Below, piece after piece: positions 1 through 64,000 of a stretch of DNA of 64,000 bases. The DNA comes from Cytophagaceae bacterium. GTDB taxonomy: Bacteria > Bacteroidota > Bacteroidia > Cytophagales > Spirosomataceae. Below the pieces are notes generated by a model, which saw only the letters and a program-made list of their open reading frames with translations, did not search any database and was not told the DNA's origin. Within the stretch, counting starts at the first letter, position 1. Every line of letters starts with the position of its first letter. The stretch covers positions 62,001-126,000 of the forward strand of contig JAIXWQ010000011.1 in NCBI GenBank assembly GCA_027491195.1. Reading direction: 5' to 3'. The position numbers were made by a program, and so were the translations under genes.

Positions 1-6
1 GTTTAT

Positions 7-14
7 TAACTTTG
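7..14 (+). promoter_or_regulatory. Putative -7 promoter box for queD-lpxB
   Basis: The octamer TAACTTTG fits the Bacteroidota -7 consensus TAnnTTTG and lies about 60 bases upstream of the chosen queD start. The matching -33 element would fall outside the window, so only half of the promoter can be judged. Confidence 0.35.
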
Positions 15-73
15 TACAATTATTGGAACTCTGCTATTGTTTTCCCAGAGTCCCTCCACAAAAACTGAAAACA

Positions 74-493
74 ATGGTATACGTCATCCGTAAGGAACAT
101 TTTAATGCGGCTCACCGCTTATTCAATCCAGCCTGGTCAGAAGAGAAGAATCATGAGGTTTTTGGACCTTGTGCAAACAATAATTGGCATGGTCATAACT
201 TTGAACTAATCGTAACGGTGAAAGGGATGCCTGATCCAGATACGGGATTTGTGTATGATTTAAAGCAATTAGGCGACTTAATTAAAGCAGAAATTATCGA
301 TAAAGTAGATCATAAGAATCTGAATCTAGATGTGGACTTTATGCTTGGGAAACTAGCTAGTTGCGAGATACTTGTGATGGAATTTTGGAAAATTTTAGAT
401 CCCAAAATTAAGGAAACCTCTGATACTGCTACGCTACACAAAATACATTTGATCGAAACAAATAAGAACTCGGTCGAATACTTCGGGGAATAA
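74..493 (+). CDS. queD: 6-pyruvoyl-tetrahydropterin / 6-carboxytetrahydropterin synthase family protein
   Basis: This small cytosolic zinc enzyme of the PTPS/QueD family converts dihydroneopterin triphosphate, either to 6-carboxytetrahydropterin (queuosine and other 7-deazaguanines) or to a pyruvoyl pterin. I count 139 residues from the ATG at 74; an in-frame ATG at 23 would add a non-homologous N-terminus. Likely zinc ligands are His14 in FNAAHRL and His39 and His41 in WHGHN. Cys33 is the likely catalytic cysteine. DLKQL, VDHKNLN and the C-terminal SVEYFGE are family signatures. The spacing Cys-x5-His-Gly-His matches eukaryotic-type PTPS rather than the shorter Cys-x3-HGH of E. coli QueD, so the exact product is open. 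The stop is followed after one base by lpxB, suggesting co-transcription. Confidence 0.85.
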   Translation: MVYVIRKEHFNAAHRLFNPAWSEEKNHEVFGPCANNNWHGHNFELIVTVKGMPDPDTGFVYDLKQLGDLIKAEIIDKVDHKNLNLDVDFMLGKLASCEILVMEFWKILDPKIKETSDTATLHKIHLIETNKNSVEYFGE

Positions 494-494
494 A

Positions 495-1577
495 ATGAAA
501 TACTTCATCCTAGCTGGCGAAAAATCTGGGAATCTTCATGGTTCAAATCTTATCCAAGAAATCAACTTATTGGATAAAAAAGCAGAAATTCGGGCTTGGG
601 GTGGAGATGCCATGGCAGCTCAGGGGGCTGAAATCCTACAACACCACAATCAATTAGCCATTATGGGTATATTAGGTGTTATTCAAAACCTCCAACGCTT
701 AAAGGGATTATTCAAGACATTTGCAGACCAAATTGATTCCTTTCAACCTGATGCGGTCATCTTTATCGATTATGGAGGATTTAATCTAAAGGCGGCTAAG
801 ATTGCTAAAAAGAAAGGATTTCAAACTCACTTCTACATTGCCCCTAAAGTATGGGCTTGGAATAAGGGGCGAGTGAATGAATTGAAAAAATGGATTGATC
901 ACCTGTATGTTATCTTCCCATTTGAATTTGAGCTATTTACTAAAGCGGGAATTAATACTCAGTATGTAGGAAATCCTTTACAAGATGCCATTCAGGCATT
1001 TAAACCAAATCCTGCATTTACCTATCGAGATAAAAAATACATTGCCCTATTAGCCGGTAGTAGAAAGCAAGAAATTAAAACTGCTTTGCCTTTATTTGAA
1101 CAACTGGCAAAAGCTAATCCTGATTTACAATTTCTTATTGCAGGAATTAGTGATTGGAAGGAGTTATATCAAACAGAAATACCAGTTTTATTTGATCAAA
1201 CCTATGATGTAGTAAAATCCGCAGAAGTAGCGATTGTCACCTCAGGTACGGCGACTTTAGAAACCGCCTTATTACAAACACCACAAATTGTGGTTTATAA
1301 AACGGATTGGGTTTTCTATTCTTTGGCAAAAATCATCATTCAAATAAAATACATCTCCCTAGTAAACATTATCCTAGACAAATTAGCGGTCCCTGAATTG
1401 ATACAAGCTAATTTCTCAGTAGAGCACATGACCACAAAGCTAAGAGAACTTTTGTCGAAAGGAACTGCATATCAACAACAAAAGGAAGATTACCTCGCAT
1501 TAAAGCAAATGGTAGGCAATTCAGGTGCCTCTAAGAAGACGGCATCTTTTATTTACTCTGCAGCTTCAGCTAAATAA
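495..1577 (+). CDS. lpxB: Lipid-A-disaccharide synthase LpxB
   Basis: LpxB is a GT19 glycosyltransferase on the inner face of the cytoplasmic membrane. It joins UDP-2,3-diacylglucosamine and 2,3-diacylglucosamine-1-phosphate to make the lipid A disaccharide. The 360-residue length is close to the family norm. The N-terminal GEKSGNLHGSNL corresponds to the usual GE.SGD..GA loop; APKVWAWNKGRV and YVGNPLQDA are the conserved acceptor and donor-side motifs, and SGTATLETAL lies in the C-terminal nucleotide-sugar half. It starts one base after queD. Its last 25 bases overlap, tail to tail, the end of the acyltransferase on the other strand. Other lipid A genes lie at 57.7-60.9 kb. Confidence 0.95.
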   Translation: MKYFILAGEKSGNLHGSNLIQEINLLDKKAEIRAWGGDAMAAQGAEILQHHNQLAIMGILGVIQNLQRLKGLFKTFADQIDSFQPDAVIFIDYGGFNLKAAKIAKKKGFQTHFYIAPKVWAWNKGRVNELKKWIDHLYVIFPFEFELFTKAGINTQYVGNPLQDAIQAFKPNPAFTYRDKKYIALLAGSRKQEIKTALPLFEQLAKANPDLQFLIAGISDWKELYQTEIPVLFDQTYDVVKSAEVAIVTSGTATLETALLQTPQIVVYKTDWVFYSLAKIIIQIKYISLVNIILDKLAVPELIQANFSVEHMTTKLRELLSKGTAYQQQKEDYLALKQMVGNSGASKKTASFIYSAASAK

Positions 1578-2125
1578 TTTTTAATCCAAGACTTCTGAAC
1601 TCCGGGAATCGATTGATAATAACGAGCAATATCCAATTTATCTTTCTGGAAATCACCCGTTGTATAATACGGCTCTCTTATCTTGATTTCTTTATTTACA
1701 AAGTCAAAACCGATCATAATTAAGGGTACCTTAGCTCCGTCGGCTATATAATAAAATCCAGTTTTTAGCTCCTGTACATCCTTGCGAGTTCCTTCTGGAG
1801 CTAATACAGCATAGAAAGAATCCTTAGAATTATAGATATCTACAATGGCATCGACTAAATTTGATTTAGTCCCTCTGTTTACTGGATAACCGCCTAACCA
1901 CGAAAATATACCGCCAAAAGGTCCTTCAAATAATTCTTTTTTACCCCAAAACAAAATGGGAATCTTGAGCAAGGAACGGGCTCCTAATCCAATCGGAAAA
2001 TCTTTCCAAGTAGCATGTGGGCAAACAATAACTAATGCTTTCTTTAAATCGCGAGGCACCTCTCCTACTAATTTCCAACCCGCTAATTTAAAAAGAACAT
2101 CAAAAATCGGACTACTGACTAACAT
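1553..2125 (-). CDS. 1-acyl-glycerol-3-phosphate acyltransferase-like (PlsC family)
   Basis: This is a 190-residue acyltransferase of the PlsC/LPLAT fold, which transfers acyl groups onto lysophospholipid-type acceptors at the membrane. The catalytic H-x4-D motif is HATWKD, with His37 and Asp42, and the second conserved block is APEGTR near residue 110. It is shorter than typical PlsC (about 240 residues) and has no clear N-terminal membrane anchor, resembling the small acyltransferases common in Bacteroidota whose acceptor is unknown. Its start overlaps the end of the upstream HAD gene by 14 bases, so the two are probably translated from one message. The 3' end overlaps lpxB by 25 bases on the opposite strand. 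Confidence 0.75.
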   Translation of the reverse strand: MLVSSPIFDVLFKLAGWKLVGEVPRDLKKALVIVCPHATWKDFPIGLGARSLLKIPILFWGKKELFEGPFGGIFSWLGGYPVNRGTKSNLVDAIVDIYNSKDSFYAVLAPEGTRKDVQELKTGFYYIADGAKVPLIMIGFDFVNKEIKIREPYYTTGDFQKDKLDIARYYQSIPGVQKSWIKNYLAEAAE

Positions 2126-2738
2126 ATGAATCTAATATTTCTTGAATTTGACTATAATCTTTAGCGGGGTCTATCAAATAAGAAGCAATACCTAAACCTT
2201 TCGCAGAATTAATATTAGCAACATTATCATCAAAAAACAATACCTCTTGAACTTGAAGATTTTGTTCAGTCAACACTTGCTGATAAATAGCTGTATTGGG
2301 TTTGACTAAGCCCATATCAAAGGAAAAATACACCTGATCAAATAGACTAAACAAACTTTCACCGGACGGACCTAAACCGACTTGAGTAAATCGCTTCGCG
2401 TGTATGGAACTCGTATTACTTAATAAATAGAGTGAAAACCTAGATTTCAAAGACAAAATCCATTCATAGACACCTGCATGATACGATAAAAGTAAGGCAG
2501 AAAAGGCATCATCAAATTCAGCATCAGTACAGTTCAAAGCTAAATGAAAACGAATATGCTCCCTAAACTCTTGATCCGTTTGTTTTCCAGATTCGTAAGG
2601 GACCCACAGACTTTCCTGTTGAATCTTTTGTCCAATAGTCATTGAATCGTATGTTGAAAACGCAGAAAAGGCCTGATAAGTCAGTTCTAAATCAATGGGC
2701 AACAGAACATTACCTAAATCAAAGATGATTGCCTTCAT
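2112..2738 (-). CDS. HAD family hydrolase (YihX-like phosphatase)
   Basis: This is a 208-residue haloacid-dehalogenase-type hydrolase, probably acting on a small phosphorylated metabolite. Motif I is IFDLGNVLL with nucleophile Asp7; motif II is LLSNTSS; the motif III lysine is in VKPNTAIY; motif IV is FFDDNVANI. The D-L-G-N-V form of motif I is typical of the YihX/sugar-phosphatase branch of HAD subfamily IA. A cap of roughly 80 helical residues follows motif I. The gene starts 4 bases after the accA stop and runs into the acyltransferase gene, so accA, this gene and the acyltransferase look like one unit. The substrate cannot be told from sequence. Confidence 0.82.
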   Translation of the reverse strand: MKAIIFDLGNVLLPIDLELTYQAFSAFSTYDSMTIGQKIQQESLWVPYESGKQTDQEFREHIRFHLALNCTDAEFDDAFSALLLSYHAGVYEWILSLKSRFSLYLLSNTSSIHAKRFTQVGLGPSGESLFSLFDQVYFSFDMGLVKPNTAIYQQVLTEQNLQVQEVLFFDDNVANINSAKGLGIASYLIDPAKDYSQIQEILDSYVSQ

Positions 2739-2742
2739 CCTA

Positions 2743-3699
2743 CTATTCTATCACCTGTCCCATAGCTCCGAACTTATCAATTCGTTGCGCAATACGTGTA
2801 GCAGGATCTATAACGGACAAAACAGCTATTTCCTTCTTAATAACCTCTTTTAACTGGGCAGCTGCTTCTGTAGGATTTAAATGTGCTCCACCTAAAGGCT
2901 CTGGGATAATGCCATCTATTAACTTATTAGTAAGCATATCATTGGCCGTTAACTTCAATGCCTCTGCTGCTTGCTCTTTATAATTCCAACTTCTCCATAA
3001 AATAGAAGAACATGATTCGGGCGAAATAACAGAATACCACGTATTCTCCATCATCAAAACTCGGTCACCCACGGCGATACCTAAGGCTCCACCAGAAGCA
3101 CCCTCACCAATAATGACACAAATAACTGGCACCTTTAACATAAACATATCGCGAATATTACGTGCGATAGCCTCACCTTGACCTCTCTCCTCAGCTTCTA
3201 AACCAGGGAAAGCACCAGGTGTATCAATTAAACAAACGATAGGCTTATTAAACTTCTCTGCCATCTTCATCAGACGTAAAGCCTTACGGTATCCCTCCGG
3301 ATTAGGCATACCAAAATTACGGTACTGACGCTCTTTTGTATTGCGACCTTTTTGTTGACCAATAAACATCACAGACAATTCCCCATCAATGGTACCAAAA
3401 CCACCCACCATCGCCTTATCATCAGCCACATTGCGATCACCATGAATCTCAATGAACTCCTCGCACATGTGCTCTATGTAATCAAAAGTGTAAGGGCGGT
3501 CCGGATGTCTCGACAATTGAACACGCTGCCAACGCGTTAAATTCGAAAATGTTTCTTTTTTCAATTCTAAAATCTTATCAGTCAAAGAAGCAACAGCAGC
3601 TGTCACATCGACATTATTCTCTAATGCAAGCTTACGCATTTCGATCAACTTGTCTTCTAACTCAGCGATAGGCTTCTCAAATTCCAATAATGTTTTCAT
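2743..3699 (-). CDS. accA: Acetyl-CoA carboxylase carboxyltransferase subunit alpha
   Basis: AccA is the alpha half of the carboxyltransferase of acetyl-CoA carboxylase. It pairs with AccD to move CO2 from biotin to acetyl-CoA, giving malonyl-CoA, the first step of fatty acid synthesis. I take the start [15 protein letters not shown] at 3699, which gives 318 residues and matches the usual AccA N-terminus; an upstream in-frame ATG at 3720 adds seven unlikely residues. [14 protein letters not shown], the glycine-rich [15 protein letters not shown] and the [12 protein letters not shown] region near the end are AccA hallmarks. accD and the biotin subunits are not in the window. A -7 box lies about 20 bases upstream. 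Confidence 0.96.
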
Positions 3700-3717
3700 A
3701 AAGCGTAAATTTTGATA

Positions 3718-3725
3718 CAAAAATA
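3718..3725 (-). promoter_or_regulatory. Putative -7 box of accA promoter
   Basis: On the minus strand the octamer reads TATTTTTG, fitting TAnnTTTG, 18 bases from the chosen accA start. This short leader supports the downstream start at 3699. No convincing -33 TTTG was found at the expected spacing. Confidence 0.4.
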
Positions 3726-3728
3726 AAA

Positions 3729-5153
3729 TTAAAGCTCGAAAGTATCTTCCTTCTGAGGCAAAATAACATCAGCATATCCTAATCCATTCAGAATAGACGA
3801 AAACTCTAACATACTAGCCTCTTCCCCATGCGAAAGAAATATTTTCTTGATTTTAGAAGGATTCTGTTGCTTCACAAAAGTCAAAAGCCCGGTCTGATCT
3901 GCGTGACCCGAGAAAACGTCAATTTTACGAATTTGGGCATTCACCTTATACTCTCTGTCCTTTACCACAATCATATCAGTGCCTGCTAATAGTTGACGAC
4001 CTAATGTTCCTTCTGCTGTATAACCAATCAATAAAATCGTGGCGTAGGTATTCGAAATATTGTCCGCAATATGCTGTTCAACACGTCCTCCTGAGATCAT
4101 TCCTGAAGAAGAAATGATGATACAAGGCTCTCGGTAATTGCGAATGGCCTTACTCTCCTTCTCTGTCTGAAGAAAAATCAAATTATCCACATCGAATAAT
4201 TCATCATTCTCTTTGTGAAACTCACGTGCTTCCGGATTTAAATAGGATAAGTATTTCGAATATATTTTAGTTGAACTACGACCCATTGGACTATCGGTAA
4301 AAACCCGAACAGCAGGGAAATTACGTTCTTCTATTAACTTATTCAAGGTGTATAATACCGCTTGCGTACGTCCTACAGAGAAAGCAGGGATCACAAGTCG
4401 ACCTGGACGATCGATGCATGTTTCTTTAATGACTTTTCCCAAAGCATCCATCGGACTATCCTTATCCTCATGAATACGATTGCCATAGGTTGTTTCGCAA
4501 ACTAAATAGTCAACTTCCGGGAAAGGCTGCGGATCGATATGTAAAGGATAATTCGAACGACCGATATCTCCACTAAATCCAATCGTTTTTGTCTGCCCAT
4601 TTTCAGTAACAGAAATCAACACATGCGCTGCACCTAATAAGTGACCAGCGGGTACGAAAGTAATTTCAAGGCCAGGGAATACAACAAATTTGCGATTAAA
4701 CTGAAGTGTCACGAAATTATCCAACGCATTCTCTACATCTTTTTGGAGATAAAGATCCCCTTTCCGAAGAAGACGATCCATCTGCTTATGCTTTTTGCGA
4801 CTCTCCCCTTGCGCTGCCTTTAAGCGACGTAAATGAAGACTAGCAGAATCCATCAAGAGAAGTTCGGCTAAATCAGCCGTAGGTGGTGTGCACAAGATTT
4901 GGCCTTCATATCCTTCGCGATAGAGCATCGGAATATTACCAGAGTGGTCAATGTGTGCGTGAGTTAAAATCACTAAATTAATTAGTGAGGCATCGAAGGA
5001 AAAGAAGGACTTTTGTTCAACCGGCTCTTCAAAGTCGATTTTACGCTCCATATCAGTTCCACAATCGATTAATATTTGGTAGCCATCCTCCAATTGCAAC
5101 AGAAACATACTTCCGGTTACTTGTCTGGCAGCACCTAAAAAGGATAATTGCAT
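3729..5153 (-). CDS. MBL-fold beta-CASP metallo-hydrolase (RNA-processing type exonuclease family)
   Basis: This is a 474-residue protein of the metallo-beta-lactamase superfamily with a beta-CASP insertion, the architecture of CPSF73/Ysh1-like nucleases that act on RNA. The metal motif is HAHIDH at residues 65-70. Further family blocks are [27 protein letters not shown], the beta-CASP segment with [10 protein letters not shown] and [15 protein letters not shown], and the C-terminal RMMBL-like part with [11 protein letters not shown] and LSHGEE. Function as an exo- or endoribonuclease is inferred from family; the target is unknown. It starts close to a hairpin in its own leader and lies upstream of accA on the same strand, with 29 bases between its stop and the accA start. 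Confidence 0.85.
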
Positions 5154-5168
5154 AGAATAAAGAAAATA

Positions 5169-5186
5169 GGGGCTACAAGAGCCCCC
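5169..5186 (-). terminator. Possible terminator or leader hairpin between pmoA-like gene and MBL gene
   Basis: GGGGCT and AGCCCC can form a 6-bp GC-rich stem with a 5-base loop. On the minus strand it is followed by a weak T-rich run (TATTTTC). It sits between the -7 box and the start codon of the MBL gene, so it could end the pmoA-like transcript or structure the MBL leader. Confidence 0.35.
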
Positions 5187-5195
5187 TTTACACTA

Positions 5196-5203
5196 CAAAA
5201 ATA
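5196..5203 (-). promoter_or_regulatory. Putative -7 box of the MBL hydrolase promoter
   Basis: TATTTTTG on the minus strand fits TAnnTTTG and is 42 bases upstream of the MBL start, in the 68-base gap after the pmoA-like gene. The GC-rich hairpin at 5169-5186 would lie in the resulting leader. No clear -33 box was seen. Confidence 0.35.
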
Positions 5204-5221
5204 AGAGTATTTTCTTAAAAA

Positions 5222-6256
5222 TTACTTGCTAGCAGCGAATTCTGCCTGAATTTTGTCTAATTCCTCTTTCGAGTTTAAACGATCGGAAATTAAGGTACGG
5301 TATCTAAAAGTGACAGATTCCCCTTTCTTCAACGTTAAATTACGCTCATCCTTCCCATTGCTAAATACTTTGGCCCCTAAAGGATTTACAGCAAACAGAC
5401 CATAACCACGTGCATGCCAATAACTTGGATAAGAAACATTAGCTGGATGGTCAAAAATAGTAACAGAGATAGCATGGTTATCCATCTCCCCGTGCAAATT
5501 CATCCATTTAGCGCGTGTACTCCAAACCGCCTCACCCTTTACTCCTTCTGAACTAAGATAATCCCCTGTTACACCTGTATTATCCATGACAGGTACTTTT
5601 GTCTCCACACCGTGTGCATCCGTAAACACATCGGGCTTATTCGACGGAATTTCTAATTGACGAGCTACTCGTATGGCAAACATACCGTCTTTCACGTCTT
5701 TGAATAAAACCTGATCAGCTACCGCGGTTAAAGTGGTGATGCGATCTACTGTTCTAGAGTCAGCCGTACCTGAAAAAACATAGGTCGTCTTTTCGGCTAA
5801 CACCTTTTGACCTTTTCCATCATTATCAATCCAATCGGCAGCCACTTCTAACAAACCTTTCTTTGCATCTTGCTTAACAATTGACGTATGTACAATCGTA
5901 CCCATCTTGTGGTTTTGCAATGAAGCGATGATGTTAGTCGAATTATTCCAATAATCAAATCCATTCACATCTTCATAATTCAACCACATGCCCACATGGT
6001 GTGGATGATCAATGCGTTCTCCAGCTCTAGGAGCCATCGGATAACCACGCGTAATGGTAGTTCCTTTTGCAGAGATTAAAGGAAACAAAACAGCTTTTTT
6101 AAGAACACCTTGCCCTGGAAAGAAATAAGACGTAAATGGTTTACCACCTACCTCTACGTCCACTGATGTCTTAGAAAATTTAAACGTAACTGGAAGATTT
6201 TGTGCAAAAGACGTAAATCCCACCAGTCCTAAACAGAAGCAAATTATTTTTTTCAT
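5222..6256 (-). CDS. DUF6807 family secreted protein (database name 'PmoA')
   Basis: This is a 344-residue exported protein beginning with a signal peptide (MKKIICFCLGLVGFTSFAQ). The body matches what I know of the family labelled 'methane oxygenase PmoA' (now DUF6807), a beta-rich, galactose-mutarotase-like fold found next to sugar-use genes in Bacteroidota and Planctomycetes. Recognisable segments are PGQGVLKKAVLFPLISAKGT, DHPHHVGMWLNYEDVNGFDYW and YPSYWHARGYGLFAVNPLG, the last two rich in His, Trp and Asp that could bind a ligand or metal. It has no relation to membrane methane monooxygenase. It is the last gene after susC and susD, separated from susD by a hairpin, which suggests attenuated co-expression and a role on the glycan or small molecule taken up. 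The true activity is unknown. Confidence 0.75.
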   Translation of the reverse strand: MKKIICFCLGLVGFTSFAQNLPVTFKFSKTSVDVEVGGKPFTSYFFPGQGVLKKAVLFPLISAKGTTITRGYPMAPRAGERIDHPHHVGMWLNYEDVNGFDYWNNSTNIIASLQNHKMGTIVHTSIVKQDAKKGLLEVAADWIDNDGKGQKVLAEKTTYVFSGTADSRTVDRITTLTAVADQVLFKDVKDGMFAIRVARQLEIPSNKPDVFTDAHGVETKVPVMDNTGVTGDYLSSEGVKGEAVWSTRAKWMNLHGEMDNHAISVTIFDHPANVSYPSYWHARGYGLFAVNPLGAKVFSNGKDERNLTLKKGESVTFRYRTLISDRLNSKEELDKIQAEFAASK

Positions 6257-6261
6257 AAGGC

Positions 6262-6301
6262 TTATTAAATAAAATTCCGAAGGCCACCAGGCCTCCGGAA
6301 T
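6262..6301 (-). terminator. Hairpin with T-rich tail between susD and the pmoA-like gene
   Basis: ATTCCGAAGGCC and GGCCTCCGGAAT form a 12-bp stem with one mismatch and loop ACCA. On the minus strand it is followed by TTTTATTTAAT. It fits a rho-independent terminator, probably partial, between a SusCD pair and its downstream gene. Confidence 0.65.
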
Positions 6302-6325
6302 CTAAATTAAGAAATCAAATTAATC

Positions 6326-7993
6326 TTAGTAACCTGAGTTTTGAGGGAAACCACCATTCTCAGATAAATCCACTTGCTTTTGTGGAATTGGACGAACATA
6401 GTGAATATCTCTCACACCTACAGCGGCATCTGTGTTATATAACTTAACACGCTCTACTAAGTTGTTCCAACGCTTCAAGTCCATCCAACGTGTTTGCTCA
6501 CCCGCAAGCTCACGCGCACGCTCTTCCATGATTAAGTTCATATCAACTGAAGTAACTTTCATCGCCTCTTCTTTACCTTTAGCAGCAGCACGTACACGAA
6601 CCTTGTTGATCGCATCAACAGCCTCAGCTTGCTTACCTAACTTGAATTGAGCTTCTGCTAACATCAAATAAGTATCTGCTAAACGATGTACGAAGTAATC
6701 ACGAGAACCATTTTCATACGTCATATCCGGACGAAGTGGATCGAAGAACTTCTGTAATGTAGGGAACAAAGCATAGTTATATAAACTAGGAACTAATACT
6801 TGGTATTTCTTAGCAGCACGTTCCGCTAATGGCATTTCGTAACCTGGAATGAAGATAGTAGTATCACCAGCCTTGTAAGTTACAGTTGCCTTAGAAATAT
6901 CAAATGCTGTATTATACGTTCCTGGTTTGTTAGATAACCAAGTATCCTTAAACGTCTTCTTGTAACGTGTATCATTCACGCGATCAGCAAATACCGTATT
7001 TAACAAGTACGGTGTAGGCTTCAAACGCTTAAATGGACGACCATTTACAACGTCACGTTGCATACCAGCTTGTGTATCATATTGCATACCAAAGTATAAG
7101 TGAAGTTTGTTACCCTGGTTATCCACAAATCCATTCGTTAAAGGATCAGATGTATATTGAACAGCGAAAATAACTTCATTATTCACTTGATTTGCTTGAT
7201 CAAAAACGGAAGCAAAATCAGGTAATAAGGCGAAACCATAGTTTGCAATAACCGTATTACATAATGTAGCCGCATTTGCATAATCGGTAGCTTCAGCAAA
7301 CTTAGAAGACGCACGTGTTAAATACACCTTAGCTAACAAGTTCTCAGCAGCTGGCTTAGTCGCACGACCATAATCCCCAGCAGCCTTAACTGCAGGTAAA
7401 ACTGCTATAGCTTCTTTTAAATCAGTTTCAATCTGCTTGTAAACTGCTTGCTCAGAAACACGAGTAGCTGCTTTAGTCGGACCTGTTGTTTCTTTTAAAC
7501 GTAAGTCTAAAGGTCCAAACTGTTGTACTAAAATGAAATAATAATGAGCACGTAAGTACTTCATCTCAGCTACGCGAGTAGCCTTTACTGCATCTGTGAT
7601 ACCAGTTACTGCGGGAGCACGATCAATAACCGCATTGATAGTATTGATACCTTTATATGTCTCATCCCATAATTCTGCCAAAATTGATACAGAAGAAGTT
7701 AGTTGAGAATCATAAAAGTGGAAACCTTTGAATGAACCATCGGCACCTGCACTATAAATATCCGTACCATATTCTGACATCGTTAATCCACGCTCTGTCG
7801 CATAGAAAGAACGAAGTGGCGTATAAGCAGCATTCGTAGCAGCCACGAATCCAGGAGTCGTAGCGATGTAATCATTACTGATGGAAGAAACGACTGTCTC
7901 TTTCAGTAGATCACTACATGAGGCAGTACCCAACATAATCGCTGAAGCAATACCTACTATTTTTAATGAATTTTTGATATATAAACTTTTCAT
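6326..7993 (-). CDS. RagB/SusD family nutrient-binding outer membrane lipoprotein
   Basis: SusD-type lipoproteins sit on the outer face of the outer membrane as a lid over a SusC-type channel and capture a glycan or peptide ligand. The 555-residue protein has a lipoprotein signal with lipobox LGTASC (Cys26), a TPR-rich helical N-terminal half (for example KYLRAHYYFILVQQFGPLDL), and the typical SusD C-terminus with DTYLMLAEAQFKLG, DAINKVRVRA, IMEERARELAGEQ and RWMDLKRW. It begins 11 bases after susC, the usual paired arrangement. The ligand cannot be read from sequence; the downstream DUF6807 gene hints at a carbohydrate or derivative. Confidence 0.95.
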   Translation of the reverse strand: MKSLYIKNSLKIVGIASAIMLGTASCSDLLKETVVSSISNDYIATTPGFVAATNAAYTPLRSFYATERGLTMSEYGTDIYSAGADGSFKGFHFYDSQLTSSVSILAELWDETYKGINTINAVIDRAPAVTGITDAVKATRVAEMKYLRAHYYFILVQQFGPLDLRLKETTGPTKAATRVSEQAVYKQIETDLKEAIAVLPAVKAAGDYGRATKPAAENLLAKVYLTRASSKFAEATDYANAATLCNTVIANYGFALLPDFASVFDQANQVNNEVIFAVQYTSDPLTNGFVDNQGNKLHLYFGMQYDTQAGMQRDVVNGRPFKRLKPTPYLLNTVFADRVNDTRYKKTFKDTWLSNKPGTYNTAFDISKATVTYKAGDTTIFIPGYEMPLAERAAKKYQVLVPSLYNYALFPTLQKFFDPLRPDMTYENGSRDYFVHRLADTYLMLAEAQFKLGKQAEAVDAINKVRVRAAAKGKEEAMKVTSVDMNLIMEERARELAGEQTRWMDLKRWNNLVERVKLYNTDAAVGVRDIHYVRPIPQKQVDLSENGGFPQNSGY

Positions 7994-8004
7994 TATTTCA
8001 GGGA

Positions 8005-11000
8005 TTAAAATTTAATATTTAAACCAAACGTTGAAACAGATGTAGCCGGAGTTACGTTGTTTTCTACGTTACCATTCGATGTTTCTGGATCCACACCATT
8101 TTCTTTAGAACGGTAGTTCGAGAAGATGAATGGTTGTTGAATACTTGCAAATAGACGCAAGGAAGCAAGACCTAATTTAGCAGCAGTTTTTGCTGGGAAA
8201 TTATAACCAAAGTTGATGTTACGAACTTTGATGAAAGATCCATCATAGTACATAATCGCTGTGTTATAAGCTGGGAACTCTTGGTTAAAATTAGGACGAG
8301 GATAACGAGCACCTGGATTGTTAGGAGTCCAGTAATCTACCTTGATTTGATTGTAACGACCTTGTAAGTAGTTCGAGTTTTGGTGGAACTTAGATACAAT
8401 CATCTGACCTTGACGTGTAAAGATGAAGAATGACAAATCGAATCCTTTGTATGAGAAACGGTTTGTGATACCACCTGTCCAAGCTGGAACATCAGATCCT
8501 AATAACACACGGTCATCAGCAGTAATCTTACCATCATTGTTCGCATCCTTCACTTTGATTTGACCCACTGTAAAGCCCATTGCTTTTGCCTTGTCAGCCT
8601 CAGCAGTTTGCCAGATACCAGCATACTCATAATCAAAGTAAGAGTTCAACGGTTTACCAATGAACCAACGGTTACCTACGTCATCTTTCTTACCATTGTA
8701 AAGAGAAACGATTTCTTCTGTATTCTTGTAGAATACGAAGTCAGTGCTCCATTTAAATCCATTCGCTGCATCGATGTTATTCGTTGTTAACGAAAGTTCA
8801 ATACCGCGGTTCATCGTCTCTCCTACGTTACGCGTAACTGCAGCGAAACCTGTTGAAGTAGGTAATTGATCTGATAATAATAAATCCGTTGTATTTGTTT
8901 GGTAATATTCTGCAGAACCTGAAACGCGACCTCTCCATACAGAGAAATCAACACCCACGTTTTGAGAAGTAGAAGTTTCCCACTTTAAATCCGCATTACC
9001 AATCGTGTTAGGACGGTAACCATAAGCTGCTGTGTTATTCCAAGCATAGGAAGTACGACCTTCCAGACCTACAGTTTGGTAAGGAGAAAGACCTTGATTA
9101 CCAACTTGTGCATAAGAAGCACGAACTTTTAATTCATCTAACCAAGTCAAATCTTTCATGAAGTTCTCTTGGTGAACATTCCAACCCAAGGCTACACCTG
9201 GGAAATTACCCCACTTCGTATTCGCACCGAAACGAGATGAACCATCACGACGAGCAGTCACTGTCAATAAATACTTTCCTTTATAGTCATAATTAATACG
9301 AGCCATATATGAAGCAATCGTCCATTGAATTAAGTTAGATCCTACTCCCTGAATAGAAGAAGCATTACCCACATTGTAGAATTGTTGAGACTCCACCGGA
9401 ACACCTAATACATTTTGAGTAAACTGTTCAAAATTATCACGTTGCATAGACTGCAACAAAGTCACACCTAAATTATGATCTTTAAACTGCTTATTATACG
9501 TTAAGATATTTTCGATCGTATAATTGAAACCCTGACGATTATCTGTGTAAGCGGTTGGATTACCACCCTTAATTGCGTTCGTTAAAGCTCCGTCAAAACG
9601 ACCATTACGCGAGATGGTAAAATCAGGACCAAAGTTCACACGGTATTTCAAACCTTTAGCTAATTGTAATTCAGCATAAATACTGTTGAAAATACGGTAT
9701 TTCTTTGTCTCATCTACTTTAGCACCTGGTACAATCTCATTTAATGGGTTCGTTAATAACGCATCATCCGTCTGCGTAAAGATTAAGTTACCAGAGTCAT
9801 CATGTGATCTCGCTAATGGATTTTGAGATAATAAGAAACCATATGGGTTTAAGTTAGCTCCATTCGTTACAGAATACATTAAATAAGAAGAGGCTCCTAC
9901 TTTTAAGGCTTTATTCACTTGGTGATCTACACTTGTACGCACTGAATAACGAGTAAAATCAAGACCTTGAATAATACCATTATCTTGGAAATAACCCGCA
10001 TTGATTGAGAATTGAGTTTTCTCATTTCCACCTTGAACACCAATAGCATGGTTTTGCTGCATACCTTTTCTTACCATCATATCTTGGTAATCCGTTGTAC
10101 GACCTTTAGCAATACCATCTAATTCCACCGCGATAAATAACTTAGAATCTGCAAAAGCATCAATAACTCCGGTAGGTACTAAATTTCCATTCGCATCTTT
10201 GTAAGTACCAATCGTACGACGTGACTCACGCTTCATTTCAGCATACTCAGCACCAGTAAATAAGTTAATCTTATCTAATGATTGAGTAGATCCGATGTAT
10301 GAATCATAAGAAATAACTGTCTTACCATCTTTACCTCCACGCTTCGTTGTAATTAAAACAACACCATTCGCACCACGAGCACCGTAGATAGCAGTTGCTG
10401 TTGCATCTTTTAAGATTTCCATCGAAGCCACATCATTCGGGTTCATATCTTCATAACCACCAGAAAGAGGAATACCATCTACTACGTATAATGGATCGTT
10501 ACCTGCGTTAAATGAACGACGACCACGAATTAAAACACGTGGAACTGTACCCGGTTTAGAACCTGATTGCGAAACGTCCACACCCGCCACACGACCTTGC
10601 ATCGCTTGACCTAAGTTGGTAATAGGCATTTCAGTAATTTGTTTAGCAGTAACGGAAGAAATAGCTCCTGTTAATTGACTTTTCTTTTGAGTACCATAAC
10701 CTACCACAACAACTTCTTGTAAAGATTTAGTATCAGCACTAAGAGACACATTGATTTGCGTCTTAGACCCTACTGAAACTTCTTGTGAATTAGTACCTAC
10801 TGCTGAAAAAACTAAAACAGCAGAGTTACCTACAGTAATTTTGTAATTTCCGTCCATGTCTGTTGAAGTACCTTTAGAAGTACCTTTAACAGCAACACTA
10901 GCTCCTGGAATACCAGAACCATCGTCAGATGACGTCACTTTACCTGAGACCGTCCGATCTTGGGCAAAAATTTGAATACTCAATAACAGCATTATACCGC

Positions 11001-11034
11001 TAAGGAGCACCTTGGAAAGTAATTTTTTTCTCAT
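8005..11034 (-). CDS. SusC/RagA family TonB-linked outer membrane transporter
   Basis: This 1009-residue TonB-dependent outer membrane transporter imports the ligand captured by its SusD partner. A signal peptide (about residues 1-25, ending IQIFAQ) is followed by a carboxypeptidase-regulatory-like beta-sandwich (RTVSGKVTSSDDG.GIPGASV), the SusC linker VVVGYGTQKKSQLTGAI, a plug domain with PLYVVDGIPLSGG and the signature AIYGARGANGVVLITTKRG, then a 22-strand barrel ending LNIKF. There is no N-terminal STN signalling domain, so it is probably not a transducing receptor for the adjacent ECF sigma factor. Its leader is long, over 200 bases. Confidence 0.96.
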   Translation of the reverse strand: MRKKLLSKVLLSGIMLLLSIQIFAQDRTVSGKVTSSDDGSGIPGASVAVKGTSKGTSTDMDGNYKITVGNSAVLVFSAVGTNSQEVSVGSKTQINVSLSADTKSLQEVVVVGYGTQKKSQLTGAISSVTAKQITEMPITNLGQAMQGRVAGVDVSQSGSKPGTVPRVLIRGRRSFNAGNDPLYVVDGIPLSGGYEDMNPNDVASMEILKDATATAIYGARGANGVVLITTKRGGKDGKTVISYDSYIGSTQSLDKINLFTGAEYAEMKRESRRTIGTYKDANGNLVPTGVIDAFADSKLFIAVELDGIAKGRTTDYQDMMVRKGMQQNHAIGVQGGNEKTQFSINAGYFQDNGIIQGLDFTRYSVRTSVDHQVNKALKVGASSYLMYSVTNGANLNPYGFLLSQNPLARSHDDSGNLIFTQTDDALLTNPLNEIVPGAKVDETKKYRIFNSIYAELQLAKGLKYRVNFGPDFTISRNGRFDGALTNAIKGGNPTAYTDNRQGFNYTIENILTYNKQFKDHNLGVTLLQSMQRDNFEQFTQNVLGVPVESQQFYNVGNASSIQGVGSNLIQWTIASYMARINYDYKGKYLLTVTARRDGSSRFGANTKWGNFPGVALGWNVHQENFMKDLTWLDELKVRASYAQVGNQGLSPYQTVGLEGRTSYAWNNTAAYGYRPNTIGNADLKWETSTSQNVGVDFSVWRGRVSGSAEYYQTNTTDLLLSDQLPTSTGFAAVTRNVGETMNRGIELSLTTNNIDAANGFKWSTDFVFYKNTEEIVSLYNGKKDDVGNRWFIGKPLNSYFDYEYAGIWQTAEADKAKAMGFTVGQIKVKDANNDGKITADDRVLLGSDVPAWTGGITNRFSYKGFDLSFFIFTRQGQMIVSKFHQNSNYLQGRYNQIKVDYWTPNNPGARYPRPNFNQEFPAYNTAIMYYDGSFIKVRNINFGYNFPAKTAAKLGLASLRLFASIQQPFIFSNYRSKENGVDPETSNGNVENNVTPATSVSTFGLNIKF

Positions 11035-11235
11035 AGGTTAATTTAATTAAGTTGTTTGCAAAGTCAGTTGGATCCTCTCCCACAAGGCTTTGCATTCTTG
11101 TTGGGATAGTTTTAAAGGTTTAATAGGGTACTTATTTACAGTTTTTAATCTCTTTATCCAGCTCATTCTTTTCGATAACATGTCAATCCTTTAAGATTAC
11201 TTAACACGAAAAGAAGAAAGGTTATAAGTTTTACT

Positions 11236-11268
11236 CAAATATATCTTATAATTATTCAATATTAACAA
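11236..11268 (-). promoter_or_regulatory. Putative promoter of susC-susD-pmoA-like unit
   Basis: On the minus strand TATATTTG (11236-11243) fits the -7 consensus TAnnTTTG, and a TTG at 11266-11268 lies 22 bases upstream as a loose -33 box. It sits at the end of the sigma factor gene and would give a leader of about 200 bases before susC. Confidence 0.35.
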
Positions 11269-11831
11269 GCGTAGGCTTTCGAAGTCATATGTTCTTTCAT
11301 GACCCGAAGTGCTCCAAATATTAAATTATATACTGATTGAGGATTGATATTCATATGTTCCGAGATCTGATCGGTATCCATATTTTCAAAATATTTTAGC
11401 GTAATAGCCTCTTTTTGACGTTTACTTAACTTATTTAGGCTAGAATACATCGTTCTATGTGACATGTGCTCCTCCTCTACCATCACTAATTGTCTTTCAG
11501 CAGAAGGCATATCTTCCATAAACTGGTATTGATAAGCCTCGTGGTGATTCTGATTTTTTAATTGAGATTCTAATTGACGCACAATCTTACGTTTGATGGA
11601 TGCCATTAAATAAAACTTAACACTAGTTGTTGGTCCTAGACTTGAATGATTTTTCCAAATCTCCACGAACAAATCATGTAAACTGTCTTTGATTAAATCC
11701 TTATCACTCGTAATCCCCATACAATAAGTATACAGAGGTTGAACAAAATGAGAATACAAGACAGCAAAAGCTTGTTGATCACCTGATCTAAATTGATCCC
11801 AAACCTCTACTTCATTAATGGACTTCTTCAT
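11262..11831 (-). CDS. RNA polymerase sigma-70 factor, ECF family
   Basis: This is a 189-residue extracytoplasmic-function sigma factor. Region 2 covers roughly residues 25-95 (YTYCMGITSDKDLIKDSLHDLFVEIW, core-binding and -10 recognition, then SIKRKIVRQLE). Region 4 is near 135-185, with LSKRQKEAITLKYF followed by the helix-turn-helix MDTDQISEHMNINPQSVYNLI. It resembles the sigma factors of Bacteroidota that control SusCD loci, but no anti-sigma (FecR-type) gene is adjacent and the SusC lacks an STN domain, so how it is held inactive is not visible. It points toward susC on the same strand with a 227-base gap. No good TAnnTTTG box lies before it. Confidence 0.9.
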   Translation of the reverse strand: MKKSINEVEVWDQFRSGDQQAFAVLYSHFVQPLYTYCMGITSDKDLIKDSLHDLFVEIWKNHSSLGPTTSVKFYLMASIKRKIVRQLESQLKNQNHHEAYQYQFMEDMPSAERQLVMVEEEHMSHRTMYSSLNKLSKRQKEAITLKYFENMDTDQISEHMNINPQSVYNLIFGALRVMKEHMTSKAYAC

Positions 11832-11940
11832 AAAACTGATCTAAAATTGTACAATAGCTATATGTATTATAAATTGACATATACTACTCAGGGAATATAG
11901 ACCATAATTGTATAAAAAATCAAAGAAATTATTTAATTTT

Positions 11941-11967
11941 TTTCCGTAAACGTTTACGGAAACGTTT
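11941..11967. promoter_or_regulatory. Tandem LacI-type palindromic operator upstream of the APC permease
   Basis: Positions 11941-11962 form a perfect 22-base palindrome centred on GTAAACGTTTAC, the classic CG-centred operator shape of LacI/GalR regulators. A second AAACGTTT core follows at 11960-11967, exactly 12 bases from the first core at 11948-11955. The site is about 105 bases upstream of the permease and 110 bases upstream of the divergent sigma factor, so it could control either or both. No LacI-family gene with a LacI-type HTH is in the window. Confidence 0.65.
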
Positions 11968-12071
11968 ACAAACTAAAAAAGTTTAAAAGTGTTCAAGAAA
12001 ATCAGAAATAATAATCGTTTCTTTGGATTCTTGATGAAAATCAGGAATTGCATTAAATCAATAAAACTTAT

Positions 12072-13463
12072 ATGAATAAAAAATTAAACACCCTTGACGC
12101 ATCAATGCTCGTGATGGGTTCGATGATTGGCTCTGGTATCTTTTTAGTTAGTTCAGAGGTAGCACGTTCCGTAGGCTCCCCTATTTATTGGATCGGCACC
12201 TGGCTGTTAACTGCCTTTTTAACCATTACGGGTGCCTATGCCTATGGAAAATTAAGTTCTGTGTTTCCCAAAACAGGTGGACAATATATCTATTTAAAAG
12301 AATCCTATAATCCTTTAACGGGCTTCTTATTTGGCTGGACTACCTTTTTAGTCATTCAAACAGGAACAATCGCAGCTGTTGCTGTAGCCTTTGCCCGCTA
12401 TGCAGGCTTTATTTTTCCGGGTATTTTAAATGATACGCCACTAGTGGGTGATTTCATTACTACTCAGCAAATTTTGGCGGCTTCGCTTATTGCCTTGTTA
12501 ACTTATATCAATAGTAGAGGGGTTCAATTTGCCTCCTTAGTTCAAAATATCTTTACGATTACCAAAATCGGAGCTATCGTTATCCTCATTATCATCGGTT
12601 TATATGTAGGTGTGGCAAATGAATGGATTCATTTTGAAGGGTTTTTCGCAGCACCATTTACAGTAGAAGCTAACACATCACATGCGATAGGCGGTTGGGA
12701 ATTGATTTCGCTCTTCGGTGTAGCGATGATCGGCCCCCTATTCTCTTCTTCTGCTTGGAACAATGTCACCTTTGCGAGTGCTGACTTTGAAGATCCGAAG
12801 AAAACCATCGCAAAAGGATTAGTCTATGGATCGGCTTTAGTTTGTTTACTTTATTTGCTCACAAATATGGCCTATTTAAGTATTATACCTTTAAAAGGAG
12901 AAGCGGACGGAATTAATAGCTATGCCCGTGGAATTATGTTTGCCACACAAGATCGATTAGGAGCTGCGGCATTAGAAACCGTTCTTGGAGGAATAGGTGC
13001 TTTAGTGATGGCGGTGTTTATTATGATTTCCACTTTTGGATGTAATAATGGAATCATTTTAGCGGGTGGTCGTTTATTCCAAGCGATGGCAAATGATCGC
13101 TTGTTTTTCAAGAAAGCAGCAGAAACAAATGATAAAGATGTACCCGTTTATTCACTAGGAATTCAAGGCTTGTGGGCCATCTTATTGTGTTTCTCGGGAT
13201 CCTATGGTGCTTTATTAGACTTTACCGTATTCGCTATTCTGATATTTTACTTCCTAACTGTAGCATCTGTATTCAAAACTAGAATCATGCAGAATGAACT
13301 GCCTCTTTTACAGAAGTTGTTATTTAGCGGATACCTAATTTTGTTAGTGGGAATAGCAGGAAACCTGTTGTGGGTTAAAACACTTTCCTCATCTATCGGA
13401 TTAGGAATCGTACTTTTAGGTATTCCTTTCTACTTTGTGATGAAGAAAACTCAAAGCAATTGA
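12072..13463 (+). CDS. APC family amino acid permease
   Basis: This is a 463-residue inner membrane transporter with about 12 hydrophobic segments, of the amino acid-polyamine-organocation superfamily. The N-terminal TM1 motif LVMGSMIGSGIFLV contains the substrate-backbone-binding GSGIF. Other recognisable stretches are GKLSSVFPKTGGQYIYLKE (TM2 loop), FASADFEDPKKTI (TM6-7 loop) and ILAGGRLFQAMANDRLFFK. It looks like the LAT-type/amino acid exchanger branch; the substrate is not predictable. It is monocistronic and sits behind a LacI-type tandem operator and a small hairpin (12027-12048, GAAA loop) in its leader. The stop overlaps the end of the opposite-strand hydrolase by 13 bases. Confidence 0.88.
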   Translation: MNKKLNTLDASMLVMGSMIGSGIFLVSSEVARSVGSPIYWIGTWLLTAFLTITGAYAYGKLSSVFPKTGGQYIYLKESYNPLTGFLFGWTTFLVIQTGTIAAVAVAFARYAGFIFPGILNDTPLVGDFITTQQILAASLIALLTYINSRGVQFASLVQNIFTITKIGAIVILIIIGLYVGVANEWIHFEGFFAAPFTVEANTSHAIGGWELISLFGVAMIGPLFSSSAWNNVTFASADFEDPKKTIAKGLVYGSALVCLLYLLTNMAYLSIIPLKGEADGINSYARGIMFATQDRLGAAALETVLGGIGALVMAVFIMISTFGCNNGIILAGGRLFQAMANDRLFFKKAAETNDKDVPVYSLGIQGLWAILLCFSGSYGALLDFTVFAILIFYFLTVASVFKTRIMQNELPLLQKLLFSGYLILLVGIAGNLLWVKTLSSSIGLGIVLLGIPFYFVMKKTQSN

Positions 13464-14353
13464 TTTGCTTTCATCCAGGAAATTAAACGATCGAACCACA
13501 AGTCCCCACTTGTGGTTTTATTGTTTAGTCCAAAACCGTGACCACCTTTTGCATAAACATGCAAATCCACTGGAACTTTATTAGCGGTCAATTTTTCCGC
13601 ATAGAGTAAAGAATTCTTTAATGGAACTGCATTGTCATCTGCAGCGTGAACTAAAAAGGCTTTTGGGGTTTGAGTGGTTACCTGCTCTTCGTTTGAAAAT
13701 AAATGCAAGTCTTCTTCTGAAGGATTTTTGCCTAATAGGTTTTGGGAACTACCACCATGACCAAAAGATCTCACCGAAATAACAGGATATAGTAAAATCG
13801 AAAAGTCAGGTCTTACGTTAGCTCCAGGTAGAATACCCGTATAATCCTTCGTAAAATGAGTTGAGGCTGTTGCCGCTAAATGACCACCCGCTGAAAAACC
13901 CATAATACCCACCTTATTGGGATCGACATTCCATTTCGTTGCATTTTCACGAACAAGAGCTAGAGCAGCTTGCGCATCCTGTAATGGCGCATATTTCTTC
14001 TCTACTTGAGCCGAATCCTCCGGTAAACGATAATATAAAACTAATGCAGAAACACCTATTTCATTGAACTTCGCAGCAATATCGTAGCCCTCATGAGAAG
14101 AAGCCAAAATGCGATACCCTCCACCCGGGCAAATAACGACGCATGTTTTAGGGTCTTTGCCATTTGAGGCTGGGAAAAAGCGATAAGTGGGAACACTCAC
14201 TTTGGAGATACGCTCTATTCCATCTGCCCCTTTTGCAGCAGATTGCTTGTTGACCACTTCTTTGTAATTAGGAATACCATGTGAATACAAAGGAATAAAT
14301 TCTTGTGCCATGGCCGAGGTAGTCAATAATAAAGCGATTAAAATCTTTTTCAT
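13451..14353 (-). CDS. Secreted alpha/beta hydrolase (BD-FAE / acetylxylan-esterase-like)
   Basis: This is a 300-residue exported serine hydrolase with a signal peptide (residues 1-16, ending AMA). The oxyanion-hole motif PGGGY is at 76-80 and the nucleophile elbow GFSAGG has Ser154. An aspartate in HAADDNAVPL and a histidine in GGHGFGL near the C-terminus complete a plausible Ser-Asp-His triad. This pattern is typical of proteins named endo-1,4-beta-xylanase B or hormone-sensitive-lipase-like esterases in Bacteroidota, which deacylate sugars. It overlaps the upstream DMT gene by 4 bases, so it is the last gene of a run from rimM-trmD, probably just by position rather than by function. Confidence 0.85.
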   Translation of the reverse strand: MKKILIALLLTTSAMAQEFIPLYSHGIPNYKEVVNKQSAAKGADGIERISKVSVPTYRFFPASNGKDPKTCVVICPGGGYRILASSHEGYDIAAKFNEIGVSALVLYYRLPEDSAQVEKKYAPLQDAQAALALVRENATKWNVDPNKVGIMGFSAGGHLAATASTHFTKDYTGILPGANVRPDFSILLYPVISVRSFGHGGSSQNLLGKNPSEEDLHLFSNEEQVTTQTPKAFLVHAADDNAVPLKNSLLYAEKLTANKVPVDLHVYAKGGHGFGLNNKTTSGDLWFDRLISWMKANQLL

Positions 14354-15264
14354 TTGGTAGAGGTCTTTTCAGTAGTAATTAACAAGACTGCAGATAAAAT
14401 CAAGCTACTTGCCAATAGTAATATACTACTTAAAGACTCACCTAGAATAAGATTACCCAAAAATAAGGCAATAATTGGATTGACGTAGGTATAAGTAGAC
14501 ACCAAAGTGGCATCAAGAACTTTAGACAAATAGCCAAATAATCCAAAACCAACCATCGAACCAATTAAGGCTAAATATGTAAATACGCCAATCGCTTTAA
14601 ATGGTAACTCAGCGATAGAAACCTTTTGAATATCACCTTGAAAAAAAGCAATAGCCACTAAAATGAGGCCACCTGTCAGCATTTGAATGGCACAAACCTG
14701 GGTAAAATGATACGTGTTGGCTTTCGTGAACTGAATATAAAAGACCCCTAAATTCCAAGCCACAACAGCGATCAACAGAAAACCCATACCTCGGTAAAAG
14801 TCAATTTCTTTTCCAGGTATTGCGAGATTTTTTTGGGAGGCTAATAAAATGATTCCAACGAAACCAATCAGTGTTCCTATTAACTTACGATTACTCGGTT
14901 TGCGACCTGAAATCCAAAAGAATACTACCAATAATAATGGACCAAAAGCCATAAAAACGGAGGATAAACCAGAAGGAATCGTCTGACCAGCTAAAGCCAT
15001 AAAACCGTTTCCTAACGTGATCAGTAGAAAACCCGCTGACAAATGGACCTTCCAGTGTGCTACAGGTAATTTTTTCCAATGACCACCGAAAACGGACCAG
15101 AGTAGGAATAATAGCCCAGCTACTATATTACGAGAAAAGGAAATTACTAACGGGGGTAAAAATTCTAATAAAATACGAACACTTAGAAAGGTGCTCCCCC
15201 AAATAAGGTATAGGCCTCCAAGCGCCAAAATAGTTACTAGCGATATGGATTCCTTTTTATTCAT
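14350..15264 (-). CDS. DMT superfamily transporter (EamA family)
   Basis: This is a 304-residue inner membrane protein with ten predicted hydrophobic helices in two EamA repeats. The first repeat begins LGGLYLIWGSTFLSVRILLE with the typical W-G-S-T-F motif, and the second begins GFLLIAVVAWNLGVFYIQF and ends with YVNPIIALFLGNLILGE, the conserved EamA signature. Members export amino acids or other small metabolites; the substrate is unknown. It starts one base after the trmD stop and overlaps the downstream hydrolase by 4 bases, so it is probably translated as part of the rimM-trmD message. Confidence 0.87.
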   Translation of the reverse strand: MNKKESISLVTILALGGLYLIWGSTFLSVRILLEFLPPLVISFSRNIVAGLLFLLWSVFGGHWKKLPVAHWKVHLSAGFLLITLGNGFMALAGQTIPSGLSSVFMAFGPLLLVVFFWISGRKPSNRKLIGTLIGFVGIILLASQKNLAIPGKEIDFYRGMGFLLIAVVAWNLGVFYIQFTKANTYHFTQVCAIQMLTGGLILVAIAFFQGDIQKVSIAELPFKAIGVFTYLALIGSMVGFGLFGYLSKVLDATLVSTYTYVNPIIALFLGNLILGESLSSILLLASSLILSAVLLITTEKTSTK

Positions 15265-15265
15265 T

Positions 15266-15940
15266 TTAATCTAATAAATCAGGTCTTCTCGTTTGCGTCC
15301 GCAATACGGCTTGCTCATGGCGCCATTCTTCGATCTTCTTTTCATGCCCAGACAACAAAACAGCAGGCACATCCATTCCATCGAAACTAGCAGGTCTTGT
15401 ATATACAGGAGGTGCTAATAATCCATCTTGAAATGAATCTGTTAAGGCTGAACTTTCATCCCCTATCGCACCTGGAATTAATCGAATTATCGCATCAGCC
15501 GTTACAGCAGCAGCTAATTCGCCACCAGATAGCACATAATCACCAATCGAAATCTCTTTCGTCACATACTTTTCTCGTATACGCTCATCGATCCCTTTAT
15601 AATGACCACAAATGAACAAAAGATTCTCTCCTAGGCTCAATTGATTCACTAAACCTTGTTTTAAAACGATGCCATCGGGACTAAAATAGATAATCTCATT
15701 ATAGTTGCGATCTGCTTTTAACGTTTCAATGCATTTTGCCAAAGGTTCCACCGCAATTACCATCCCAGCTCCCCCACCAAATGGATAATCATCCACTTGT
15801 TTATGTTTCTTTTCTGAATAATCATGCAAATCATGAAACACCACTTCCACTAGTCCAGCTTTCGCCGCACGTGCACAGATGGAATGCTCAAAAAAGCTAT
15901 TCATCAACGCTGGAACTACCGAAATTATATCAATCCGCAT
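15266..15940 (-). CDS. trmD: tRNA (guanine-37-N1)-methyltransferase TrmD
   Basis: TrmD is the SPOUT methyltransferase that makes m1G37 next to the anticodon of several tRNAs and so prevents +1 frameshifting. The protein has 224 residues from [13 protein letters not shown]; an ATG one codon upstream is also possible. The SAM-binding trefoil-knot motifs are [12 protein letters not shown] and [15 protein letters not shown], followed by [16 protein letters not shown]; the C-terminal helical domain ends [10 protein letters not shown]. The start overlaps the rimM end by 11 bases, which suggests coupled translation. The rpsP-rimM-trmD order is the widely conserved ribosome/tRNA maturation cluster. 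Confidence 0.96.
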
Positions 15941-16466
15941 CATTCTCTGTATATACTTCTAATAAACCATCAGGCAAAATACTATGCACCGTTTGATTTT
16001 TCTTATCCACTTTTGGGATGATCGCATCAATCAGGGGTATTAAAACCTCATGATTTTGATAATTCATCACTAACACATCTTGAGCACCCGTACTATAAAT
16101 CTCCTTCACTGTGCCAAGGGTACCTAAATTTGCATCAATTACCTGATAACCAATCACCTCGTGGTAATAATATTGATCATCTTTTAATTTAGGCAAAGCA
16201 CTTAAAGGTAAAAATACTTTCAGACCCACTAAATCTTTCGTCGCATCCAACGTATTGATCCCTTCTAGGGTAATCAGATTCAAATTATCACGAATCTGAA
16301 TATCCTCCACAAAATAAGGAACCATTTCATTTCCTTGCTGTAAAAAAATCGCATCTAAGTCTTCATACTCATACGGATCATCTACATCTAAATAAAGATG
16401 AAATGCGCCTTTCAAACCATGAGGTTTTGAAAGCGTGCCTAATTCAAAATATTCGGTCTTTGCCAT
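15930..16466 (-). CDS. rimM: Ribosome maturation factor RimM
   Basis: RimM helps assemble the 30S head by binding protein S19 during 16S rRNA maturation. This 178-residue protein has the N-terminal RimM barrel ([17 protein letters not shown]) and the C-terminal PRC-barrel ([39 protein letters not shown]). It lies between rpsP and trmD on the minus strand. Unusually, a strong hairpin with a long U-tract ends only six bases before its start codon, so expression relative to rpsP may be set by read-through. Confidence 0.94.
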
Positions 16467-16472
16467 AGGTAC

Positions 16473-16515
16473 AAAAAAAAATCATACAAACTTGCGAACA
16501 AATTTGTATGATTTT
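16473..16515 (-). terminator. Strong intrinsic terminator between rpsP and rimM
   Basis: AAAATCATACAAA (16478-16490) and TTTGTATGATTTT (16503-16515) form a perfect 13-bp stem with a 12-base loop. On the minus strand it is followed by an almost uninterrupted run of nine T at 16473-16481. It lies between the rpsP stop and the rimM start and would cut or attenuate the operon. Confidence 0.8.
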
Positions 16516-16531
16516 AATCAAAATGTGAAAA

Positions 16532-17200
16532 TTATTCAGCTGCTGGAGCCTCTTCTGCTGCTTCCTCAGCTGCAGGAGCTTCTTCTACTGCTGTTTCTTC
16601 AGCTGCTGGAGCCTCTTCAACTACTGTTTCTTCAACTGCTGCAGGAGCCTCAGCTACTACCTCATCTACTTCAACACCAGTTGCCTCTTCTTCCGCTTCG
16701 TTGATAGCTTCTACTACGCTAGCTACTAAAGCTTCTTCAGCTACCTTATTTTTTGCTGCAATTGATTCAGCACGAGCGCTAGAAACTTTTGCTTCAGCTT
16801 CTAAACGAGCCGCTTTAGACTTCGCTTTAGACTGTTGCAATGTAGTTGCTTTCGACTGATTTGCTACTTCTTTCTCTGCTTTCCAAGCCTCGAACTTCGC
16901 ATCAGCTTGTTCTTGTGTGATAGCACCTTTGTTAACACCTACTTGTAAGTGTTTTGCATACATGATTCCTTTGTGAGAAAGGATTGCACGAACTGTGTCA
17001 GTTGGTTGAGCACCGTTCAATACCCATTGGATTGCTTGTTTCTCGTTTAAAACGACAGTTGCTGGGTTGGTGTTAGGGTTGTATGTTCCGATTTTTTCAA
17101 CAAAACGTCCGTCACGTGGTGCACGAGCATCCGCAACTACAACATCGAACATCGCTAACTTCTTGCGTCCACGACGCGCTAATCTGATTTTAACAGCCAT
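16532..17200 (-). CDS. rpsP: 30S ribosomal protein S16 with long acidic C-terminal tail
   Basis: S16 is a primary-to-secondary assembly protein of the small ribosomal subunit. Residues 1-80 are the canonical domain ([52 protein letters not shown]). At 222 residues the protein is more than twice the usual 80-100. Residues 85-145 form a charged helical extension, common in Bacteroidota S16, and the last 75 residues are an acidic Ala/Glu/Val/Pro tail made of repeated EEAPAAEE-like units, coded by an imperfect DNA repeat of about 45 bases (16532-16680). The tail is expected to be disordered; its role is unknown. It has its own well-formed promoter. Confidence 0.96.
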
Positions 17201-17215
17201 TATATATGGGTTTGT

Positions 17216-17232
17216 GAGGGATCCCGTCCCTC
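17216..17232 (-). other. Hairpin in rpsP 5' leader
   Basis: GAGGGA and TCCCTC form a perfect 6-bp GC-rich stem around a 5-base loop, 16 bases upstream of the rpsP start and downstream of its promoter. It could be a leader structure for translational control; ribosomal protein leaders often are, but this is inference. Confidence 0.4.
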
Positions 17233-17250
17233 GGGTTTATAAATATTCTG

Positions 17251-17281
17251 CAAAATTAAACTATTTTGCATTCATTTCAAA
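17251..17281 (-). promoter_or_regulatory. Promoter of rpsP (-33 TTTG and -7 TAnnTTTG)
   Basis: On the minus strand TAATTTTG (17251-17258) fits the -7 consensus, and TTTG (17278-17281) lies exactly 19 bases upstream, the preferred Bacteroidota spacing. This is the best formed promoter in the window and gives an rpsP leader of about 45 bases. Confidence 0.65.
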
Positions 17282-17290
17282 CAAAGAAAT

Positions 17291-17649
17291 AGAGAAAATA
17301 AACCGATAAGCCGAATTCTGTCAGTGGTTACCCACCGTCCTATCATTTATCTTCGACAAACATCACTGTTTATCTGTAGCAATCTACCCACTAGCATCGG
17401 ACGAGCCACCCTTTTGCCTTGCGGCAGCTAGCCTATTTGATCTTGCAACGCGTGAGGTTTACCTATGCCTGTTTTGTCACCAAATCAGCGGTGGGCTCTT
17501 ACCCCACCTTTTCACCCTTACCCGAAGGCGGTAATTTTCTGTGGCACTTGCTGTAGAATCCGAAGATTCCCCTTCCTGTTAGGAAGCACGCTGCTCTATG
17601 TTGTTCGGACTTTCCTCTTTAAAAAGCGATAGGATAGTCTATTTTCTCT
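17291..17649 (-). ncRNA. rnpB: RNase P RNA (class A)
   Basis: This is the catalytic RNA of RNase P, which cuts tRNA 5' leaders, about 359 nt on the minus strand. Diagnostic stretches are GAGGAAAGTCCGAACA near the 5' end (helix P4, first strand), the GGGTAAGAGCCCACCGC region in the middle, ACAGGCATAGGTAAACC, and ACAGAATTCGGCTTATCGG at the 3' end. The termini are set by helix P1: the first 13 bases pair perfectly, with one G-U, with the last 13. It lies in the 466-base gap between the DUF4403 gene and rpsP and has its own -7 box. Confidence 0.95.
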
Positions 17650-17653
17650 GAGG

Positions 17654-17685
17654 CAAAGGTAGGATTTTATTTGGCCAAAGACCAA
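17654..17685 (-). promoter_or_regulatory. Putative rnpB promoter
   Basis: TACCTTTG (17654-17661, minus strand) fits TAnnTTTG, with a TTG at 17683-17685 some 21 bases upstream. The box ends 4 bases before the predicted RNA 5' end, which agrees with the expected start point. It overlaps the 3' end of the DUF4403 gene. Confidence 0.5.
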
Positions 17686-18926
17686 TTTCCCTCTAAAGCC
17701 CCTTCAATTAGGACAGAAGAAGAATCAAAATAAATCTTTTGAAAACGCAATGCTCCTCCCTTTTGCAATGATATAGAGGAAGGTAAACGCTTAAGTAATT
17801 GAGAAGGCTGAAAACGGAATTTAGCCGCCTGAGCTTGTAATTTGCGTTGAATTTTACGCGTGAATAAGGAAGCTGGAAAACCTAATCCACGCAAGCGACT
17901 ATCGTTAATTCGAATACCGAGACTATAGTCAGGATATAAAACAAAATCGAAATCAGCTTCTATATGAGACGATTTACCTCTGAATTTCTCCAGCTTGAAA
18001 ATCATTCCAGAAGAACCTAATATTAAATTAGCCTCCCCTTTCAACTTAGGGTTACCTTGTTTGAGAAACGCCACAATCTCAGGTCCCGATAGTTGATACT
18101 GGAATGGAAGAACAGAGGTAGAAACGGCTGACGAGAGGTCTTTAATCGGAATCAAAATCGGTGTTTGAATCGGTACACCAGACTTAATTCGCAAGCCACC
18201 GAAATAACGTACCTGACCTTTCACACCACCCGAAGTGAATTCCAAATTTCGAACATCAAAGGCAGAATTCGGTACAGGTTCTAAACGATATCCTGCCGGG
18301 ATATCTGAAAAGAAACGCTGAAATAACAAGGGTTTAGTTACCGTTGTTTTTATACTCGCATTCAATGATTGTTGCATTTGTGAAATAACCAGTGGTTTCT
18401 TTTGGTTAAATAATTGATCTACTACACCTGAAACATTGACTGGGAACCCTAATACTTTAACAGAAGGCTTTTGAAGCCAACTATAATCATAATTCGCCTC
18501 TTTAATTTGTAAATTGTTTAAACCTGTTAATTCCCATTTCAGCTGAACATTCATCGCTAAATCACCTGAAACGGTTCCAGCAGAAATACCAGCTAGTTCT
18601 GGTTTTGCCTGCATACGTACCGGCAGCATAATTTTAACCTGATCCTTAGCTAGTGACTGAGCCTTAATAGGACCTAAAAGACGAATATCTAAGGGGAAAT
18701 CCAAAACTGCGGAAGGCTCCGTGTTTTGAAATAAAACTGAACCTGACTTCAACTGACTTAAAGCGAATAAACTATCATAAGATAAAGCAAAATCCACCGT
18801 AGTTAAACTTGGTTTTATCGGCGGGAATTTGTCAACATAGGTAGATTTACTAATCACCTTCGCAGGAACGATTGATTTAGCGCAGGAAAGCAATAAAAAG
18901 CCCAGAAAAAACAGATAAATCCTCAT
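17667..18926 (-). CDS. DUF4403 family lipoprotein
   Basis: This is a 419-residue lipoprotein: a short signal ends at the lipobox FLLLSC with Cys15, so the mature protein is membrane anchored. The body is beta-rich with repeating P-x-P and L-x-x-P-I stretches and matches the pattern I know for DUF4403, proteins of unknown function common in Bacteroidota and thought to belong to the lipid-binding TULIP/SMP-like or AsmA-like folds. That fold idea is inference. No catalytic motif is visible. The gene starts right after the terminator of the fabG transcript, so it likely has separate or read-through expression. Confidence 0.6.
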   Translation of the reverse strand: MRIYLFFLGFLLLSCAKSIVPAKVISKSTYVDKFPPIKPSLTTVDFALSYDSLFALSQLKSGSVLFQNTEPSAVLDFPLDIRLLGPIKAQSLAKDQVKIMLPVRMQAKPELAGISAGTVSGDLAMNVQLKWELTGLNNLQIKEANYDYSWLQKPSVKVLGFPVNVSGVVDQLFNQKKPLVISQMQQSLNASIKTTVTKPLLFQRFFSDIPAGYRLEPVPNSAFDVRNLEFTSGGVKGQVRYFGGLRIKSGVPIQTPILIPIKDLSSAVSTSVLPFQYQLSGPEIVAFLKQGNPKLKGEANLILGSSGMIFKLEKFRGKSSHIEADFDFVLYPDYSLGIRINDSRLRGLGFPASLFTRKIQRKLQAQAAKFRFQPSQLLKRLPSSISLQKGGALRFQKIYFDSSSVLIEGALEGNWSLAK

Positions 18927-18966
18927 AAAAAAAGAGACCTCAATCTTTAACGAAAAGACTGAGGCC
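18927..18966 (-). terminator. Intrinsic terminator downstream of fabG
   Basis: GACCTCAATCTTT (18936-18948) and AAAGACTGAGGCC (18954-18966) form a 13-bp stem (two G-U pairs) with loop AACGA. On the minus strand it is followed by seven T at 18927-18933, directly before the DUF4403 start codon. Confidence 0.8.
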
Positions 18967-18987
18967 TAATTATGTTGTCAACTCAAA

Positions 18988-19734
18988 CTAGGTTAATAAC
19001 CCCCCATTAACAGAAATCACTTGACCCGTTACATAGGAACTCATATCAGAACCTAAGAATAAACATACATCAGCTACTTCTGACGCTTGACCTCCCCTTT
19101 TCATCGGGATTGACTTTGTCCATTCTTCAATAGCTGCCTCATTTAATTCCTCCGTCATCTCGGTTTCAATAAAACCGGGAGCAATCGCATTGCAACGAAT
19201 ATTACGAGAACCTAATTCCAGCGCAACCGATTTAGTAAAACCGATGATACCTGCCTTAGAGGCCGCATAATTCGATTGGCCCGCATTTCCTTTAATTCCC
19301 ACAATAGAGGTCATATTGATGATCGAACCAGATTTAGCTTTCATCATCGGCTTAGTCACTGCTTTTGTCAAATTGAAAATCGATTTCAAATTCACCCGAA
19401 TAACCTCATCCCATTGCTCCTCAGACATACGCATCAATAAACCATCACGTGTAATGCCTGCATTATTAATTAAAATGTCAATCGTTCCAAAATCAGCTAA
19501 CACATCTTCAACTAACTTTTCTGACTCTGTATAAGAAGACGCATCAGAACGATAACCTTTCGCCGTGATACCAAAAGCAGCTAATTCTTGCTCTAGCGCT
19601 TGTCCTTTTTCAACAGAAGATAAATAAGTAAAAGCGACATTTGCGCCAGCTTTTGCAAAAGTTGTCGCGATAGCCCGACCGATACCACGTGAGGCACCTG
19701 TCACTAAAACGACCTTGTTTTGTACTAATGACAT
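18988..19734 (-). CDS. fabG: 3-oxoacyl-[acyl-carrier-protein] reductase FabG
   Basis: FabG is the NADPH-dependent short-chain dehydrogenase that reduces 3-ketoacyl-ACP in each fatty acid elongation round. The 248-residue length is standard. The nucleotide-binding glycines are in GASRGIG (13-19), NNAG is at 90-93, and the catalytic set is Asn115, Ser143, Tyr156 and Lys160 (YAASK). PGFIETEMTEEL and the C-terminal SYVTGQVISVNGGL are FabG hallmarks. It begins one base after the clpC stop on the same strand, so the two are likely co-transcribed, and a strong terminator follows. Confidence 0.94.
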   Translation of the reverse strand: MSLVQNKVVLVTGASRGIGRAIATTFAKAGANVAFTYLSSVEKGQALEQELAAFGITAKGYRSDASSYTESEKLVEDVLADFGTIDILINNAGITRDGLLMRMSEEQWDEVIRVNLKSIFNLTKAVTKPMMKAKSGSIINMTSIVGIKGNAGQSNYAASKAGIIGFTKSVALELGSRNIRCNAIAPGFIETEMTEELNEAAIEEWTKSIPMKRGGQASEVADVCLFLGSDMSSYVTGQVISVNGGLLT

Positions 19735-19735
19735 A

Positions 19736-22306
19736 TTATTTTTTTTGTTTGGTTAATTCTTTTCTCGTTTTTCTGGCCAAAGTCAAGGCATCTGCCCCCT
19801 CTTCGAAATCAGCCACAATGTACTCCCCTTCAGCTAAGGCACCTTTTAGTATTTCCTCTGCTAAAGCATCTTCTAAATACTTCTGAATAGCTCTATTTAA
19901 AGGTCTAGCACCATACTGAGGATCATAACCCTTATCGGCCATAAAGTCTTTCGCCTTCTCCGTTAATTCTACTTCAAAGCCTAGATTAGCTAAACGATTC
20001 TTTAACTTAGTTAACATCAAATCGATGATCTGATGAATCGCTGGACGCTCTAACGAATTAAAGACAATGATATCATCTAAACGGTTAATGAACTCCGGCG
20101 CAAATGCCTTTTTCAAGGCATTTTGAATAGTTGTCTTCGCATACTCATCTAAGTTATCCACTTTAGATTTCGTAGAGAAACCAATTCCAGAACCGAAATC
20201 CTTTAAATCACGAGCTCCGATATTTGAAGTCATAATAATAATCGTATTTCTAAAGTCCACGCGACGACCTAAGCCATCTGTTAAAATACCATCATCTAAT
20301 ACTTGTAAAAGCAAATTAAAAACATCTGGATGCGCTTTTTCAATCTCATCCAATAGAACAACAGCATACGGTTTACGGCGAATCTTCTCCGTTAATTGTC
20401 CCCCTTCTTCATAGCCTACATATCCCGGAGGCGCTCCGACTAAGCGAGATACACTGAATTTCTCCATGTATTCACTCATATCGATACGAACTAAAGCATC
20501 TTCTTTGTCAAACAAATACGTAGCTAATACTTTCGCCATCTCCGTCTTACCTACTCCTGTAGGGCCTAAGAAGATAAAAGAACCAATCGGTTTTTTCGGA
20601 TCTTTTAATCCTACACGCGTACGCTGAATGGCTTTTACTAATTTCTTGATAGCATCCGGCTGTCCAATTACTTGTTTAGACAACTCTTCCTCCATCAACA
20701 ATAACTTCTCTCCTTCTTTAGCCGCCACACGATTAACAGGAATACCCGTCATCTGCGCAATTACCTCGGCCACATTTTCTTCTGTTACCGTGAATTTCTG
20801 CTTCTTCGAATCCTCTTCCCAAGCGGCCTTAGATTGCTCTAATTGATCAATTAATTTCTTCTCACGATCGCGTAATTGAGCTGCTTCCTCGTATTTCTGA
20901 GATTTCACCACTTGGTTTTTCTCTTTCTTAACGATTTCGATTTGGCCTTCTAACGCAACAATATCTTCCGGCACATTGATATTCGAAATGTGTACACGAG
21001 CACCTACTTCATCTAATACGTCAATCGCCTTATCCGGTAAGAAACGATCGGAAATGTAGCGATCCGATAATTTCACAGCTGAAATAATCGATTCCTCCGT
21101 GTAGATTACATGGTGGTGATCTTCGTACTTATCTTTGATGTTGTGTAAAATCTCAATGGTTTCATCCACAGTCGTAGCATCAACCATCACAGTTTGGAAA
21201 CGACGAGCTAATGCACCATCCTTCTCAATGTATTGACGGTATTCGTCTAAGGTAGTAGCACCAATCACTTGAATATCTCCACGAGCTAAAGCTGGCTTAA
21301 ACATATTCGAAGCATCTAGTGAACCTGAAGCACCACCAGCACCCACAATGGTGTGTAATTCATCAATAAAGAGGATGACGTCAGTCGATTTCTCTAACTC
21401 GTTCATCACCGCCTTCATACGCTCCTCAAACTGACCACGGTATTTCGTACCTGCCACTAATGAAGCGATATCCAAGGTAACAACGCGCTTACCAAAAAGC
21501 ACACGAGATACTTTCTTCTGAACAATACGTAAGGCTAAACCTTCCGCAATGGCCGTCTTACCTACACCTGGCTCACCTATCAGAATAGGATTGTTTTTCT
21601 TGCGACGAGATAAAATCTGAGCAACACGCTCAATTTCTTTCTCACGACCCACAATTGGGTCTAATTTTCCATTTTCCGCGATTTTAGTTAAATCACGGCC
21701 AAAATTATCTAAAACAGGTGTTTTACTTTTCTCCCCAGGTTTTGCTCCGGCAGCACTTGCGCCTGAAGAACCCGCAGAACCTGATCCAGCGCTGTAAAGG
21801 CGTGAATCATCGTCGTTATCATCCGTATCAGAGCTAGCTTTAGGATTTGCTCCTTGCCCATTACCTGATTGGAATTCCACCATTTCCTTAATTAAATCGT
21901 AGTATACTTGGTATTTCTCCAAAATCTGTGTCGCCACATTATCCTCATCACGCAAGACTGCCATTAACAGATGATCCGTCTCTACTACATTGGTTTTGAA
22001 ATACTTCGCCTCTAAATAAGTCAAACGCAAAACTTTCTCAGCTTGCTTTGTTAACGGGATATTTAACATATTCTCCCGGTCAAATGAAGAACGGGTAGTG
22101 GAAGCGGTGGAATGTTCGATACTTTGGCGTAAAGAATCCAAAGAAACACCTGAACGCAATAATAAATCAATACCAGGTCCTTGACCATCTCGAATCATCC
22201 CAAGCATCAAATGTTCAGTCCCGATGTAATCGTGACCTAAACGCAACGCCTCTTCTCTCGCTAGCGAGATGACTTCCTTCACTTTATTCGAAAATTTAGC
22301 CTCCAT
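19736..22306 (-). CDS. clpC: ATP-dependent Clp protease ATP-binding subunit ClpC
   Basis: ClpC is an AAA+ unfoldase that feeds proteins to the ClpP peptidase. The 856-residue protein has the N-terminal Clp repeat domain (1-145, two repeats), first AAA+ domain with Walker A GEPGVGKT (244-251) and Walker B LFIDELHT, a middle domain carrying a UVR-like motif ([14 protein letters not shown]), and a second AAA+ domain with GPTGVGKT and [16 protein letters not shown] Gly/Ser/Ala/Asp-rich linker (148-196) between the N domain and AAA-1 is longer than in Bacillus ClpC. clpP is not in the window. No clear -7 box was found in the 62 bases upstream. fabG follows after one base. Confidence 0.95.
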
Positions 22307-22368
22307 ATCGTTCTATTTATATCTTCAATTTGGTGATTCAACCATTTGAACACCTAAATTGTTCCCTT

Positions 22369-22965
22369 TTACTTCAAAAAAGTCAAGGACTCTTTTCCGT
22401 GATTCATTAATAAATCAATAATAGACAGGTTTGGAACAAACTCAGACCCAAAACATTGCCTATAAGATCTATTAACATAAATTGAACGCTCTGCCCAATT
22501 CTTTTTAGCATTGATCTCATTGAAATAACTTTTACCCTCAAATTCTCCAAAACCTTCCGTTTTAGCATACTCGAAAGGAGTATCCAATATTCGATAAACA
22601 AAAGTTAAAAGTTCAATATTTAAATCTACTAAAAAATTCCTTTTTCTTAAAAAAATCTGGCTTAAATAAGGCTCAAAATATTCGTAAAAGGGAGCGTTAC
22701 CATAAGCGGCTTGGATGGCACCTAGATGCTGTTTCATCCAGTTTTGGGAATAATCAATTTGAATATCCTTCGCTTTTATTTTTTGACCGGAAACATGCAC
22801 CACTGGAATGGTTAACCGTTCCACTCCATTAGACCCTAAAATGAGGCAGCGATTCCGATACGTTTGCTTAGGAAAGTTCTCTTCGACCTCGAATACCAAG
22901 TCTGGATTCTGAAGTAGAAGCGACATGTATTCTAGGCTAGGTAAATAATGAAGCTCAATGTGCAT
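22369..22965 (-). CDS. WbqC family protein
   Basis: This is a roughly 198-residue cytosolic protein of the WbqC family, proteins found with polysaccharide genes in some bacteria and as single conserved genes in Bacteroidota; the reaction is not established. The family-type N-terminus is IELHYLPSLEYMSLL, followed by ENFPKQTYRNRCLI, LTIPVVHVSGQKIKAKDI and the block DYSQNWMKQHLGAIQAAYGNAPFYEYF, in which WxxxHxxxIxxAYxxxPFF is diagnostic. I prefer the second ATG (22965) over that at 22971 because family members start just before the I-E-x-x-YLP stretch. It is single, divergent from the LpxL-like acyltransferase. Confidence 0.75.
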   Translation of the reverse strand: MHIELHYLPSLEYMSLLLQNPDLVFEVEENFPKQTYRNRCLILGSNGVERLTIPVVHVSGQKIKAKDIQIDYSQNWMKQHLGAIQAAYGNAPFYEYFEPYLSQIFLRKRNFLVDLNIELLTFVYRILDTPFEYAKTEGFGEFEGKSYFNEINAKKNWAERSIYVNRSYRQCFGSEFVPNLSIIDLLMNHGKESLTFLK

Positions 22966-23002
22966 TCCCAAAAATAAATCGGATATTTGTGATTAGAAAG
23001 AA

Positions 23003-23010
23003 CAAAGATA
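23003..23010 (-). promoter_or_regulatory. Putative -7 box of wbqC-like gene
   Basis: TATCTTTG on the minus strand fits TAnnTTTG, about 38 bases from the WbqC-family start. A second candidate, TATTTTTG at 22969-22976, would overlap the start codon and is less likely. Confidence 0.35.
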
Positions 23011-23016
23011 ATAAGA

Positions 23017-23901
23017 ATGAAAGCGTCTCCCCTGTTTCTGTACAAACTAATTGGCAAATTACCTTTGTCCCTATTATACGGCTTCGCTTCCTTTTGTGCT
23101 TTCCTCTTTTATTACCTCATTCCTTACCGTAAAAAAGTCATTCAAGGGAATCTGAGAAATTCCTTTCCAAAGGCCTCAGACAAAGAAATTAACCAATTGA
23201 CTTATCAATTTTACGGATACCTGACAGACCAATTAGTCGAATTTTTCAAAGGTGTTTCCATCTCCAAGGAGGATATGTTAGACCGTTTTGAGATTAAAAA
23301 TGAAGAAATAGTTACTGATTTTATTAACAAAGGGATTCCAGTTATTTTAGTTGCAGGACATCAAGGAAACTGGGAATGGGCCATACATCGGTTAGCTTTA
23401 AGTAAGAATCCACATGATGTGATTTACCAGAAACTTAATAATCCCACTTTTAACGAGTTTACGAAACAAGTAAGGTCCCGTTTTGGCCATGTAGTATTAT
23501 TAGAAAAAAGAGAATCCGTTCTTTTAACAAGAGAAAGAAAAGATATCCCGCGTGTCATTTGTTTAGCTGCGGATCAAGCTCCTCAAAAGCCTGAATCAGC
23601 CTATTGGACTACTTTTTTGCATCAAGATACGGCCTTCTTTACAGGTATGGAGCGCTTTGCTAGAGACTATCAATATCCAGTAGTTTTTGCAGAATTGATA
23701 CGAACAAAAAGAGGTAAGTACACAATGACCTATGAATTATTAGCCAATGTACCTTTCGATGAACTTGCACCTGGTGAAATAATCGAGCGATTCGCTAGAC
23801 GTTTAGAAAAATCCATAAATGCGTATCCGGAACAATATTTGTGGTCTCACAGACGTTGGAAGCATACTAAACCGGATAAATTAAGCCTGAAGTGGTCTTA
23901 A
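23017..23901 (+). CDS. Lipid A biosynthesis (LpxL/HtrB-type) lysophospholipid acyltransferase
   Basis: This is a 294-residue inner membrane acyltransferase of the LpxL/LpxM family, which adds secondary acyl chains to lipid A. The N-terminal hydrophobic helix (LLYGFASFCAFLFYYLI) anchors it. The H-x4-E catalytic motif is HQGNWE (in VAGHQGNWEWA), followed by YQKLNNPTFNEF, the CLAADQAPQ block and YLWSHRRWKH at the end, all standard for the family. It stands alone on the plus strand; its stop overlaps the Sua5/YrdC stop by 4 bases. Its location apart from lpxD/C/A fits the scattered late lipid A genes of Bacteroidota. The acyl donor and position are not predictable. Confidence 0.88.
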   Translation: MKASPLFLYKLIGKLPLSLLYGFASFCAFLFYYLIPYRKKVIQGNLRNSFPKASDKEINQLTYQFYGYLTDQLVEFFKGVSISKEDMLDRFEIKNEEIVTDFINKGIPVILVAGHQGNWEWAIHRLALSKNPHDVIYQKLNNPTFNEFTKQVRSRFGHVVLLEKRESVLLTRERKDIPRVICLAADQAPQKPESAYWTTFLHQDTAFFTGMERFARDYQYPVVFAELIRTKRGKYTMTYELLANVPFDELAPGEIIERFARRLEKSINAYPEQYLWSHRRWKHTKPDKLSLKWS

Positions 23902-24521
23902 TTAAAATCAGAACAATCCCCTGCTCCTTCGCGGATTATCTCGAATTCGTCTTCCTTAATTTCAATGACACTCGATGGAGTATAACCACCCAATCCACCA
24001 TCTAGGATTAAATCAACGGCATGACCGAGGCGATCAAAAATCAAACTAGGATCCGTATAATCTTCTAATTCCAACTCTTCCTGAGGCAAAGATGTCGTCA
24101 AAAGAGGTGATCCTAATAATTCGACAATGGAAAGAATTGGTTGATAATCAGGTATGCGAATACCCACTGTTTTCTTGCCTTGAACTAAAATAGAAGGTAC
24201 CTTGCTGCTAGCTGGCAAGACAAAAGTATACGCACCAGGCAGGTACCTTTTTAAAGTCTTGAAGGCAAAATCAGAGACTTTGGCATAATTAGCAATCGAA
24301 CTTAAATCAGCACAAATAAAGGAGAATCTGTTCTTAGAAGCCTGAATCCCTTTAATTTCACAGATGCGGTTGACAGCCTTGGTCGAATTAATATGGCATC
24401 CCAAGGCATACATGGTATCCGTTTTATAGATAATCACTGCATCCTTATCCAGGGCATTTACAATCTCATCTAGCGTAGATTGACTATTATTCTTATCGTA
24501 CAAACGTATTAATTCTGCCAT
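23898..24521 (-). CDS. L-threonylcarbamoyladenylate synthase (Sua5/YciO/YrdC family)
   Basis: Members make threonylcarbamoyl-AMP from threonine, bicarbonate and ATP for the t6A37 modification of tRNA. The 207-residue single YrdC-like domain starts near residue 15; characteristic pieces are AVIIYKTDTMYALGCH (usually YPTDTVYGLGCD), ICEIKGIQASK, the RYLPGAYTFVLPAS strand and GKKTVGIRIPDYQ. The length matches the YciO-type branch rather than full Sua5, so a YciO-like role with a less certain substrate is possible. It begins one base after the yihY stop, as the last gene of a five-gene run. Confidence 0.82.
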   Translation of the reverse strand: MAELIRLYDKNNSQSTLDEIVNALDKDAVIIYKTDTMYALGCHINSTKAVNRICEIKGIQASKNRFSFICADLSSIANYAKVSDFAFKTLKRYLPGAYTFVLPASSKVPSILVQGKKTVGIRIPDYQPILSIVELLGSPLLTTSLPQEELELEDYTDPSLIFDRLGHAVDLILDGGLGGYTPSSVIEIKEDEFEIIREGAGDCSDFN

Positions 24522-24522
24522 A

Positions 24523-25452
24523 TTATTCGAAAAAATAATCCGTTTCTGCTTCTTCTTTTTCCTCTTTTACCTGATCAATACTCGCGTTAATCTCAAAGCC
24601 TACCAGCAAAATCAGCGCAATAAAATAAAGCCAAACCATTAAAGCAATTAAGGATCCAATGGAGCCATAGACCTTATTATAACTTGCAAAATTCACCAAA
24701 TAATACGAGAATAAATTCGTCACTAAAATGGTCAAAATGGAGGCTGTAATCGACCCTACATTGAAAAACTTCCATCGTTTCGTGATAGCCGGTGCATAAT
24801 AATAAATGATCGATATCGTTAAAAAGAAGATGGCAAAAATGAGGAAGTAGGTCAGAATATTCAATAAATAAAAATTGAAATCATAATCGATAAGCCCCTT
24901 CCCTTTTAGATACCCAATCACCAATTTACCGACGATAAACACAGAGAAGGCAGTAATCAACACAAAGGTCAACAAGAAATTCAAGGCAACGGCAATAACA
25001 CGCTCTTTAATTAGCCCTCTGTTTTCTTTAGTTTTATACGTCAAGTTAAATGATCTAATTAGAGCTTGAATACCGCTTGTAGAAGCGTAAAGAGCAAAAA
25101 GAAACCCAAATGACAATACACCTCCCGATTTCTTTCGGATCAAATCCAACAATAATTCGGTGAAATCCTTTTGCAAATTTTTCGGTATCGAAGACTTCAA
25201 AAAATTCACCATTTTGATATCAAAATTATCGACTGGGATGTAGGCTAATAGAGAAAACAAAAAGATGATGGTCGGAAATACCGCCAACGTAAAGTTATAA
25301 GCCACTGCAGCAGCTCTTACATCAATATCGAAATGAAAGATTTTTTTATAAAGAATCGTCAAAATTCTTGCCAGAACATAATGTTCTTCACAATCCTTCC
25401 AAAACAACCTAATCTCTTTCCAAACCCTTCTAAACATCACTTTTCTTTTCAA
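24523..25452 (-). CDS. YihY/virulence factor BrkB family membrane protein
   Basis: This is a 309-residue inner membrane protein with six hydrophobic helices. It has the BrkB/YihY signatures RAAAVAYNFTLAVFPTIIFLFSLL near the start and KVYGSIGSLIALMVWLYF near the end. The family was once called RNase BN in error; its function is unknown, with transport or envelope roles proposed. The C-terminus is acidic (KEEKEEAETDYFFE). The first ATG overlaps the upstream thioesterase by 23 bases; a second ATG five codons in (25437) would still overlap by 8. It belongs to the tight run from the dehydrogenase to the YrdC gene. Confidence 0.85.
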   Translation of the reverse strand: MKRKVMFRRVWKEIRLFWKDCEEHYVLARILTILYKKIFHFDIDVRAAAVAYNFTLAVFPTIIFLFSLLAYIPVDNFDIKMVNFLKSSIPKNLQKDFTELLLDLIRKKSGGVLSFGFLFALYASTSGIQALIRSFNLTYKTKENRGLIKERVIAVALNFLLTFVLITAFSVFIVGKLVIGYLKGKGLIDYDFNFYLLNILTYFLIFAIFFLTISIIYYYAPAITKRWKFFNVGSITASILTILVTNLFSYYLVNFASYNKVYGSIGSLIALMVWLYFIALILLVGFEINASIDQVKEEKEEAETDYFFE

Positions 25453-25843
25453 TAATAGCCGAAATCAACCATTCTGGCGCTTTCACCACTTTTTTAGAAG
25501 CTAAATCCATAAAGACTAAAGTTGTCTTTCCTTCATGTAGCAACTCATCTAACTGATTATAGATACGATATTCGAACTCAATACGAGCAGAAGGCATTTT
25601 GACCAAGGTACAATCAACTCTCAATAAGTCATCATATAAGGCTGGTGCGTAATATTTTGAATAATTCTCGTATACCGGCAAACCTATTCCTGCATCCTCT
25701 AATACCTTATAACTGACACCAATATTCCGTAACGTCTCCACTCGAGCAATCTCATAGAAACGCGCATAATTTCCATAATAGACATAGCCCATTTGGTCCG
25801 TATCCGCATAACACACTCGATAAAAGACGCTATGAGTCAGCAT
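25430..25843 (-). CDS. Acyl-CoA thioesterase (YbgC/4HBT hotdog family)
   Basis: This is a 137-residue hotdog-fold thioesterase that cleaves acyl-CoA or acyl-ACP. The 4-hydroxybenzoyl-CoA thioesterase signature is clear: YADTDQMGYVYYGNYARFYEIAR, with the catalytic Asp in DTDQMG (about residue 16) and the following VYYGNY. The length is normal. It lies one base after mltG and overlaps yihY by up to 23 bases. In proteobacteria YbgC sits with tol-pal; here that link is absent. The acyl chain used is not predictable. Confidence 0.88.
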   Translation of the reverse strand: MLTHSVFYRVCYADTDQMGYVYYGNYARFYEIARVETLRNIGVSYKVLEDAGIGLPVYENYSKYYAPALYDDLLRVDCTLVKMPSARIEFEYRIYNQLDELLHEGKTTLVFMDLASKKVVKAPEWLISAIIEKKSDV

Positions 25844-25844
25844 A

Positions 25845-26879
25845 TTAGTGAATTTTGTTTTTATCTAATGCTTTCTGGTAATCCGCTGCATTCTTCCTAT
25901 GCTCCTCATAGGTAACCGCAAAAGCGTGATTCTCAGAAAAATCAGCTTTAGCACAGAAGTAGAGGTAGTCATGGTGTTCTAAATTCAACACTCGATCGAT
26001 CACATCACCAGAAACAATCGAAATAGGCCCCGGAGGCAAGCCTGTATTTTTGTATGTATTATACGGAGAATTTAATGCCGTATACTTACTAGTTACTCGC
26101 TTAATCGTAAAATCTTTCCACGCAAAAACTACCGTAGGATCAGCCTGAAGTGGCATATTGGCCTGAAGTCGATTCCAATAAACACCCGCTACGCGCGCTT
26201 GCTCTTTCGAATTTTTAGATTCACCATAAACGATACTGGCTAAAATAGAAACCTGGACAGGTGTTAAGCCTAATTTCTGTGCTTCCTCTTTTCTTTTTGA
26301 CGTCCAAAACTTCACATAAGCTTTATTCATCTTCTCCAAAAACTCAGGGAAACTCGTCGTCCAATTCACCTCATAGGTATTAGGCACAAAAATCGCTGGG
26401 CTTGTTTCAGAATCAAAACCCCATCGTTGCATGAGCTCCGTTGAATCAAGAACAGCATAAATCGCAGCGGAATCATAAGCTGTCTGATGCGCAATTCGAC
26501 CAGCCATATCTTCTTTTAAACGAAAATTGTTAATAACCACTTTATAAGCATCCTGACGTCCATTTCTTAGTTTACGAAGCAGTTCCCAATTGCCCATCTC
26601 GCTATGGATGATATAACGACCTGGTCGTACTTTATCAGGGTACTTTAAAACTTTAGCTAAAAAACGGAAACTCAATTGATCGCGCACGATATCATGCTTC
26701 TTCAAGGTATCTAAAACAGATTCGTAAGTAGCTTTTTGAGGGATAAATAATTCAAAAGGCTTGTTTGCTTCTACATTAAAATTTGGCGTTTTAAAAACCT
26801 GCCAAACATAATAGGAGAACATAGCTGAAACCAAGCTAAACAACAGAATGAATATTTTGATACGTTTATTCGTAACCAT
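25845..26879 (-). CDS. mltG: Endolytic peptidoglycan transglycosylase MltG (YceG-like)
   Basis: MltG is anchored in the inner membrane by one N-terminal helix (IKIFILLFSLVSAMFSYYVW) and cuts nascent glycan strands, setting their length. The 344-residue protein has a LysM-like domain (about 45-120) and the YceG catalytic domain with SILASIVYGESKNSKEQARVAGVYWNRL, where the Glu of YGES is the likely catalytic acid, then PLQADPTV, NTYKNTGLPPGPIS and an alanine/histidine-rich C-terminus. I choose the ATG at 26879, one base after the dehydrogenase stop; an ATG at 26888 would overlap it by 8 bases. Confidence 0.92.
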   Translation of the reverse strand: MVTNKRIKIFILLFSLVSAMFSYYVWQVFKTPNFNVEANKPFELFIPQKATYESVLDTLKKHDIVRDQLSFRFLAKVLKYPDKVRPGRYIIHSEMGNWELLRKLRNGRQDAYKVVINNFRLKEDMAGRIAHQTAYDSAAIYAVLDSTELMQRWGFDSETSPAIFVPNTYEVNWTTSFPEFLEKMNKAYVKFWTSKRKEEAQKLGLTPVQVSILASIVYGESKNSKEQARVAGVYWNRLQANMPLQADPTVVFAWKDFTIKRVTSKYTALNSPYNTYKNTGLPPGPISIVSGDVIDRVLNLEHHDYLYFCAKADFSENHAFAVTYEEHRKNAADYQKALDKNKIH

Positions 26880-26880
26880 C

Positions 26881-27960
26881 TTAATCAATTTTAAAATCTA
26901 AGTGAAAGCGGGTGGATAATGTTTTTAAATCCTCCACAACCGGGTTTAAAAGAGGAATACCCTCCATTCGGCGAATAGCCTCTAATTCACGTTCTGGATC
27001 ACCGGGAATCAGAACCTGCTTTCCATCTACGGCTTTGGCAGATCTAAAACGACGAATCCATTTGTCCATATCCTGAGTAAAATCTTCAGCAGGTCTAAAG
27101 GCATCCACTCGCATCGCACCTAGAAAATGCCCAGTCCCATTGCCGACTGTTTCTCCTGCCTGCATAAATCCTGCAGTTGCAAATGGAGGCACCCAAGGTC
27201 CAAAATTAGCCCCTGATAGAACCCCTGATAATATATCGACAATTGCACCTAAACCATAGCCTTTGTGCGAACCATGCTCGCGATCACCTCCTAAAGGCAA
27301 CAATGCTCCACCATTTTTAATGGCAAAAGCATCATTACAGGGATCTCCATTTGCATCTTGCACCCAGCCATCAGGAGTGTCTAAACCTTTGCGTTGTAAT
27401 ATCTCTAATTTACCATACGCCACTGCCGTAGAAGCAAAATCAGCCACAAATGCGGGCTCCTCGTTTGCAGGAATCGCGACAGCAATAGGATTCGTGCCTA
27501 ATAATTTCTCTTTTGAAAAGGTTGGAGTCACAAGCGGAGCTGCATGCGTCATAGCCCAACCAATCATTTGGGAAGGTAACGCCTTCATGGCATGATACCC
27601 CGCAATTCCAAAGTGATTTGAGTTCTGAACAGCCACCCAACCGGTACCAGCTAGCGCCGCTTTTTCACAGGCAATCTCCATCGCTTTCGGAGCTACCACT
27701 AATCCTAGCCCTCTATCACCATCTAAAGTGGCGGTAGATGGTGTCTCATGTAGAACTTTTACTTGTGGTTTTGTGTTTAATCTTCCGTGATCATAGAGAC
27801 GTACATAACCAGCTAAGCGAGCGACGCCATGCGAATCAATACCGCGCGCATCCGCAGACACGAGGACATCGGAAGCTAAATCGGCATCTTGTTCACTACA
27901 ACCTATCGCTGTAAAAACAGAGGCAACGTATTTTTTTAATAAATGATAATCTGCCTGCAT
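26881..27960 (-). CDS. Ldh2/MDH2 family NAD(P)-dependent dehydrogenase (malate/L-lactate/ureidoglycolate type)
   Basis: This is a 359-residue oxidoreductase of the YlbC/ComC-type family, which reduces or oxidises 2-hydroxy acids such as malate, sulfolactate, lactate or ureidoglycolate and has a fold unlike classical malate dehydrogenases. Signature pieces are ADARGIDSHGVARL with the catalytic His, NSNHFGIAGYHAM, AVAIPANEEPAFVADFASTAVAYGK and GSHKGYGLGAIVDILSGVLSGA. The chosen start is MQADYHLL at 27960, since the upstream 20 codons have no family match and contain the promoter region. It heads a tight five-gene run (with mltG, thioesterase, yihY, YrdC). The substrate is not assigned. Confidence 0.87.
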   Translation of the reverse strand: MQADYHLLKKYVASVFTAIGCSEQDADLASDVLVSADARGIDSHGVARLAGYVRLYDHGRLNTKPQVKVLHETPSTATLDGDRGLGLVVAPKAMEIACEKAALAGTGWVAVQNSNHFGIAGYHAMKALPSQMIGWAMTHAAPLVTPTFSKEKLLGTNPIAVAIPANEEPAFVADFASTAVAYGKLEILQRKGLDTPDGWVQDANGDPCNDAFAIKNGGALLPLGGDREHGSHKGYGLGAIVDILSGVLSGANFGPWVPPFATAGFMQAGETVGNGTGHFLGAMRVDAFRPAEDFTQDMDKWIRRFRSAKAVDGKQVLIPGDPERELEAIRRMEGIPLLNPVVEDLKTLSTRFHLDFKID

Positions 27961-27976
27961 AGTATAAATTAAACCA

Positions 27977-27984
27977 CAAAGATA
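27977..27984 (-). promoter_or_regulatory. Putative -7 box for the dehydrogenase-mltG run
   Basis: TATCTTTG on the minus strand fits TAnnTTTG, 16 bases from the chosen start at 27960 and within a longer upstream in-frame extension, which argues against that extension being translated. Confidence 0.4.
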
Positions 27985-28021
27985 ATTAGAACTATTGGTA
28001 ATAATATTGCCAAAATGCACC

Positions 28022-28029
28022 TAAATTTG
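28022..28029 (+). promoter_or_regulatory. Putative -7 box of the FMN-glutamate-synthase-like gene
   Basis: TAAATTTG fits TAnnTTTG and lies 19 bases upstream of the start codon at 28049. A TTG at 27995 is 24 bases further upstream, a poor spacing. Confidence 0.4.
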
Positions 28030-28048
28030 AATCAAAATAACATCAACA

Positions 28049-29608
28049 ATGAACTTACTATCATCCGCCTGGTTTTGGTTACTTATCATTGTAGCCATCG
28101 TCATCATTCGTGACGTTTTCATTCAAAAAGCACATACCATTACACACAACTTCCCCATCGTGGGGCACTTCAGGTATTGGTTAGAACGTATAGGTCCTGA
28201 ATTAAGGCAATACATCGTAGCCAATAACAGAGAAGAATTACCTTTTAACAGACAAGAGCGCTCATGGATTTACGCTTCTTCTAAGAATGAAAATAACTTA
28301 CAAGGTTTTGGAACTGATCAAGACTTCAGTTCTCCTGGTTATATATTCATCAAAAATGCGATGATGGGCTATAATCCCCACACTACGCATTTATTCAATA
28401 AAAATCCTGGAGCCTTACCCGCGGCAAAAGTCATCGGATTGTATCATAAAAGGGCCAAACCTTTTCGTCCCTATTCGGTGGTAAATATATCCGGTATGAG
28501 CTACGGGTCTCTATCGGCTAAAGCCGTCGAATCCTTAAATAAAGGCGCCTTATTAGCAGGCTGCTACCATAATACCGGAGAAGGTTCTTTATCACCTTAC
28601 CATCAAAATGGAGCTGATGTCATGCTAAACATTGGAACCGCCTATTTCGGAGTTAGAGAACTCGATGGACGTTTCTCGATGGAAAAATTGAAACAAAAAG
28701 TAACAGAAAATCCTTGTATCAAGGCCATCGAACTAAAACTTTCTCAAGGAGCGAAACCTGGAAAAGGGGGAATGCTACCTAAGTCTAAAATCAATAAGGA
28801 GATTGCGGAAATTCGTCATATACCAATGGACAAAGATGCCATTTCACCTGCTTTTCACTCTGAATTCTCCAATGTACCCGAAATGGTCGACTTTATTGAG
28901 GCCATGGCAACTGAAACAGGTTTGCCTGTCGGTGTTAAATCTGCCATTGGCAAGCTAGAGCAGTGGGAAGAATTAGCTGCTTTCATGGCTAAAACGGATA
29001 AAGGACCAGACTTTATCACCATTGATGGCGGTGAAGGTGGTACTGGTGCTGCACCTCACGCCTTCGCAGATCACGTTTCTATGCCATTTACCTTTGCTTT
29101 TGCAAAGATTTACCAAATCTTCCAACGGCATAATTTAACTGACAAAATCTTCTTTATTGCCTCTGGTAAGTTAGGCTTCCCCGAAAAAGCCTTAATGGCC
29201 TTTGCCATGGGTGCTGATAGTATTCACATTGCACGAGAAGCTATGATGTCGATCGGTTGTATTCAAGCTCAAAAATGCCATACAAACCATTGCCCGACCG
29301 GCATTGCCACATCCAATAAGTGGTTACAAGCAGGAATAGATGTGACCTTAAAAAGTGAACGCTATTACCGGTATCACTACACTTTAGTCAAAGAAATTGC
29401 TGAGATAACCCATGCTTGCGGTTATGAACATCCTTGCCAAATGACAATGGATGACATTGAGTGGTCAATGGGAGATAATAACCGTACAATGGCCTTGTCT
29501 AAAGCCTTAGGTTATACTAAAACAGATCTAAGCTATTCTGGATTAGAAGAATTAGTCAAATGTCCACATTTGGGTGGTCTAAATGCAAGAAAACGGCTAT
29601 CTTTGTAA
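28049..29608 (+). CDS. FMN-binding glutamate synthase family protein
   Basis: This is a 519-residue protein with the FMN-binding (beta/alpha)8 domain of the large glutamate synthase subunit, without the amidotransferase domain. An N-terminal membrane helix (LLSSAWFWLLIIVAIVIIRDVF) suggests membrane attachment. The barrel includes PYSVVNISGMSYGSLSAKAV, GCYHNTGEGSLSPYH, SQGAKPGKGGMLP, the glycine-rich GGEGGTGAAPHAF and an iron-sulfur-like cysteine cluster CIQAQKCHTNHCPTGIAT. Such stand-alone proteins are common in Bacteroidota and their electron donor and real substrate are uncertain; they may make glutamate from ammonia or act on another amino donor. The stop nearly touches the next gene. Confidence 0.85.
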   Translation: MNLLSSAWFWLLIIVAIVIIRDVFIQKAHTITHNFPIVGHFRYWLERIGPELRQYIVANNREELPFNRQERSWIYASSKNENNLQGFGTDQDFSSPGYIFIKNAMMGYNPHTTHLFNKNPGALPAAKVIGLYHKRAKPFRPYSVVNISGMSYGSLSAKAVESLNKGALLAGCYHNTGEGSLSPYHQNGADVMLNIGTAYFGVRELDGRFSMEKLKQKVTENPCIKAIELKLSQGAKPGKGGMLPKSKINKEIAEIRHIPMDKDAISPAFHSEFSNVPEMVDFIEAMATETGLPVGVKSAIGKLEQWEELAAFMAKTDKGPDFITIDGGEGGTGAAPHAFADHVSMPFTFAFAKIYQIFQRHNLTDKIFFIASGKLGFPEKALMAFAMGADSIHIAREAMMSIGCIQAQKCHTNHCPTGIATSNKWLQAGIDVTLKSERYYRYHYTLVKEIAEITHACGYEHPCQMTMDDIEWSMGDNNRTMALSKALGYTKTDLSYSGLEELVKCPHLGGLNARKRLSL

Positions 29609-29609
29609 C

Positions 29610-31475
29610 ATGTTATCAATATCTAATTTAAACTTCTATTTTGGAAGTCGAGCCTTGTACGAAGGCGCAAGTTTACATATCAAGCCTAAGACTAAAATCG
29701 GTTTAATCGGTGCCAATGGTACAGGAAAATCTACCTTATTGCGTCTAATTTCAGGAGAATACACTCCAGATGGGGGTACTATCTCCAAGTCAGGTGATTG
29801 TACGATTGGATTTTTAAATCAAGATTTATTGTCCTATCAAACGGATGATAGCATTTTGAATGTGGCCATGCAGGCTTTTGAGAAGCAATTAGAATTACAA
29901 AAAGATATTGATAAAGTGCTTCATAAGATGGAAACTAATTATGAAGACAAAGACATCGATTTATTAGCTAAACTTCAAGAAGATTTCGAACGTTTAGACG
30001 GATATACCATCCAATCTCGTACAGAGGAGATCTTAGAAGGTTTAGGATTTAGCACGAGCGATTTAGACCGCCCACTGAAATTGTTTTCAGGAGGCTGGAG
30101 AATGCGGGTTATGTTAGCCAAACTTTTATTGCAAAAACCTGCTCTACTCCTACTCGATGAGCCTACTAACCACTTGGACCTACCGTCCATTGAATGGGTT
30201 GAGAAGTATATTCACGATTACGAGGGCTCCATTGTTGTTGTTTCTCACGACCGTTATTTTCTAGATCGTACCATTGACAATATTGCCGAAGTTTCAGGAG
30301 CAAAAATCACGCTTTACCCAGGGAATTATTCCTTTTACATGGAGGAAAAAGCCTTGCGCAACGAGATACAAAAAGGAGCCTTTGAAAATCAGCAATCACA
30401 AATTCGCCAAACTGAGCGATTCATCGAGCGTTTTAAGGCCAAAGCTTCGAAAGCTAGACAGGTTCAATCACGTGTGAAAGCCTTAGATAAAATCGATATT
30501 ATCGATGATGTAATTGATGAAAAAGCGAAAGTAAACTTCAAGTTTAATTTTGGTACAGAGCCAGGTCGCTTTATTCTATTCTTAGAACATATTTCCAAAG
30601 CTTTTGGAGAAAAAGTAATCCTTAAAAATACCTCTGCAACCATCAACCGAGGTGATAAGATAGCCTTGATTGGAGCAAATGGTAAAGGTAAATCTACTTT
30701 ACTACGTATCATCTCGGGTACAGAACAAATCGAAGGAGAAAGAAGAACGGGGCATAATGTGATCGAATCCTTCTTTGCACAACACCAATTAGAAAGCTTA
30801 ACGGTAGAAAATACCTTAATTGACGAGCTAAAAGCAACAGGAACTACTAAAACGGAGATGGAATTACGTTCCGTGTTGGGTTGTTTCTTGTTCTCGGGTG
30901 AAGAAGTCTTTAAGAAAATTAAAGTACTTTCTGGAGGGGAAAAATCACGCGTAGCTTTGGCCAAAGTATTAATTTCTGAGGCAAACTTCCTGTTACTCGA
31001 TGAGCCTACGAATCACTTGGATATGCAATCCGTTAACATCCTGATTCAGGCCTTGCAGCAGTACGAAGGAACCTATGTAGTCGTTTCTCACGACCGCTAT
31101 TTTGTGACTAATATCGCGAATAAGATTTGGTACATTGAAGATCATGAGATCAAAGAATATCCAGGAACTTTCGATGAATACGAGACCTGGATGGCCACAC
31201 GCGAAACATCAAAACCTTCAGCTGCAAAAACCATATCAAAACCCAAACCGGAACTAGCACCTGTAGAGGCAAAGACTCCGAATCAAGCGAAACAAATTGA
31301 AAAATTAGAAGCCGAAATTATGGTGATTGAAAATAACATCGCCTCTATCGAAGCCCAAATGGTCGATTTAGCTAATGCCGCGGATTATACGGGATTAAAG
31401 AAATTAGAAGCAGACCTAGCTACTGAAAAAGAGAAGTTATCATCAACGACTGCTTCTTGGGAAGCCTTAATATAA
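29610..31475 (+). CDS. ABC-F family ATPase (EttA/Uup-like)
   Basis: This is a 621-residue soluble protein with two ABC ATPase domains and no membrane part. ABC-F proteins bind the ribosomal E site and adjust translation or relieve stalling. Walker A motifs are GANGTGKST and GANGKGKST, signatures LFSGGWRMR and VLSGGEKSR, Walker B blocks LLLDEPTNHLD (both domains). Between them is the arm/linker segment rich in Arg, Lys and Gln (about 230-300). The C-terminus (from 540) is a charged coiled coil, as in Uup, expected to bind nucleic acid. The start at 29610 is chosen because MLSISNLNFYFG is the usual family N-terminus; it begins one base after the upstream stop. Confidence 0.92.
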   Translation: MLSISNLNFYFGSRALYEGASLHIKPKTKIGLIGANGTGKSTLLRLISGEYTPDGGTISKSGDCTIGFLNQDLLSYQTDDSILNVAMQAFEKQLELQKDIDKVLHKMETNYEDKDIDLLAKLQEDFERLDGYTIQSRTEEILEGLGFSTSDLDRPLKLFSGGWRMRVMLAKLLLQKPALLLLDEPTNHLDLPSIEWVEKYIHDYEGSIVVVSHDRYFLDRTIDNIAEVSGAKITLYPGNYSFYMEEKALRNEIQKGAFENQQSQIRQTERFIERFKAKASKARQVQSRVKALDKIDIIDDVIDEKAKVNFKFNFGTEPGRFILFLEHISKAFGEKVILKNTSATINRGDKIALIGANGKGKSTLLRIISGTEQIEGERRTGHNVIESFFAQHQLESLTVENTLIDELKATGTTKTEMELRSVLGCFLFSGEEVFKKIKVLSGGEKSRVALAKVLISEANFLLLDEPTNHLDMQSVNILIQALQQYEGTYVVVSHDRYFVTNIANKIWYIEDHEIKEYPGTFDEYETWMATRETSKPSAAKTISKPKPELAPVEAKTPNQAKQIEKLEAEIMVIENNIASIEAQMVDLANAADYTGLKKLEADLATEKEKLSSTTASWEALI

Positions 31476-31480
31476 ATCAC

Positions 31481-32707
31481 ATGAAGACCTATTTATCGCT
31501 TTTGCTTTTGATAGGTCTTCCTTTTTTAGGAATAGGCCAAATACAGTCCAAAATTCACCATTCGAATATCAAGACACCATTTGTCAAAAATTCAAATGTA
31601 CTCTTACATCCAAATGTTGTCCTCAATTTAGGATCAGAGCAAAACTCTACGCTTCAATTCGATGATTTAGGCCTGAATTACCCTAATTACTACTTCAGAT
31701 TAATCCATTGCCAGTCTGATTGGAAACCATCCCCCCTTTCCGATATTGAATACTTACAAGATTTCAATGATATTCCCCTTCGCAATCCGGAATCATCCAT
31801 CGGCACAAAAGTACCTTATCTACATTATACTATTCCTCTTCCTGCCGTAAAAGTCAGTGGTAATTACGTAGCGATGGTATATAATAAGCGAAACAAAAAA
31901 GACACCGTTTTATGTGTTCGTTTTTCAGTGGCAGAACAAATCGTACGAGTTAGCCCTCAAATTTCCTACGCAAAAACAAATAACCTGCGCGTAAGTCATC
32001 AAAGTGTAGATTTCAAATTAAACATACCTCCGTTTTTAAATTTTACAGGAGATGATCAATTATCTATCCAAATACGACAAAACTATCAATCTGCCAATTT
32101 GCTGAAAAAGCTCCCAATGGGACAATTTAATCAGCAAGACAACACACTAAGTTTCCCCTTCTTCAGCCAGGAGAATGCCTTCCCTGGTTCCAATGAATTT
32201 AGGTTGATTGATCTGAGAAGCTCACTGCAAAAGTTAAACTTTGTCGATCACATTGAAACAGGTGAAAAGATTAATCGAATTAGCACGCAAGTTGAACAAG
32301 CTCAAGGCCTCTATCCCTATATTCAACGAAATGATTTGAATGGTGCTTTCGCCATTGAATCCTATGAAAACAAAGACAATCCCTTGTACGCTGATTATGT
32401 CGAGTGTACATTTCAATTAAAACCCATTGATACCCCTCAGTCCCTATTTCTAATTGGTGGTTTTAATGATTATCAGCTAGAATCCTCCCTTGAATTGAAT
32501 TCAACTACAGGCTATTTTGAACATACAGAGTTACTGAAGCAGGGCATTTATAATTACCAGTATAAAAGCAATAATCCCTCTAACACGACATTAGAGGGAA
32601 ATTATTCTCAAACCGAAAATATTTACGAGATTCTCATTTACTTCCAAAAACCAGGAACCAGGTATGATTCGTTAGTGGGATATACGACAGTGGTCAGTGG
32701 GCAGTAG
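31481..32707 (+). CDS. Type IX secretion system plug protein (DUF5103 family)
   Basis: This 408-residue secreted protein starts with a signal peptide (MKTYLSLLLLIGLPFLGIGQ). It matches the DUF5103 family, which in Flavobacterium T9SS structures is the Plug that closes the SprA translocon in the outer membrane. Clear segments are KNSNVLLHPNVVLNLGSEQ, LQFDDLGLNYPNYYFRLIHC, YLQDFNDIPLRNPESSIG, TIPLPAVKVSGNYVAMVY and, near the end, YLADFNDYQ-like FLIGGFNDYQ and a YQYKSN ending. The last codons lie in a 7-base repeat array. The start at 31481 gives a clean signal peptide; an in-frame ATG at 31457 overlaps the ABC-F gene. Confidence 0.85.
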   Translation: MKTYLSLLLLIGLPFLGIGQIQSKIHHSNIKTPFVKNSNVLLHPNVVLNLGSEQNSTLQFDDLGLNYPNYYFRLIHCQSDWKPSPLSDIEYLQDFNDIPLRNPESSIGTKVPYLHYTIPLPAVKVSGNYVAMVYNKRNKKDTVLCVRFSVAEQIVRVSPQISYAKTNNLRVSHQSVDFKLNIPPFLNFTGDDQLSIQIRQNYQSANLLKKLPMGQFNQQDNTLSFPFFSQENAFPGSNEFRLIDLRSSLQKLNFVDHIETGEKINRISTQVEQAQGLYPYIQRNDLNGAFAIESYENKDNPLYADYVECTFQLKPIDTPQSLFLIGGFNDYQLESSLELNSTTGYFEHTELLKQGIYNYQYKSNNPSNTTLEGNYSQTENIYEILIYFQKPGTRYDSLVGYTTVVSGQ

Positions 32708-32736
32708 GCTAGTCGCCAGTCGATAGTCGAAAGTCC
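32688..32736. repeat. Heptamer repeat array at the 3' end of the T9SS plug gene
   Basis: Seven consecutive 7-base units can be read: CAGTGGT, CAGTGGG, CAGTAGG, CTAGTCG, CCAGTCG, ATAGTCG, AAAGTCC. Units share an AGT core in constant register. The array covers the stop codon (TAG at 32705-32707) and runs into the 61-base gap before ychF. It resembles the AGTC-rich heptamer repeats seen in intergenic DNA of some Cytophagia. Confidence 0.7.
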
Positions 32737-32768
32737 GGAGGGAATGAGTACGGAGTTTCGCCTTAGGT

Positions 32769-33872
32769 TTATACGTTAAAACGGAAGTGCATAATGTCTC
32801 CATCCTGAACCACATACTCCTTACCTTCCACACTTAACTTACCTGCTTCTTTACATCCTGCTTCTGTTTTATAAGCTACGTAATCAGCTAATTTAATCAC
32901 TTCCGCACGGATAAAACCACGTTCAAAATCGGTGTGAATCACACCTGCTGCCGCAGGAGCTTTCCAACCTTTTTGAATCGTCCAAGCACGAACTTCTTGA
33001 ACACCCGCTGTGAAGTACGTAATCAAGTTCAATAAGTGGTACGAACTACGAATCAATTTATCTAAACCTGATTCTTTCAAACCATATTCTTCCAAGAACA
33101 TCGCACGATCATCCATATCCTCCATTTCAGCAATTTGCGCTTCCAAAGCCGCACAAACAACTACGACTTCCGCATTCTCAGGTGCCACATTCGCTTTTAA
33201 CTCATCCACATATTGATTTCCACCAGCAGAAATAGAAGCTTCATCTACATTAGCCACATAAATAACAGGCTTATCTGTCAAAAGGTATAAATCCCCAATC
33301 GCAGCTTGACGTAAATCATCATCCATCACCACAGTTCTGGCAGATTTACCTTCTTCTAACGTTGCTTTGAATTGTTGTAATGCGGCTAATTCTGCTTTTG
33401 CTTTGGCATCCCCTGCTTTAGCAGCACGTTCCGTTTTGGAAATCTTTTTATCAACAGAATCCAAATCTTTAATCTGAAGCTCTAAATCGATAATTTCTTT
33501 ATCACTAACTGGATTTACACGACCTTCCACGTGAACGATATTTTCATCTTCAAAACAACGCACGACGTGAATAATGGCATCCACTTCTCTAATATTGGCT
33601 AAAAACTTATTTCCCAAACCAGCACCAGTAGAGGCACCTTTTACAAGACCTGCAATGTCGGTAAACTCAATTACCGTAGGTAAAATACGGTTTGGTTTCA
33701 CTAATTCTGCTAACACATTTAAGCGCTCATCAGGAACTGTTACAATCCCTACATTCGGTTCAATCGTACAGAAAGGGTAATTAGCTGCTTCCGCTTTATT
33801 AGAAGAAATAGCACTAAATAATGTTGATTTTCCTACGTTAGGCAATCCGACAATTCCACAAGTTAATCCCAT
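32769..33872 (-). CDS. ychF: Redox-regulated ATPase YchF (OLA1 family)
   Basis: YchF is an Obg-like P-loop ATPase that binds ribosomes and modulates stress responses. The 367-residue length is standard. The G1 motif is GLPNVGKST (residues 7-15), G3 is DIAGLVKGAS, and the altered G4 is NVDE, which fits the ATP rather than GTP preference of the family. A coiled coil (about 130-180) follows, and the C-terminal TGS domain includes ARAWTIQKG, AAGVIHTDFERGFIRAEVI and YVVQDGDIMHFRF. It ends beyond the heptamer repeat array of the convergent T9SS plug gene. Confidence 0.96.
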   Translation of the reverse strand: MGLTCGIVGLPNVGKSTLFSAISSNKAEAANYPFCTIEPNVGIVTVPDERLNVLAELVKPNRILPTVIEFTDIAGLVKGASTGAGLGNKFLANIREVDAIIHVVRCFEDENIVHVEGRVNPVSDKEIIDLELQIKDLDSVDKKISKTERAAKAGDAKAKAELAALQQFKATLEEGKSARTVVMDDDLRQAAIGDLYLLTDKPVIYVANVDEASISAGGNQYVDELKANVAPENAEVVVVCAALEAQIAEMEDMDDRAMFLEEYGLKESGLDKLIRSSYHLLNLITYFTAGVQEVRAWTIQKGWKAPAAAGVIHTDFERGFIRAEVIKLADYVAYKTEAGCKEAGKLSVEGKEYVVQDGDIMHFRFNV

Positions 33873-33894
33873 AGTAATTTTAAAAATGAAAGCA

Positions 33895-33902
33895 CAAAAG
33901 TA
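33895..33902 (-). promoter_or_regulatory. Putative -7 box of ychF
   Basis: TACTTTTG on the minus strand fits TAnnTTTG, 22 bases before the ychF start and 9 bases after the terminator of the upstream DUF3276 gene. No well spaced -33 box is visible. Confidence 0.4.
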
Positions 33903-33910
33903 CGGCTAAA

Positions 33911-33945
33911 AATCAAAAAGCCCCTGATTTCTCAGAGGCTTTTTT
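33911..33945 (-). terminator. Intrinsic terminator after the DUF3276 gene
   Basis: AAAAAGCCCCTGA and TCAGAGGCTTTTT form a stem (one mismatch) with loop TTTC. On the minus strand the hairpin runs into TTTTTGATTTTTA. The A/T-rich flanks make it usable in both directions. Confidence 0.75.
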
Positions 33946-33963
33946 AAATATTTTAGAGGTAAA

Positions 33964-34281
33964 TTATTCCCATTTTAAATCTGTTCCACCAAACTCATCC
34001 TCATCTCTGTTAAACGAAGAAAAATCTACATCTGGCATTAACTCCGTTTTCACATGATTAACTGCCTCGTTTAAGCCTTCTACGAACTTATCGAAATCTT
34101 CCTTGTATAAAAACATCTTGTGTTTCTCGTATACAAAGCCATCTTCTTTTTGATGACGACGACTTTCTGTAATCGTAATGTAATAATCTTGAGAGCGTGT
34201 AGACTTCACATCAAAAAAATACGTTCTCTTTCCAGCTCTAATACGTTTAGAAAATAATTCTTCTCTATCTCTTTCTTCCAC
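33964..34281 (-). CDS. DUF3276 family protein (PUR-alpha-like nucleic acid binding)
   Basis: This is a 105-residue protein of the DUF3276 family, whose members have a Whirly-like PUR repeat fold and bind single-stranded DNA or RNA. The N-terminus is charged (MEERDREELFSKRIRAGKRTYFFDVKST), with the typical RTYFFDVK strand, then DYYITITESRR, YEKHKMFLYKEDFDKFVEGL and an acidic end. The length is normal for the family. It has a clear terminator and is probably monocistronic. The actual nucleic acid target is unknown. Confidence 0.85.
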   Translation of the reverse strand: MEERDREELFSKRIRAGKRTYFFDVKSTRSQDYYITITESRRHQKEDGFVYEKHKMFLYKEDFDKFVEGLNEAVNHVKTELMPDVDFSSFNRDEDEFGGTDLKWE

Positions 34282-34434
34282 GGGTATTTAAATTATGGTT
34301 TCACAATGTGTAAATCTACTATTTATTCTCATTCACTCAAAAAAAATCAAAAGAATTAAGCAGCCCTGCGTTTAAGCGTAAATTTTTATATCCGAATATA
34401 AACCGCCATCTTTACTAAAACCAAACACTTTTTA

Positions 34435-34968
34435 ATGATAAAAATACCATCAATAATTCTATTGATTTGCACGTTTTTATCCCTAAATACCTTCTCACAA
34501 GATTTAGGATACGAAAAAGTGGGCATCGCCTCCTTTTATGCTAATTCATTTTATGGCAAAAAGACGGCCAGTGGCGAAAAGTTAAAAAAGACTATTTTAA
34601 CTGCTGCGCATAAAAAATTCCCCTTTAATACCCTAGTGGAAGTAACAAATTTATCTAACCGGAAAAGTGTTATTGTTCGGATAAATGATAGAGGCCCCTA
34701 CCGCAAAGGCCGCGTGATAGATTTGTCAGAGGCAGCAGCGAAGAAATTAAACCTGAAGAAAATTGGATTAGTACGAGTTAAAATTAAAATCGTTGGATTT
34801 GAGAACGAACTTATGCTCATTCCATACCAGAAACTAGCACTTGAAAGCAATCCCAAGTTTAGCCGAAACTTCTATCAAAAATCACGTCTGAAATACAAGA
34901 CGCATTATAAAATGAAGAAGAATGTAAAGCACAAAAAGTATATCAACAAGAAATATACAAAACGCTAG
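34435..34968 (+). CDS. RlpA-like septal ring lytic transglycosylase domain protein
   Basis: This is a 177-residue exported protein with a signal peptide (MIKIPSIILLICTFLSLNTFSQ) and an RlpA double-psi beta-barrel. The domain runs from GIASFYANSFYGKKTASGEKL to NDRGPYRKGRVIDLSEAAAKKL, with the conserved Asp of NDRGPY thought to act in cleaving glycan strands that lack stem peptides. It has no SPOR domain and no lipobox; instead the last 40 residues are very basic (rich in Lys and Tyr), unlike E. coli RlpA. It is a single gene, ending two bases before the convergent thioredoxin gene. Confidence 0.83.
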   Translation: MIKIPSIILLICTFLSLNTFSQDLGYEKVGIASFYANSFYGKKTASGEKLKKTILTAAHKKFPFNTLVEVTNLSNRKSVIVRINDRGPYRKGRVIDLSEAAAKKLNLKKIGLVRVKIKIVGFENELMLIPYQKLALESNPKFSRNFYQKSRLKYKTHYKMKKNVKHKKYINKKYTKR

Positions 34969-34970
34969 AT

Positions 34971-36359
34971 TTACTTTCGTCTTGTCTCCAGGTATTGAAT
35001 GAAGTCCTTCAGATTTTCCACGGGGATTCTTTTACCAACAATTTTCTTTTGTGCATCTAGTACATAAACCATCGGAGTAGAATACACATCAAATCGATTT
35101 CTAAAATCGGTATAATACTCTTCCTTATTCGATGTTGGGTTTATGTGAATGTCAATCCCATTTACCCAAGAATTTAATTTAAATTCCGTCAGGAACTTTT
35201 TCCAAGCCCCCTTATCTCGGCCAATACAAGCAGCTAACACACCTATATTCTTTGACTTGAAATATTCTTGTAATGCGACCAGTTTAGGTGTTTCCTGCTT
35301 ACAATGGCTACAATCAGGATCATAAATAAAAACGACTGTATACTTAAAAGGTAACTCCCCTACTTTTATTTCTTTTGTGTTTACATCCGTTAAATACATC
35401 GCAGGAAATTGCTTACCTAGAAGCAAAGGTTTGATAATGGCTATTCGTTCTTTCATTCGACGAACTGTGCTTGTATCCCATAAGGTAGGTTCCCCGATGT
35501 AATATTTCTCTGCAATATGAACGAAAGCACCGTCCGTACCTAATATGGGGTTATTCTCATAAGTACTTGCAATTTTATAGATGATATACCGACGCACTTC
35601 GGTGTCTTTTGCTTTTGCTAAAAGTATGTCAGCTTCTCTGGCAATTGAATCTGGCTCTTGAACGACTAAATCTTTGAAAAAACGCTCTAATTTACGTTGT
35701 AAAAAGGGTGTCCGAACCATTCTTTCATCCGTTAGATCCATGCCGTCAAAATAATGCTTCTTATAATAGTGGTATTGAAAAAGCTGCATTTTAGTTGTAT
35801 CCGCCTTATCCTTCAAGGAGCCTTTGTAGACAGGTATTTCTGGATCAAAAGAAGACTCGATTAGCCTAGAAACAAATAAGTGGCTATTGGAAGACTTCCA
35901 TTGCTTTTGAAACTGCTGCACCTCTGCTATCAGACTCTGTTTTCGTGCTAGTGCTAAATTAGGTTGATTGATTGCGGTATATAAATCATTCATCCTTTTT
36001 TGGAAAGCATAAAAAGCCGAATTCTCAGGTGAATTCTGAAAAGATATACTTTGCAAAATATTCGTTGTGTCAAGTGAGAATGAAAAATTAGGCTCTTCCA
36101 CTACCAAATCAATAAACTTAGACTTGAGAAATGAAATCAGGTAAAGCCCTTTAGGTAATTGATCCGTGCCTTTAAAACGGAATTCCCCGTCCTCATTAGC
36201 AAAAACGGTATCCTTAATTACCTGTTGATTATAGCCAAAATAATGCGCTAAGTACACCTCTGATTTAGATAGTCCCTTTATTTTACCTTGAATATCATAC
36301 TGCCCAAAAGAAAACGTGGAGAATAGTAAAATAAAAAGAAACGATCCGAGTACTTTCAT
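34971..36359 (-). CDS. TlpA-type thioredoxin-fold protein with N-terminal DUF4369-like domain
   Basis: This is a 462-residue exported protein starting MKVLGSFLFILLFSTFSFGQ (signal peptide). Residues about 22-130 look like the DUF4369 domain seen before thioredoxin domains in Bacteroidota (YDIQGKIKGLSKSEVYLAHYFG). A helical middle part (130-310) follows, and the C-terminal 140 residues are a TlpA/AhpC-TSA thioredoxin fold with the redox motif CSHC in YDPDCSHCKQE. Such proteins act in periplasmic disulfide exchange or cytochrome maturation. I use the ATG at 36359; an earlier one at 36392 lies in the opposing promoter region. It is divergent from ydcF. Confidence 0.82.
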   Translation of the reverse strand: MKVLGSFLFILLFSTFSFGQYDIQGKIKGLSKSEVYLAHYFGYNQQVIKDTVFANEDGEFRFKGTDQLPKGLYLISFLKSKFIDLVVEEPNFSFSLDTTNILQSISFQNSPENSAFYAFQKRMNDLYTAINQPNLALARKQSLIAEVQQFQKQWKSSNSHLFVSRLIESSFDPEIPVYKGSLKDKADTTKMQLFQYHYYKKHYFDGMDLTDERMVRTPFLQRKLERFFKDLVVQEPDSIAREADILLAKAKDTEVRRYIIYKIASTYENNPILGTDGAFVHIAEKYYIGEPTLWDTSTVRRMKERIAIIKPLLLGKQFPAMYLTDVNTKEIKVGELPFKYTVVFIYDPDCSHCKQETPKLVALQEYFKSKNIGVLAACIGRDKGAWKKFLTEFKLNSWVNGIDIHINPTSNKEEYYTDFRNRFDVYSTPMVYVLDAQKKIVGKRIPVENLKDFIQYLETRRK

Positions 36360-36369
36360 GAGATTAGAA

Positions 36370-36377
36370 TAAATTTG
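36370..36377 (+). promoter_or_regulatory. Putative -7 box of ydcF-like gene
   Basis: TAAATTTG fits TAnnTTTG, 22 bases upstream of the start at 36400. It is the left arm of an inverted repeat with the opposite-strand box at 36390-36397. Confidence 0.42.
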
Positions 36378-36389
36378 TGACAACACTAT

Positions 36390-36397
36390 CAAATTTA
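36390..36397 (-). promoter_or_regulatory. Putative -7 box of the TlpA-type gene
   Basis: The minus strand reads TAAATTTG, fitting TAnnTTTG, 30 bases from the start at 36359. With 36370-36377 it forms a perfect 8-base inverted repeat, so the two transcripts would start within each other's leader. Confidence 0.42.
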
Positions 36398-36399
36398 CA

Positions 36400-37146
36400 A
36401 TGTTTTTTATCCTTTCTAAAATACTTGACTTCCTACTTCAACCACTTTGTTGGATATTTATACTTTTAGGATTCGCGTATTTTACTCGATTTTCTAAACG
36501 TCTACTCGCCATTACTGTCACCTTATTATTAATAATGACGAATGGGTGGTTCGTAAATCAATGTTATTTGGCCTACGAAACTAAACAAACCACTTTGAAA
36601 AAAACGTATCAATGGTGTATCATTTTAGGTGGCGGCATGATGCGATCAGGTGAAGGATACAGAACTGGTGAAACCGCAGATCGCTTTGTTCAACCCTTAT
36701 TACTTTATAAAAAAGGTCTAGTTAAAAAACTGCTCATCACCGGGGGAAACGTCAATATCAAAGGTCTAAAGATAGATGAGACCCAAGAGAGCAAAAAAGT
36801 AAAAGAGGTATTAATCGCCATGGGTGTTGCTGAAAAAGATATCTATTTAGAGGAAAGTGCTAGAAATACCCACGAGAATGCCACTTACACGAAGAAAATG
36901 CTAGCCCCTTATTTGGCAGAAGAAATGGTACTTGTCACTTCTGCAATACACATGCCTCGAGCTAAAGCCTGCTATAGTAAAGAAGGCTTTAGAGTAGTCG
37001 TTTACCCGGCAGACATAAAGAAAAAGGATACCCCTTCAGGTATCCTCGATCTAGTAATTCCACAAGAACGAAATCTGAGCAAATTCGCTGAATTAATCAG
37101 AGAAATGGCAGGATTCGTTATTTATAAAGTTGTTGGATTTGCCTAG
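36400..37146 (+). CDS. YdcF/SanA/ElyC family membrane protein (DUF218)
   Basis: This is a 248-residue inner membrane protein with two N-terminal hydrophobic segments (FFILSKILDFLLQPLCWIFILLG and LLAITVTLLLIMTNGWF) followed by a DUF218 domain. The domain signatures are CIILGGGMM, GETADRF, LLITGG, LEESARNTHENATYTKKML and LVTSAIHMPRA, matching E. coli ElyC/YdcF, linked to envelope and peptidoglycan integrity. The ligand is unknown. The stop overlaps the convergent pfkA stop by 4 bases. Confidence 0.87.
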   Translation: MFFILSKILDFLLQPLCWIFILLGFAYFTRFSKRLLAITVTLLLIMTNGWFVNQCYLAYETKQTTLKKTYQWCIILGGGMMRSGEGYRTGETADRFVQPLLLYKKGLVKKLLITGGNVNIKGLKIDETQESKKVKEVLIAMGVAEKDIYLEESARNTHENATYTKKMLAPYLAEEMVLVTSAIHMPRAKACYSKEGFRVVVYPADIKKKDTPSGILDLVIPQERNLSKFAELIREMAGFVIYKVVGFA

Positions 37147-38117
37147 GTAGACAAAATCTCCACCATCCGAATTAAGTCTTCTGAAACCGGCTTCTTCTTC
37201 GTAATGGTATCGTGGAATGGAGTATAAATCAACTGATTATTTACCACACCAGCCATTACATTTTTCTCACCACGTAATAAGCCTTCAAGAGCACCTAAAC
37301 CTAATCTGCTCGCCAAAATACGATCATAAGCCGTAGGAATACCCCCTCTTTGGATATGACCTAAAGTAGTCACCCGAATATCTAAATTTTCATCCATTTT
37401 ATCTTTGATATTCTTCGCTACTATTTGTGCATTTCCTTCCTCATCTCCTTCGGCAACGATAACTATCGATGAAGACTTCTTCTTGTCAAATCCTCTCTGC
37501 AAAATAGCGGCTATATCGTCAACAGATGTTAAATTCTCCGGAATCATCACCGATTCAGCACCTCCCGCAATAGCACATTGGATGGCGATATAACCTGAGT
37601 CACGGCCCATCACTTCGATAAAAAACACGCGATCATGTGAATCTGCCGTATCACGGATTTTATCCACCGCATCTAACGCAGTGTTCACCGCCGTATCAAA
37701 TCCAATGGTATAATCTGTTCCGTAAAGGTCATTATCAATCGTTCCAGGAGCACCTACTGTAGGTATTTTATATTCATTATAGAATATCTCAGCACCAGTA
37801 AATGTACCATTACCTCCGATAGCTACTAAACCCTCTATACCTAATTCTTGTAATTTATCATATGCTTTTTTACGACCTTCAGCCGTCATAAATTCTTTAG
37901 AACGAGCAGACTTTAAAATAGTACCACCGCGTTGAATGATATTGCTAACCGATTGAGAATTTAAAGGAATAATATCCCCTTTTATCATTCCATTATAGCC
38001 TCTCACAATTCCATAAACCTCCACCCCATGGTAGGCAGCACCTCTAACTATCGCACGAATACAGGCATTCATACCCGGTGCATCCCCTCCTGACGTAAAT
38101 ACAGCTATTTTCTTCAT
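37143..38117 (-). CDS. pfkA: ATP-dependent 6-phosphofructokinase
   Basis: PfkA phosphorylates fructose-6-phosphate, the committed step of glycolysis. The 324-residue protein is the short prokaryotic form. ATP binding shows in TSGGDAPGMNACIRAIVRG and AIGGNGTFTGA; the Gly-Asn at the usual GDGS/GGNGS position fits members of this clade, and an ATP (not PPi) type is likely since GGNG lacks the GGDD signature of PPi enzymes. The catalytic loop is PGTIDNDLYGTDYTIGFDTA, with Asp of TIDND; VEVMGRDSGYIA binds the sugar phosphate. It is probably monocistronic, with a -7 box about 40 bases upstream. Confidence 0.95.
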   Translation of the reverse strand: MKKIAVFTSGGDAPGMNACIRAIVRGAAYHGVEVYGIVRGYNGMIKGDIIPLNSQSVSNIIQRGGTILKSARSKEFMTAEGRKKAYDKLQELGIEGLVAIGGNGTFTGAEIFYNEYKIPTVGAPGTIDNDLYGTDYTIGFDTAVNTALDAVDKIRDTADSHDRVFFIEVMGRDSGYIAIQCAIAGGAESVMIPENLTSVDDIAAILQRGFDKKKSSSIVIVAEGDEEGNAQIVAKNIKDKMDENLDIRVTTLGHIQRGGIPTAYDRILASRLGLGALEGLLRGEKNVMAGVVNNQLIYTPFHDTITKKKPVSEDLIRMVEILST

Positions 38118-38154
38118 CTCTTGTATTTATATTTTCTTAGACCTATTAATCTAT

Positions 38155-38162
38155 CAAAAATA
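38155..38162 (-). promoter_or_regulatory. Putative -7 box of pfkA
   Basis: TATTTTTG on the minus strand fits TAnnTTTG, 37 bases upstream of the pfkA start. No -33 TTTG at good spacing. Confidence 0.35.
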
Positions 38163-38216
38163 CAATCTTTCTCTGTTTTTACCTCCATTTTTGCTATTAA
38201 AAAACTAATAAAAACG

Positions 38217-38224
38217 TAAATTTG
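38217..38224 (+). promoter_or_regulatory. Putative -7 box of the M42 peptidase gene
   Basis: TAAATTTG fits TAnnTTTG, 29 bases before the start at 38254. A TTTG at 38190-38193 lies 23 bases upstream, a little longer than the usual spacing. Confidence 0.42.
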
Positions 38225-38253
38225 GGAGAATCAAATCAAATTTTATTCCGCTT

Positions 38254-39318
38254 ATGAACGCAAATGAATTTTTATACGCCTATCTAAATAATGCATCTCC
38301 AACTGGTTTTGAGGCGAGTGGCCAAAAGATTTGGTTAGATTATATCAAACCCTTCATCGATGAAAAAATCATTGATACCTATGGAACAGCTGTAGGTGTT
38401 ATCAACCCAGGTCAACCCTATAAGGTTGTTATCGAGGCACATGCAGATGAAATCTCCTGGTTTGTTAATTACATTGATGACAATGGATATTTATTCTTAC
38501 GTCGTAATGGTGGTTCTGATGCCTTAATTGCGCCCTCTATGCGAGCAAATATTCATACGAAAGATAAAGTAATTAAAGGTGTATTTGGCTGGCCCGCGAT
38601 TCACGTGAGGGATATTGCCAAAGACAAAGCTCCGGCTGTTGCTGATATTTTCATCGACTGCGGTGCGGCAAATAAAAAGGAAGTCGAAGAAATGGGAATC
38701 CACGTAGGAACAGTGGTTACCTTCGAAGATGGATTGATGGAATTAAATGGTAAGTATTTAGTCGGTCGTGCCTTAGATAACCGCATTGGTGGTTACATGA
38801 TTGCAGAGGTGGCTAGAAAAATCAAGGAGAATAATATTCAATTACCATTCACACTTTACGTAGTAAACTCGGTACAAGAAGAGATTGGTTTACGCGGCGC
38901 TGAAATGATCGTGCGTCGATTGAAACCTGATTTAGCGTTCATTACAGACGTTACCCACGATACGCAGTCGCCGATGTACAACAAGAAAACGCAAGGTGAT
39001 ATGTCATGCGGTAAAGGTCCTGTCATCTGTTATGGCCCTGCGGTACAGAACAACGTTCGAGATTTCATTATTGAGGTGGCAAATGAAAATAAGATTGACT
39101 TCCAAAGACAAGCCGTTTCTCGCTCTACAGGTACAGATACCGATTCCTTCGCTTATGCTACGGAAGGCGTTGCTTCAGCCCTAATCAGCTTACCCCTAAA
39201 ATACATGCACACGACTGTAGAGACTATCGCAAAGGACGATATGAACGCGGTAATTGAGCTAATCTACCAGTGCTTGTTGAAGGTGAATGGGAATGAGGAT
39301 TGGCGCTATTTTAATTAA
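38254..39318 (+). CDS. M42 family metallopeptidase (glutamyl aminopeptidase/endoglucanase-like)
   Basis: This is a 354-residue co-catalytic metallo-aminopeptidase, cytosolic, acting on peptides from protein turnover. Family blocks are ASPTGFEASGQKIW near the start, VIEAHADEISW (metal His and Asp), LVGRALDNRIGG (bridging Asp), VVNSVQEEIGLRGAEM (catalytic and metal Glu pair), FITDVTHDTQSP and RSTGTDTDSFAYA, with a final metal His in LKYMHTTVET. The length agrees with M42 enzymes of TET-type assemblies. Some members were long named endoglucanase; aminopeptidase is the supported activity. The stop codon lies inside the first of two large palindromes. Confidence 0.93.
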   Translation: MNANEFLYAYLNNASPTGFEASGQKIWLDYIKPFIDEKIIDTYGTAVGVINPGQPYKVVIEAHADEISWFVNYIDDNGYLFLRRNGGSDALIAPSMRANIHTKDKVIKGVFGWPAIHVRDIAKDKAPAVADIFIDCGAANKKEVEEMGIHVGTVVTFEDGLMELNGKYLVGRALDNRIGGYMIAEVARKIKENNIQLPFTLYVVNSVQEEIGLRGAEMIVRRLKPDLAFITDVTHDTQSPMYNKKTQGDMSCGKGPVICYGPAVQNNVRDFIIEVANENKIDFQRQAVSRSTGTDTDSFAYATEGVASALISLPLKYMHTTVETIAKDDMNAVIELIYQCLLKVNGNEDWRYFN

Positions 39319-39372
39319 ATCACAGTTTAAATTGTGCTACGCAATAATTTGTAACCGTGATTTAATTAAAAT
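39308..39372. repeat. Large perfect inverted repeat after the M42 gene (hairpin/terminator)
   Basis: The arms 39308-39323 (ATTTTAATTAAATCAC) and 39357-39372 are perfect 16-base inverted copies. The 33-base middle can pair further: AAATTG with CAATAATTT-type bases around TGCTACG. Together they make an almost complete 65-base hairpin, lying over the M42 stop codon and between two convergent genes, so it may end both transcripts. Confidence 0.75.
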
Positions 39373-39375
39373 ATC

Positions 39376-39449
39376 AGATTAGAGATAATAGAGTAGAGAG
39401 TAGAGGTGGTTAATTAAATCTATACTCTCTACTCTATACTCTATAATCT
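39376..39449. repeat. Inverted pair of heptamer repeat arrays
   Basis: The left array has units AGATTAG, AGATAAT, AGAGTAG, AGAGTAG in 7-base register (39376-39403). The right array has CTATACT, CTCTACT, CTATACT, CTATAAT (39420-39447). The two arms are inverted copies matching at 26 of 30 positions around a 14-base loop. It lies directly after the 39308-39372 palindrome, between the M42 and S9 peptidase genes. Confidence 0.75.
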
Positions 39450-39454
39450 TTCCC

Positions 39455-41551
39455 CTACTGAATCTTTAGATATCGCGATAAGAACTCATACGTCCTTAAC
39501 ATCTGATCAATGCGTTGGCGGTTGTTACCTGAACGAGTCAATTCATGAGTACCTCCTGGGTGGCGAACATATTCTACCTCGCGACCTAATACCTTCAGAC
39601 TTTTGTACAACATCTCACTTTGGATAACACCTGTGCGCAAGTCGTTTTCTCCGTGGAAAATAATCAGTGGGGTTTTGATGTTTTGAACATAAGAATAAGG
39701 TGATTCACGATCCAGAATCGCTTTCGTAGTTTTATCCCAAGGATATCCTCCGAAATAGTTTGGAACTAAACGCCAGGCATTTCCTTCTCCCATAAAGGTG
39801 GTCAACTCATAAACGCCACGTTGCGCACAAGCTACTTTGAAACGATTCGTGTGTCCCACAATCCAAGCGACTAAATAACCGGCATAGGATCCACCTGTAA
39901 CGGCTAATTGGGTAGTATCGGCCCAGCCTTCCGCAATGGTTAAGTCTAAGGCTTTCATCACATCAGAAGTAGGTCCAGCACCCCAATCTTTCACATTAGC
40001 AGCTAAAAAGTCGGAGCCATATCCTCCAGAACCGCGAGGATTAGCGTAAACGATTCCCATACCTTTGGCTGCATAATACTGAAATTCATGCCACATGCTG
40101 GCTTCTCCCGTTCCCCACATAGCCGATGGACCGCCATGGATTTCTAATACCAATGGATATTTCTGTCCAGCGATATAGTTTGCGGGCTTCATAACCCAAT
40201 AATCCACTTTCAAGCCTTTGGCATTTGTAAATGTGTGTTTAGTCGGTTTTACAATTTCTTTTGTTGCTAACCAGTCCACATTCAAAGAAGTGAATCTTTT
40301 TTCGCCAACAGCTGATTGTAGGTAGATTTCAGACGGGTTATCAATCCCTGTTTTGGCATAAACAAAACCCGTGCTTGTTATATCAAAACCTAAAACTCCT
40401 TCTGAATAGCTAGTAATTTGCTTTAGTTCTTTTGAATTTAAATCATAGCTAAACAACGGTGACCCACCTTGATCTTGTGCGCTAAAGTAGAGCTTAGATT
40501 CATCTGAAGACCACTTAACTTGAGTGATCACCCGATCGAAAGGTATTTTAATTGACTTTGCCGGTTGACTTACCGAAATGACATGTAATGAGGCATTTTG
40601 TATACCTGTTGACGTAGCTTCTTGAAAAGCTAGCCACTTTTCAGATGGAGAAAGAGTCAAATTAGAAATCTTATAACCTTTCTTCTGATAAACTATTTTG
40701 TTATTTAGTCCAATATAGGAATCCAAAACCTTATCAGGATGTGAGAGAGAATCCGCTGGAACAATGGCAAAAATACCTTGACTTGAAATCTCGAAATCCG
40801 ACCAGCGTTGAAACGGATTATTCACTAATTCTGGTTTACCTGTTAAGGTCGTTTTGAATAAAGCGGGCAAAGGTAATTCAGAGGTTGTTGAAGCTTCTTC
40901 TTGAAAATTTAAGCGATTAATCACTTTCGCTTTTTTATCCACTTCATTCTGCGCTAAATAAGCACGAACTTCCTCAATGGAACCATTTGGATTCGCTTTA
41001 GACTTTTTAGAAATCCCTGAGAGCATCGGTTTTTCTATGGTCCAAGATGGAGTCATCCCTTTCTTGTTATAAACTGAATCAGCCAGAAATTCCTTCAAGG
41101 AAAAGGAAGATTGAAAATAGATTCCCTTACCATCTGCAGACCAAATAGGATTAGATGCGGCAAACGGAACGCTCGTAATAGCCTGCGGCTCCCCTCCTGC
41201 TAAATCTAATACATACACTTGTGATTTAGCGCCCATATCTCGCGTGAAAGCAATTTTAGAACCATCTGGACTCCAAACAGGCGAAGCGATGGAATATTTA
41301 CCGGAGGTTAAAACACGAGATTCACCTGTCAACAGATTACCTAGGTATAAATGAGTTTGGTAAACAAAATCATTCTTCTTATCAGGATCATCTACAATCG
41401 AAGTAACCGTGTAAATGAATTGATTTCCCTTTGGGGATACAAGCGGCTTTCCGGCCGTTTTGATTTTTAATAAGTCGGTAACTTGGATTTTCTCTTTTGG
41501 ACTTTGGCCTAAAACGCTAAATGCGAGAAGAAGTAGAAATAGGTGTTTCAT
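39455..41551 (-). CDS. S9 family prolyl oligopeptidase-type peptidase
   Basis: This is a 698-residue exported serine peptidase of the S9C (acylaminoacyl-peptidase/DPP-like) type. A signal peptide (MKHLFLLLLAFSVLGQ) supports the start at 41551 over an upstream ATG. Residues about 40-420 form a WD40-like beta-propeller (repeats such as ASPVWSPDGSKIAFTRDMG and SNPIWSADGKGIYFQS). The C-terminal alpha/beta-hydrolase has GGPSAMWG, the nucleophile GGSYAGYL, Asp in FHGENDLRTG and His in HPGGTHELTR. It probably cleaves peptides in the periplasm. No clear -7 box was seen; the terminator of leuB lies just upstream. Confidence 0.92.
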   Translation of the reverse strand: MKHLFLLLLAFSVLGQSPKEKIQVTDLLKIKTAGKPLVSPKGNQFIYTVTSIVDDPDKKNDFVYQTHLYLGNLLTGESRVLTSGKYSIASPVWSPDGSKIAFTRDMGAKSQVYVLDLAGGEPQAITSVPFAASNPIWSADGKGIYFQSSFSLKEFLADSVYNKKGMTPSWTIEKPMLSGISKKSKANPNGSIEEVRAYLAQNEVDKKAKVINRLNFQEEASTTSELPLPALFKTTLTGKPELVNNPFQRWSDFEISSQGIFAIVPADSLSHPDKVLDSYIGLNNKIVYQKKGYKISNLTLSPSEKWLAFQEATSTGIQNASLHVISVSQPAKSIKIPFDRVITQVKWSSDESKLYFSAQDQGGSPLFSYDLNSKELKQITSYSEGVLGFDITSTGFVYAKTGIDNPSEIYLQSAVGEKRFTSLNVDWLATKEIVKPTKHTFTNAKGLKVDYWVMKPANYIAGQKYPLVLEIHGGPSAMWGTGEASMWHEFQYYAAKGMGIVYANPRGSGGYGSDFLAANVKDWGAGPTSDVMKALDLTIAEGWADTTQLAVTGGSYAGYLVAWIVGHTNRFKVACAQRGVYELTTFMGEGNAWRLVPNYFGGYPWDKTTKAILDRESPYSYVQNIKTPLIIFHGENDLRTGVIQSEMLYKSLKVLGREVEYVRHPGGTHELTRSGNNRQRIDQMLRTYEFLSRYLKIQ

Positions 41552-41567
41552 AGATGAAATGTCTAGA

Positions 41568-41603
41568 TAAAAAAAATGCTCAGTATCCGGGGACACTGAG
41601 CAT
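41568..41603 (-). terminator. Intrinsic terminator of the leu gene cluster
   Basis: ATGCTCAGT and ACTGAGCAT form a 9-bp stem extended by TCC/GGA around a small loop (41576-41603). On the minus strand it is followed by eight T. It lies 20 bases after the leuB stop and before the S9 peptidase start. Confidence 0.82.
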
Positions 41604-41623
41604 AAAAATACGAGTTAATTCGA

Positions 41624-42697
41624 TTAAATCAATTTCAAGATTTCTTCTCCGATAGCATCGGTTCCTAAAATCAAAGATTTATCCGTTGTAGCATCCGCAA
41701 TATCACCAGTACGGAAACCTTTCTTCAATACTTGATCTACAGCATTGATAACAACTTCTGATTCAGCTTTCATACCGAAAGAAATATCTAATAAAAGAGC
41801 TGCTGATAAAACCGAGGCCATAGGATTCGCTAATCCTTTTCCTGTAATATCGTGAGCAGAACCGTGAATTGGCTCATAAACACCTGTTCCATCACCGATC
41901 GAAGCAGACGCTAACATACCCATCGATCCTGCAATCTGAGAGGCCTCATCCGTTAAGATATCACCGAATAAATTCGCTGTAACTACCACATCAAAACGCT
42001 TTGGATCCTTGATTAACAACATCGCCGTTGCATCTACGAATTGATATTCTACTGTTACATCAGGGTATTCTAAGGCTAACTTTTGGATTACTTCACGCCA
42101 TAAACGGGATGATTCTAATACGTTTGCCTTATCTACTGAAACTAAATGTTTCTTACGTGTACGTGCTGCTTCAAAAGCCTTGCGACCAATACGCTCCACT
42201 TCGTAACGGCTATATTCCGCCACGTCATAAGCTGTATCGCCATTATTCTTACGGCCTTTTTCGCCAAAATAAATATCCCCTGTCAATTCACGGAAGAACA
42301 AAATATCCGCTCCTTTTAGAATTTCAGGCTTAATGCTAGAAGCACTTAATAATTCATCAAATAATTTAATCGGGCGAAGATTCGCATAAAGACCTAATTC
42401 CTTACGCATTTTCAATAAACCTTGCTCAGGACGAACTTTAGCTGAAGGATCGTTATCGTATTTCGGATGTCCTACTGCGCCAAACAATACGGCATCAGAT
42501 GCCTTCATTTTTTCTAATGTCTCCGCTGGTAATGGATCTCCCGTCGCTTCGATCGCCACGTGACCAATGAGTGCTTCATCATACGTAAAATCATGGCCAA
42601 ACTTAGCCGCGATTTTCTCTAATACTTTTTTACCTACTTCGGTTACTTCTTGACCGATTCCATCACCTGGAACAATTAAAATATGCTTCTTCGCCAT
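41624..42697 (-). CDS. leuB: 3-isopropylmalate dehydrogenase
   Basis: LeuB oxidises and decarboxylates 3-isopropylmalate to 2-ketoisocaproate with NAD+, the third step of leucine synthesis. The 357-residue protein has GDGIGQEVTEVGKKVLEKIA at the N-terminus, LLKMRKELGLYANLRPIKLF, the ELTGDIYFGEKGRK loop, the substrate residues in VDKANVLESSRLWREV, and NLFGDILTDEASQIAGSMGMLASAS followed by YEPIHGSAHDITGKGLANP, all IPMDH marks. It is the last gene of the leuC-leuD-leuA-like-leuB unit (10 bases after the previous gene) and is followed by a strong terminator. Confidence 0.96.
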   Translation of the reverse strand: MAKKHILIVPGDGIGQEVTEVGKKVLEKIAAKFGHDFTYDEALIGHVAIEATGDPLPAETLEKMKASDAVLFGAVGHPKYDNDPSAKVRPEQGLLKMRKELGLYANLRPIKLFDELLSASSIKPEILKGADILFFRELTGDIYFGEKGRKNNGDTAYDVAEYSRYEVERIGRKAFEAARTRKKHLVSVDKANVLESSRLWREVIQKLALEYPDVTVEYQFVDATAMLLIKDPKRFDVVVTANLFGDILTDEASQIAGSMGMLASASIGDGTGVYEPIHGSAHDITGKGLANPMASVLSAALLLDISFGMKAESEVVINAVDQVLKKGFRTGDIADATTDKSLILGTDAIGEEILKLI

Positions 42698-42707
42698 TAT
42701 TATATTA

Positions 42708-44249
42708 TTATATCAAATTCAACATTTTTTGGGTGGCTTTGATCGCCGACACAGTTTGGTCAGAATCTAAACCTCTTGTAATTAACTCTTTACCAGCATT
42801 AGACCAGGTAATAATCGTCTCACAAAGCGCATCTGAATCACCACCCGGTGGAATACGCACCGCATAATCCTTCAACACAGGTAGAATTTTACCATGCTTC
42901 TCAAAGATGATACTTAATGCCTTCATAAACGCATCGTATTGACCATCCCCTTGCGCATGTTCCTCAAAAACATCGCCGTCAATCGAAATCTTAAGCGTGA
43001 CTGAAGGACGTAAATCTTTCGAGTGAGTTAATACGTAATTCAACACCTGAACACGTTCCTCGATTGCATTGCTATCCAACACATCAGAGATAATGTAAGG
43101 AAGATCGTTTTGAGTCACTACCTCTTTACGATCACCTAATTCAATGATACGCTGAGTCACAATCTTTAAATCTTGATCAGACAATTGAATACCAAGAGCT
43201 GCTAGATTATTCTCAATATTTGCCTTTCCAGACGTTTTACCTAAAGCGTATTTACGCTCTCTGCCAAAACGCTCCGGCATTAAATCATTATGGTATAAAT
43301 TATTCTTTTTATCCCCATCCGCATGAATACCCGCCGTCTGCGTAAACACATTCTCTCCCACCACTGGCTTGTTCACCGGAATCCGGAAACCAGAAAAAGT
43401 CTCTACTAACTTACTCACGCGATAAAGTGACTTTTCGCAAACCGAGGTCTTTACATCTGTTTGATAATCATTCAATACGGCAATAACACTAGCAAGAGGT
43501 GCATTTCCTGCTCTCTCACCCATGCCATTCACCGTTAAGTGTAGACCATGCACGCCACAACGAACTGCCTCTAAGGCATTCGCTGTACCTAAATCGTAGT
43601 CATTATGGGCATGAAAATCGAAATGTGTTTTTGGATAACGTGCAATCAATTGCTTAATAAAATCAGCAACCTCATAAGGAGTTAATATGCCCAAAGTATC
43701 AGGCAATAAAACTCGATCTACCGGCTGTGTTTGTAAGAAATCTAAGTATTGAAATACATAATTCGCACTATTGCGCATCCCATTACTCCAATCTTCTAGA
43801 TACACATTCACCGCTAATCCTTTAGATTTTGCTAAGGAAATCGTCTCACCTATTTCTTTGAAATGCTGCTCTGGAGTTTTCTTTAACTGATGTTGTAGGT
43901 GATTAAGAGAACCTTTTGTTAATAAGTTCATCACTTTAGCCCCTGCATCTAACATCCATTGAACGGATGTTCCTCCATCCACAAAGGTTAAAACCTCCAC
44001 TTTATCTAGGAAACCATTGGCTGCTGCCCAAGAAGTAATCTTCTTCACCGCCTGAAATTCACCTTCAGATACACGTGCAGATGCAATCTCGATACGATCG
44101 ACCTTTAATTCAGTCAAAAGTAATTGAGCTATGGTTAACTTCTCTGAGGCTGAAAACGATACTCCGCTGGTTTGTTCCCCATCGCGAAGGGTCGTGTCCA
44201 TTATTTCTATGTGGCGTTTCAAAAGACTAGCGGTTTTCAGCAAAAGCAC
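42708..44249 (-). CDS. 2-isopropylmalate synthase/citramalate synthase-like enzyme (LeuA family)
   Basis: This 513-residue enzyme has an N-terminal HMGL-like TIM barrel that condenses acetyl-CoA with a 2-keto acid ([55 protein letters not shown] with metal histidines, [16 protein letters not shown]) and a C-terminal regulatory LeuA-type domain (from about 400). Its place between leuD and leuB supports isopropylmalate synthase, but the sequence also resembles CimA-type citramalate synthases and PGAP-style names leave it open. The annotated ATG overlaps leuD by 23 bases; a TTG at 44222, 4 bases after the leuD stop and giving a normal N-terminus ([15 protein letters not shown]), is an equally good start. 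Confidence 0.88.
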
Positions 44250-44817
44250 TAATTTCTGATTTCATCGCTTGTAAATAATCGATGTCATCGAAACCATTCA
44301 ATAAATTATTCTTCTTGTAGCCGTTAATCGCAAATTTCTCAGAAGCACCGGTTGCCACAATCGTGATCGTTTGATCTGGAAGATTTACCACTAATTCCGC
44401 TTTCGGATCTGCTTCGATAGCCGTAAAAATCTCGTGTAAGAATTCAGGACTCACCTGCACTGGTAGTACACCCACGTTAATTGCATTCCCACGAAAAATA
44501 TCCGCAAAGAAAGAAGATACGACACAACGGAATCCATAATCATAAATGGCCCAAGCAGCGTGCTCGCGAGAAGAACCTGAACCGAAGTTCTTTCCTCCCA
44601 CTAAAATCTGACCAGAATACGTCGGGTTATTTAAAACGAAATCAGCCTTAGGGGCATCATTCTTATCATAACGCCAATCTCTAAATAGATTATCACCAAA
44701 TCCTTTACGCTCCGTTGCTTTTAAGAAACGAGCAGGGATAATTTGGTCTGTATCCACATTCTCAATCGGAAGAGGTACAGCAGAACTTTTCAATATATTA
44801 AAACTATCGTAAGCCAT
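44227..44817 (-). CDS. leuD: 3-isopropylmalate dehydratase small subunit
   Basis: LeuD is the small (swivel) subunit of isopropylmalate isomerase, which with LeuC interconverts 2- and 3-isopropylmalate. The 196-residue length is standard. Marks are [39 protein letters not shown] with the conserved G-S-G-S-S-R-E-H, and [20 protein letters not shown]. It follows leuC by 22 bases and the LeuA-like gene overlaps or abuts its stop. Confidence 0.97.
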
Positions 44818-44839
44818 AATGCTTTGTATTTATTCGATC

Positions 44840-46243
44840 TTATAAAAATTCTCTAGGGTCAGTTACCACACCCGTAATAGCAGCCGCTGCAGCGACTAAA
44901 GGACTCGCTAATAAAGTACGAGATCCTGGACCTTGACGGCCTTCAAAATTACGATTAGACGTACTCACTGCATATTTACCAGCAGGAATCTTGTCATCAT
45001 TCATCGCTAAACAAGCCGAGCAACCCGGTTGACGTAAAGCAAATCCAGCTTCCGTTAAGATATCGTAAATACCCTCTTCTCTAATTTGTGCTTCCACGAT
45101 ATGAGAACCAGGAACTACCCAAGCCGTCACGTGATCCGCTTTCTTACGGCCTTTTACAATCGATGCAAAAGCACGGAAGTCTTCGATACGACCATTCGTA
45201 CAAGATCCAATGAATACATAATCCACTTTCTTACCGATCATTGAATCGTTTTGAGCAAAGCCCATATACTCTAATGATTTTTCATACGTCGCTACACCAC
45301 CTTCCACATCTTCTGCGTTCGGGATGTTTTTAGAGATACCCATACCCATACCCGGGTTAGTACCATATGTAATCATCGGTTCAATCTCAGACGCTAAGAA
45401 CGTGATTTCCTCATCAAAAGAGGCACCAGCATCTGTTTTCAAAGTCTTCCAATACGCTAATTGTTTATCCCAATCCGCGCCTTTCGGAGCTAACTCACGA
45501 CCTTCGATATAATCAAATGTAGTTTGATCTGGTGCAATCATTCCACCACGAGCACCCATCTCGATACTCAGGTTACAAACGGTCATGCGACCTTCCATTG
45601 ACATTTTCTCAAACACATCCCCCGCGTATTCTACGAAATAACCTGTAGCACCAGAAGTAGTTAATTTAGAAATAATGTACAAGGCTACGTCTTTTGGAGT
45701 AACTCCTTTACCTAAAGCTCCATTTACATTAATACGCATTTTCTTAGGCTTAGGCTGCATAATGCATTGTGAAGAAAGTACCATCTCCACTTCAGAAGTA
45801 CCAATACCAAAGGCAATCGCACCAAATGCACCGTGAGTAGACGTGTGAGAGTCCCCACAAACAATCGTCATACCTGGTAATGTGATCCCATTTTCAGGCC
45901 CAACCACGTGAACAATTCCATTTTTAGGATTACCTAATCCCCAATGTGAAATACCATATTTAGCGGTATTCTTCTCCAATTGCAACAATTGATTTGCAGA
46001 AAGTGGATCTTCTACTGGCAAATGTTGATTAATCGTGGGCGTATTATGATCCGCTGTTGCAAATGTCCGTTCCGGGAATAGAACGCCAATGCCACGCGTT
46101 TCAAGACCTAAAAAAGCTACGGGGGACGTTACTTCGTGAATGAAATGACGGTCGATGAAAAATACATCAGGACCATCAGCAATTTTACGAACTACGTGTG
46201 AATCCCATACTTTATCAAATAACGTTGTTGGGGAATTACTCAT
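44840..46243 (-). CDS. leuC: 3-isopropylmalate dehydratase large subunit
   Basis: LeuC is the aconitase-type, [4Fe-4S]-containing large subunit of isopropylmalate isomerase. From [18 protein letters not shown] (start at 46243, the usual LeuC N-terminus) it has 467 residues. The cluster ligands are the Cys in [13 protein letters not shown] and the pair in [39 protein letters not shown] and [18 protein letters not shown] are further hallmarks. It is the first gene of the leu unit. The upstream 120 bases hold a TTTGCA/TGCAAA inverted repeat but no good TAnnTTTG box, so the promoter was not identified. Confidence 0.96.
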
Positions 46244-46362
46244 TATATCAATTAGTTTTAAAGTCGCTATAATTATAATTAAGCTACAAAAATGGCGTTT
46301 TTTTTGCAAAAATGCAAAGTAAATAGGCTGTTAAATGTGAATTTTGCCAAATATTCTCCTGC

Positions 46363-47379
46363 CTAAAGTGAGCTACGAGGAATATACACGAAAGGGTTTT
46401 CGTAGGTATTTCGCTCATTGGTTAACACTAACTCAGCCGCCTTCCTACCCAAGGCCTCAAAATCTGTAGATATAGTTGAAATACCATCAAATAATAAACG
46501 CTTGATGGGTGTTTCATTGTAGGAAAGAATCCCAATATCCTTACCTAAGCGTAAACCTTGCACCCTAATTCGATCTAGCAAGGATATCAAATCATCTTCC
46601 ATAACCGTAATATAGGCTTGGCCTTTCTCTACATTTATATCTGCTAGCGATTCCACTACCTGGTAGTCAAAAGCGAAGTCACTACAAAAATGGATAAATC
46701 CTTGTACTATTTCTTTTGGATAATAACTTGAAGCTGGAAAAATAAGCCGCAAAGATGAGTAGTTTACCAATCTATCTTTCGCTTCTTGAAGACTTTGGTA
46801 GATATCTTTTTCGAAATTCTCATACACCGCTCCAAATTTTCCTTGAACACCCGGTAAAAGCTTATCAACTAAAATCAACTTATCTTTTGGCAATGAATTG
46901 ATCAAATCAACCGCCATCTCCTCTCCTTCTAGAAAATGCGGAATCAATACCACATGCGTATAATCCCGGTCACGACTTTCGATTATTCTTTTCAGCAGAT
47001 TAAAGTCATTATTGTAAATGTAAAAATCAATGGAACCCTGATCGCCAATGGACTGAACAAAAGCATCATAAATGATCTTCTTATGGACACTTAATTTATT
47101 GAATAACAAAAAGATTTTTAAGTTACGAGGCACTTCATCGACCTTTATAAAAAAGCCTTTCCCGCGAATCGAATCAATAATACCTTGATGTTTTAGATAA
47201 TTATACCCTTTTTCGACTGTAATTCGAGCCATATAGTGCTCAAAACTTACTTCATTAATGGAAGGCAATAATTCTCCCTTCTTAATTTTCCCTTTTTGAA
47301 TACCCTCAATAATAGCATTCGCTAATTGACGGTACTTAGGAGTAGAAGAAAATTCATCAATATGAATTAAGGACAGCAT
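46363..47379 (-). CDS. GntR-type winged-helix regulator with LacI-like sensor domain
   Basis: This is a 338-residue transcriptional regulator. Residues 10-75 form a GntR winged helix (KYRQLANAIIEGIQKGKIKKGELLPS, ITVEKGYNYLKHQGIIDSIRGKGFFI), joined to a periplasmic-binding-type ligand domain as in LacI/GalR regulators (residues 85-335, with FVQSIGDQGSIDFYIYNND, VVLIPHFLEGEE and ILSYNETPIKRLLFDGISTISTDFE). This chimera is common in Bacteroidota sugar loci. Its start codon overlaps the rhaT stop by one base, so it is transcribed with the rhamnosidase and RhaT and likely responds to rhamnose or a product. Its operator is not visible to me in the 56-base rhamnosidase leader. Confidence 0.85.
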   Translation of the reverse strand: MLSLIHIDEFSSTPKYRQLANAIIEGIQKGKIKKGELLPSINEVSFEHYMARITVEKGYNYLKHQGIIDSIRGKGFFIKVDEVPRNLKIFLLFNKLSVHKKIIYDAFVQSIGDQGSIDFYIYNNDFNLLKRIIESRDRDYTHVVLIPHFLEGEEMAVDLINSLPKDKLILVDKLLPGVQGKFGAVYENFEKDIYQSLQEAKDRLVNYSSLRLIFPASSYYPKEIVQGFIHFCSDFAFDYQVVESLADINVEKGQAYITVMEDDLISLLDRIRVQGLRLGKDIGILSYNETPIKRLLFDGISTISTDFEALGRKAAELVLTNERNTYENPFVYIPRSSL

Positions 47380-48431
47380 TATTTAATCGAATTGCCGATT
47401 CCCACAATAATAACAGAAATCAAAATCACGACAATACCTCCTATTACCGTTCTCATTGTTTTCGAAGACACCCCTTTCCATTCTTTGAAATAAAGTCCCC
47501 AGAAATTAGATGTGATGATAATGGTTGCCATGTGAAGAATCCAGGAACTAGCTCCGTTTCCTAATTTGCTCTCTCCCATTCCGTAGAAGAAGAATTGCAA
47601 GAACCAAGTCGTACCAGCGACAGCCGCAAACAAATAATTCATTCGCAATGGAGCTGAAGTATTGAGGTAATCTCCAAAGGTCTTGTTAGAGAAATTCAAA
47701 TACATACAATAGACAAAATTCGTAAGGAAGCCACCCCAAAGCACGACAATGAAGATGACATTGTTTTGAAATAAAGGATCACAACCTTTCGCTACCGCCA
47801 CATCCGCCATATCCTTACCGGCTTCAAGACCGAAGTTAAAGCAAGCAGAACACAAACCAGAAATAGCGGCTACGATTAAACCTTTCGTTAAACTAAACTC
47901 TTTAATCGTCTCTTGCTTTTGCTCTTGAGATAGCTCACCTTCTTTCATCATCCCAGCTTTCCCACACAAGAAAATACCAAAGACGCATACTACTATGCCT
48001 AACAAGACCACCTGACCACCCGTACTTCCTATAATTTGAGATATGGTATCTCCTTTTATACCAGCCACTTCCCGGTAAATAGGCGGAACTAAAGCACCGA
48101 AAATACTACACAAACTCAAGGCAATGGACATGCCTAAAGACATCCCTAAATAACGCATCGCTAACCCAAAGGTCAAACCACCAATTCCCCAAAGAACACC
48201 AAAAACAAACGTCCAAAAGAACGTATCTGAATCAATTGTTTGGATGATATTCATAAAGTCTGGAATCGTTAACCAGGCAGCAAGAATAGGAACAATCAAC
48301 CAAGAGAAGACACCACCTACAATCCATGCACTCTCCCAAGACCACACTTGAATCTTCCGATAAGGAATATAAAAACTGCCGGAGGCAAAACCACCTAAAG
48401 AATGAAAGAAAAGACCTAAAATCGAACCCAT
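47379..48431 (-). CDS. rhaT: L-rhamnose/proton symporter RhaT
   Basis: This is a 350-residue inner membrane protein with ten hydrophobic segments, matching RhaT of the DMT superfamily, which imports L-rhamnose with a proton. Recognised segments are FFHSLGGFASGSFYIPYRK, WSWESAWIVGGVFSWLIVP, GVLWGIGGLTFGLAMRYLGMSLGMSIALSLCSIFGALVPP, SGLCSACFNFGLEAGKDM and WGLYFKEWKGVSSKT. The cytoplasmic loop (about 165-185) is charged. It lies 6 bases after the rhamnosidase and overlaps the regulator by one base; the rhamnose catabolic genes rhaA, rhaB and rhaD are not in the window. Confidence 0.93.
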   Translation of the reverse strand: MGSILGLFFHSLGGFASGSFYIPYRKIQVWSWESAWIVGGVFSWLIVPILAAWLTIPDFMNIIQTIDSDTFFWTFVFGVLWGIGGLTFGLAMRYLGMSLGMSIALSLCSIFGALVPPIYREVAGIKGDTISQIIGSTGGQVVLLGIVVCVFGIFLCGKAGMMKEGELSQEQKQETIKEFSLTKGLIVAAISGLCSACFNFGLEAGKDMADVAVAKGCDPLFQNNVIFIVVLWGGFLTNFVYCMYLNFSNKTFGDYLNTSAPLRMNYLFAAVAGTTWFLQFFFYGMGESKLGNGASSWILHMATIIITSNFWGLYFKEWKGVSSKTMRTVIGGIVVILISVIIVGIGNSIK

Positions 48432-48437
48432 TATCTC

Positions 48438-51083
48438 TTATTTAATTGTAAATGTATATGAACCACTTCCTATTCGAACTCTATCACCTGTTATTTCGAC
48501 GCCATCTTGGTAACGTTTATTTGAACCAAAAGAAGGTAACATAACCGTTGCGGTCGTATTCACAGGAACCTCTACCTTAAGCGTAAATCCAGTCGTATTT
48601 ACTGACCAATCTGTAGAAACTTTGCCATAAGGCGAATCTAATGCAGTTTTAGCAAAGGTCAACTTACCTCCTAATTCAGGTTTAATTACGATTTGCTTGT
48701 ATCCCGCCCCATCAAATTCTTCCGTATCAATTCCACCAATGGTGCGGTACATCCAATCACCAATCGCACCATAAGCATAATGATTAAATGACGTCATACC
48801 AGGATCTTGAAATGTACTATCAGGCTTCATCGAATCCCAACGTTCCCAAATTGTCGTTGCACCATGTGCTTTCACCGGATATAACCAGGATGGATAAGTA
48901 TCCTGTAGTAATAAAGCGTAAGCCACATCATTTCGACCATATCGAGTTAATACAGGGTTTAAAAACGGCGTCCCTAAAAATCCTGTAGTTAAATGGTAAT
49001 TATAACTTTTGATATTCGTGACTAAACGTTCCAATGCTGCCTGACGCAAATGACCAGGTATCATATCAAATTGCAAGGCTAAAATATAAGCCGTCTGCGT
49101 ATCTGAAATCAATCGACCGTTAGCTGTCATAAATTCTTTTTGAAACTGCAATTTGATACGATCTTGCAGCTTTTCCCATTCCTTATAATCTTCAGTCTTG
49201 CCTAGAATTCGAGCCGTTTTAATCATCAATTCAGTATTGTAGGCAAAAAAGCATTGAGCTACTAAATAATTATCGGTCACCGCTGACTTCTGACCAATCA
49301 TCCCTTTAGAATCATCCACACGATAAGAAAGCCAATCCGCAAATTGAAATCCGGTATTCCACAAATCATTTTTAGCCACACTTCGAACATAATTCAAATA
49401 GGCTTTCATACTTTCATATTGATATTCTAAAATCTGCATATCACCGTAAGTGGTATAAATATTATAGGGAATGATTATACTCGCGTCAGACCATCCAGCT
49501 GCTCCATTTTGAGCTTCAGGGCCCGCATTAGGCTTATTTAAGATATCAGGAATCACAAAAGGTACGGCCCCATTCGGAAATTGATCTGCTTTCACATCTT
49601 TTAACCATTTAGCAAAAAACTGATTAACATTAAAGTTAAATGAAGCTGTACGAGAAAAAACTTCTGCATCACCCGTCCAACCTAAACGCTCATCCCGCTG
49701 AGGACAATCGGTAGGAACATCTAAAAAATTCCCTTTTTGACCCCAGCGAATATTGGATTGTAATTGATTTAACAATGGATTGCTGGTTTCAAAAGACCCT
49801 GTCGGAGTCATGTTTGAATGTAGGGCAATTGCCTGATAATCTGCTGGATTAACCTCCATTCCTTCTACCTGCACGTAACGGAAGCCAAAAAAAGTAAAAT
49901 GAGGCTCGATTTCCTGTTCTTCCCCATTTAACTCATAAGTAGCTAGGGCTTTTGCAGAACGAAGGTTTTCAAAATAGGGCTCTCCCTTCTTATCCAACAT
50001 CTCCACATGGCGCAATACCACTTTTTGACCTGGTGTACCTTTCACTTTTAATTTAACCCAACCTACGATGTTTTGGCCAAAATCAAGGATCGTATTCCCC
50101 TTAGGACTCTTTAACACCTTTTTAACAGACAGGACCTCCTGTTTCTTAATTGGCTCATTAATTTGCGCAGTTAACACGTCAAAATTAGCTTGAATTTCTT
50201 TTGCTTGACCCATTGCTTTCCACACCAAGCGCGTATTTTGATGCTCCCCATCATAAATTTCAGAGGAGACGATATTGCCAAAACCTATTTGCCAATTTCC
50301 ATCTGAAACAACTGTTTCGGATGTCCCATCCGTATATTTAATTTCTAATTGCCAAAGCAGAGCGGTCGTTGTGCCATAATAATTCTGATTATTTTGCCAG
50401 CCAAGTCTAGACCGGAACCATCCACTTCCTAGCTGTACAGAAATATCATTAAGACCTTGTTTTAGTTGACCTGTTAAATCATATACTTGGTATTGTAAAT
50501 GCTTATTATAACTCGTCCAACCTGGATTTAAATAGGAATCACCTACTCTAGTCCCATTTATAGTTGCTTCATATGCTCCCCTCGCTGTCACAAATGCTCT
50601 TGCACTTTGCACCTTTTTGTTGACACGAAATAGATGCATAAATACCGGAACTTTTCCGTTTACCGTATCTCCTGCTAAACCTGAAGTGATCCATTTCGCT
50701 TTCCAATCCTCTTTTTTCAATAACCCTGTGGAAAATAAAGTTGTTGCTATCTTACTTGGCTTACCTCCACTATTCCAAACCTGCACTTTCGCAGAATAAG
50801 TAGAATTACTTTGAAGATTTTCACCTGCATAGGCTACAAACAAGGAGCTAGAGGAATTAACTTTTCCACTATTCCAAACTTGACTCTTACCATTAAATAC
50901 TTGAATGGAATAGGCTGATTGTGATTCATTTCGATTTAGTGAACTTAATTTCCAAGAAAAACGAGGTGTTGAAACTCCAACACCTATTGGATTAATTTGA
51001 TTTTCAACAGAAATTGATTGAATAGAAATCTGAGAGAGCAGACCAAAAGGCAATAGTAGGCCTATAAAGACAAATAATTTCAT
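48438..51083 (-). CDS. Alpha-L-rhamnosidase (GH78)
   Basis: This is an 881-residue secreted glycoside hydrolase that releases terminal L-rhamnose from plant or bacterial glycans. A signal peptide (FVFIGLLLPFGLLSQ) is followed by N-terminal beta-sandwich domains (fibronectin-like, then the rhamnosidase N-domain YLNPGWTSYNKHLQYQVYDL), the (alpha/alpha)6 catalytic domain from about 425, and a C-terminal beta domain. The GH78 catalytic block is DVPTDCPQRDERLGWTGDAEVFSRTASFNF with acidic Asp/Glu residues, followed by WSDASIIIPYNIYTTYGD and TTIWERWDS. It heads the rhaT/regulator unit. Exported enzyme and importer together make a small complete rhamnose scavenging set. Confidence 0.93.
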   Translation of the reverse strand: MKLFVFIGLLLPFGLLSQISIQSISVENQINPIGVGVSTPRFSWKLSSLNRNESQSAYSIQVFNGKSQVWNSGKVNSSSSLFVAYAGENLQSNSTYSAKVQVWNSGGKPSKIATTLFSTGLLKKEDWKAKWITSGLAGDTVNGKVPVFMHLFRVNKKVQSARAFVTARGAYEATINGTRVGDSYLNPGWTSYNKHLQYQVYDLTGQLKQGLNDISVQLGSGWFRSRLGWQNNQNYYGTTTALLWQLEIKYTDGTSETVVSDGNWQIGFGNIVSSEIYDGEHQNTRLVWKAMGQAKEIQANFDVLTAQINEPIKKQEVLSVKKVLKSPKGNTILDFGQNIVGWVKLKVKGTPGQKVVLRHVEMLDKKGEPYFENLRSAKALATYELNGEEQEIEPHFTFFGFRYVQVEGMEVNPADYQAIALHSNMTPTGSFETSNPLLNQLQSNIRWGQKGNFLDVPTDCPQRDERLGWTGDAEVFSRTASFNFNVNQFFAKWLKDVKADQFPNGAVPFVIPDILNKPNAGPEAQNGAAGWSDASIIIPYNIYTTYGDMQILEYQYESMKAYLNYVRSVAKNDLWNTGFQFADWLSYRVDDSKGMIGQKSAVTDNYLVAQCFFAYNTELMIKTARILGKTEDYKEWEKLQDRIKLQFQKEFMTANGRLISDTQTAYILALQFDMIPGHLRQAALERLVTNIKSYNYHLTTGFLGTPFLNPVLTRYGRNDVAYALLLQDTYPSWLYPVKAHGATTIWERWDSMKPDSTFQDPGMTSFNHYAYGAIGDWMYRTIGGIDTEEFDGAGYKQIVIKPELGGKLTFAKTALDSPYGKVSTDWSVNTTGFTLKVEVPVNTTATVMLPSFGSNKRYQDGVEITGDRVRIGSGSYTFTIK

Positions 51084-51139
51084 TTATGTAAGGTTTAGAG
51101 CTAAAATCACACTAAACTAGTATTATAAAATGAATTTTT

Positions 51140-53191
51140 ATGTATAAAAGACTATTGATCTTGTCCATTTTAGGTCTTGGCTTCATCTCCTCTGATGATT
51201 GGTCGGAATATTTAGGTGGCACGGACAGAAATCACTATTCCACTTTGACTCAAATAAACAAGTCAAATGTGAATCAACTAAAGGTGGCTTGGGAATATAG
51301 TTTGCCTGATTCTGGTCAAATGCAAGTTAATCCGCTTATCATCAAAGGAGTTCTTTATGGAGTAAGTGCATCTGTTCAGGCATTTGCCCTTGATGCCACT
51401 ACTGGCCGCGAAATTTGGCGTTTTGGAGATCCATTAAAAAACTGGGCTAGTACGTCGCGAGGTCTTAGCTATTGGACAAATGGAATCGACAAACGGATTC
51501 TATATACGGCTGGCCCTAATCTTTGGGCCTTGAATGCAGAAACAGGCAAACCAATTTCAAGTTTTGGTGATAATGGTAAAGTCGATTTGCATACCGGATT
51601 ACCTGCTGTAGCAGCTAACAAGTTTATCATTTCTAATACACCTGGTACTATTTATCGCAATTTGATCATTATGCCAGTCCGCTTATCAGAAGGAGCTGAT
51701 GCGGCTCCTGGTGATATCCGAGCATTTGATGTAATCACGGGAAAATTAGCCTGGACCTTTCATACCATACCCTATCCGAGGGAAAAAGGATATGAAACTT
51801 GGCCAAAAGACGCCTACAAAAATACAAATATAGGCGCTGCTAATAACTGGGCAGGCATGGCACTGGATAATGAGCGTGGTATTCTTTTTGTCCCCACAGG
51901 ATCAGCTGGATATGACTTTTATGGGGGAAATAGAAAAGGACAGAACTTATTTGCGAACTGCCTATTGGCTTTGGATGCGAAAACAGGTAAAAGACTTTGG
52001 CATTATCAAACCACACACCATGATTTATGGGATCGTGATTTACCTGCACCACCTAATTTAGTCACGGTAACTCATCGTGGGAAACAAATTCCAGCTGTTG
52101 CTCAAATCACCAAACAAGGGTTTGTATTCCTCTTCAATCGAATCAGCGGTAAACCATTATTCCCCATCATTGAAAAAAAGGTAACAACTTCTAATTTACC
52201 AGGCGAAAAAGCTTGGTTAACACAGCCTTACCCTATGCTCCCAAAACCCTATGCCCGCCTCTCATCAGAAATAGGCATCAATGATATTAATCCATATGCA
52301 GAAAATAAAGAGGAAATAAAACGTGTTTTAAAAGAATTAAACAAGGAATGGCACGCAGCTCCAAGCGAAAAAGGAAATCTCATTTTACCTGGATTTGATG
52401 GCGGAGGGGAATGGGGTGGTGCCGCAGCAGACCCTGATGGAATTCTTTATGTAAATAGCAATGAGATGGGCTGGATACAAACGATGAAGGCTACAACCAT
52501 TTCAAAACCGGCAGAAAAAGCTTACCAGACTAATTGTAGTTCTTGCCACGGCATCGATAAAAAAGGGAACCCATTAAGTGGGTATCCCTCCTTGCAAGAC
52601 ATAAGTTCTAAAAAATCTCGCACCTATATCCAACAAATCATATCAAATGGAAAAGGGATGATGCCAGGATTTAATCAGTTAAGTTCATCTGATAAAGCTC
52701 AAATTCTGAGTTATATATTGAATGAACTACCCAAGGAAACAAACAGCAATGCTAACACCGGCTATCAGACTCCGTTTCAAATGACTGGATATAATAAATT
52801 TTTAGACTCTAAAGGTCTACCAGCATTATCCCCTCCCTGGGGAACCTTAAACGCTATTGATTTAAATACGGGTAAATACGTGTGGAAAATACCGTTTGGA
52901 GACGAACCAAGTTTAGCCCAACAAGGAATTACCGGGACTGGAGCAGAAAATTATGGCGGGCCAATCGTCACAGCAAGTGGATTATTAATTATTGGCGCTG
53001 CAAAGGACGGGAAGCTACGCATTTATGAAAGCAAAACAGGAAAGCTGCTGCGAGTAATTACCTTACCTGCAGCAGCTTTCGCAACTCCATCAACCTATCA
53101 GGTCAATGGGATACAATATATTGTCATAGCCTGTGGAGGAACAAAACTTGGAACTCCAAAAGGCAATAAATACATTGCCTATAGCTTATAA
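51140..53191 (+). CDS. PQQ-binding-like beta-propeller quinoprotein with inserted cytochrome c domain
   Basis: This is a 683-residue exported oxidoreductase resembling membrane glucose or sugar dehydrogenases. An N-terminal hydrophobic segment (MYKRLLILSILGLGFISS) is followed by eight-bladed propeller repeats (DWSEYLGGTDRNHYSTL, FALDATTGREIWRFG, WHYQTTHHDLWDRDLPAPPNL, KTGKRLWHYQ). A cytochrome c domain is inserted at about residues 455-540: heme motif CSSCH (Cys466, Cys469, His470) with Met507 or 508 as likely axial ligand. The propeller then resumes (AIDLNTGKYVWKIPFGDEP) and closes at residue 683. This insertion order is known in Bacteroidota homologues. The substrate is unknown. Its stop abuts the next gene's stop, with no gap. 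Confidence 0.83.
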   Translation: MYKRLLILSILGLGFISSDDWSEYLGGTDRNHYSTLTQINKSNVNQLKVAWEYSLPDSGQMQVNPLIIKGVLYGVSASVQAFALDATTGREIWRFGDPLKNWASTSRGLSYWTNGIDKRILYTAGPNLWALNAETGKPISSFGDNGKVDLHTGLPAVAANKFIISNTPGTIYRNLIIMPVRLSEGADAAPGDIRAFDVITGKLAWTFHTIPYPREKGYETWPKDAYKNTNIGAANNWAGMALDNERGILFVPTGSAGYDFYGGNRKGQNLFANCLLALDAKTGKRLWHYQTTHHDLWDRDLPAPPNLVTVTHRGKQIPAVAQITKQGFVFLFNRISGKPLFPIIEKKVTTSNLPGEKAWLTQPYPMLPKPYARLSSEIGINDINPYAENKEEIKRVLKELNKEWHAAPSEKGNLILPGFDGGGEWGGAAADPDGILYVNSNEMGWIQTMKATTISKPAEKAYQTNCSSCHGIDKKGNPLSGYPSLQDISSKKSRTYIQQIISNGKGMMPGFNQLSSSDKAQILSYILNELPKETNSNANTGYQTPFQMTGYNKFLDSKGLPALSPPWGTLNAIDLNTGKYVWKIPFGDEPSLAQQGITGTGAENYGGPIVTASGLLIIGAAKDGKLRIYESKTGKLLRVITLPAAAFATPSTYQVNGIQYIVIACGGTKLGTPKGNKYIAYSL

Positions 53192-53707
53192 TTATTCTTT
53201 TACTATAGTGGTAGCAAACGGTTTACCCGATGAAATAACGTGTAAAACATATTTACCTACGCGAATGCCGGAAAAGTCAGTAAATACGATTTCCTTAATT
53301 GGAGCTTCATAAGTATGTTGGTAAATAACTGCTCCTAATTGGTCGTAAATAGCCACAAACGTGGGCTTTGTACTTGTTGCAGAGAAACCGATCGTCAACT
53401 TGTCAATAAATGGATTTGGATAGGTTGTATAAGTGATTGGATTTTCCTCCTGCACATTTAACTTAATTCCTGAGGCAGCAATACTTCGCTCTAATAAAGA
53501 AGGCTGCTTAAACCCTTGTCTTACCACCACGCCACCAGAAGATGATGTTCCTGTGACCGCGCTTTGCTGCCCAATGATTTGGGAATAATATTTACCATCC
53601 ACTACCGTGGTAGCACCTCCCGCACCAATGGCAGAACTTACTACTTTTTGAGAGTAAGCCATAGTAGCGAAAACCAACAAAAACAAACCCGTGAAAACAC
53701 CTTTCAT
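53192..53707 (-). CDS. Small secreted protein with T9SS type A sorting domain
   Basis: This is a 171-residue exported protein: a signal peptide (MKGVFTGLFLLVFATMAYSQ), a Gly/Ser-rich segment (about 22-80) with a SQIIGQQSAVTGTSSSGGVV stretch like those in cell surface and fibre proteins of Bacteroidota, and a C-terminal sorting domain (about 95-171) beginning YTTYPNPFIDKLTIGF and ending YVLHVISSGKPFATTIVKE, typical of type A cargo of the type IX system. The cargo part is very short, so it may be a surface or matrix component. It starts one base after the 7TM-AraC type regulator and is likely co-expressed with it. Confidence 0.8.
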   Translation of the reverse strand: MKGVFTGLFLLVFATMAYSQKVVSSAIGAGGATTVVDGKYYSQIIGQQSAVTGTSSSGGVVVRQGFKQPSLLERSIAASGIKLNVQEENPITYTTYPNPFIDKLTIGFSATSTKPTFVAIYDQLGAVIYQHTYEAPIKEIVFTDFSGIRVGKYVLHVISSGKPFATTIVKE

Positions 53708-53708
53708 A

Positions 53709-54854
53709 TTAATTCTTTTTAAATTTTAGCATGTACTCTTCCATACTTTCACCTGCAAATTCAACAAAATACCTCGATAAATCACTTTTATTTAAAAAAC
53801 CTGATTCGATATGCAGCGTATCCAAGCATTTGGCCTGTAAACACCCCTTTTGAATCAAATTTTTAGCAAATTGAATGCGAAGCCGATTCATCTCATCTGT
53901 GAAATTAGTGAAAAGATAAAGTTCAAAAAAATCGCGCAATTCCTTTTGATCAACTTGAACTAATTCACCGAATTGATCCAAATGAAGCGTTGGATTTAAA
54001 AAAGGCTTGTTAAAAATGTAACAAGCATTCACTAATTGATCCAATTTCCACCAATAAACTTCTTGAGGGTTAAATGATCTTTTAATTCGATCGACATTTA
54101 AATAAATCACCTGAGGAAAGAAATAAAGCGCACAAACCATCACCATGTAGGCCGCTAATGAAATATATTTAATCTCGCTCGGATGATTCAAAAAAGTATA
54201 TCCCCCTGAATTTTCTAACCAAACTCCGAAAAAAACAGAACTCATTCCCACAAAAATCAATAACTGTAAAAGCAAAAATGCGCATAACCATTTCCCAAAG
54301 GCGGTGGCTTTGAAAAAATACAATTGATTCTTTTTTATATAAAACAATCCCCATACCGTATAAAATAGGAGTAATAAAGGGCGTAAAATATAAAGAATTG
54401 AAGTACTAAATAGGTAACCTAATTGAATGGAGAACATAGACGTCCAATTACTAAACACTTGCCTCACCACACTCATCTTGTATTCATAAGGTGAAAAATA
54501 ATAGGGCAATGTGTCCAAAAAAACGATGATGAAGGGTGAAAAGTGAACGAAATCTAAACGACTTAATCGAGTATTTCCTGTTCGTAAACTCCGAAGATAA
54601 AAGAATAATACAGGGCCAATCAGGAAATATAAAGAGGAAAAATTTCCATATAAGAGGACTGTAAATAGAAAACTATGCCCTAAAGACATAGAATAAATGG
54701 TTAGACAGTAGATACCGGAAATGAAAAATAACGTTGCTAGATAAATATTCGGATTAGCGAATATATTCCCTCTCGATTTCAGAAAAATGATGGTGGGAGT
54801 CATAAAACTTGTAAAAAGTGTCATGACAAAAATCGATTGAAAAAGAAATAACAT
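53709..54854 (-). CDS. 7TM membrane protein with C-terminal AraC-type DNA-binding domain
   Basis: This is a 381-residue protein with seven hydrophobic segments in the first 250 residues (for example LFLFQSIFVMTLFTSFM, FTVLLYGNFSSLYFLIGPVLFFYLRS and ISLAAYMVMVCALYFFPQVIYL) followed by a cytosolic part whose last 80 residues resemble an AraC HTH (FTDEMNRLRIQFAKNLIQ, the turn GFLNKSDLSRYFVEFAGESMEEYML). This fits the 7TMR-HTH_18 family seen in Bacteroidota, where a membrane sensor is tied to a regulator. The signal is unknown. It is co-directional with, and one base from, the sorting-domain protein, and is divergent from the Nramp-like gene. Confidence 0.72.
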   Translation of the reverse strand: MLFLFQSIFVMTLFTSFMTPTIIFLKSRGNIFANPNIYLATLFFISGIYCLTIYSMSLGHSFLFTVLLYGNFSSLYFLIGPVLFFYLRSLRTGNTRLSRLDFVHFSPFIIVFLDTLPYYFSPYEYKMSVVRQVFSNWTSMFSIQLGYLFSTSILYILRPLLLLFYTVWGLFYIKKNQLYFFKATAFGKWLCAFLLLQLLIFVGMSSVFFGVWLENSGGYTFLNHPSEIKYISLAAYMVMVCALYFFPQVIYLNVDRIKRSFNPQEVYWWKLDQLVNACYIFNKPFLNPTLHLDQFGELVQVDQKELRDFFELYLFTNFTDEMNRLRIQFAKNLIQKGCLQAKCLDTLHIESGFLNKSDLSRYFVEFAGESMEEYMLKFKKN

Positions 54855-54884
54855 TATTAAGTGGTTAGTAATGTGCGTAAGCTA

Positions 54885-54892
54885 CAAAAATA
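54885..54892 (-). promoter_or_regulatory. Putative -7 box of the 7TM-AraC gene
   Basis: TATTTTTG on the minus strand fits TAnnTTTG, 30 bases upstream of the start. No -33 at good spacing. It lies in the 90-base gap shared with the Nramp-like gene. Confidence 0.38.
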
Positions 54893-54944
54893 TACTGAAT
54901 GCAAGACTATACTTTGTAAATTACCAAGTAGTTGATAATTGAAT

Positions 54945-56198
54945 ATGAAAACAAGTTCAAAACTGAGTCGTTTTTGGAAACTATTGGGTCCCGGATTAGT
55001 GACAGGCGCGAGTGACGATGATCCATCTGGAATAGCCACCTATTCTCAGGCTGGAGCAAAATTAGGATTAGCGACCTTGTGGACAGCCATTATCGCCTTT
55101 CCATTAATGGCTGCTATCCAACAAATGTGCGCCAGAATCGGAATAGTGACCCAACAGGGGTTAACGGGTAATTTGAAAAAACACTACTCAAAATCTATTC
55201 TTTATTTAATGTTGGTATTTAGTTTTCCAGCCATCATCCTAAATATTGGAGCTGATATTGCCGGTATGGGGGCTGTTGGCAATTTATTGTTCCCAAGCAT
55301 TAGTGAGAATTATTTCAGTGTCTTTTTTACCTTTTTATTATTGGGATTAATCATCTATTTACCCTACCAGAAAATTGCGTCAATCCTTAAATACTTGTGC
55401 ATTGTGATGCTGGTGTATTTTGTTGTTCCATTTCTGTATAAGCAGGATTTATTAGCAATCATAAAAGCTACTTTTATTCCTACCATTGAATTCAACAAAG
55501 ACTTTATTGCAATACTAGTAGGTATACTGGGCACCACGATTTCCCCTTATCTATTCTTTTGGCAAGCTTCAGTAGAGGTAGAGGAAATGAATGATAAAAA
55601 GCACCTCATCGTAAATAAAAAAATCATCCGAGAAATGGAAAAAGATGTCGATTTTGGGATGAGTTTCTCCGGATTCGTAATGTATTTTATCATATTAACG
55701 ACTGGAACTGTATTATACTCCAGTGGAATACACCAGATTGAAACGGTAGAACAAGCAGCCATGGCATTGAAGCCATTGGCAGGAGATATGGCGTACTTAT
55801 TGTTTGCAATCGGAATTATTGGAACGGGATTAATTGCCATTCCAGTGTTGAGTGGTTCTTTGTCTTACATTTTTACTGAGACATTTGGCTGGGAGAAAGG
55901 TTTAAATAAAAAATTCCACGAAGCAAAAGGCTTTTATTTTATTATAGGACTCTCCCTATTTTTAGGCCTATCCTTAAACTATGTTGGTATTTCTCCAATT
56001 GATGCCTTGATTTACACCGCAATTCTTTATGGTTTAACGGCTCCAATCCTGATAGCAATCATATTGCATATCGCGAATAACAAGGAAGTAATGGGGGAAC
56101 ATACAAACAGTTTGATCGTCAATATTTTAGGCGTATTAGCCTTCATCATAATGACTACAGCAGCTGTAGTATTAGTTTATTTACAATTTTGGGAATAA
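54945..56198 (+). CDS. Nramp-related divalent cation transporter
   Basis: This is a 417-residue inner membrane protein with about 11 hydrophobic segments, of the Nramp/SLC11 fold. TM1 carries GPGLVTGASDDDPSGIATYS, where the canonical metal motif Asp-Pro-Gly-Asn is Asp-Pro-Ser-Gly. TM6 reads TTISPYLFFWQASVEVEE and lacks the canonical Met-Pro-His-Asn. Both changes match the divergent branch that includes magnesium-transporting or otherwise metal-shifted relatives, so Mn/Fe transport should not be assumed. I use the ATG at 54945; a TTG two codons upstream is possible. It is divergent from the 7TM-AraC gene and its 3' end meets the tRNA terminator. Confidence 0.83.
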   Translation: MKTSSKLSRFWKLLGPGLVTGASDDDPSGIATYSQAGAKLGLATLWTAIIAFPLMAAIQQMCARIGIVTQQGLTGNLKKHYSKSILYLMLVFSFPAIILNIGADIAGMGAVGNLLFPSISENYFSVFFTFLLLGLIIYLPYQKIASILKYLCIVMLVYFVVPFLYKQDLLAIIKATFIPTIEFNKDFIAILVGILGTTISPYLFFWQASVEVEEMNDKKHLIVNKKIIREMEKDVDFGMSFSGFVMYFIILTTGTVLYSSGIHQIETVEQAAMALKPLAGDMAYLLFAIGIIGTGLIAIPVLSGSLSYIFTETFGWEKGLNKKFHEAKGFYFIIGLSLFLGLSLNYVGISPIDALIYTAILYGLTAPILIAIILHIANNKEVMGEHTNSLIVNILGVLAFIIMTTAAVVLVYLQFWE

Positions 56199-56230
56199 AA
56201 AAAACCATACTCTTTATTCAAGAGTATGGT
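56195..56230 (-). terminator. Intrinsic terminator of the tRNA gene
   Basis: ACCATACTCTT (56204-56214) and AAGAGTATGGT (56220-56230) form a perfect 11-bp stem with loop TATTC. On the minus strand it follows the tRNA by 12 bases and is itself followed by eight T reading into the end of the Nramp-like gene. Confidence 0.85.
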
Positions 56231-56241
56231 AAAAAAAAGAG

Positions 56242-56315
56242 TGGACCAGCATGGGCTCGAACCATGGACCCCCTGATTATGAGTCAGATGCTCTAACCAA
56301 CTGAGCTACAAGTCC
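56242..56315 (-). tRNA. tRNA with CAU anticodon (elongator Met or Ile2)
   Basis: A 74-base cloverleaf on the minus strand: acceptor GGACTTG pairs with CTGGTCC (one U-G and one U-U at pairs 5 and 6), D arm GCTC/GAGC, anticodon arm TCTGA/TCAGG with loop CTCATAA (anticodon CAT), T arm CATGG/CCATG with TTCGAGC, discriminator A. CCA is not encoded. The G1-C72 pair rules out the initiator type. Elongator Met and Ile2 (C34 changed to lysidine) cannot be told apart here. A -7 box lies upstream and a strong terminator downstream. Confidence 0.92.
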
Positions 56316-56351
56316 GCATTGTACATCCTATAATAGGAATTCAATGTGGCA

Positions 56352-56359
56352 CAAAATTA
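56352..56359 (-). promoter_or_regulatory. Putative -7 box of the tRNA gene
   Basis: TAATTTTG on the minus strand fits TAnnTTTG, 36 bases upstream of the tRNA 5' end. No -33 TTTG at good spacing. Confidence 0.38.
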
Positions 56360-56403
56360 AGGAATACTAACCTTTTTAGCTAAATTTCGGAAAAGAATAT
56401 CCC

Positions 56404-57648
56404 ATGTACCCGACTAAAATTATTAATGATCCGATTTATGGTTTTATTAAAATCAATAATCCATTAATTCTAGAGCTCATAGATCACCCTTATTTTCAGC
56501 GACTTAAGCGAATCAAACAATTAGGTTTAGCGGAGTTTGTCTATCCAGGTGCACACCACACCCGTTTTCATCATGCTTTAGGTGCGATGCATCTCATGGA
56601 TCAAGTATTGGATAATCTAAAAGCTAAGGGGTATTCCATTTCCGCAGAGGAACGAGAAGGCGCGGAAATAGCTATTCTTTTGCATGATATTGGGCATGGT
56701 CCTTTCTCACATGTATTAGAATACACTTTATTAAATGAAGTGAAACATGAGGATGTCTCTACCCTATTGATGGCAAAATTGAACGAACATTTTAAGGGTC
56801 GTTTAAATCTAGCCATTGACATTTTTGAGAATAAATATCCCCGTAAATTTTTCCATCAATTAGTCTCTTCGCAATTAGATGTAGACCGTTTAGATTATTT
56901 AAGCCGTGATTCCTTTTACACCGGTGTACGTGAAGGTTTCATCGGTTCTGAGCGTCTCTTAAGCATGATGGATTTGAATAATGAACAATTAGTCATTGAA
57001 GAAAAAGGAATCTATTCGACCGAGAACTTCCTAATGGCAAGACGTTTAATGTATTGGCAAGTCTACCTACATAAAACGGCGATTGCAGCGGAGACGATGT
57101 TAATTCAAATATTAAGGAGAGCGAAATTTTTATTTTCTGAAGGCCAAAAACTCACTTGTTCTGGCCCCCTAAAAATATTCTTAAAACAGACCCATACCTG
57201 GGAAGAATTTTCGACGAAAGAGAACCTTTTGATTGCGTTTACAGAATTAGATGACCATGATGTATGGGCAGCCATCAAAGAATGGAAGAATTCGAGTGAT
57301 AAGATATTAAGGCATTTGTGTACACACTTTTTGGCCAGAAAATTATTCACCTGTAAATTAGGCTCACAACCGATTCCTAAGGCAAAAAGACTGGAAATCG
57401 AAGAGAATATCAAACGAGAGTACGGAATTAGCGACGAAGAATTATCCTACTTCGTTATTGAAGGTTCTACCTCAAATGCTGCCTACGTACAGGGCGATAA
57501 TACGATCAAAATGGTCGACAAACAAGGTCAAGTTGTCGAGTTACTTGAAGCATCAGATTTACCGACCATCCAAGCATTAAGTAAGATTGTAAAAAAATAC
57601 TATTTTTGTTGTCCAAAGAGCGTATATTTGCAAGGAGAATTGAGCTAA
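56404..57648 (+). CDS. HD domain phosphohydrolase (dNTPase-like)
   Basis: This is a 414-residue cytosolic metal-dependent phosphohydrolase of the HD superfamily, in the SAMHD1/YdhJ-like dNTPase group. The HD motif is in ILLHDIGHGPFSHVLE, preceded by GAHHTRFHHALGAMHLMD with the first metal His, and followed by SSQLDVDRLDYLSRDSFYTGV with the distal Asp. The likely substrate is a nucleotide or deoxynucleotide triphosphate, but this is not proven from sequence. It precedes lpxD by 39 bases on the same strand, so it may be co-transcribed with the lipid A genes; a link in function is not evident. Confidence 0.88.
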   Translation: MYPTKIINDPIYGFIKINNPLILELIDHPYFQRLKRIKQLGLAEFVYPGAHHTRFHHALGAMHLMDQVLDNLKAKGYSISAEEREGAEIAILLHDIGHGPFSHVLEYTLLNEVKHEDVSTLLMAKLNEHFKGRLNLAIDIFENKYPRKFFHQLVSSQLDVDRLDYLSRDSFYTGVREGFIGSERLLSMMDLNNEQLVIEEKGIYSTENFLMARRLMYWQVYLHKTAIAAETMLIQILRRAKFLFSEGQKLTCSGPLKIFLKQTHTWEEFSTKENLLIAFTELDDHDVWAAIKEWKNSSDKILRHLCTHFLARKLFTCKLGSQPIPKAKRLEIEENIKREYGISDEELSYFVIEGSTSNAAYVQGDNTIKMVDKQGQVVELLEASDLPTIQALSKIVKKYYFCCPKSVYLQGELS

Positions 57649-57687
57649 TGGATATTCTCTTCGCATCTATTAAACATCGTTTGCCGA

Positions 57688-58695
57688 ATGAAATTTACTG
57701 TTGACCAAATAGCCCAATTAATTCAAGGTACAGTAGATGGCGATGGATCAGCAATTATTACGACGTTTAACAAGATAGAGGAAGGGCAAGAAGGTAGTAT
57801 ATCTTTCTTAGCTAATCCTAAATACGAGTCCTTTCTTTATCAATCTAAAGCTACGGCTATCATTATAGCTACTGATTTAGTATTAAAAGAAAAGCCTTTA
57901 GCTACCTTAATCAAGGTAAAAGACCCCTACTTTGCCTTCACTATTTTACTTCAAAAATACCAGGAGTTCACAAGCATTAAAGAGACAGGGATTCAACAAC
58001 CCAGCTTTATCGAACAGACGGCAGAAGTAGGCAAAGAAGTTTATTTAGGCACATTTTCTAGCGTAGGTGCTGGCTCTAAGATAGGTAATAATACCTACGT
58101 AGCCGCCCATGTGACGATTGGAAAAAATGTACGAATTGGTACTGATTGTGTTATCTACCCCGGTGTAGTGATTTATAACGATACTGTCATTGGGAATTCT
58201 TGTACAATTCATGCGAATGCTGTAATTGGATCCGATGGATTCGGTTTTGCACCGCAAGCAGATGGAACTTTCACCACCATCCCTCAACTAGGGAACGTAG
58301 TTTTAGAAGATGGTGTTAGTGTAGGTGCAAATACAACCATCGACCGAGCTACCATGGGATCTACTTTAATTAAAAAAGGAGTTAAAATAGATAACCTAGT
58401 TCAAATAGCTCACAATGTGGAGGTAGGCGAAAATACAGCCATAGCAGCACAAACAGGCGTATCTGGTTCTACCAAAATAGGCAAAAACTGCCTTATTGGT
58501 GGCCAAGTCGGAGTCGCTGGGCACATCAGTATTGCAGATAAAACCATTGTTACTGCCCAATCTGGAGTAACAAAAACGGTCCGTAAAGAAGGCCAAATTT
58601 TAGGAGGTACACCGGCATCTCCTAACAGTGAATATTTAAAGCGCAACGCTTTATTGCGCCAATTGCCGGACTTATTAAAACGATTAGACTCTTAA
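57688..58695 (+). CDS. lpxD: UDP-3-O-(3-hydroxyacyl)glucosamine N-acyltransferase LpxD
   Basis: LpxD adds the second, N-linked 3-hydroxyacyl chain to UDP-3-O-acylglucosamine in lipid A synthesis. The 335-residue protein has the N-terminal uridine-binding domain (MKFTVDQIAQLIQGTVDGDG, ISFLANPKYESFLYQSKATAIII) and a left-handed beta-helix of hexapeptide repeats from about 120 (KIGNNTYVAAHVTIGKNVRIG), with the catalytic His in LVQIAHNVEVGENTAIAAQTGVSGS. The C-terminal helix carries LKRNALLRQLPDLLKRLDS. It leads lpxC-fabZ by 8 bases. Confidence 0.95.
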   Translation: MKFTVDQIAQLIQGTVDGDGSAIITTFNKIEEGQEGSISFLANPKYESFLYQSKATAIIIATDLVLKEKPLATLIKVKDPYFAFTILLQKYQEFTSIKETGIQQPSFIEQTAEVGKEVYLGTFSSVGAGSKIGNNTYVAAHVTIGKNVRIGTDCVIYPGVVIYNDTVIGNSCTIHANAVIGSDGFGFAPQADGTFTTIPQLGNVVLEDGVSVGANTTIDRATMGSTLIKKGVKIDNLVQIAHNVEVGENTAIAAQTGVSGSTKIGKNCLIGGQVGVAGHISIADKTIVTAQSGVTKTVRKEGQILGGTPASPNSEYLKRNALLRQLPDLLKRLDS

Positions 58696-58703
58696 TAACG
58701 CGT

Positions 58704-60098
58704 ATGAACAATAAGCAACATACCATTACCAAGGCTGTAACACTTACAGGTGTAGGTTTACATACTGGCGTAGTTGCCAATCTTACTTTTTTACCTGCTC
58801 CTGCCAATCACGGGATTAAATTTCAGCGTGTGGACTTACCAGGGCAACCGATCGCAGATGCGGATGTTGATTATGTAGTGGATACATCGCGAGGGACAAC
58901 GATTGAACACAATGGCGCTCGTATTAATACCGTTGAGCACGTTTTAGCGGCATTGGTTGGGTTAGAAGTAGATAATATCCTTATCCAATTAGACGGACCA
59001 GAACCTCCAATTATGGATGGTAGTTCCATCAAATTTGTAGAGGCATTAAAGGATGCTATTTTAGTAGAACAAGATGCTCATCGTAAGTTTTTCGAATTAA
59101 CGGAAGAAGTACGTTATAAAGATTTAGAAAATGGTATTGAATTAGCTGCTTTGCCGCTGAACGATTACCGCATGGCCGTAATGGTTGATTATAATTCCAA
59201 ATTTTTATCAAGCCAGCATGCTAACTTAAGTCACGTTTCACAGTTTGAGAAAGACTTCTCTATGTGTCGCACTTTTTGTTTTGTACACGAGTTAGAGGTT
59301 TTATACAAAGCGGGATTAATCAAAGGTGGTGACCTGAATAATGCGATTGTCATCGCGGATAAAGATTATTCAGAATCAGAATTAGCTCATTTATCAGAAG
59401 TATTAGGGAAGCCAAAGATCTCCGTTTCAAAAGAAGCCGGTATCTTAAACAATACAAATCTTCATTTTAACAATGAAATGGCACGCCATAAATTGTTAGA
59501 CCTGATGGGTGACTTGGCCCTTGTAGGAAGACCTATCAAGGCTCAAATATTAGCTTCTCGTCCAGGTCACGCCTCAAACGTGGAACTGGCTCGTAAGATC
59601 AAGAAGTTAATGTTAGATTCTGAGAAGAATAAAGTGCCTGTTTACGATCCTAAGCAGCCTCCAATTTTCACCCACGAGCGTGTTTATGAGTTATTACCGC
59701 ATCGTTATCCTTTCCAAATGATTGATAAAATCATTTATTTAGATGATACGAGCGTTGTGGGTGTAAAAAATGTGACCATGAATGAGAATTATTTCATGGG
59801 CCACTTTCCAAACAATCCAGTAATGCCAGGTGTTATGCAAGTGGAAGCGATGGCACAGACAGGTGGAATTCTTGTTTTAAGTTCTGTTGAGGATCCTGAA
59901 AATTATTGGCCTTACCTGGTAGGTATTGAGAATTGCCGTTTTAGAAAAAGTGTTATTCCAGGCGATACCATTATCTTTAGATGCGAGTTACAAGCTCCTA
60001 TCCGTAGAGGAATCGCTAAAATGACCGGTAAAGCCTATGTAGCTGGTCAAGTTGTATGTGAAGCAGAAATGACTGCTAGTTTAGTTCGTAAGTCCTAA
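58704..60098 (+). CDS. Bifunctional LpxC deacetylase / FabZ dehydratase
   Basis: This 464-residue fusion joins UDP-3-O-acyl-N-acetylglucosamine deacetylase (LpxC, the committed lipid A step; residues 1 to about 305) and 3-hydroxyacyl-ACP dehydratase (FabZ, from about 315). LpxC zinc ligands are in VEHVLAALVGLE, the HLNNEMARHKLLDLMGDL-type segment (HFNNEMARHKLLDLMGD) and its Asp. FabZ carries LLPHRYPFQMIDKIIYLD, GHFPNNPVMPGVMQVEAMAQTGG with catalytic His and Glu. The fusion is a known Bacteroidota feature that ties lipid A flow to fatty acid synthesis. It lies between lpxD and lpxA with 8- and 13-base gaps. Confidence 0.96.
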   Translation: MNNKQHTITKAVTLTGVGLHTGVVANLTFLPAPANHGIKFQRVDLPGQPIADADVDYVVDTSRGTTIEHNGARINTVEHVLAALVGLEVDNILIQLDGPEPPIMDGSSIKFVEALKDAILVEQDAHRKFFELTEEVRYKDLENGIELAALPLNDYRMAVMVDYNSKFLSSQHANLSHVSQFEKDFSMCRTFCFVHELEVLYKAGLIKGGDLNNAIVIADKDYSESELAHLSEVLGKPKISVSKEAGILNNTNLHFNNEMARHKLLDLMGDLALVGRPIKAQILASRPGHASNVELARKIKKLMLDSEKNKVPVYDPKQPPIFTHERVYELLPHRYPFQMIDKIIYLDDTSVVGVKNVTMNENYFMGHFPNNPVMPGVMQVEAMAQTGGILVLSSVEDPENYWPYLVGIENCRFRKSVIPGDTIIFRCELQAPIRRGIAKMTGKAYVAGQVVCEAEMTASLVRKS

Positions 60099-60111
60099 GG
60101 TTTATTATAAT

Positions 60112-60882
60112 ATGATTCATCAATTAACTCATATTGATCCAAAAGCTAAGATTGCAGCGAATGTTAGCATTGATGCTTTTACTTCTATACACGAAGATGT
60201 AGAAATTGGTGAAGGATCATGGATCGGGTCTAATGTGACCATTTATCCTGGTGCTCGTATTGGAAAAAATGTCCGCATTTTTCCTGGTGCTGTTATTTCC
60301 GCTATTCCTCAAGATTTAAAATTTGGAGGGGAAATGACAACGGCTGAAATCGGAGACAATTCTACCATTAGAGAATGTGTGACAATCAACCGAGGAACAT
60401 CTGATAAGTTGAAAACTGTGATAGGCAAGAATTGCCTTATCATGGCCTATGTTCACGTGGCACACGACTGTTTTATTGGTGATCATTGTATTCTTGCAAA
60501 CTCTGTACAAATGGCAGGACACGTAACAGTAGGAGATTTCGCCATTATTGGCGGATCATCTGCTATTCATCAATTCGCGACTATTGGAGCCCATGTTATG
60601 ATTTCTGGAGGCTCATTAGTAAGAAAAGATGTACCTCCATTTACTAAGTCAGGAAGAGAGCCACTAAGCTATGCAGGTATTAACTCTGTGGGTCTTCGTC
60701 GTCGCAATTATAGCGATGAACAAATAAATAACATTCAAGAAGCCTATCGTTACCTTTATTTAAAAGGATTAAATACGAATGCCGCATTGGAAGAGATCGC
60801 AACGCAGTTACCAAATTCACCTGAAGTCAACGAAATCTTAGATTTTGTTAAAAATTCAGAGCGAGGTATCATGAAAGGATAA
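60112..60882 (+). CDS. lpxA: Acyl-ACP-UDP-N-acetylglucosamine O-acyltransferase LpxA
   Basis: LpxA adds the first 3-O-hydroxyacyl chain to UDP-GlcNAc, opening lipid A synthesis. The 256-residue trimeric left-handed beta-helix shows hexapeptide repeats (EIGEGSWIGSNVTIYPGARIGKNVRI), the substrate block FGGEMTTAEIGDNSTIRECVTINRGT, the catalytic His region YVHVAHDCFIGDHCILANSVQMAGHVTVGDFAIIGG and a C-terminal helical domain (GINSVGLRRRNYSDEQINNIQEAYRYLY). It follows lpxC-fabZ by 13 bases and leads the ABC ATPase by 5. Confidence 0.96.
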   Translation: MIHQLTHIDPKAKIAANVSIDAFTSIHEDVEIGEGSWIGSNVTIYPGARIGKNVRIFPGAVISAIPQDLKFGGEMTTAEIGDNSTIRECVTINRGTSDKLKTVIGKNCLIMAYVHVAHDCFIGDHCILANSVQMAGHVTVGDFAIIGGSSAIHQFATIGAHVMISGGSLVRKDVPPFTKSGREPLSYAGINSVGLRRRNYSDEQINNIQEAYRYLYLKGLNTNAALEEIATQLPNSPEVNEILDFVKNSERGIMKG

Positions 60883-60887
60883 TCTGA

Positions 60888-61490
60888 ATGGAGATTCTTG
60901 CTCAAAACATCTCTAAAAAGTTCAGACAAGAATATGTCATTAAACAATTCAGCTATCAATTCAAGGCTGGAAATTCCTATGCCATAACAGGGCCAAATGG
61001 CTCAGGTAAATCAACTTTACTTCAACTCTTAGCGCAATATACTTTACCCAATTCTGGTAAAGTGGAGATGCCACAAGTAGAGACTGAAAATGTGTATTCA
61101 CAAATTACGTATGCTGCGCCTTACGTGGAATTAATTGAGGAATATACCTTAGTTGAGCATTTAGAATTACTTAAGCAGAACCAGTACCTCCCCTTTTCCA
61201 TCAACATTGAACATTTTGAGAAGTTCATTGAACTCAGTCCTGACAGACATAAATCCATCAAGAATTATTCGTCTGGTATGCGCCAAAAAATCAAATTAGG
61301 CTTTGCATTATTATCAGATAGGCCTGTTTTATTATTAGACGAACCCACAACTAATTTTGATGAATTAGCGAAAAATTGGTTTTTTGACCGACTCAAAGAC
61401 CAGAAAGAAAAGTTAATCATTATTGCTTCGAATGAAACTAGAGAAATTGAATTCTGCTCACACAGAATTTCAATTCAAGATTTCAAATAA
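60888..61490 (+). CDS. ABC transporter ATP-binding protein (short, single domain)
   Basis: This is a 200-residue ATPase with Walker A ITGPNGSGKST (near residue 37), a degenerate Q-loop, signature NYSSGMRQK, Walker B PVLLLDEPTTNFDE and a switch region near LIIIASNETREIE where the usual H-loop His is replaced by Asn. The membrane partner is not adjacent on this strand. It is last in the HD-lpxD-lpxC/fabZ-lpxA run and ends 8 bases into the stop region of the convergent GldF-like permease, so the two overlap tail to tail. It could serve GldF, or an unrelated exporter; no partner is evident. Confidence 0.85.
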   Translation: MEILAQNISKKFRQEYVIKQFSYQFKAGNSYAITGPNGSGKSTLLQLLAQYTLPNSGKVEMPQVETENVYSQITYAAPYVELIEEYTLVEHLELLKQNQYLPFSINIEHFEKFIELSPDRHKSIKNYSSGMRQKIKLGFALLSDRPVLLLDEPTTNFDELAKNWFFDRLKDQKEKLIIIASNETREIEFCSHRISIQDFK

Positions 61491-62172
61491 TACGACTCAT
61501 TCGAATTCGTATGGCACCCCATAAGACGAGTATAAATCCGCAAAAAAAGCAGAGGTCAGTAAACTGAAGGACACCCATACTCAATCGATTATAAGGAGAG
61601 GATAAATCAAATATATCCCAACCTAGCTCCTTCAAACCTTGCCAAAAAACGAAGTTCAAGACTAATCCTAATAGGAAAGCTACCGGTTGCTTCTTCGTAA
61701 AACTAGAACCTAATACACCTAATCCAACAAAACAAAGTACGAGTAATAGCAAGGCGGCATACCCTCCGTAAATCAAAGAGGAATCAAAATTAGAGACTGG
61801 CAAACCTAATACGGCAATACTTTGAACAAATAAAAGGCTAGGTAATAAGACTAAAATTAGGATGCTGAAAAGCGCTAAACACTTCGCCCCTAAAATTTGG
61901 GTATCGGAAATTGGCAATGATCTTAGTAATTGAAATGTCCCCTTCTCTACTTCTTCCGAAAAAGAATTCATCGTCAGTGAAGGAACTAAAAACAAGAAAA
62001 ACCAAGGGCTTAGATTGAAAAAAACAGATAATTCAGCGAACCCAAAATCGAGTACATTACCATCAACCACCCAAACATATACCCCCATTAAAACAAAAAA
62101 AGATGCGATGATCCCCCAGCCCATCCAAGAGCTAAAAAAGGCCAACACATCTTTCTTTAGTAGGGCAAACAT
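61483..62172 (-). CDS. ABC transporter permease, GldF-like
   Basis: This is a 229-residue inner membrane protein with six hydrophobic segments, matching GldF, the ABC-2 type permease linked with gliding motility and type IX secretion. Marks are MFALLKKDVLAFFSSWMGW, the ELSVFFNLSPWFFLFLVPSLTMNSFSEEVEKGTFQLL block (ADLSPFF...MRSFA-type) and FTKKQPVAFLLGLVLNF. The start at 62172 is chosen because it begins just after the DUF4199 stop; the longer ORF would overlap that gene. Normally gldG follows gldF, but here the next gene is the convergent ABC ATPase, so the partner is missing or elsewhere. Confidence 0.78.
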   Translation of the reverse strand: MFALLKKDVLAFFSSWMGWGIIASFFVLMGVYVWVVDGNVLDFGFAELSVFFNLSPWFFLFLVPSLTMNSFSEEVEKGTFQLLRSLPISDTQILGAKCLALFSILILVLLPSLLFVQSIAVLGLPVSNFDSSLIYGGYAALLLLVLCFVGLGVLGSSFTKKQPVAFLLGLVLNFVFWQGLKELGWDIFDLSSPYNRLSMGVLQFTDLCFFCGFILVLWGAIRIRMSRII

Positions 62173-62173
62173 C

Positions 62174-62722
62174 TTATTCAAAAACAGGTTTCTCGCGCTT
62201 AACAACAGCCGATACGATTAACCCTAACAAGAAATTAAAAATAACACCTGTAATGACTACCACTACGAACTGCATTCCAGGATTCATAAATAAGCGTGTC
62301 ATCTCTTCTGCACTCTGAATCTGGCTAGCGCTCATTCCTTGGTCTTCCATCTTCTCTCTCGCTAAATCCATTTGGCGTTGAATAACAGAATTATCAATGA
62401 ATTCGATGTAGATATAGTTAAATCCTCCGGCTACAAGTCCACCAATGGCACCTAAAAGTGTCGATAGTCCTAAACCTTGGCCATACGTGATATATCCTGC
62501 ATTCTGCTCTCTATATTCTCTTAAACATAAATAGGTGATTGTAACGGCTAAAACTAAAGAAAAGATCCCCGAAATCCATCCGATAGATTCTTGGAAATTC
62601 TCAGCCCAACCCATGACATTCACCAGTGTGGAGAAAAGAAAACTCAATAAGCCTGAAATGAAGCCATATTTTAAGGCAATAACAGAAGAAGAAACACTTG
62701 ATTCGTTTGTTGAATTATCCAT
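62174..62722 (-). CDS. DUF4199 domain membrane protein
   Basis: This is a 182-residue membrane protein with four hydrophobic segments (LKYGFISGLLSFLFSTLV, SGIFSLVLAVTITYLCL, GLSTLLGAIGGLVAGGFNYIYI, FVVVVITGVIFNFLLGLIVS) and a charged loop (about 105-145, QRQMDLAREKMEDQGMSASQIQS). The layout and KYGFISG / GQGLGLSTLLGAIGGL / ITGVIFNFLLGLI segments match DUF4199, a Bacteroidota family of unknown function. It lies 2 bases after the preceding small membrane protein and abuts gldF, suggesting one operon with dihydroorotase. Confidence 0.8.
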   Translation of the reverse strand: MDNSTNESSVSSSVIALKYGFISGLLSFLFSTLVNVMGWAENFQESIGWISGIFSLVLAVTITYLCLREYREQNAGYITYGQGLGLSTLLGAIGGLVAGGFNYIYIEFIDNSVIQRQMDLAREKMEDQGMSASQIQSAEEMTRLFMNPGMQFVVVVITGVIFNFLLGLIVSAVVKREKPVFE

Positions 62723-62724
62723 AG

Positions 62725-63246
62725 CTATTTTTTATAATAAAGTGAAATTAACAAATTGGGCAAAAAGCCTAACGCCATTTTTTGAGCAAAATCATCCTTA
62801 GCGATACTATAAGCATTAATTGATTTAATCCCGTCATGAAGACTGTTGTAATACTCACCCCCTTCTTGACTTACAATCACCTCTTTGTACCCATTTAATT
62901 CCAATAAACTCTGTTGAATATAGCCTTCTAACATCTGTAGGCCTGGTCCTGTTTGGAAAAAATAATGTAGAAATAGTGCCGAAAAGGTGGCGGTTACAAG
63001 GATCAAAATGTATTGCAACAAAAAATAAACCAGAAAATGCTTTTTCTCTCCTTGGTTACGACTGGGGAATTTAAAAATATACCACCATTGAAAGAACAGT
63101 AAAAAGACGAAGGTAGGCGCCTTTTTTCCACCAATGGGTATAATACCTATTTGCTGTAAAATGAAACCATAACCCACCAGTAAAACCACGAATAAGATGG
63201 CATAAATGACAAATCGGCTAATTTCTGAGAACCAATTATTGATCAT
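62725..63246 (-). CDS. DUF4199-like small membrane protein
   Basis: This is a 173-residue membrane protein with three or four hydrophobic segments (VIYAILFVVLLVGYGFIL, APTFVFLLFFQWWYIF, LLQYILILVTATFSALFLHYFF, FLPNLLISLYYKK). The C-terminal two thirds have the layout of the neighbouring DUF4199 protein, including a charged loop before the last helix, so I take it as a distant paralogue; direct family membership is uncertain. It overlaps the dihydroorotase stop by 11 bases, which suggests coupled translation. Function unknown. Confidence 0.6.
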   Translation of the reverse strand: MINNWFSEISRFVIYAILFVVLLVGYGFILQQIGIIPIGGKKAPTFVFLLFFQWWYIFKFPSRNQGEKKHFLVYFLLQYILILVTATFSALFLHYFFQTGPGLQMLEGYIQQSLLELNGYKEVIVSQEGGEYYNSLHDGIKSINAYSIAKDDFAQKMALGFLPNLLISLYYKK

Positions 63247-64000
63247 ACACTCCGGTTATTTTGTAATCAAACTTGTGATCTAAGAAAATAGAATTCTTTG
63301 ATTTTGAAACGATCGAATTCGCATCATACACGTACGCTTCTTTCGAAATCACCATACCTTTCACTTGTTCCCCCACCTGTAACTCAGGCTGCTTGAAACC
63401 TAAGAAGGCAGCTGGATGATGAGAAATATATTGATCCGCTTTAGCTAATCCTTGTATAGAAGCTTCAGATAAGAAAGCGATGGCCAAAGTTTCCAAACCA
63501 ATCGTACCAAAGGACGCTTGATCGAATTCCAAATCTTTATTCTCCACTTCCACCGGGTGATGATCAGAAACGACTGATTGAATTACTCCCTCCTTTAAAC
63601 CTTGCCATAAATCTAATCGATCTTTTTCCGTTCTAAGCGGCGGATTTACCTTCTTTAAGGTATCAAAGTCAGAGACAGCCTCTTCTGTAAATACTAAAGA
63701 ATAGATCGCTACATCAGCAGTAACTGGTAATCCAGACGCTTGCGCTTGTTTAATCAATTCTACTGATTCAGCAGCTGATATACAAGAGAAATGTAAGGAG
63801 AATTCAGCATCCGCTAGCCCGAAAGAGTGCTTCATCACGTAGGCTAATAGATCCAAATCCCGTTTGATGTGCATCGTTTCAGCTAAAACGGGTATTCCTT
63901 TTAAACCCAATAAGGTACTTTGAAGTCCTTCATGGATTTGACCAAATAAAGATAAACCCTTTACATCTGGGCGAGAGATAACTTTCACGGGTAAGGGCTG
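63236..64000 (-). CDS. pyrC: Dihydroorotase, C-terminal part (cut at window edge)
   Basis: The visible 254 residues are the C-terminal half of a class I-type dihydroorotase, which closes the dihydroorotate ring in pyrimidine synthesis. The N-terminal HxH metal motif lies beyond the window. Seen here: EFSLHFSCISAAESVELI with a metal His, VNPPLRTEKDRLDLWQGL, VVSDHHPVEVENKDLEFDQASFGTIGLETL with the catalytic Asp in SDHHP, and HHPAAFLGFKQPELQVGEQVKGMV. The reading frame stays open to base 64000; the GTG at 63988 is internal. Some Bacteroidota carry two dihydroorotase homologues, one possibly inactive, so activity is not settled. Confidence 0.82.
   Translation of the reverse strand, partial: QPLPVKVISRPDVKGLSLFGQIHEGLQSTLLGLKGIPVLAETMHIKRDLDLLAYVMKHSFGLADAEFSLHFSCISAAESVELIKQAQASGLPVTADVAIYSLVFTEEAVSDFDTLKKVNPPLRTEKDRLDLWQGLKEGVIQSVVSDHHPVEVENKDLEFDQASFGTIGLETLAIAFLSEASIQGLAKADQYISHHPAAFLGFKQPELQVGEQVKGMVISKEAYVYDANSIVSKSKNSIFLDHKFDYKITGVYDQ

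Follow-up and report, generated by a model that had tools for sequence, protein, structure and literature searches.

The window, by which we mean the whole 64,000-nucleotide stretch analysed here, lies on contig C11 of its genome and carries a SusCD locus on the minus strand. An ECF sigma factor gene (11262-11831) is accompanied on this strand by genes for a SusC/RagA-type TonB-dependent receptor (8005-11034), a SusD-like lipoprotein (6326-7993) and a DUF6807 protein (5222-6256); the sigma factor has Sigma70 region 4 and sigma70-ECF (TIGR02937) scores above cut-off, with region 2 just below. An APC amino-acid permease gene (12072-13463) is transcribed divergently from the plus strand. Between the ECF and permease genes lies TTTCCGTAAACGTTTACGGAAA, a perfect 22-bp palindrome (11941-11962). 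Its core, GTAAACGTTTAC (11946-11957), is the ECF-proximal member of a pair of 12-bp units. The ECF-distal member, GGAAACGTTTAC (11958-11969), is centred exactly 12 bp away, and this second, AAACGTTT-type unit overlaps the 22-bp palindrome. Direct sequence and gene coordinates therefore bear out the initial annotation, which had described a perfect 22-base palindrome with a second core 12 bases away and had placed it between a divergent ECF sigma/SusCD locus and a permease.

Among 1303 LacI-family regulators, 1251 have even palindromes as operators and 1173 a consensus CG centre (PMC4052901). The twin site likewise consists of even palindromes with a central CG, but differs in that two abutting units stand exactly 12 bp apart and the candidate regulator gene is unlinked. 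Matches to GTAAACGTTTAC with at most one mismatch occur twice in the window, against a shuffle expectation of 0.19 (two of 100 shuffles reach two). A scan of the 2.49-Mb genome for the palindrome, proposed in the initial annotation, found the tandem at one place and the exact 12-mer likewise at one place. A wider regulon of single sites in this genome found little support: of four one-mismatch places beyond the twin site, only one is clear of any ORF (G000:C10:230444). The palindrome at that place, TGTAAACGATTACA (G000:C10:230444-230455; L006 1501-1512), is a single intergenic copy ~113 bp before a SusC-like gene and may be a further LacI target.

With at most two mismatches allowed in 20 bases, the tandem is present in 33 of 37 Aquirufa genomes, that of the window included, and the four without a match are 62-81% complete; at the same limit it was found in none of 22 genomes from other families of the order. 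Because of this conservation across Aquirufa, the site is far beyond chance, and the absence from relatives that would have spoken against it, according to the initial annotation, was not observed. The degenerate pattern was matched exactly by 13 of 390 genomes across the order: eight of Aquirufa, four more from its family and one, G233, from another family, which has the pattern flanked by a LacI gene and a SusC-like gene. Most of the loci that we read from Arcicella, Pseudarcicella and the genus g37 have the identical 24-mer GTAAACGTTTACGGAAACGTTTAC as their twin site. As expected of a LacI-family operator, the site is conserved before orthologous genes.

Base-level conservation was measured over 43 loci, all chosen for having the site: 29 hand-picked from the 33 site-bearing Aquirufa and 14 from other genera. 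In this selected set, mean information was 1.84 bits per base over the 24-bp operator, 1.80 over a GGAAA flank, 1.80 over a TTG and 1.58 over a -7 region, and 0.48 over 100 bp of the divergent side. Pairwise identity among ten representatives was 0.95 in the operator and 0.32-0.40 on the divergent side, the background being 0.32. The most variable bases in the window's family of sites are those where the two units meet. Matches inside coding regions in G030:C15 (two mismatches) and G448:C36 (one mismatch), and a two-mismatch match elsewhere in G266, are taken as chance or unexplained. Comparison thus confirms the twin palindrome as a real, strongly conserved, predicted pair of DNA-binding sites, most likely a putative operator for a Lac-repressor-family regulator encoded elsewhere in the genome.

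The conserved sequence continues from the operator towards the ECF gene on the minus strand. A GGAAA and A/T-rich tract (11924-11945) leads to a TTG (11921-11923) resembling a -33 box of the ECF promoter; the operator-to-TTG gap is 22 bp in 39 of the 43 loci, and at this offset the others have TTT (two), TGG (one) or GTG (one). Beyond it, TATATT (11894-11899) resembles a -7 box. Counted from the operator, TATAT first appears at +46 in 24 loci, at +44 in 13 and at +40 in five, and is absent in one; the five loci with TATAT at +40 have a second at +46. The distance from the operator to the ECF start codon is variable (93-151 bp). Primary-sigma promoters of Bacteroidetes have TTTG near -33 and TAnnTTTG at -7, and in Flavobacterium johnsoniae the -33 motif was not found (PMC7366714). 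On sequence grounds, the boxes at the ECF gene read as a promoter of this primary-sigma type, and the whole operator would then be upstream of -33. On the permease strand, a TTTCTTTG/CAACTTTG box of the pattern [TC][AT]NNTTTG is found at a fixed distance of 48 bp from the site in 13 of the 29 Aquirufa loci and is not general. An ATTGTAC / ATTGTATTAAAT-like motif (window 11846-11855) recurs near both start codons, upstream of both divergent genes, in several Aquirufa.

Only in Aquirufa and Sandaracinomonas was the permease seen next to the site. Among the loci that we read in Arcicella, Pseudarcicella and g37, the site precedes an ECF orthologue (52-56% identical) and then SusC where the contig extends, and the divergent gene, where visible, is not a permease; it encodes one ~1020-aa amidohydrolase-like protein (L122, L158, L161, L172, L177, L255-L257, L375, L376, L378 and L379; the domains were tested on L122 alone). 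Across these genera the divergent gene switches between permease and amidohydrolase-like, whereas the site remains together with ECF and SusC. By this comparison it is tied to the ECF/SusCD promoter and appears to control the ECF gene, its predicted main target, rather than mainly the permease, which may be a lineage-specific second target. Of the initial reading, the LacI-type operator under an unlinked LacI regulator is supported by comparison, with a candidate, LacI_A, described below; its emphasis on the permease is not, since site and spacing alike go with the ECF/SusCD promoter.

As in the ECF/anti-sigma control of SusCD loci in Bacteroides, the ECF gene adjoins SusCD; the difference is that here a LacI-type operator precedes it. 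Unlike in classical ECF/FecR/SusC signalling, no full-length FecR anti-sigma gene stands between ECF and susC in the window. The only ORF in this gap, of 44 aa (11047-11181, minus strand), is a possible, weakly matching FecR-like remnant whose alignment is limited to the C-terminal LS..E..ALW.RI..TLQ portion of longer ORFs found in Arcicella-type loci. The latter, 88-113 aa long and also located between ECF and susC, are alignable to FecR N-termini with BLAST E values down to 3e-10 against only two sequences; the two that were tested gave no Pfam match above cut-off. In Aquirufa, the corresponding ORF spans 44-83 aa by loose starts and has a weak FecR match (best E 0.016 over 16 residues). A small ORF between ECF and SusC was noted in L122, L155, L158, L177 and L206. 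If the Aquirufa ORF is a FecR remnant, control of the ECF gene at the level of transcription would gain importance.

ECF homologues from the wider family (46-51% identical) were rejected as orthologues. In none of 20 regions read, of more than 80 listed, did we find SusCD immediately next to the ECF gene or a twin site in front of it; one region (L365) has a SusC-like gene ~3 kb away, and neighbours were read from their sequence starts as amidohydrolase/deaminase and RarA-type. On these grounds, the homologues are treated as a paralogous group. A second twin site was seen in an Aquirufa subgroup before the SusC gene of a different locus, read from sequence starts as sulfatase-like/lyase-like (L086-L090, from G010, G036, G013, G032 and G025). 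G001, G004 and G029 share this gene order and have the site, with two mismatches, in the corresponding gap.

Two genes with a LacI helix-turn-helix, LacI_A and LacI_B, were found in the genome of the window. They lie on contigs C5 and C6, in line with the initial remark that no LacI regulator is nearby. LacI_A (G000:C5:68838-69857; 340 aa) is encoded between genes read as gyrA and folB. It scores 56.6 bits against PF00356, well above the cut-off of 27, as a LacI-family regulator should, and its ligand domain is LacI-like: residues 4-316 match CcpA and residues 6-334 match PurR chains. It does not classify as CcpA itself, its NCBIfam TIGR01481 score being 216.2 against a cut-off of 442.35. Judging from its distribution among genomes, LacI_A is probably the regulator at the twin site.

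LacI_A orthologues of at least 59% identity were found in 34 of 160 family genomes, in a search whose scoring covered, for many genomes, just a part of the first-look candidates. The matches that follow in the list reach at most 56% identity, and those placed in a tree fall in other branches. For 105 of the 160 genomes the site was examined as well, with mismatch limits of 2, 0 and 2 across three scans. All 34 genomes with the orthologue have the site: 31 within the scan patterns, G447 and G433 with one mismatch, and G448 with two, the last at its ECF gene. Among the 71 others examined, three have the site. In G454, LacI_A is split in two frames (L384/L389, G454:C29:39352-40367), 96-98% identical to the protein of G408, through a frameshift or an assembly error; G453 has a partial LacI_A gene; and in G465 (86% complete) the search found no LacI_A. 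The 76 family genomes common to the exact-pattern and orthologue searches comprise 12 with both, 64 with neither and none mixed. Outside the 160-genome set, G021, G023 and G034 have neither; G014 (80% complete Aquirufa) has the site and no LacI gene that could be found, and G003 (71% complete Aquirufa), whose permease starts at a contig edge, has LacI_A and no site that could be found. The exceptions to the pairing (G003, G014 and G465) are all incomplete assemblies. As the co-occurrence is confined to one clade, shared ancestry alone could produce it.

In G010 (98% complete), the single PF00356 gene, which is also the single match to the LacI_A query, is an 82% LacI_A orthologue. G007 (one contig, 96%) and G019 (99%) have one PF00356 match each, plus a second, weaker match to the query. 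In G433, a LacI_A relative (58.5%) is divergent from an ECF gene with the twin site GTAAACGTTCACGGTAACGTTTAC between them; this ECF factor is a paralogue, 36-37% identical to that of the window. The LacI tree, from which 4 of 44 planned rows were dropped by an ORF filter, places the G433 protein beside LacI_A with 91/90 support, on a long branch. Autoregulation of LacI_A was considered and rejected, as no such site lies upstream of its gene in any of the ten loci examined.

Residues 15-16 of LacI-family proteins set half-site bases 4-5 (PMC2978694). The recognition helix reads S[VI]AT[VI]SRA in all 27 LacI_A-clade proteins read. LacI_B (382 aa; L010 1348-2496, G000:C6) has an N-terminal IS1/IS1595-type zinc ribbon and lies beside its own SusCD locus, with a twin, GGAATCGCTTCC-GGAAAGGCTTCC, between LacI_B and its SusC (L085 8354-8377); the second unit of this twin is centred on GG, not CG. 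LacI_B and the 50-56% paralogues in the tree have the helix S.ST, and twin sites before S.ST genes, where found, are of GCAA..TTGC, GGAA..TTCC or GTTTCCGGAAAC types. This pairing of helix (S.A versus S.ST) with operator sequence agrees with the role of residues 15-16 in PMC2978694. A scan of public genomes with the degenerate tandem gave a LacI gene within 500 bp in 30 of 117 loci among the matches listed, compared with 7.4% for random positions in those listed loci, and the LacI proteins so placed in other bacteria have the helix VS.A in 28 of 30 cases. Sites of this type therefore adjoin LacI genes elsewhere, as LacI-family operators do.

The 12-bp spacing is found before other LacI genes as well. 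We examined 60 other LacI upstream regions (L390-L449, from Spirosomaceae and other families of the order), hand-picked from protein matches, not motifs, and including many orthologues. Unexpectedly, 21 of them hold CG-centred palindromes exactly 12 bp apart, against 0.05 in dinucleotide shuffles, and the 60 regions include 16 distinct motif pairs at this distance, with several operator sequences. In 24 of the 60, a CG-centred 12-bp palindrome has a similar partner at a distance of 8-40 bp; by distance, 12 bp is represented by 21 regions, 24 bp by five, 27 bp by one, 30 bp by two and 13 bp by none. Three units stand in a row in L391, L392 and L400. For 15 of the 60, three of the 21 among them, the script read no LacI recognition helix, although the places come from protein matches. 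A separate set of 26 LacI upstreams, obtained after ORF, motif and duplicate filters and including three regions fetched for the tandem pattern (L246, L159 and L182), has the 12-bp tandem in seven, a spacing of 19 in one and of 31 in one. Related regulators thus often seem to share the exact 12-base spacing.

Overlapping LacI-family sites in 110 operons were reported to peak at ~13 bp, which the authors found hard to reconcile with known structures (PMC4052901). At E. coli gntKU, by our own measurement, two GntR-like palindromes stand 13 bp apart. Like such gntKU-type overlaps (PMC4052901), the twin site brings two palindromes so near each other that both would not readily be occupied at the same time, but its spacing is 12 bp, not 13. 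At 12 bp, six-base half-sites just abut, and two dimers on nearby faces, as the initial annotation envisaged, would be structurally awkward. A bolder idea, which we advance tentatively, is that LacI regulators of Bacteroidota use a 12-bp-tiled composite operator of two, sometimes three, CG-centred units, with a binding mode beyond the solved LacI-DNA complexes (either neighbouring dimers whose head-pieces abut, or registers that exclude each other). LacI_A might thereby activate an ECF gene whose anti-sigma partner is mostly lost, a cytoplasmic sugar sensor replacing the outer-membrane signal.

By comparison of genomes, the site is present and conserved, its distance to the ECF boxes is fixed, LacI_A co-occurs with it, and in one genome a LacI_A relative adjoins such a site. 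A likely interpretation is that the twin site is bound by the unlinked LacI_A acting as an effector-controlled activator of the ECF gene, so that a metabolite would set the ECF level and the ECF factor would drive the SusCD operon. LacI_A (G000:C5:68838-69857) would bind the twin operator just upstream of the primary-sigma-type ECF promoter under the control of a cytoplasmic metabolite as effector, and, from a position read from the boxes as roughly -60 to -80, would activate the ECF gene; the ECF factor would then drive the susCD nutrient-uptake operon. CcpA likewise activates from cre sites upstream of -35 at ackA, pta and ilvB, and in B. subtilis a cre box in that position generally marks a CcpA-activated gene, the lev operon being an exception (PMC3463425). 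The two cases have in common a LacI-family site upstream of a promoter, and activation is favoured because the operator lies upstream of -33, where CcpA activates (PMC3463425). The main rival to activation is a repressor role for LacI_A, which seems distinctly less probable to us.

Repression is the commoner mode among LacI-family members. It is so for CcpA too (PMC3463425), and LacI_A at the twin site could block the ECF promoter by bending or looping, along with the divergent gene, until an inducer is present. The location between two divergent genes would suit such a repressor, as would the [TC][AT]NNTTTG box of 13 of 29 Aquirufa loci on the permease strand. A second factor might also mediate repression, as it does at the lev operon (PMC3463425). 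Against it, the operator is wholly upstream of the -33-like box at a gap of 22 bp in 39 of 43 loci, the CcpA activation position (PMC3463425), and identity on the divergent side comes close to background when genera are compared. The same permease-side flank counts against the emphasis of the initial annotation, an operator that mainly serves the APC permease and links amino-acid supply to regulation. Permease and site do adjoin in Aquirufa and Sandaracinomonas, but the other genera read have the amidohydrolase-like gene instead while twin site, ECF and SusC remain; on synteny, we reject the permease as main target and regard this idea as improbable.

That another protein binds the site, either LacI_B, the sole other LacI in the genome, or a non-LacI protein recognising CG-centred palindromes, is similarly unlikely. 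LacI_B is disfavoured by having its own twin of different sequence with a GG-centred second unit; G010 has the site together with one LacI gene, the LacI_A orthologue; and the tandem adjoins LacI genes in unrelated bacteria more often than random positions do (30 of 117 loci among the matches listed versus 7.4%). Finally, the conserved palindrome might be an RNA hairpin or terminator instead of a DNA operator, since folding of the plus strand is more favourable than that of shuffled sequence (z -2.41, matched by 4 of 200 shuffles). Any palindromic DNA would yield a strand that folds, however, and no Rfam match with E up to 1 was found in 11000-12200. Moreover, the site is upstream of the predicted ECF promoter, its T run comes before and not after the hairpin, and 12-bp units in tandem are found again in front of LacI genes. 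On the folding control and the Rfam search, we rejected an RNA element, which we consider scarcely credible.

LacI regulators of Bacteroidota have been predicted from motifs before: like LacI_A, the Bacteroides proteins KdgR, UxaR, UxmR and UxuR were so predicted, and they are listed for uronate pathways; the part of that account used here describes no LacI control of an ECF gene (PMC3878776). In the literature on LacI with SusCD/ECF in Bacteroidetes and on tandem LacI operators, no title or abstract covered reports an ECF-SusCD locus under the control of LacI, or a rule of 12-bp spacing; this coverage takes in few subscription journals. The LacI_A reading would give an orphan regulator a candidate target and proposes a LacI-to-ECF-to-SusCD cascade in Spirosomaceae. 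It also turns a recorded puzzle, LacI sites too close for joint binding, into a precise testable case: an exact 12-bp tiling that seems to recur across several LacI subgroups with different operator sequences.
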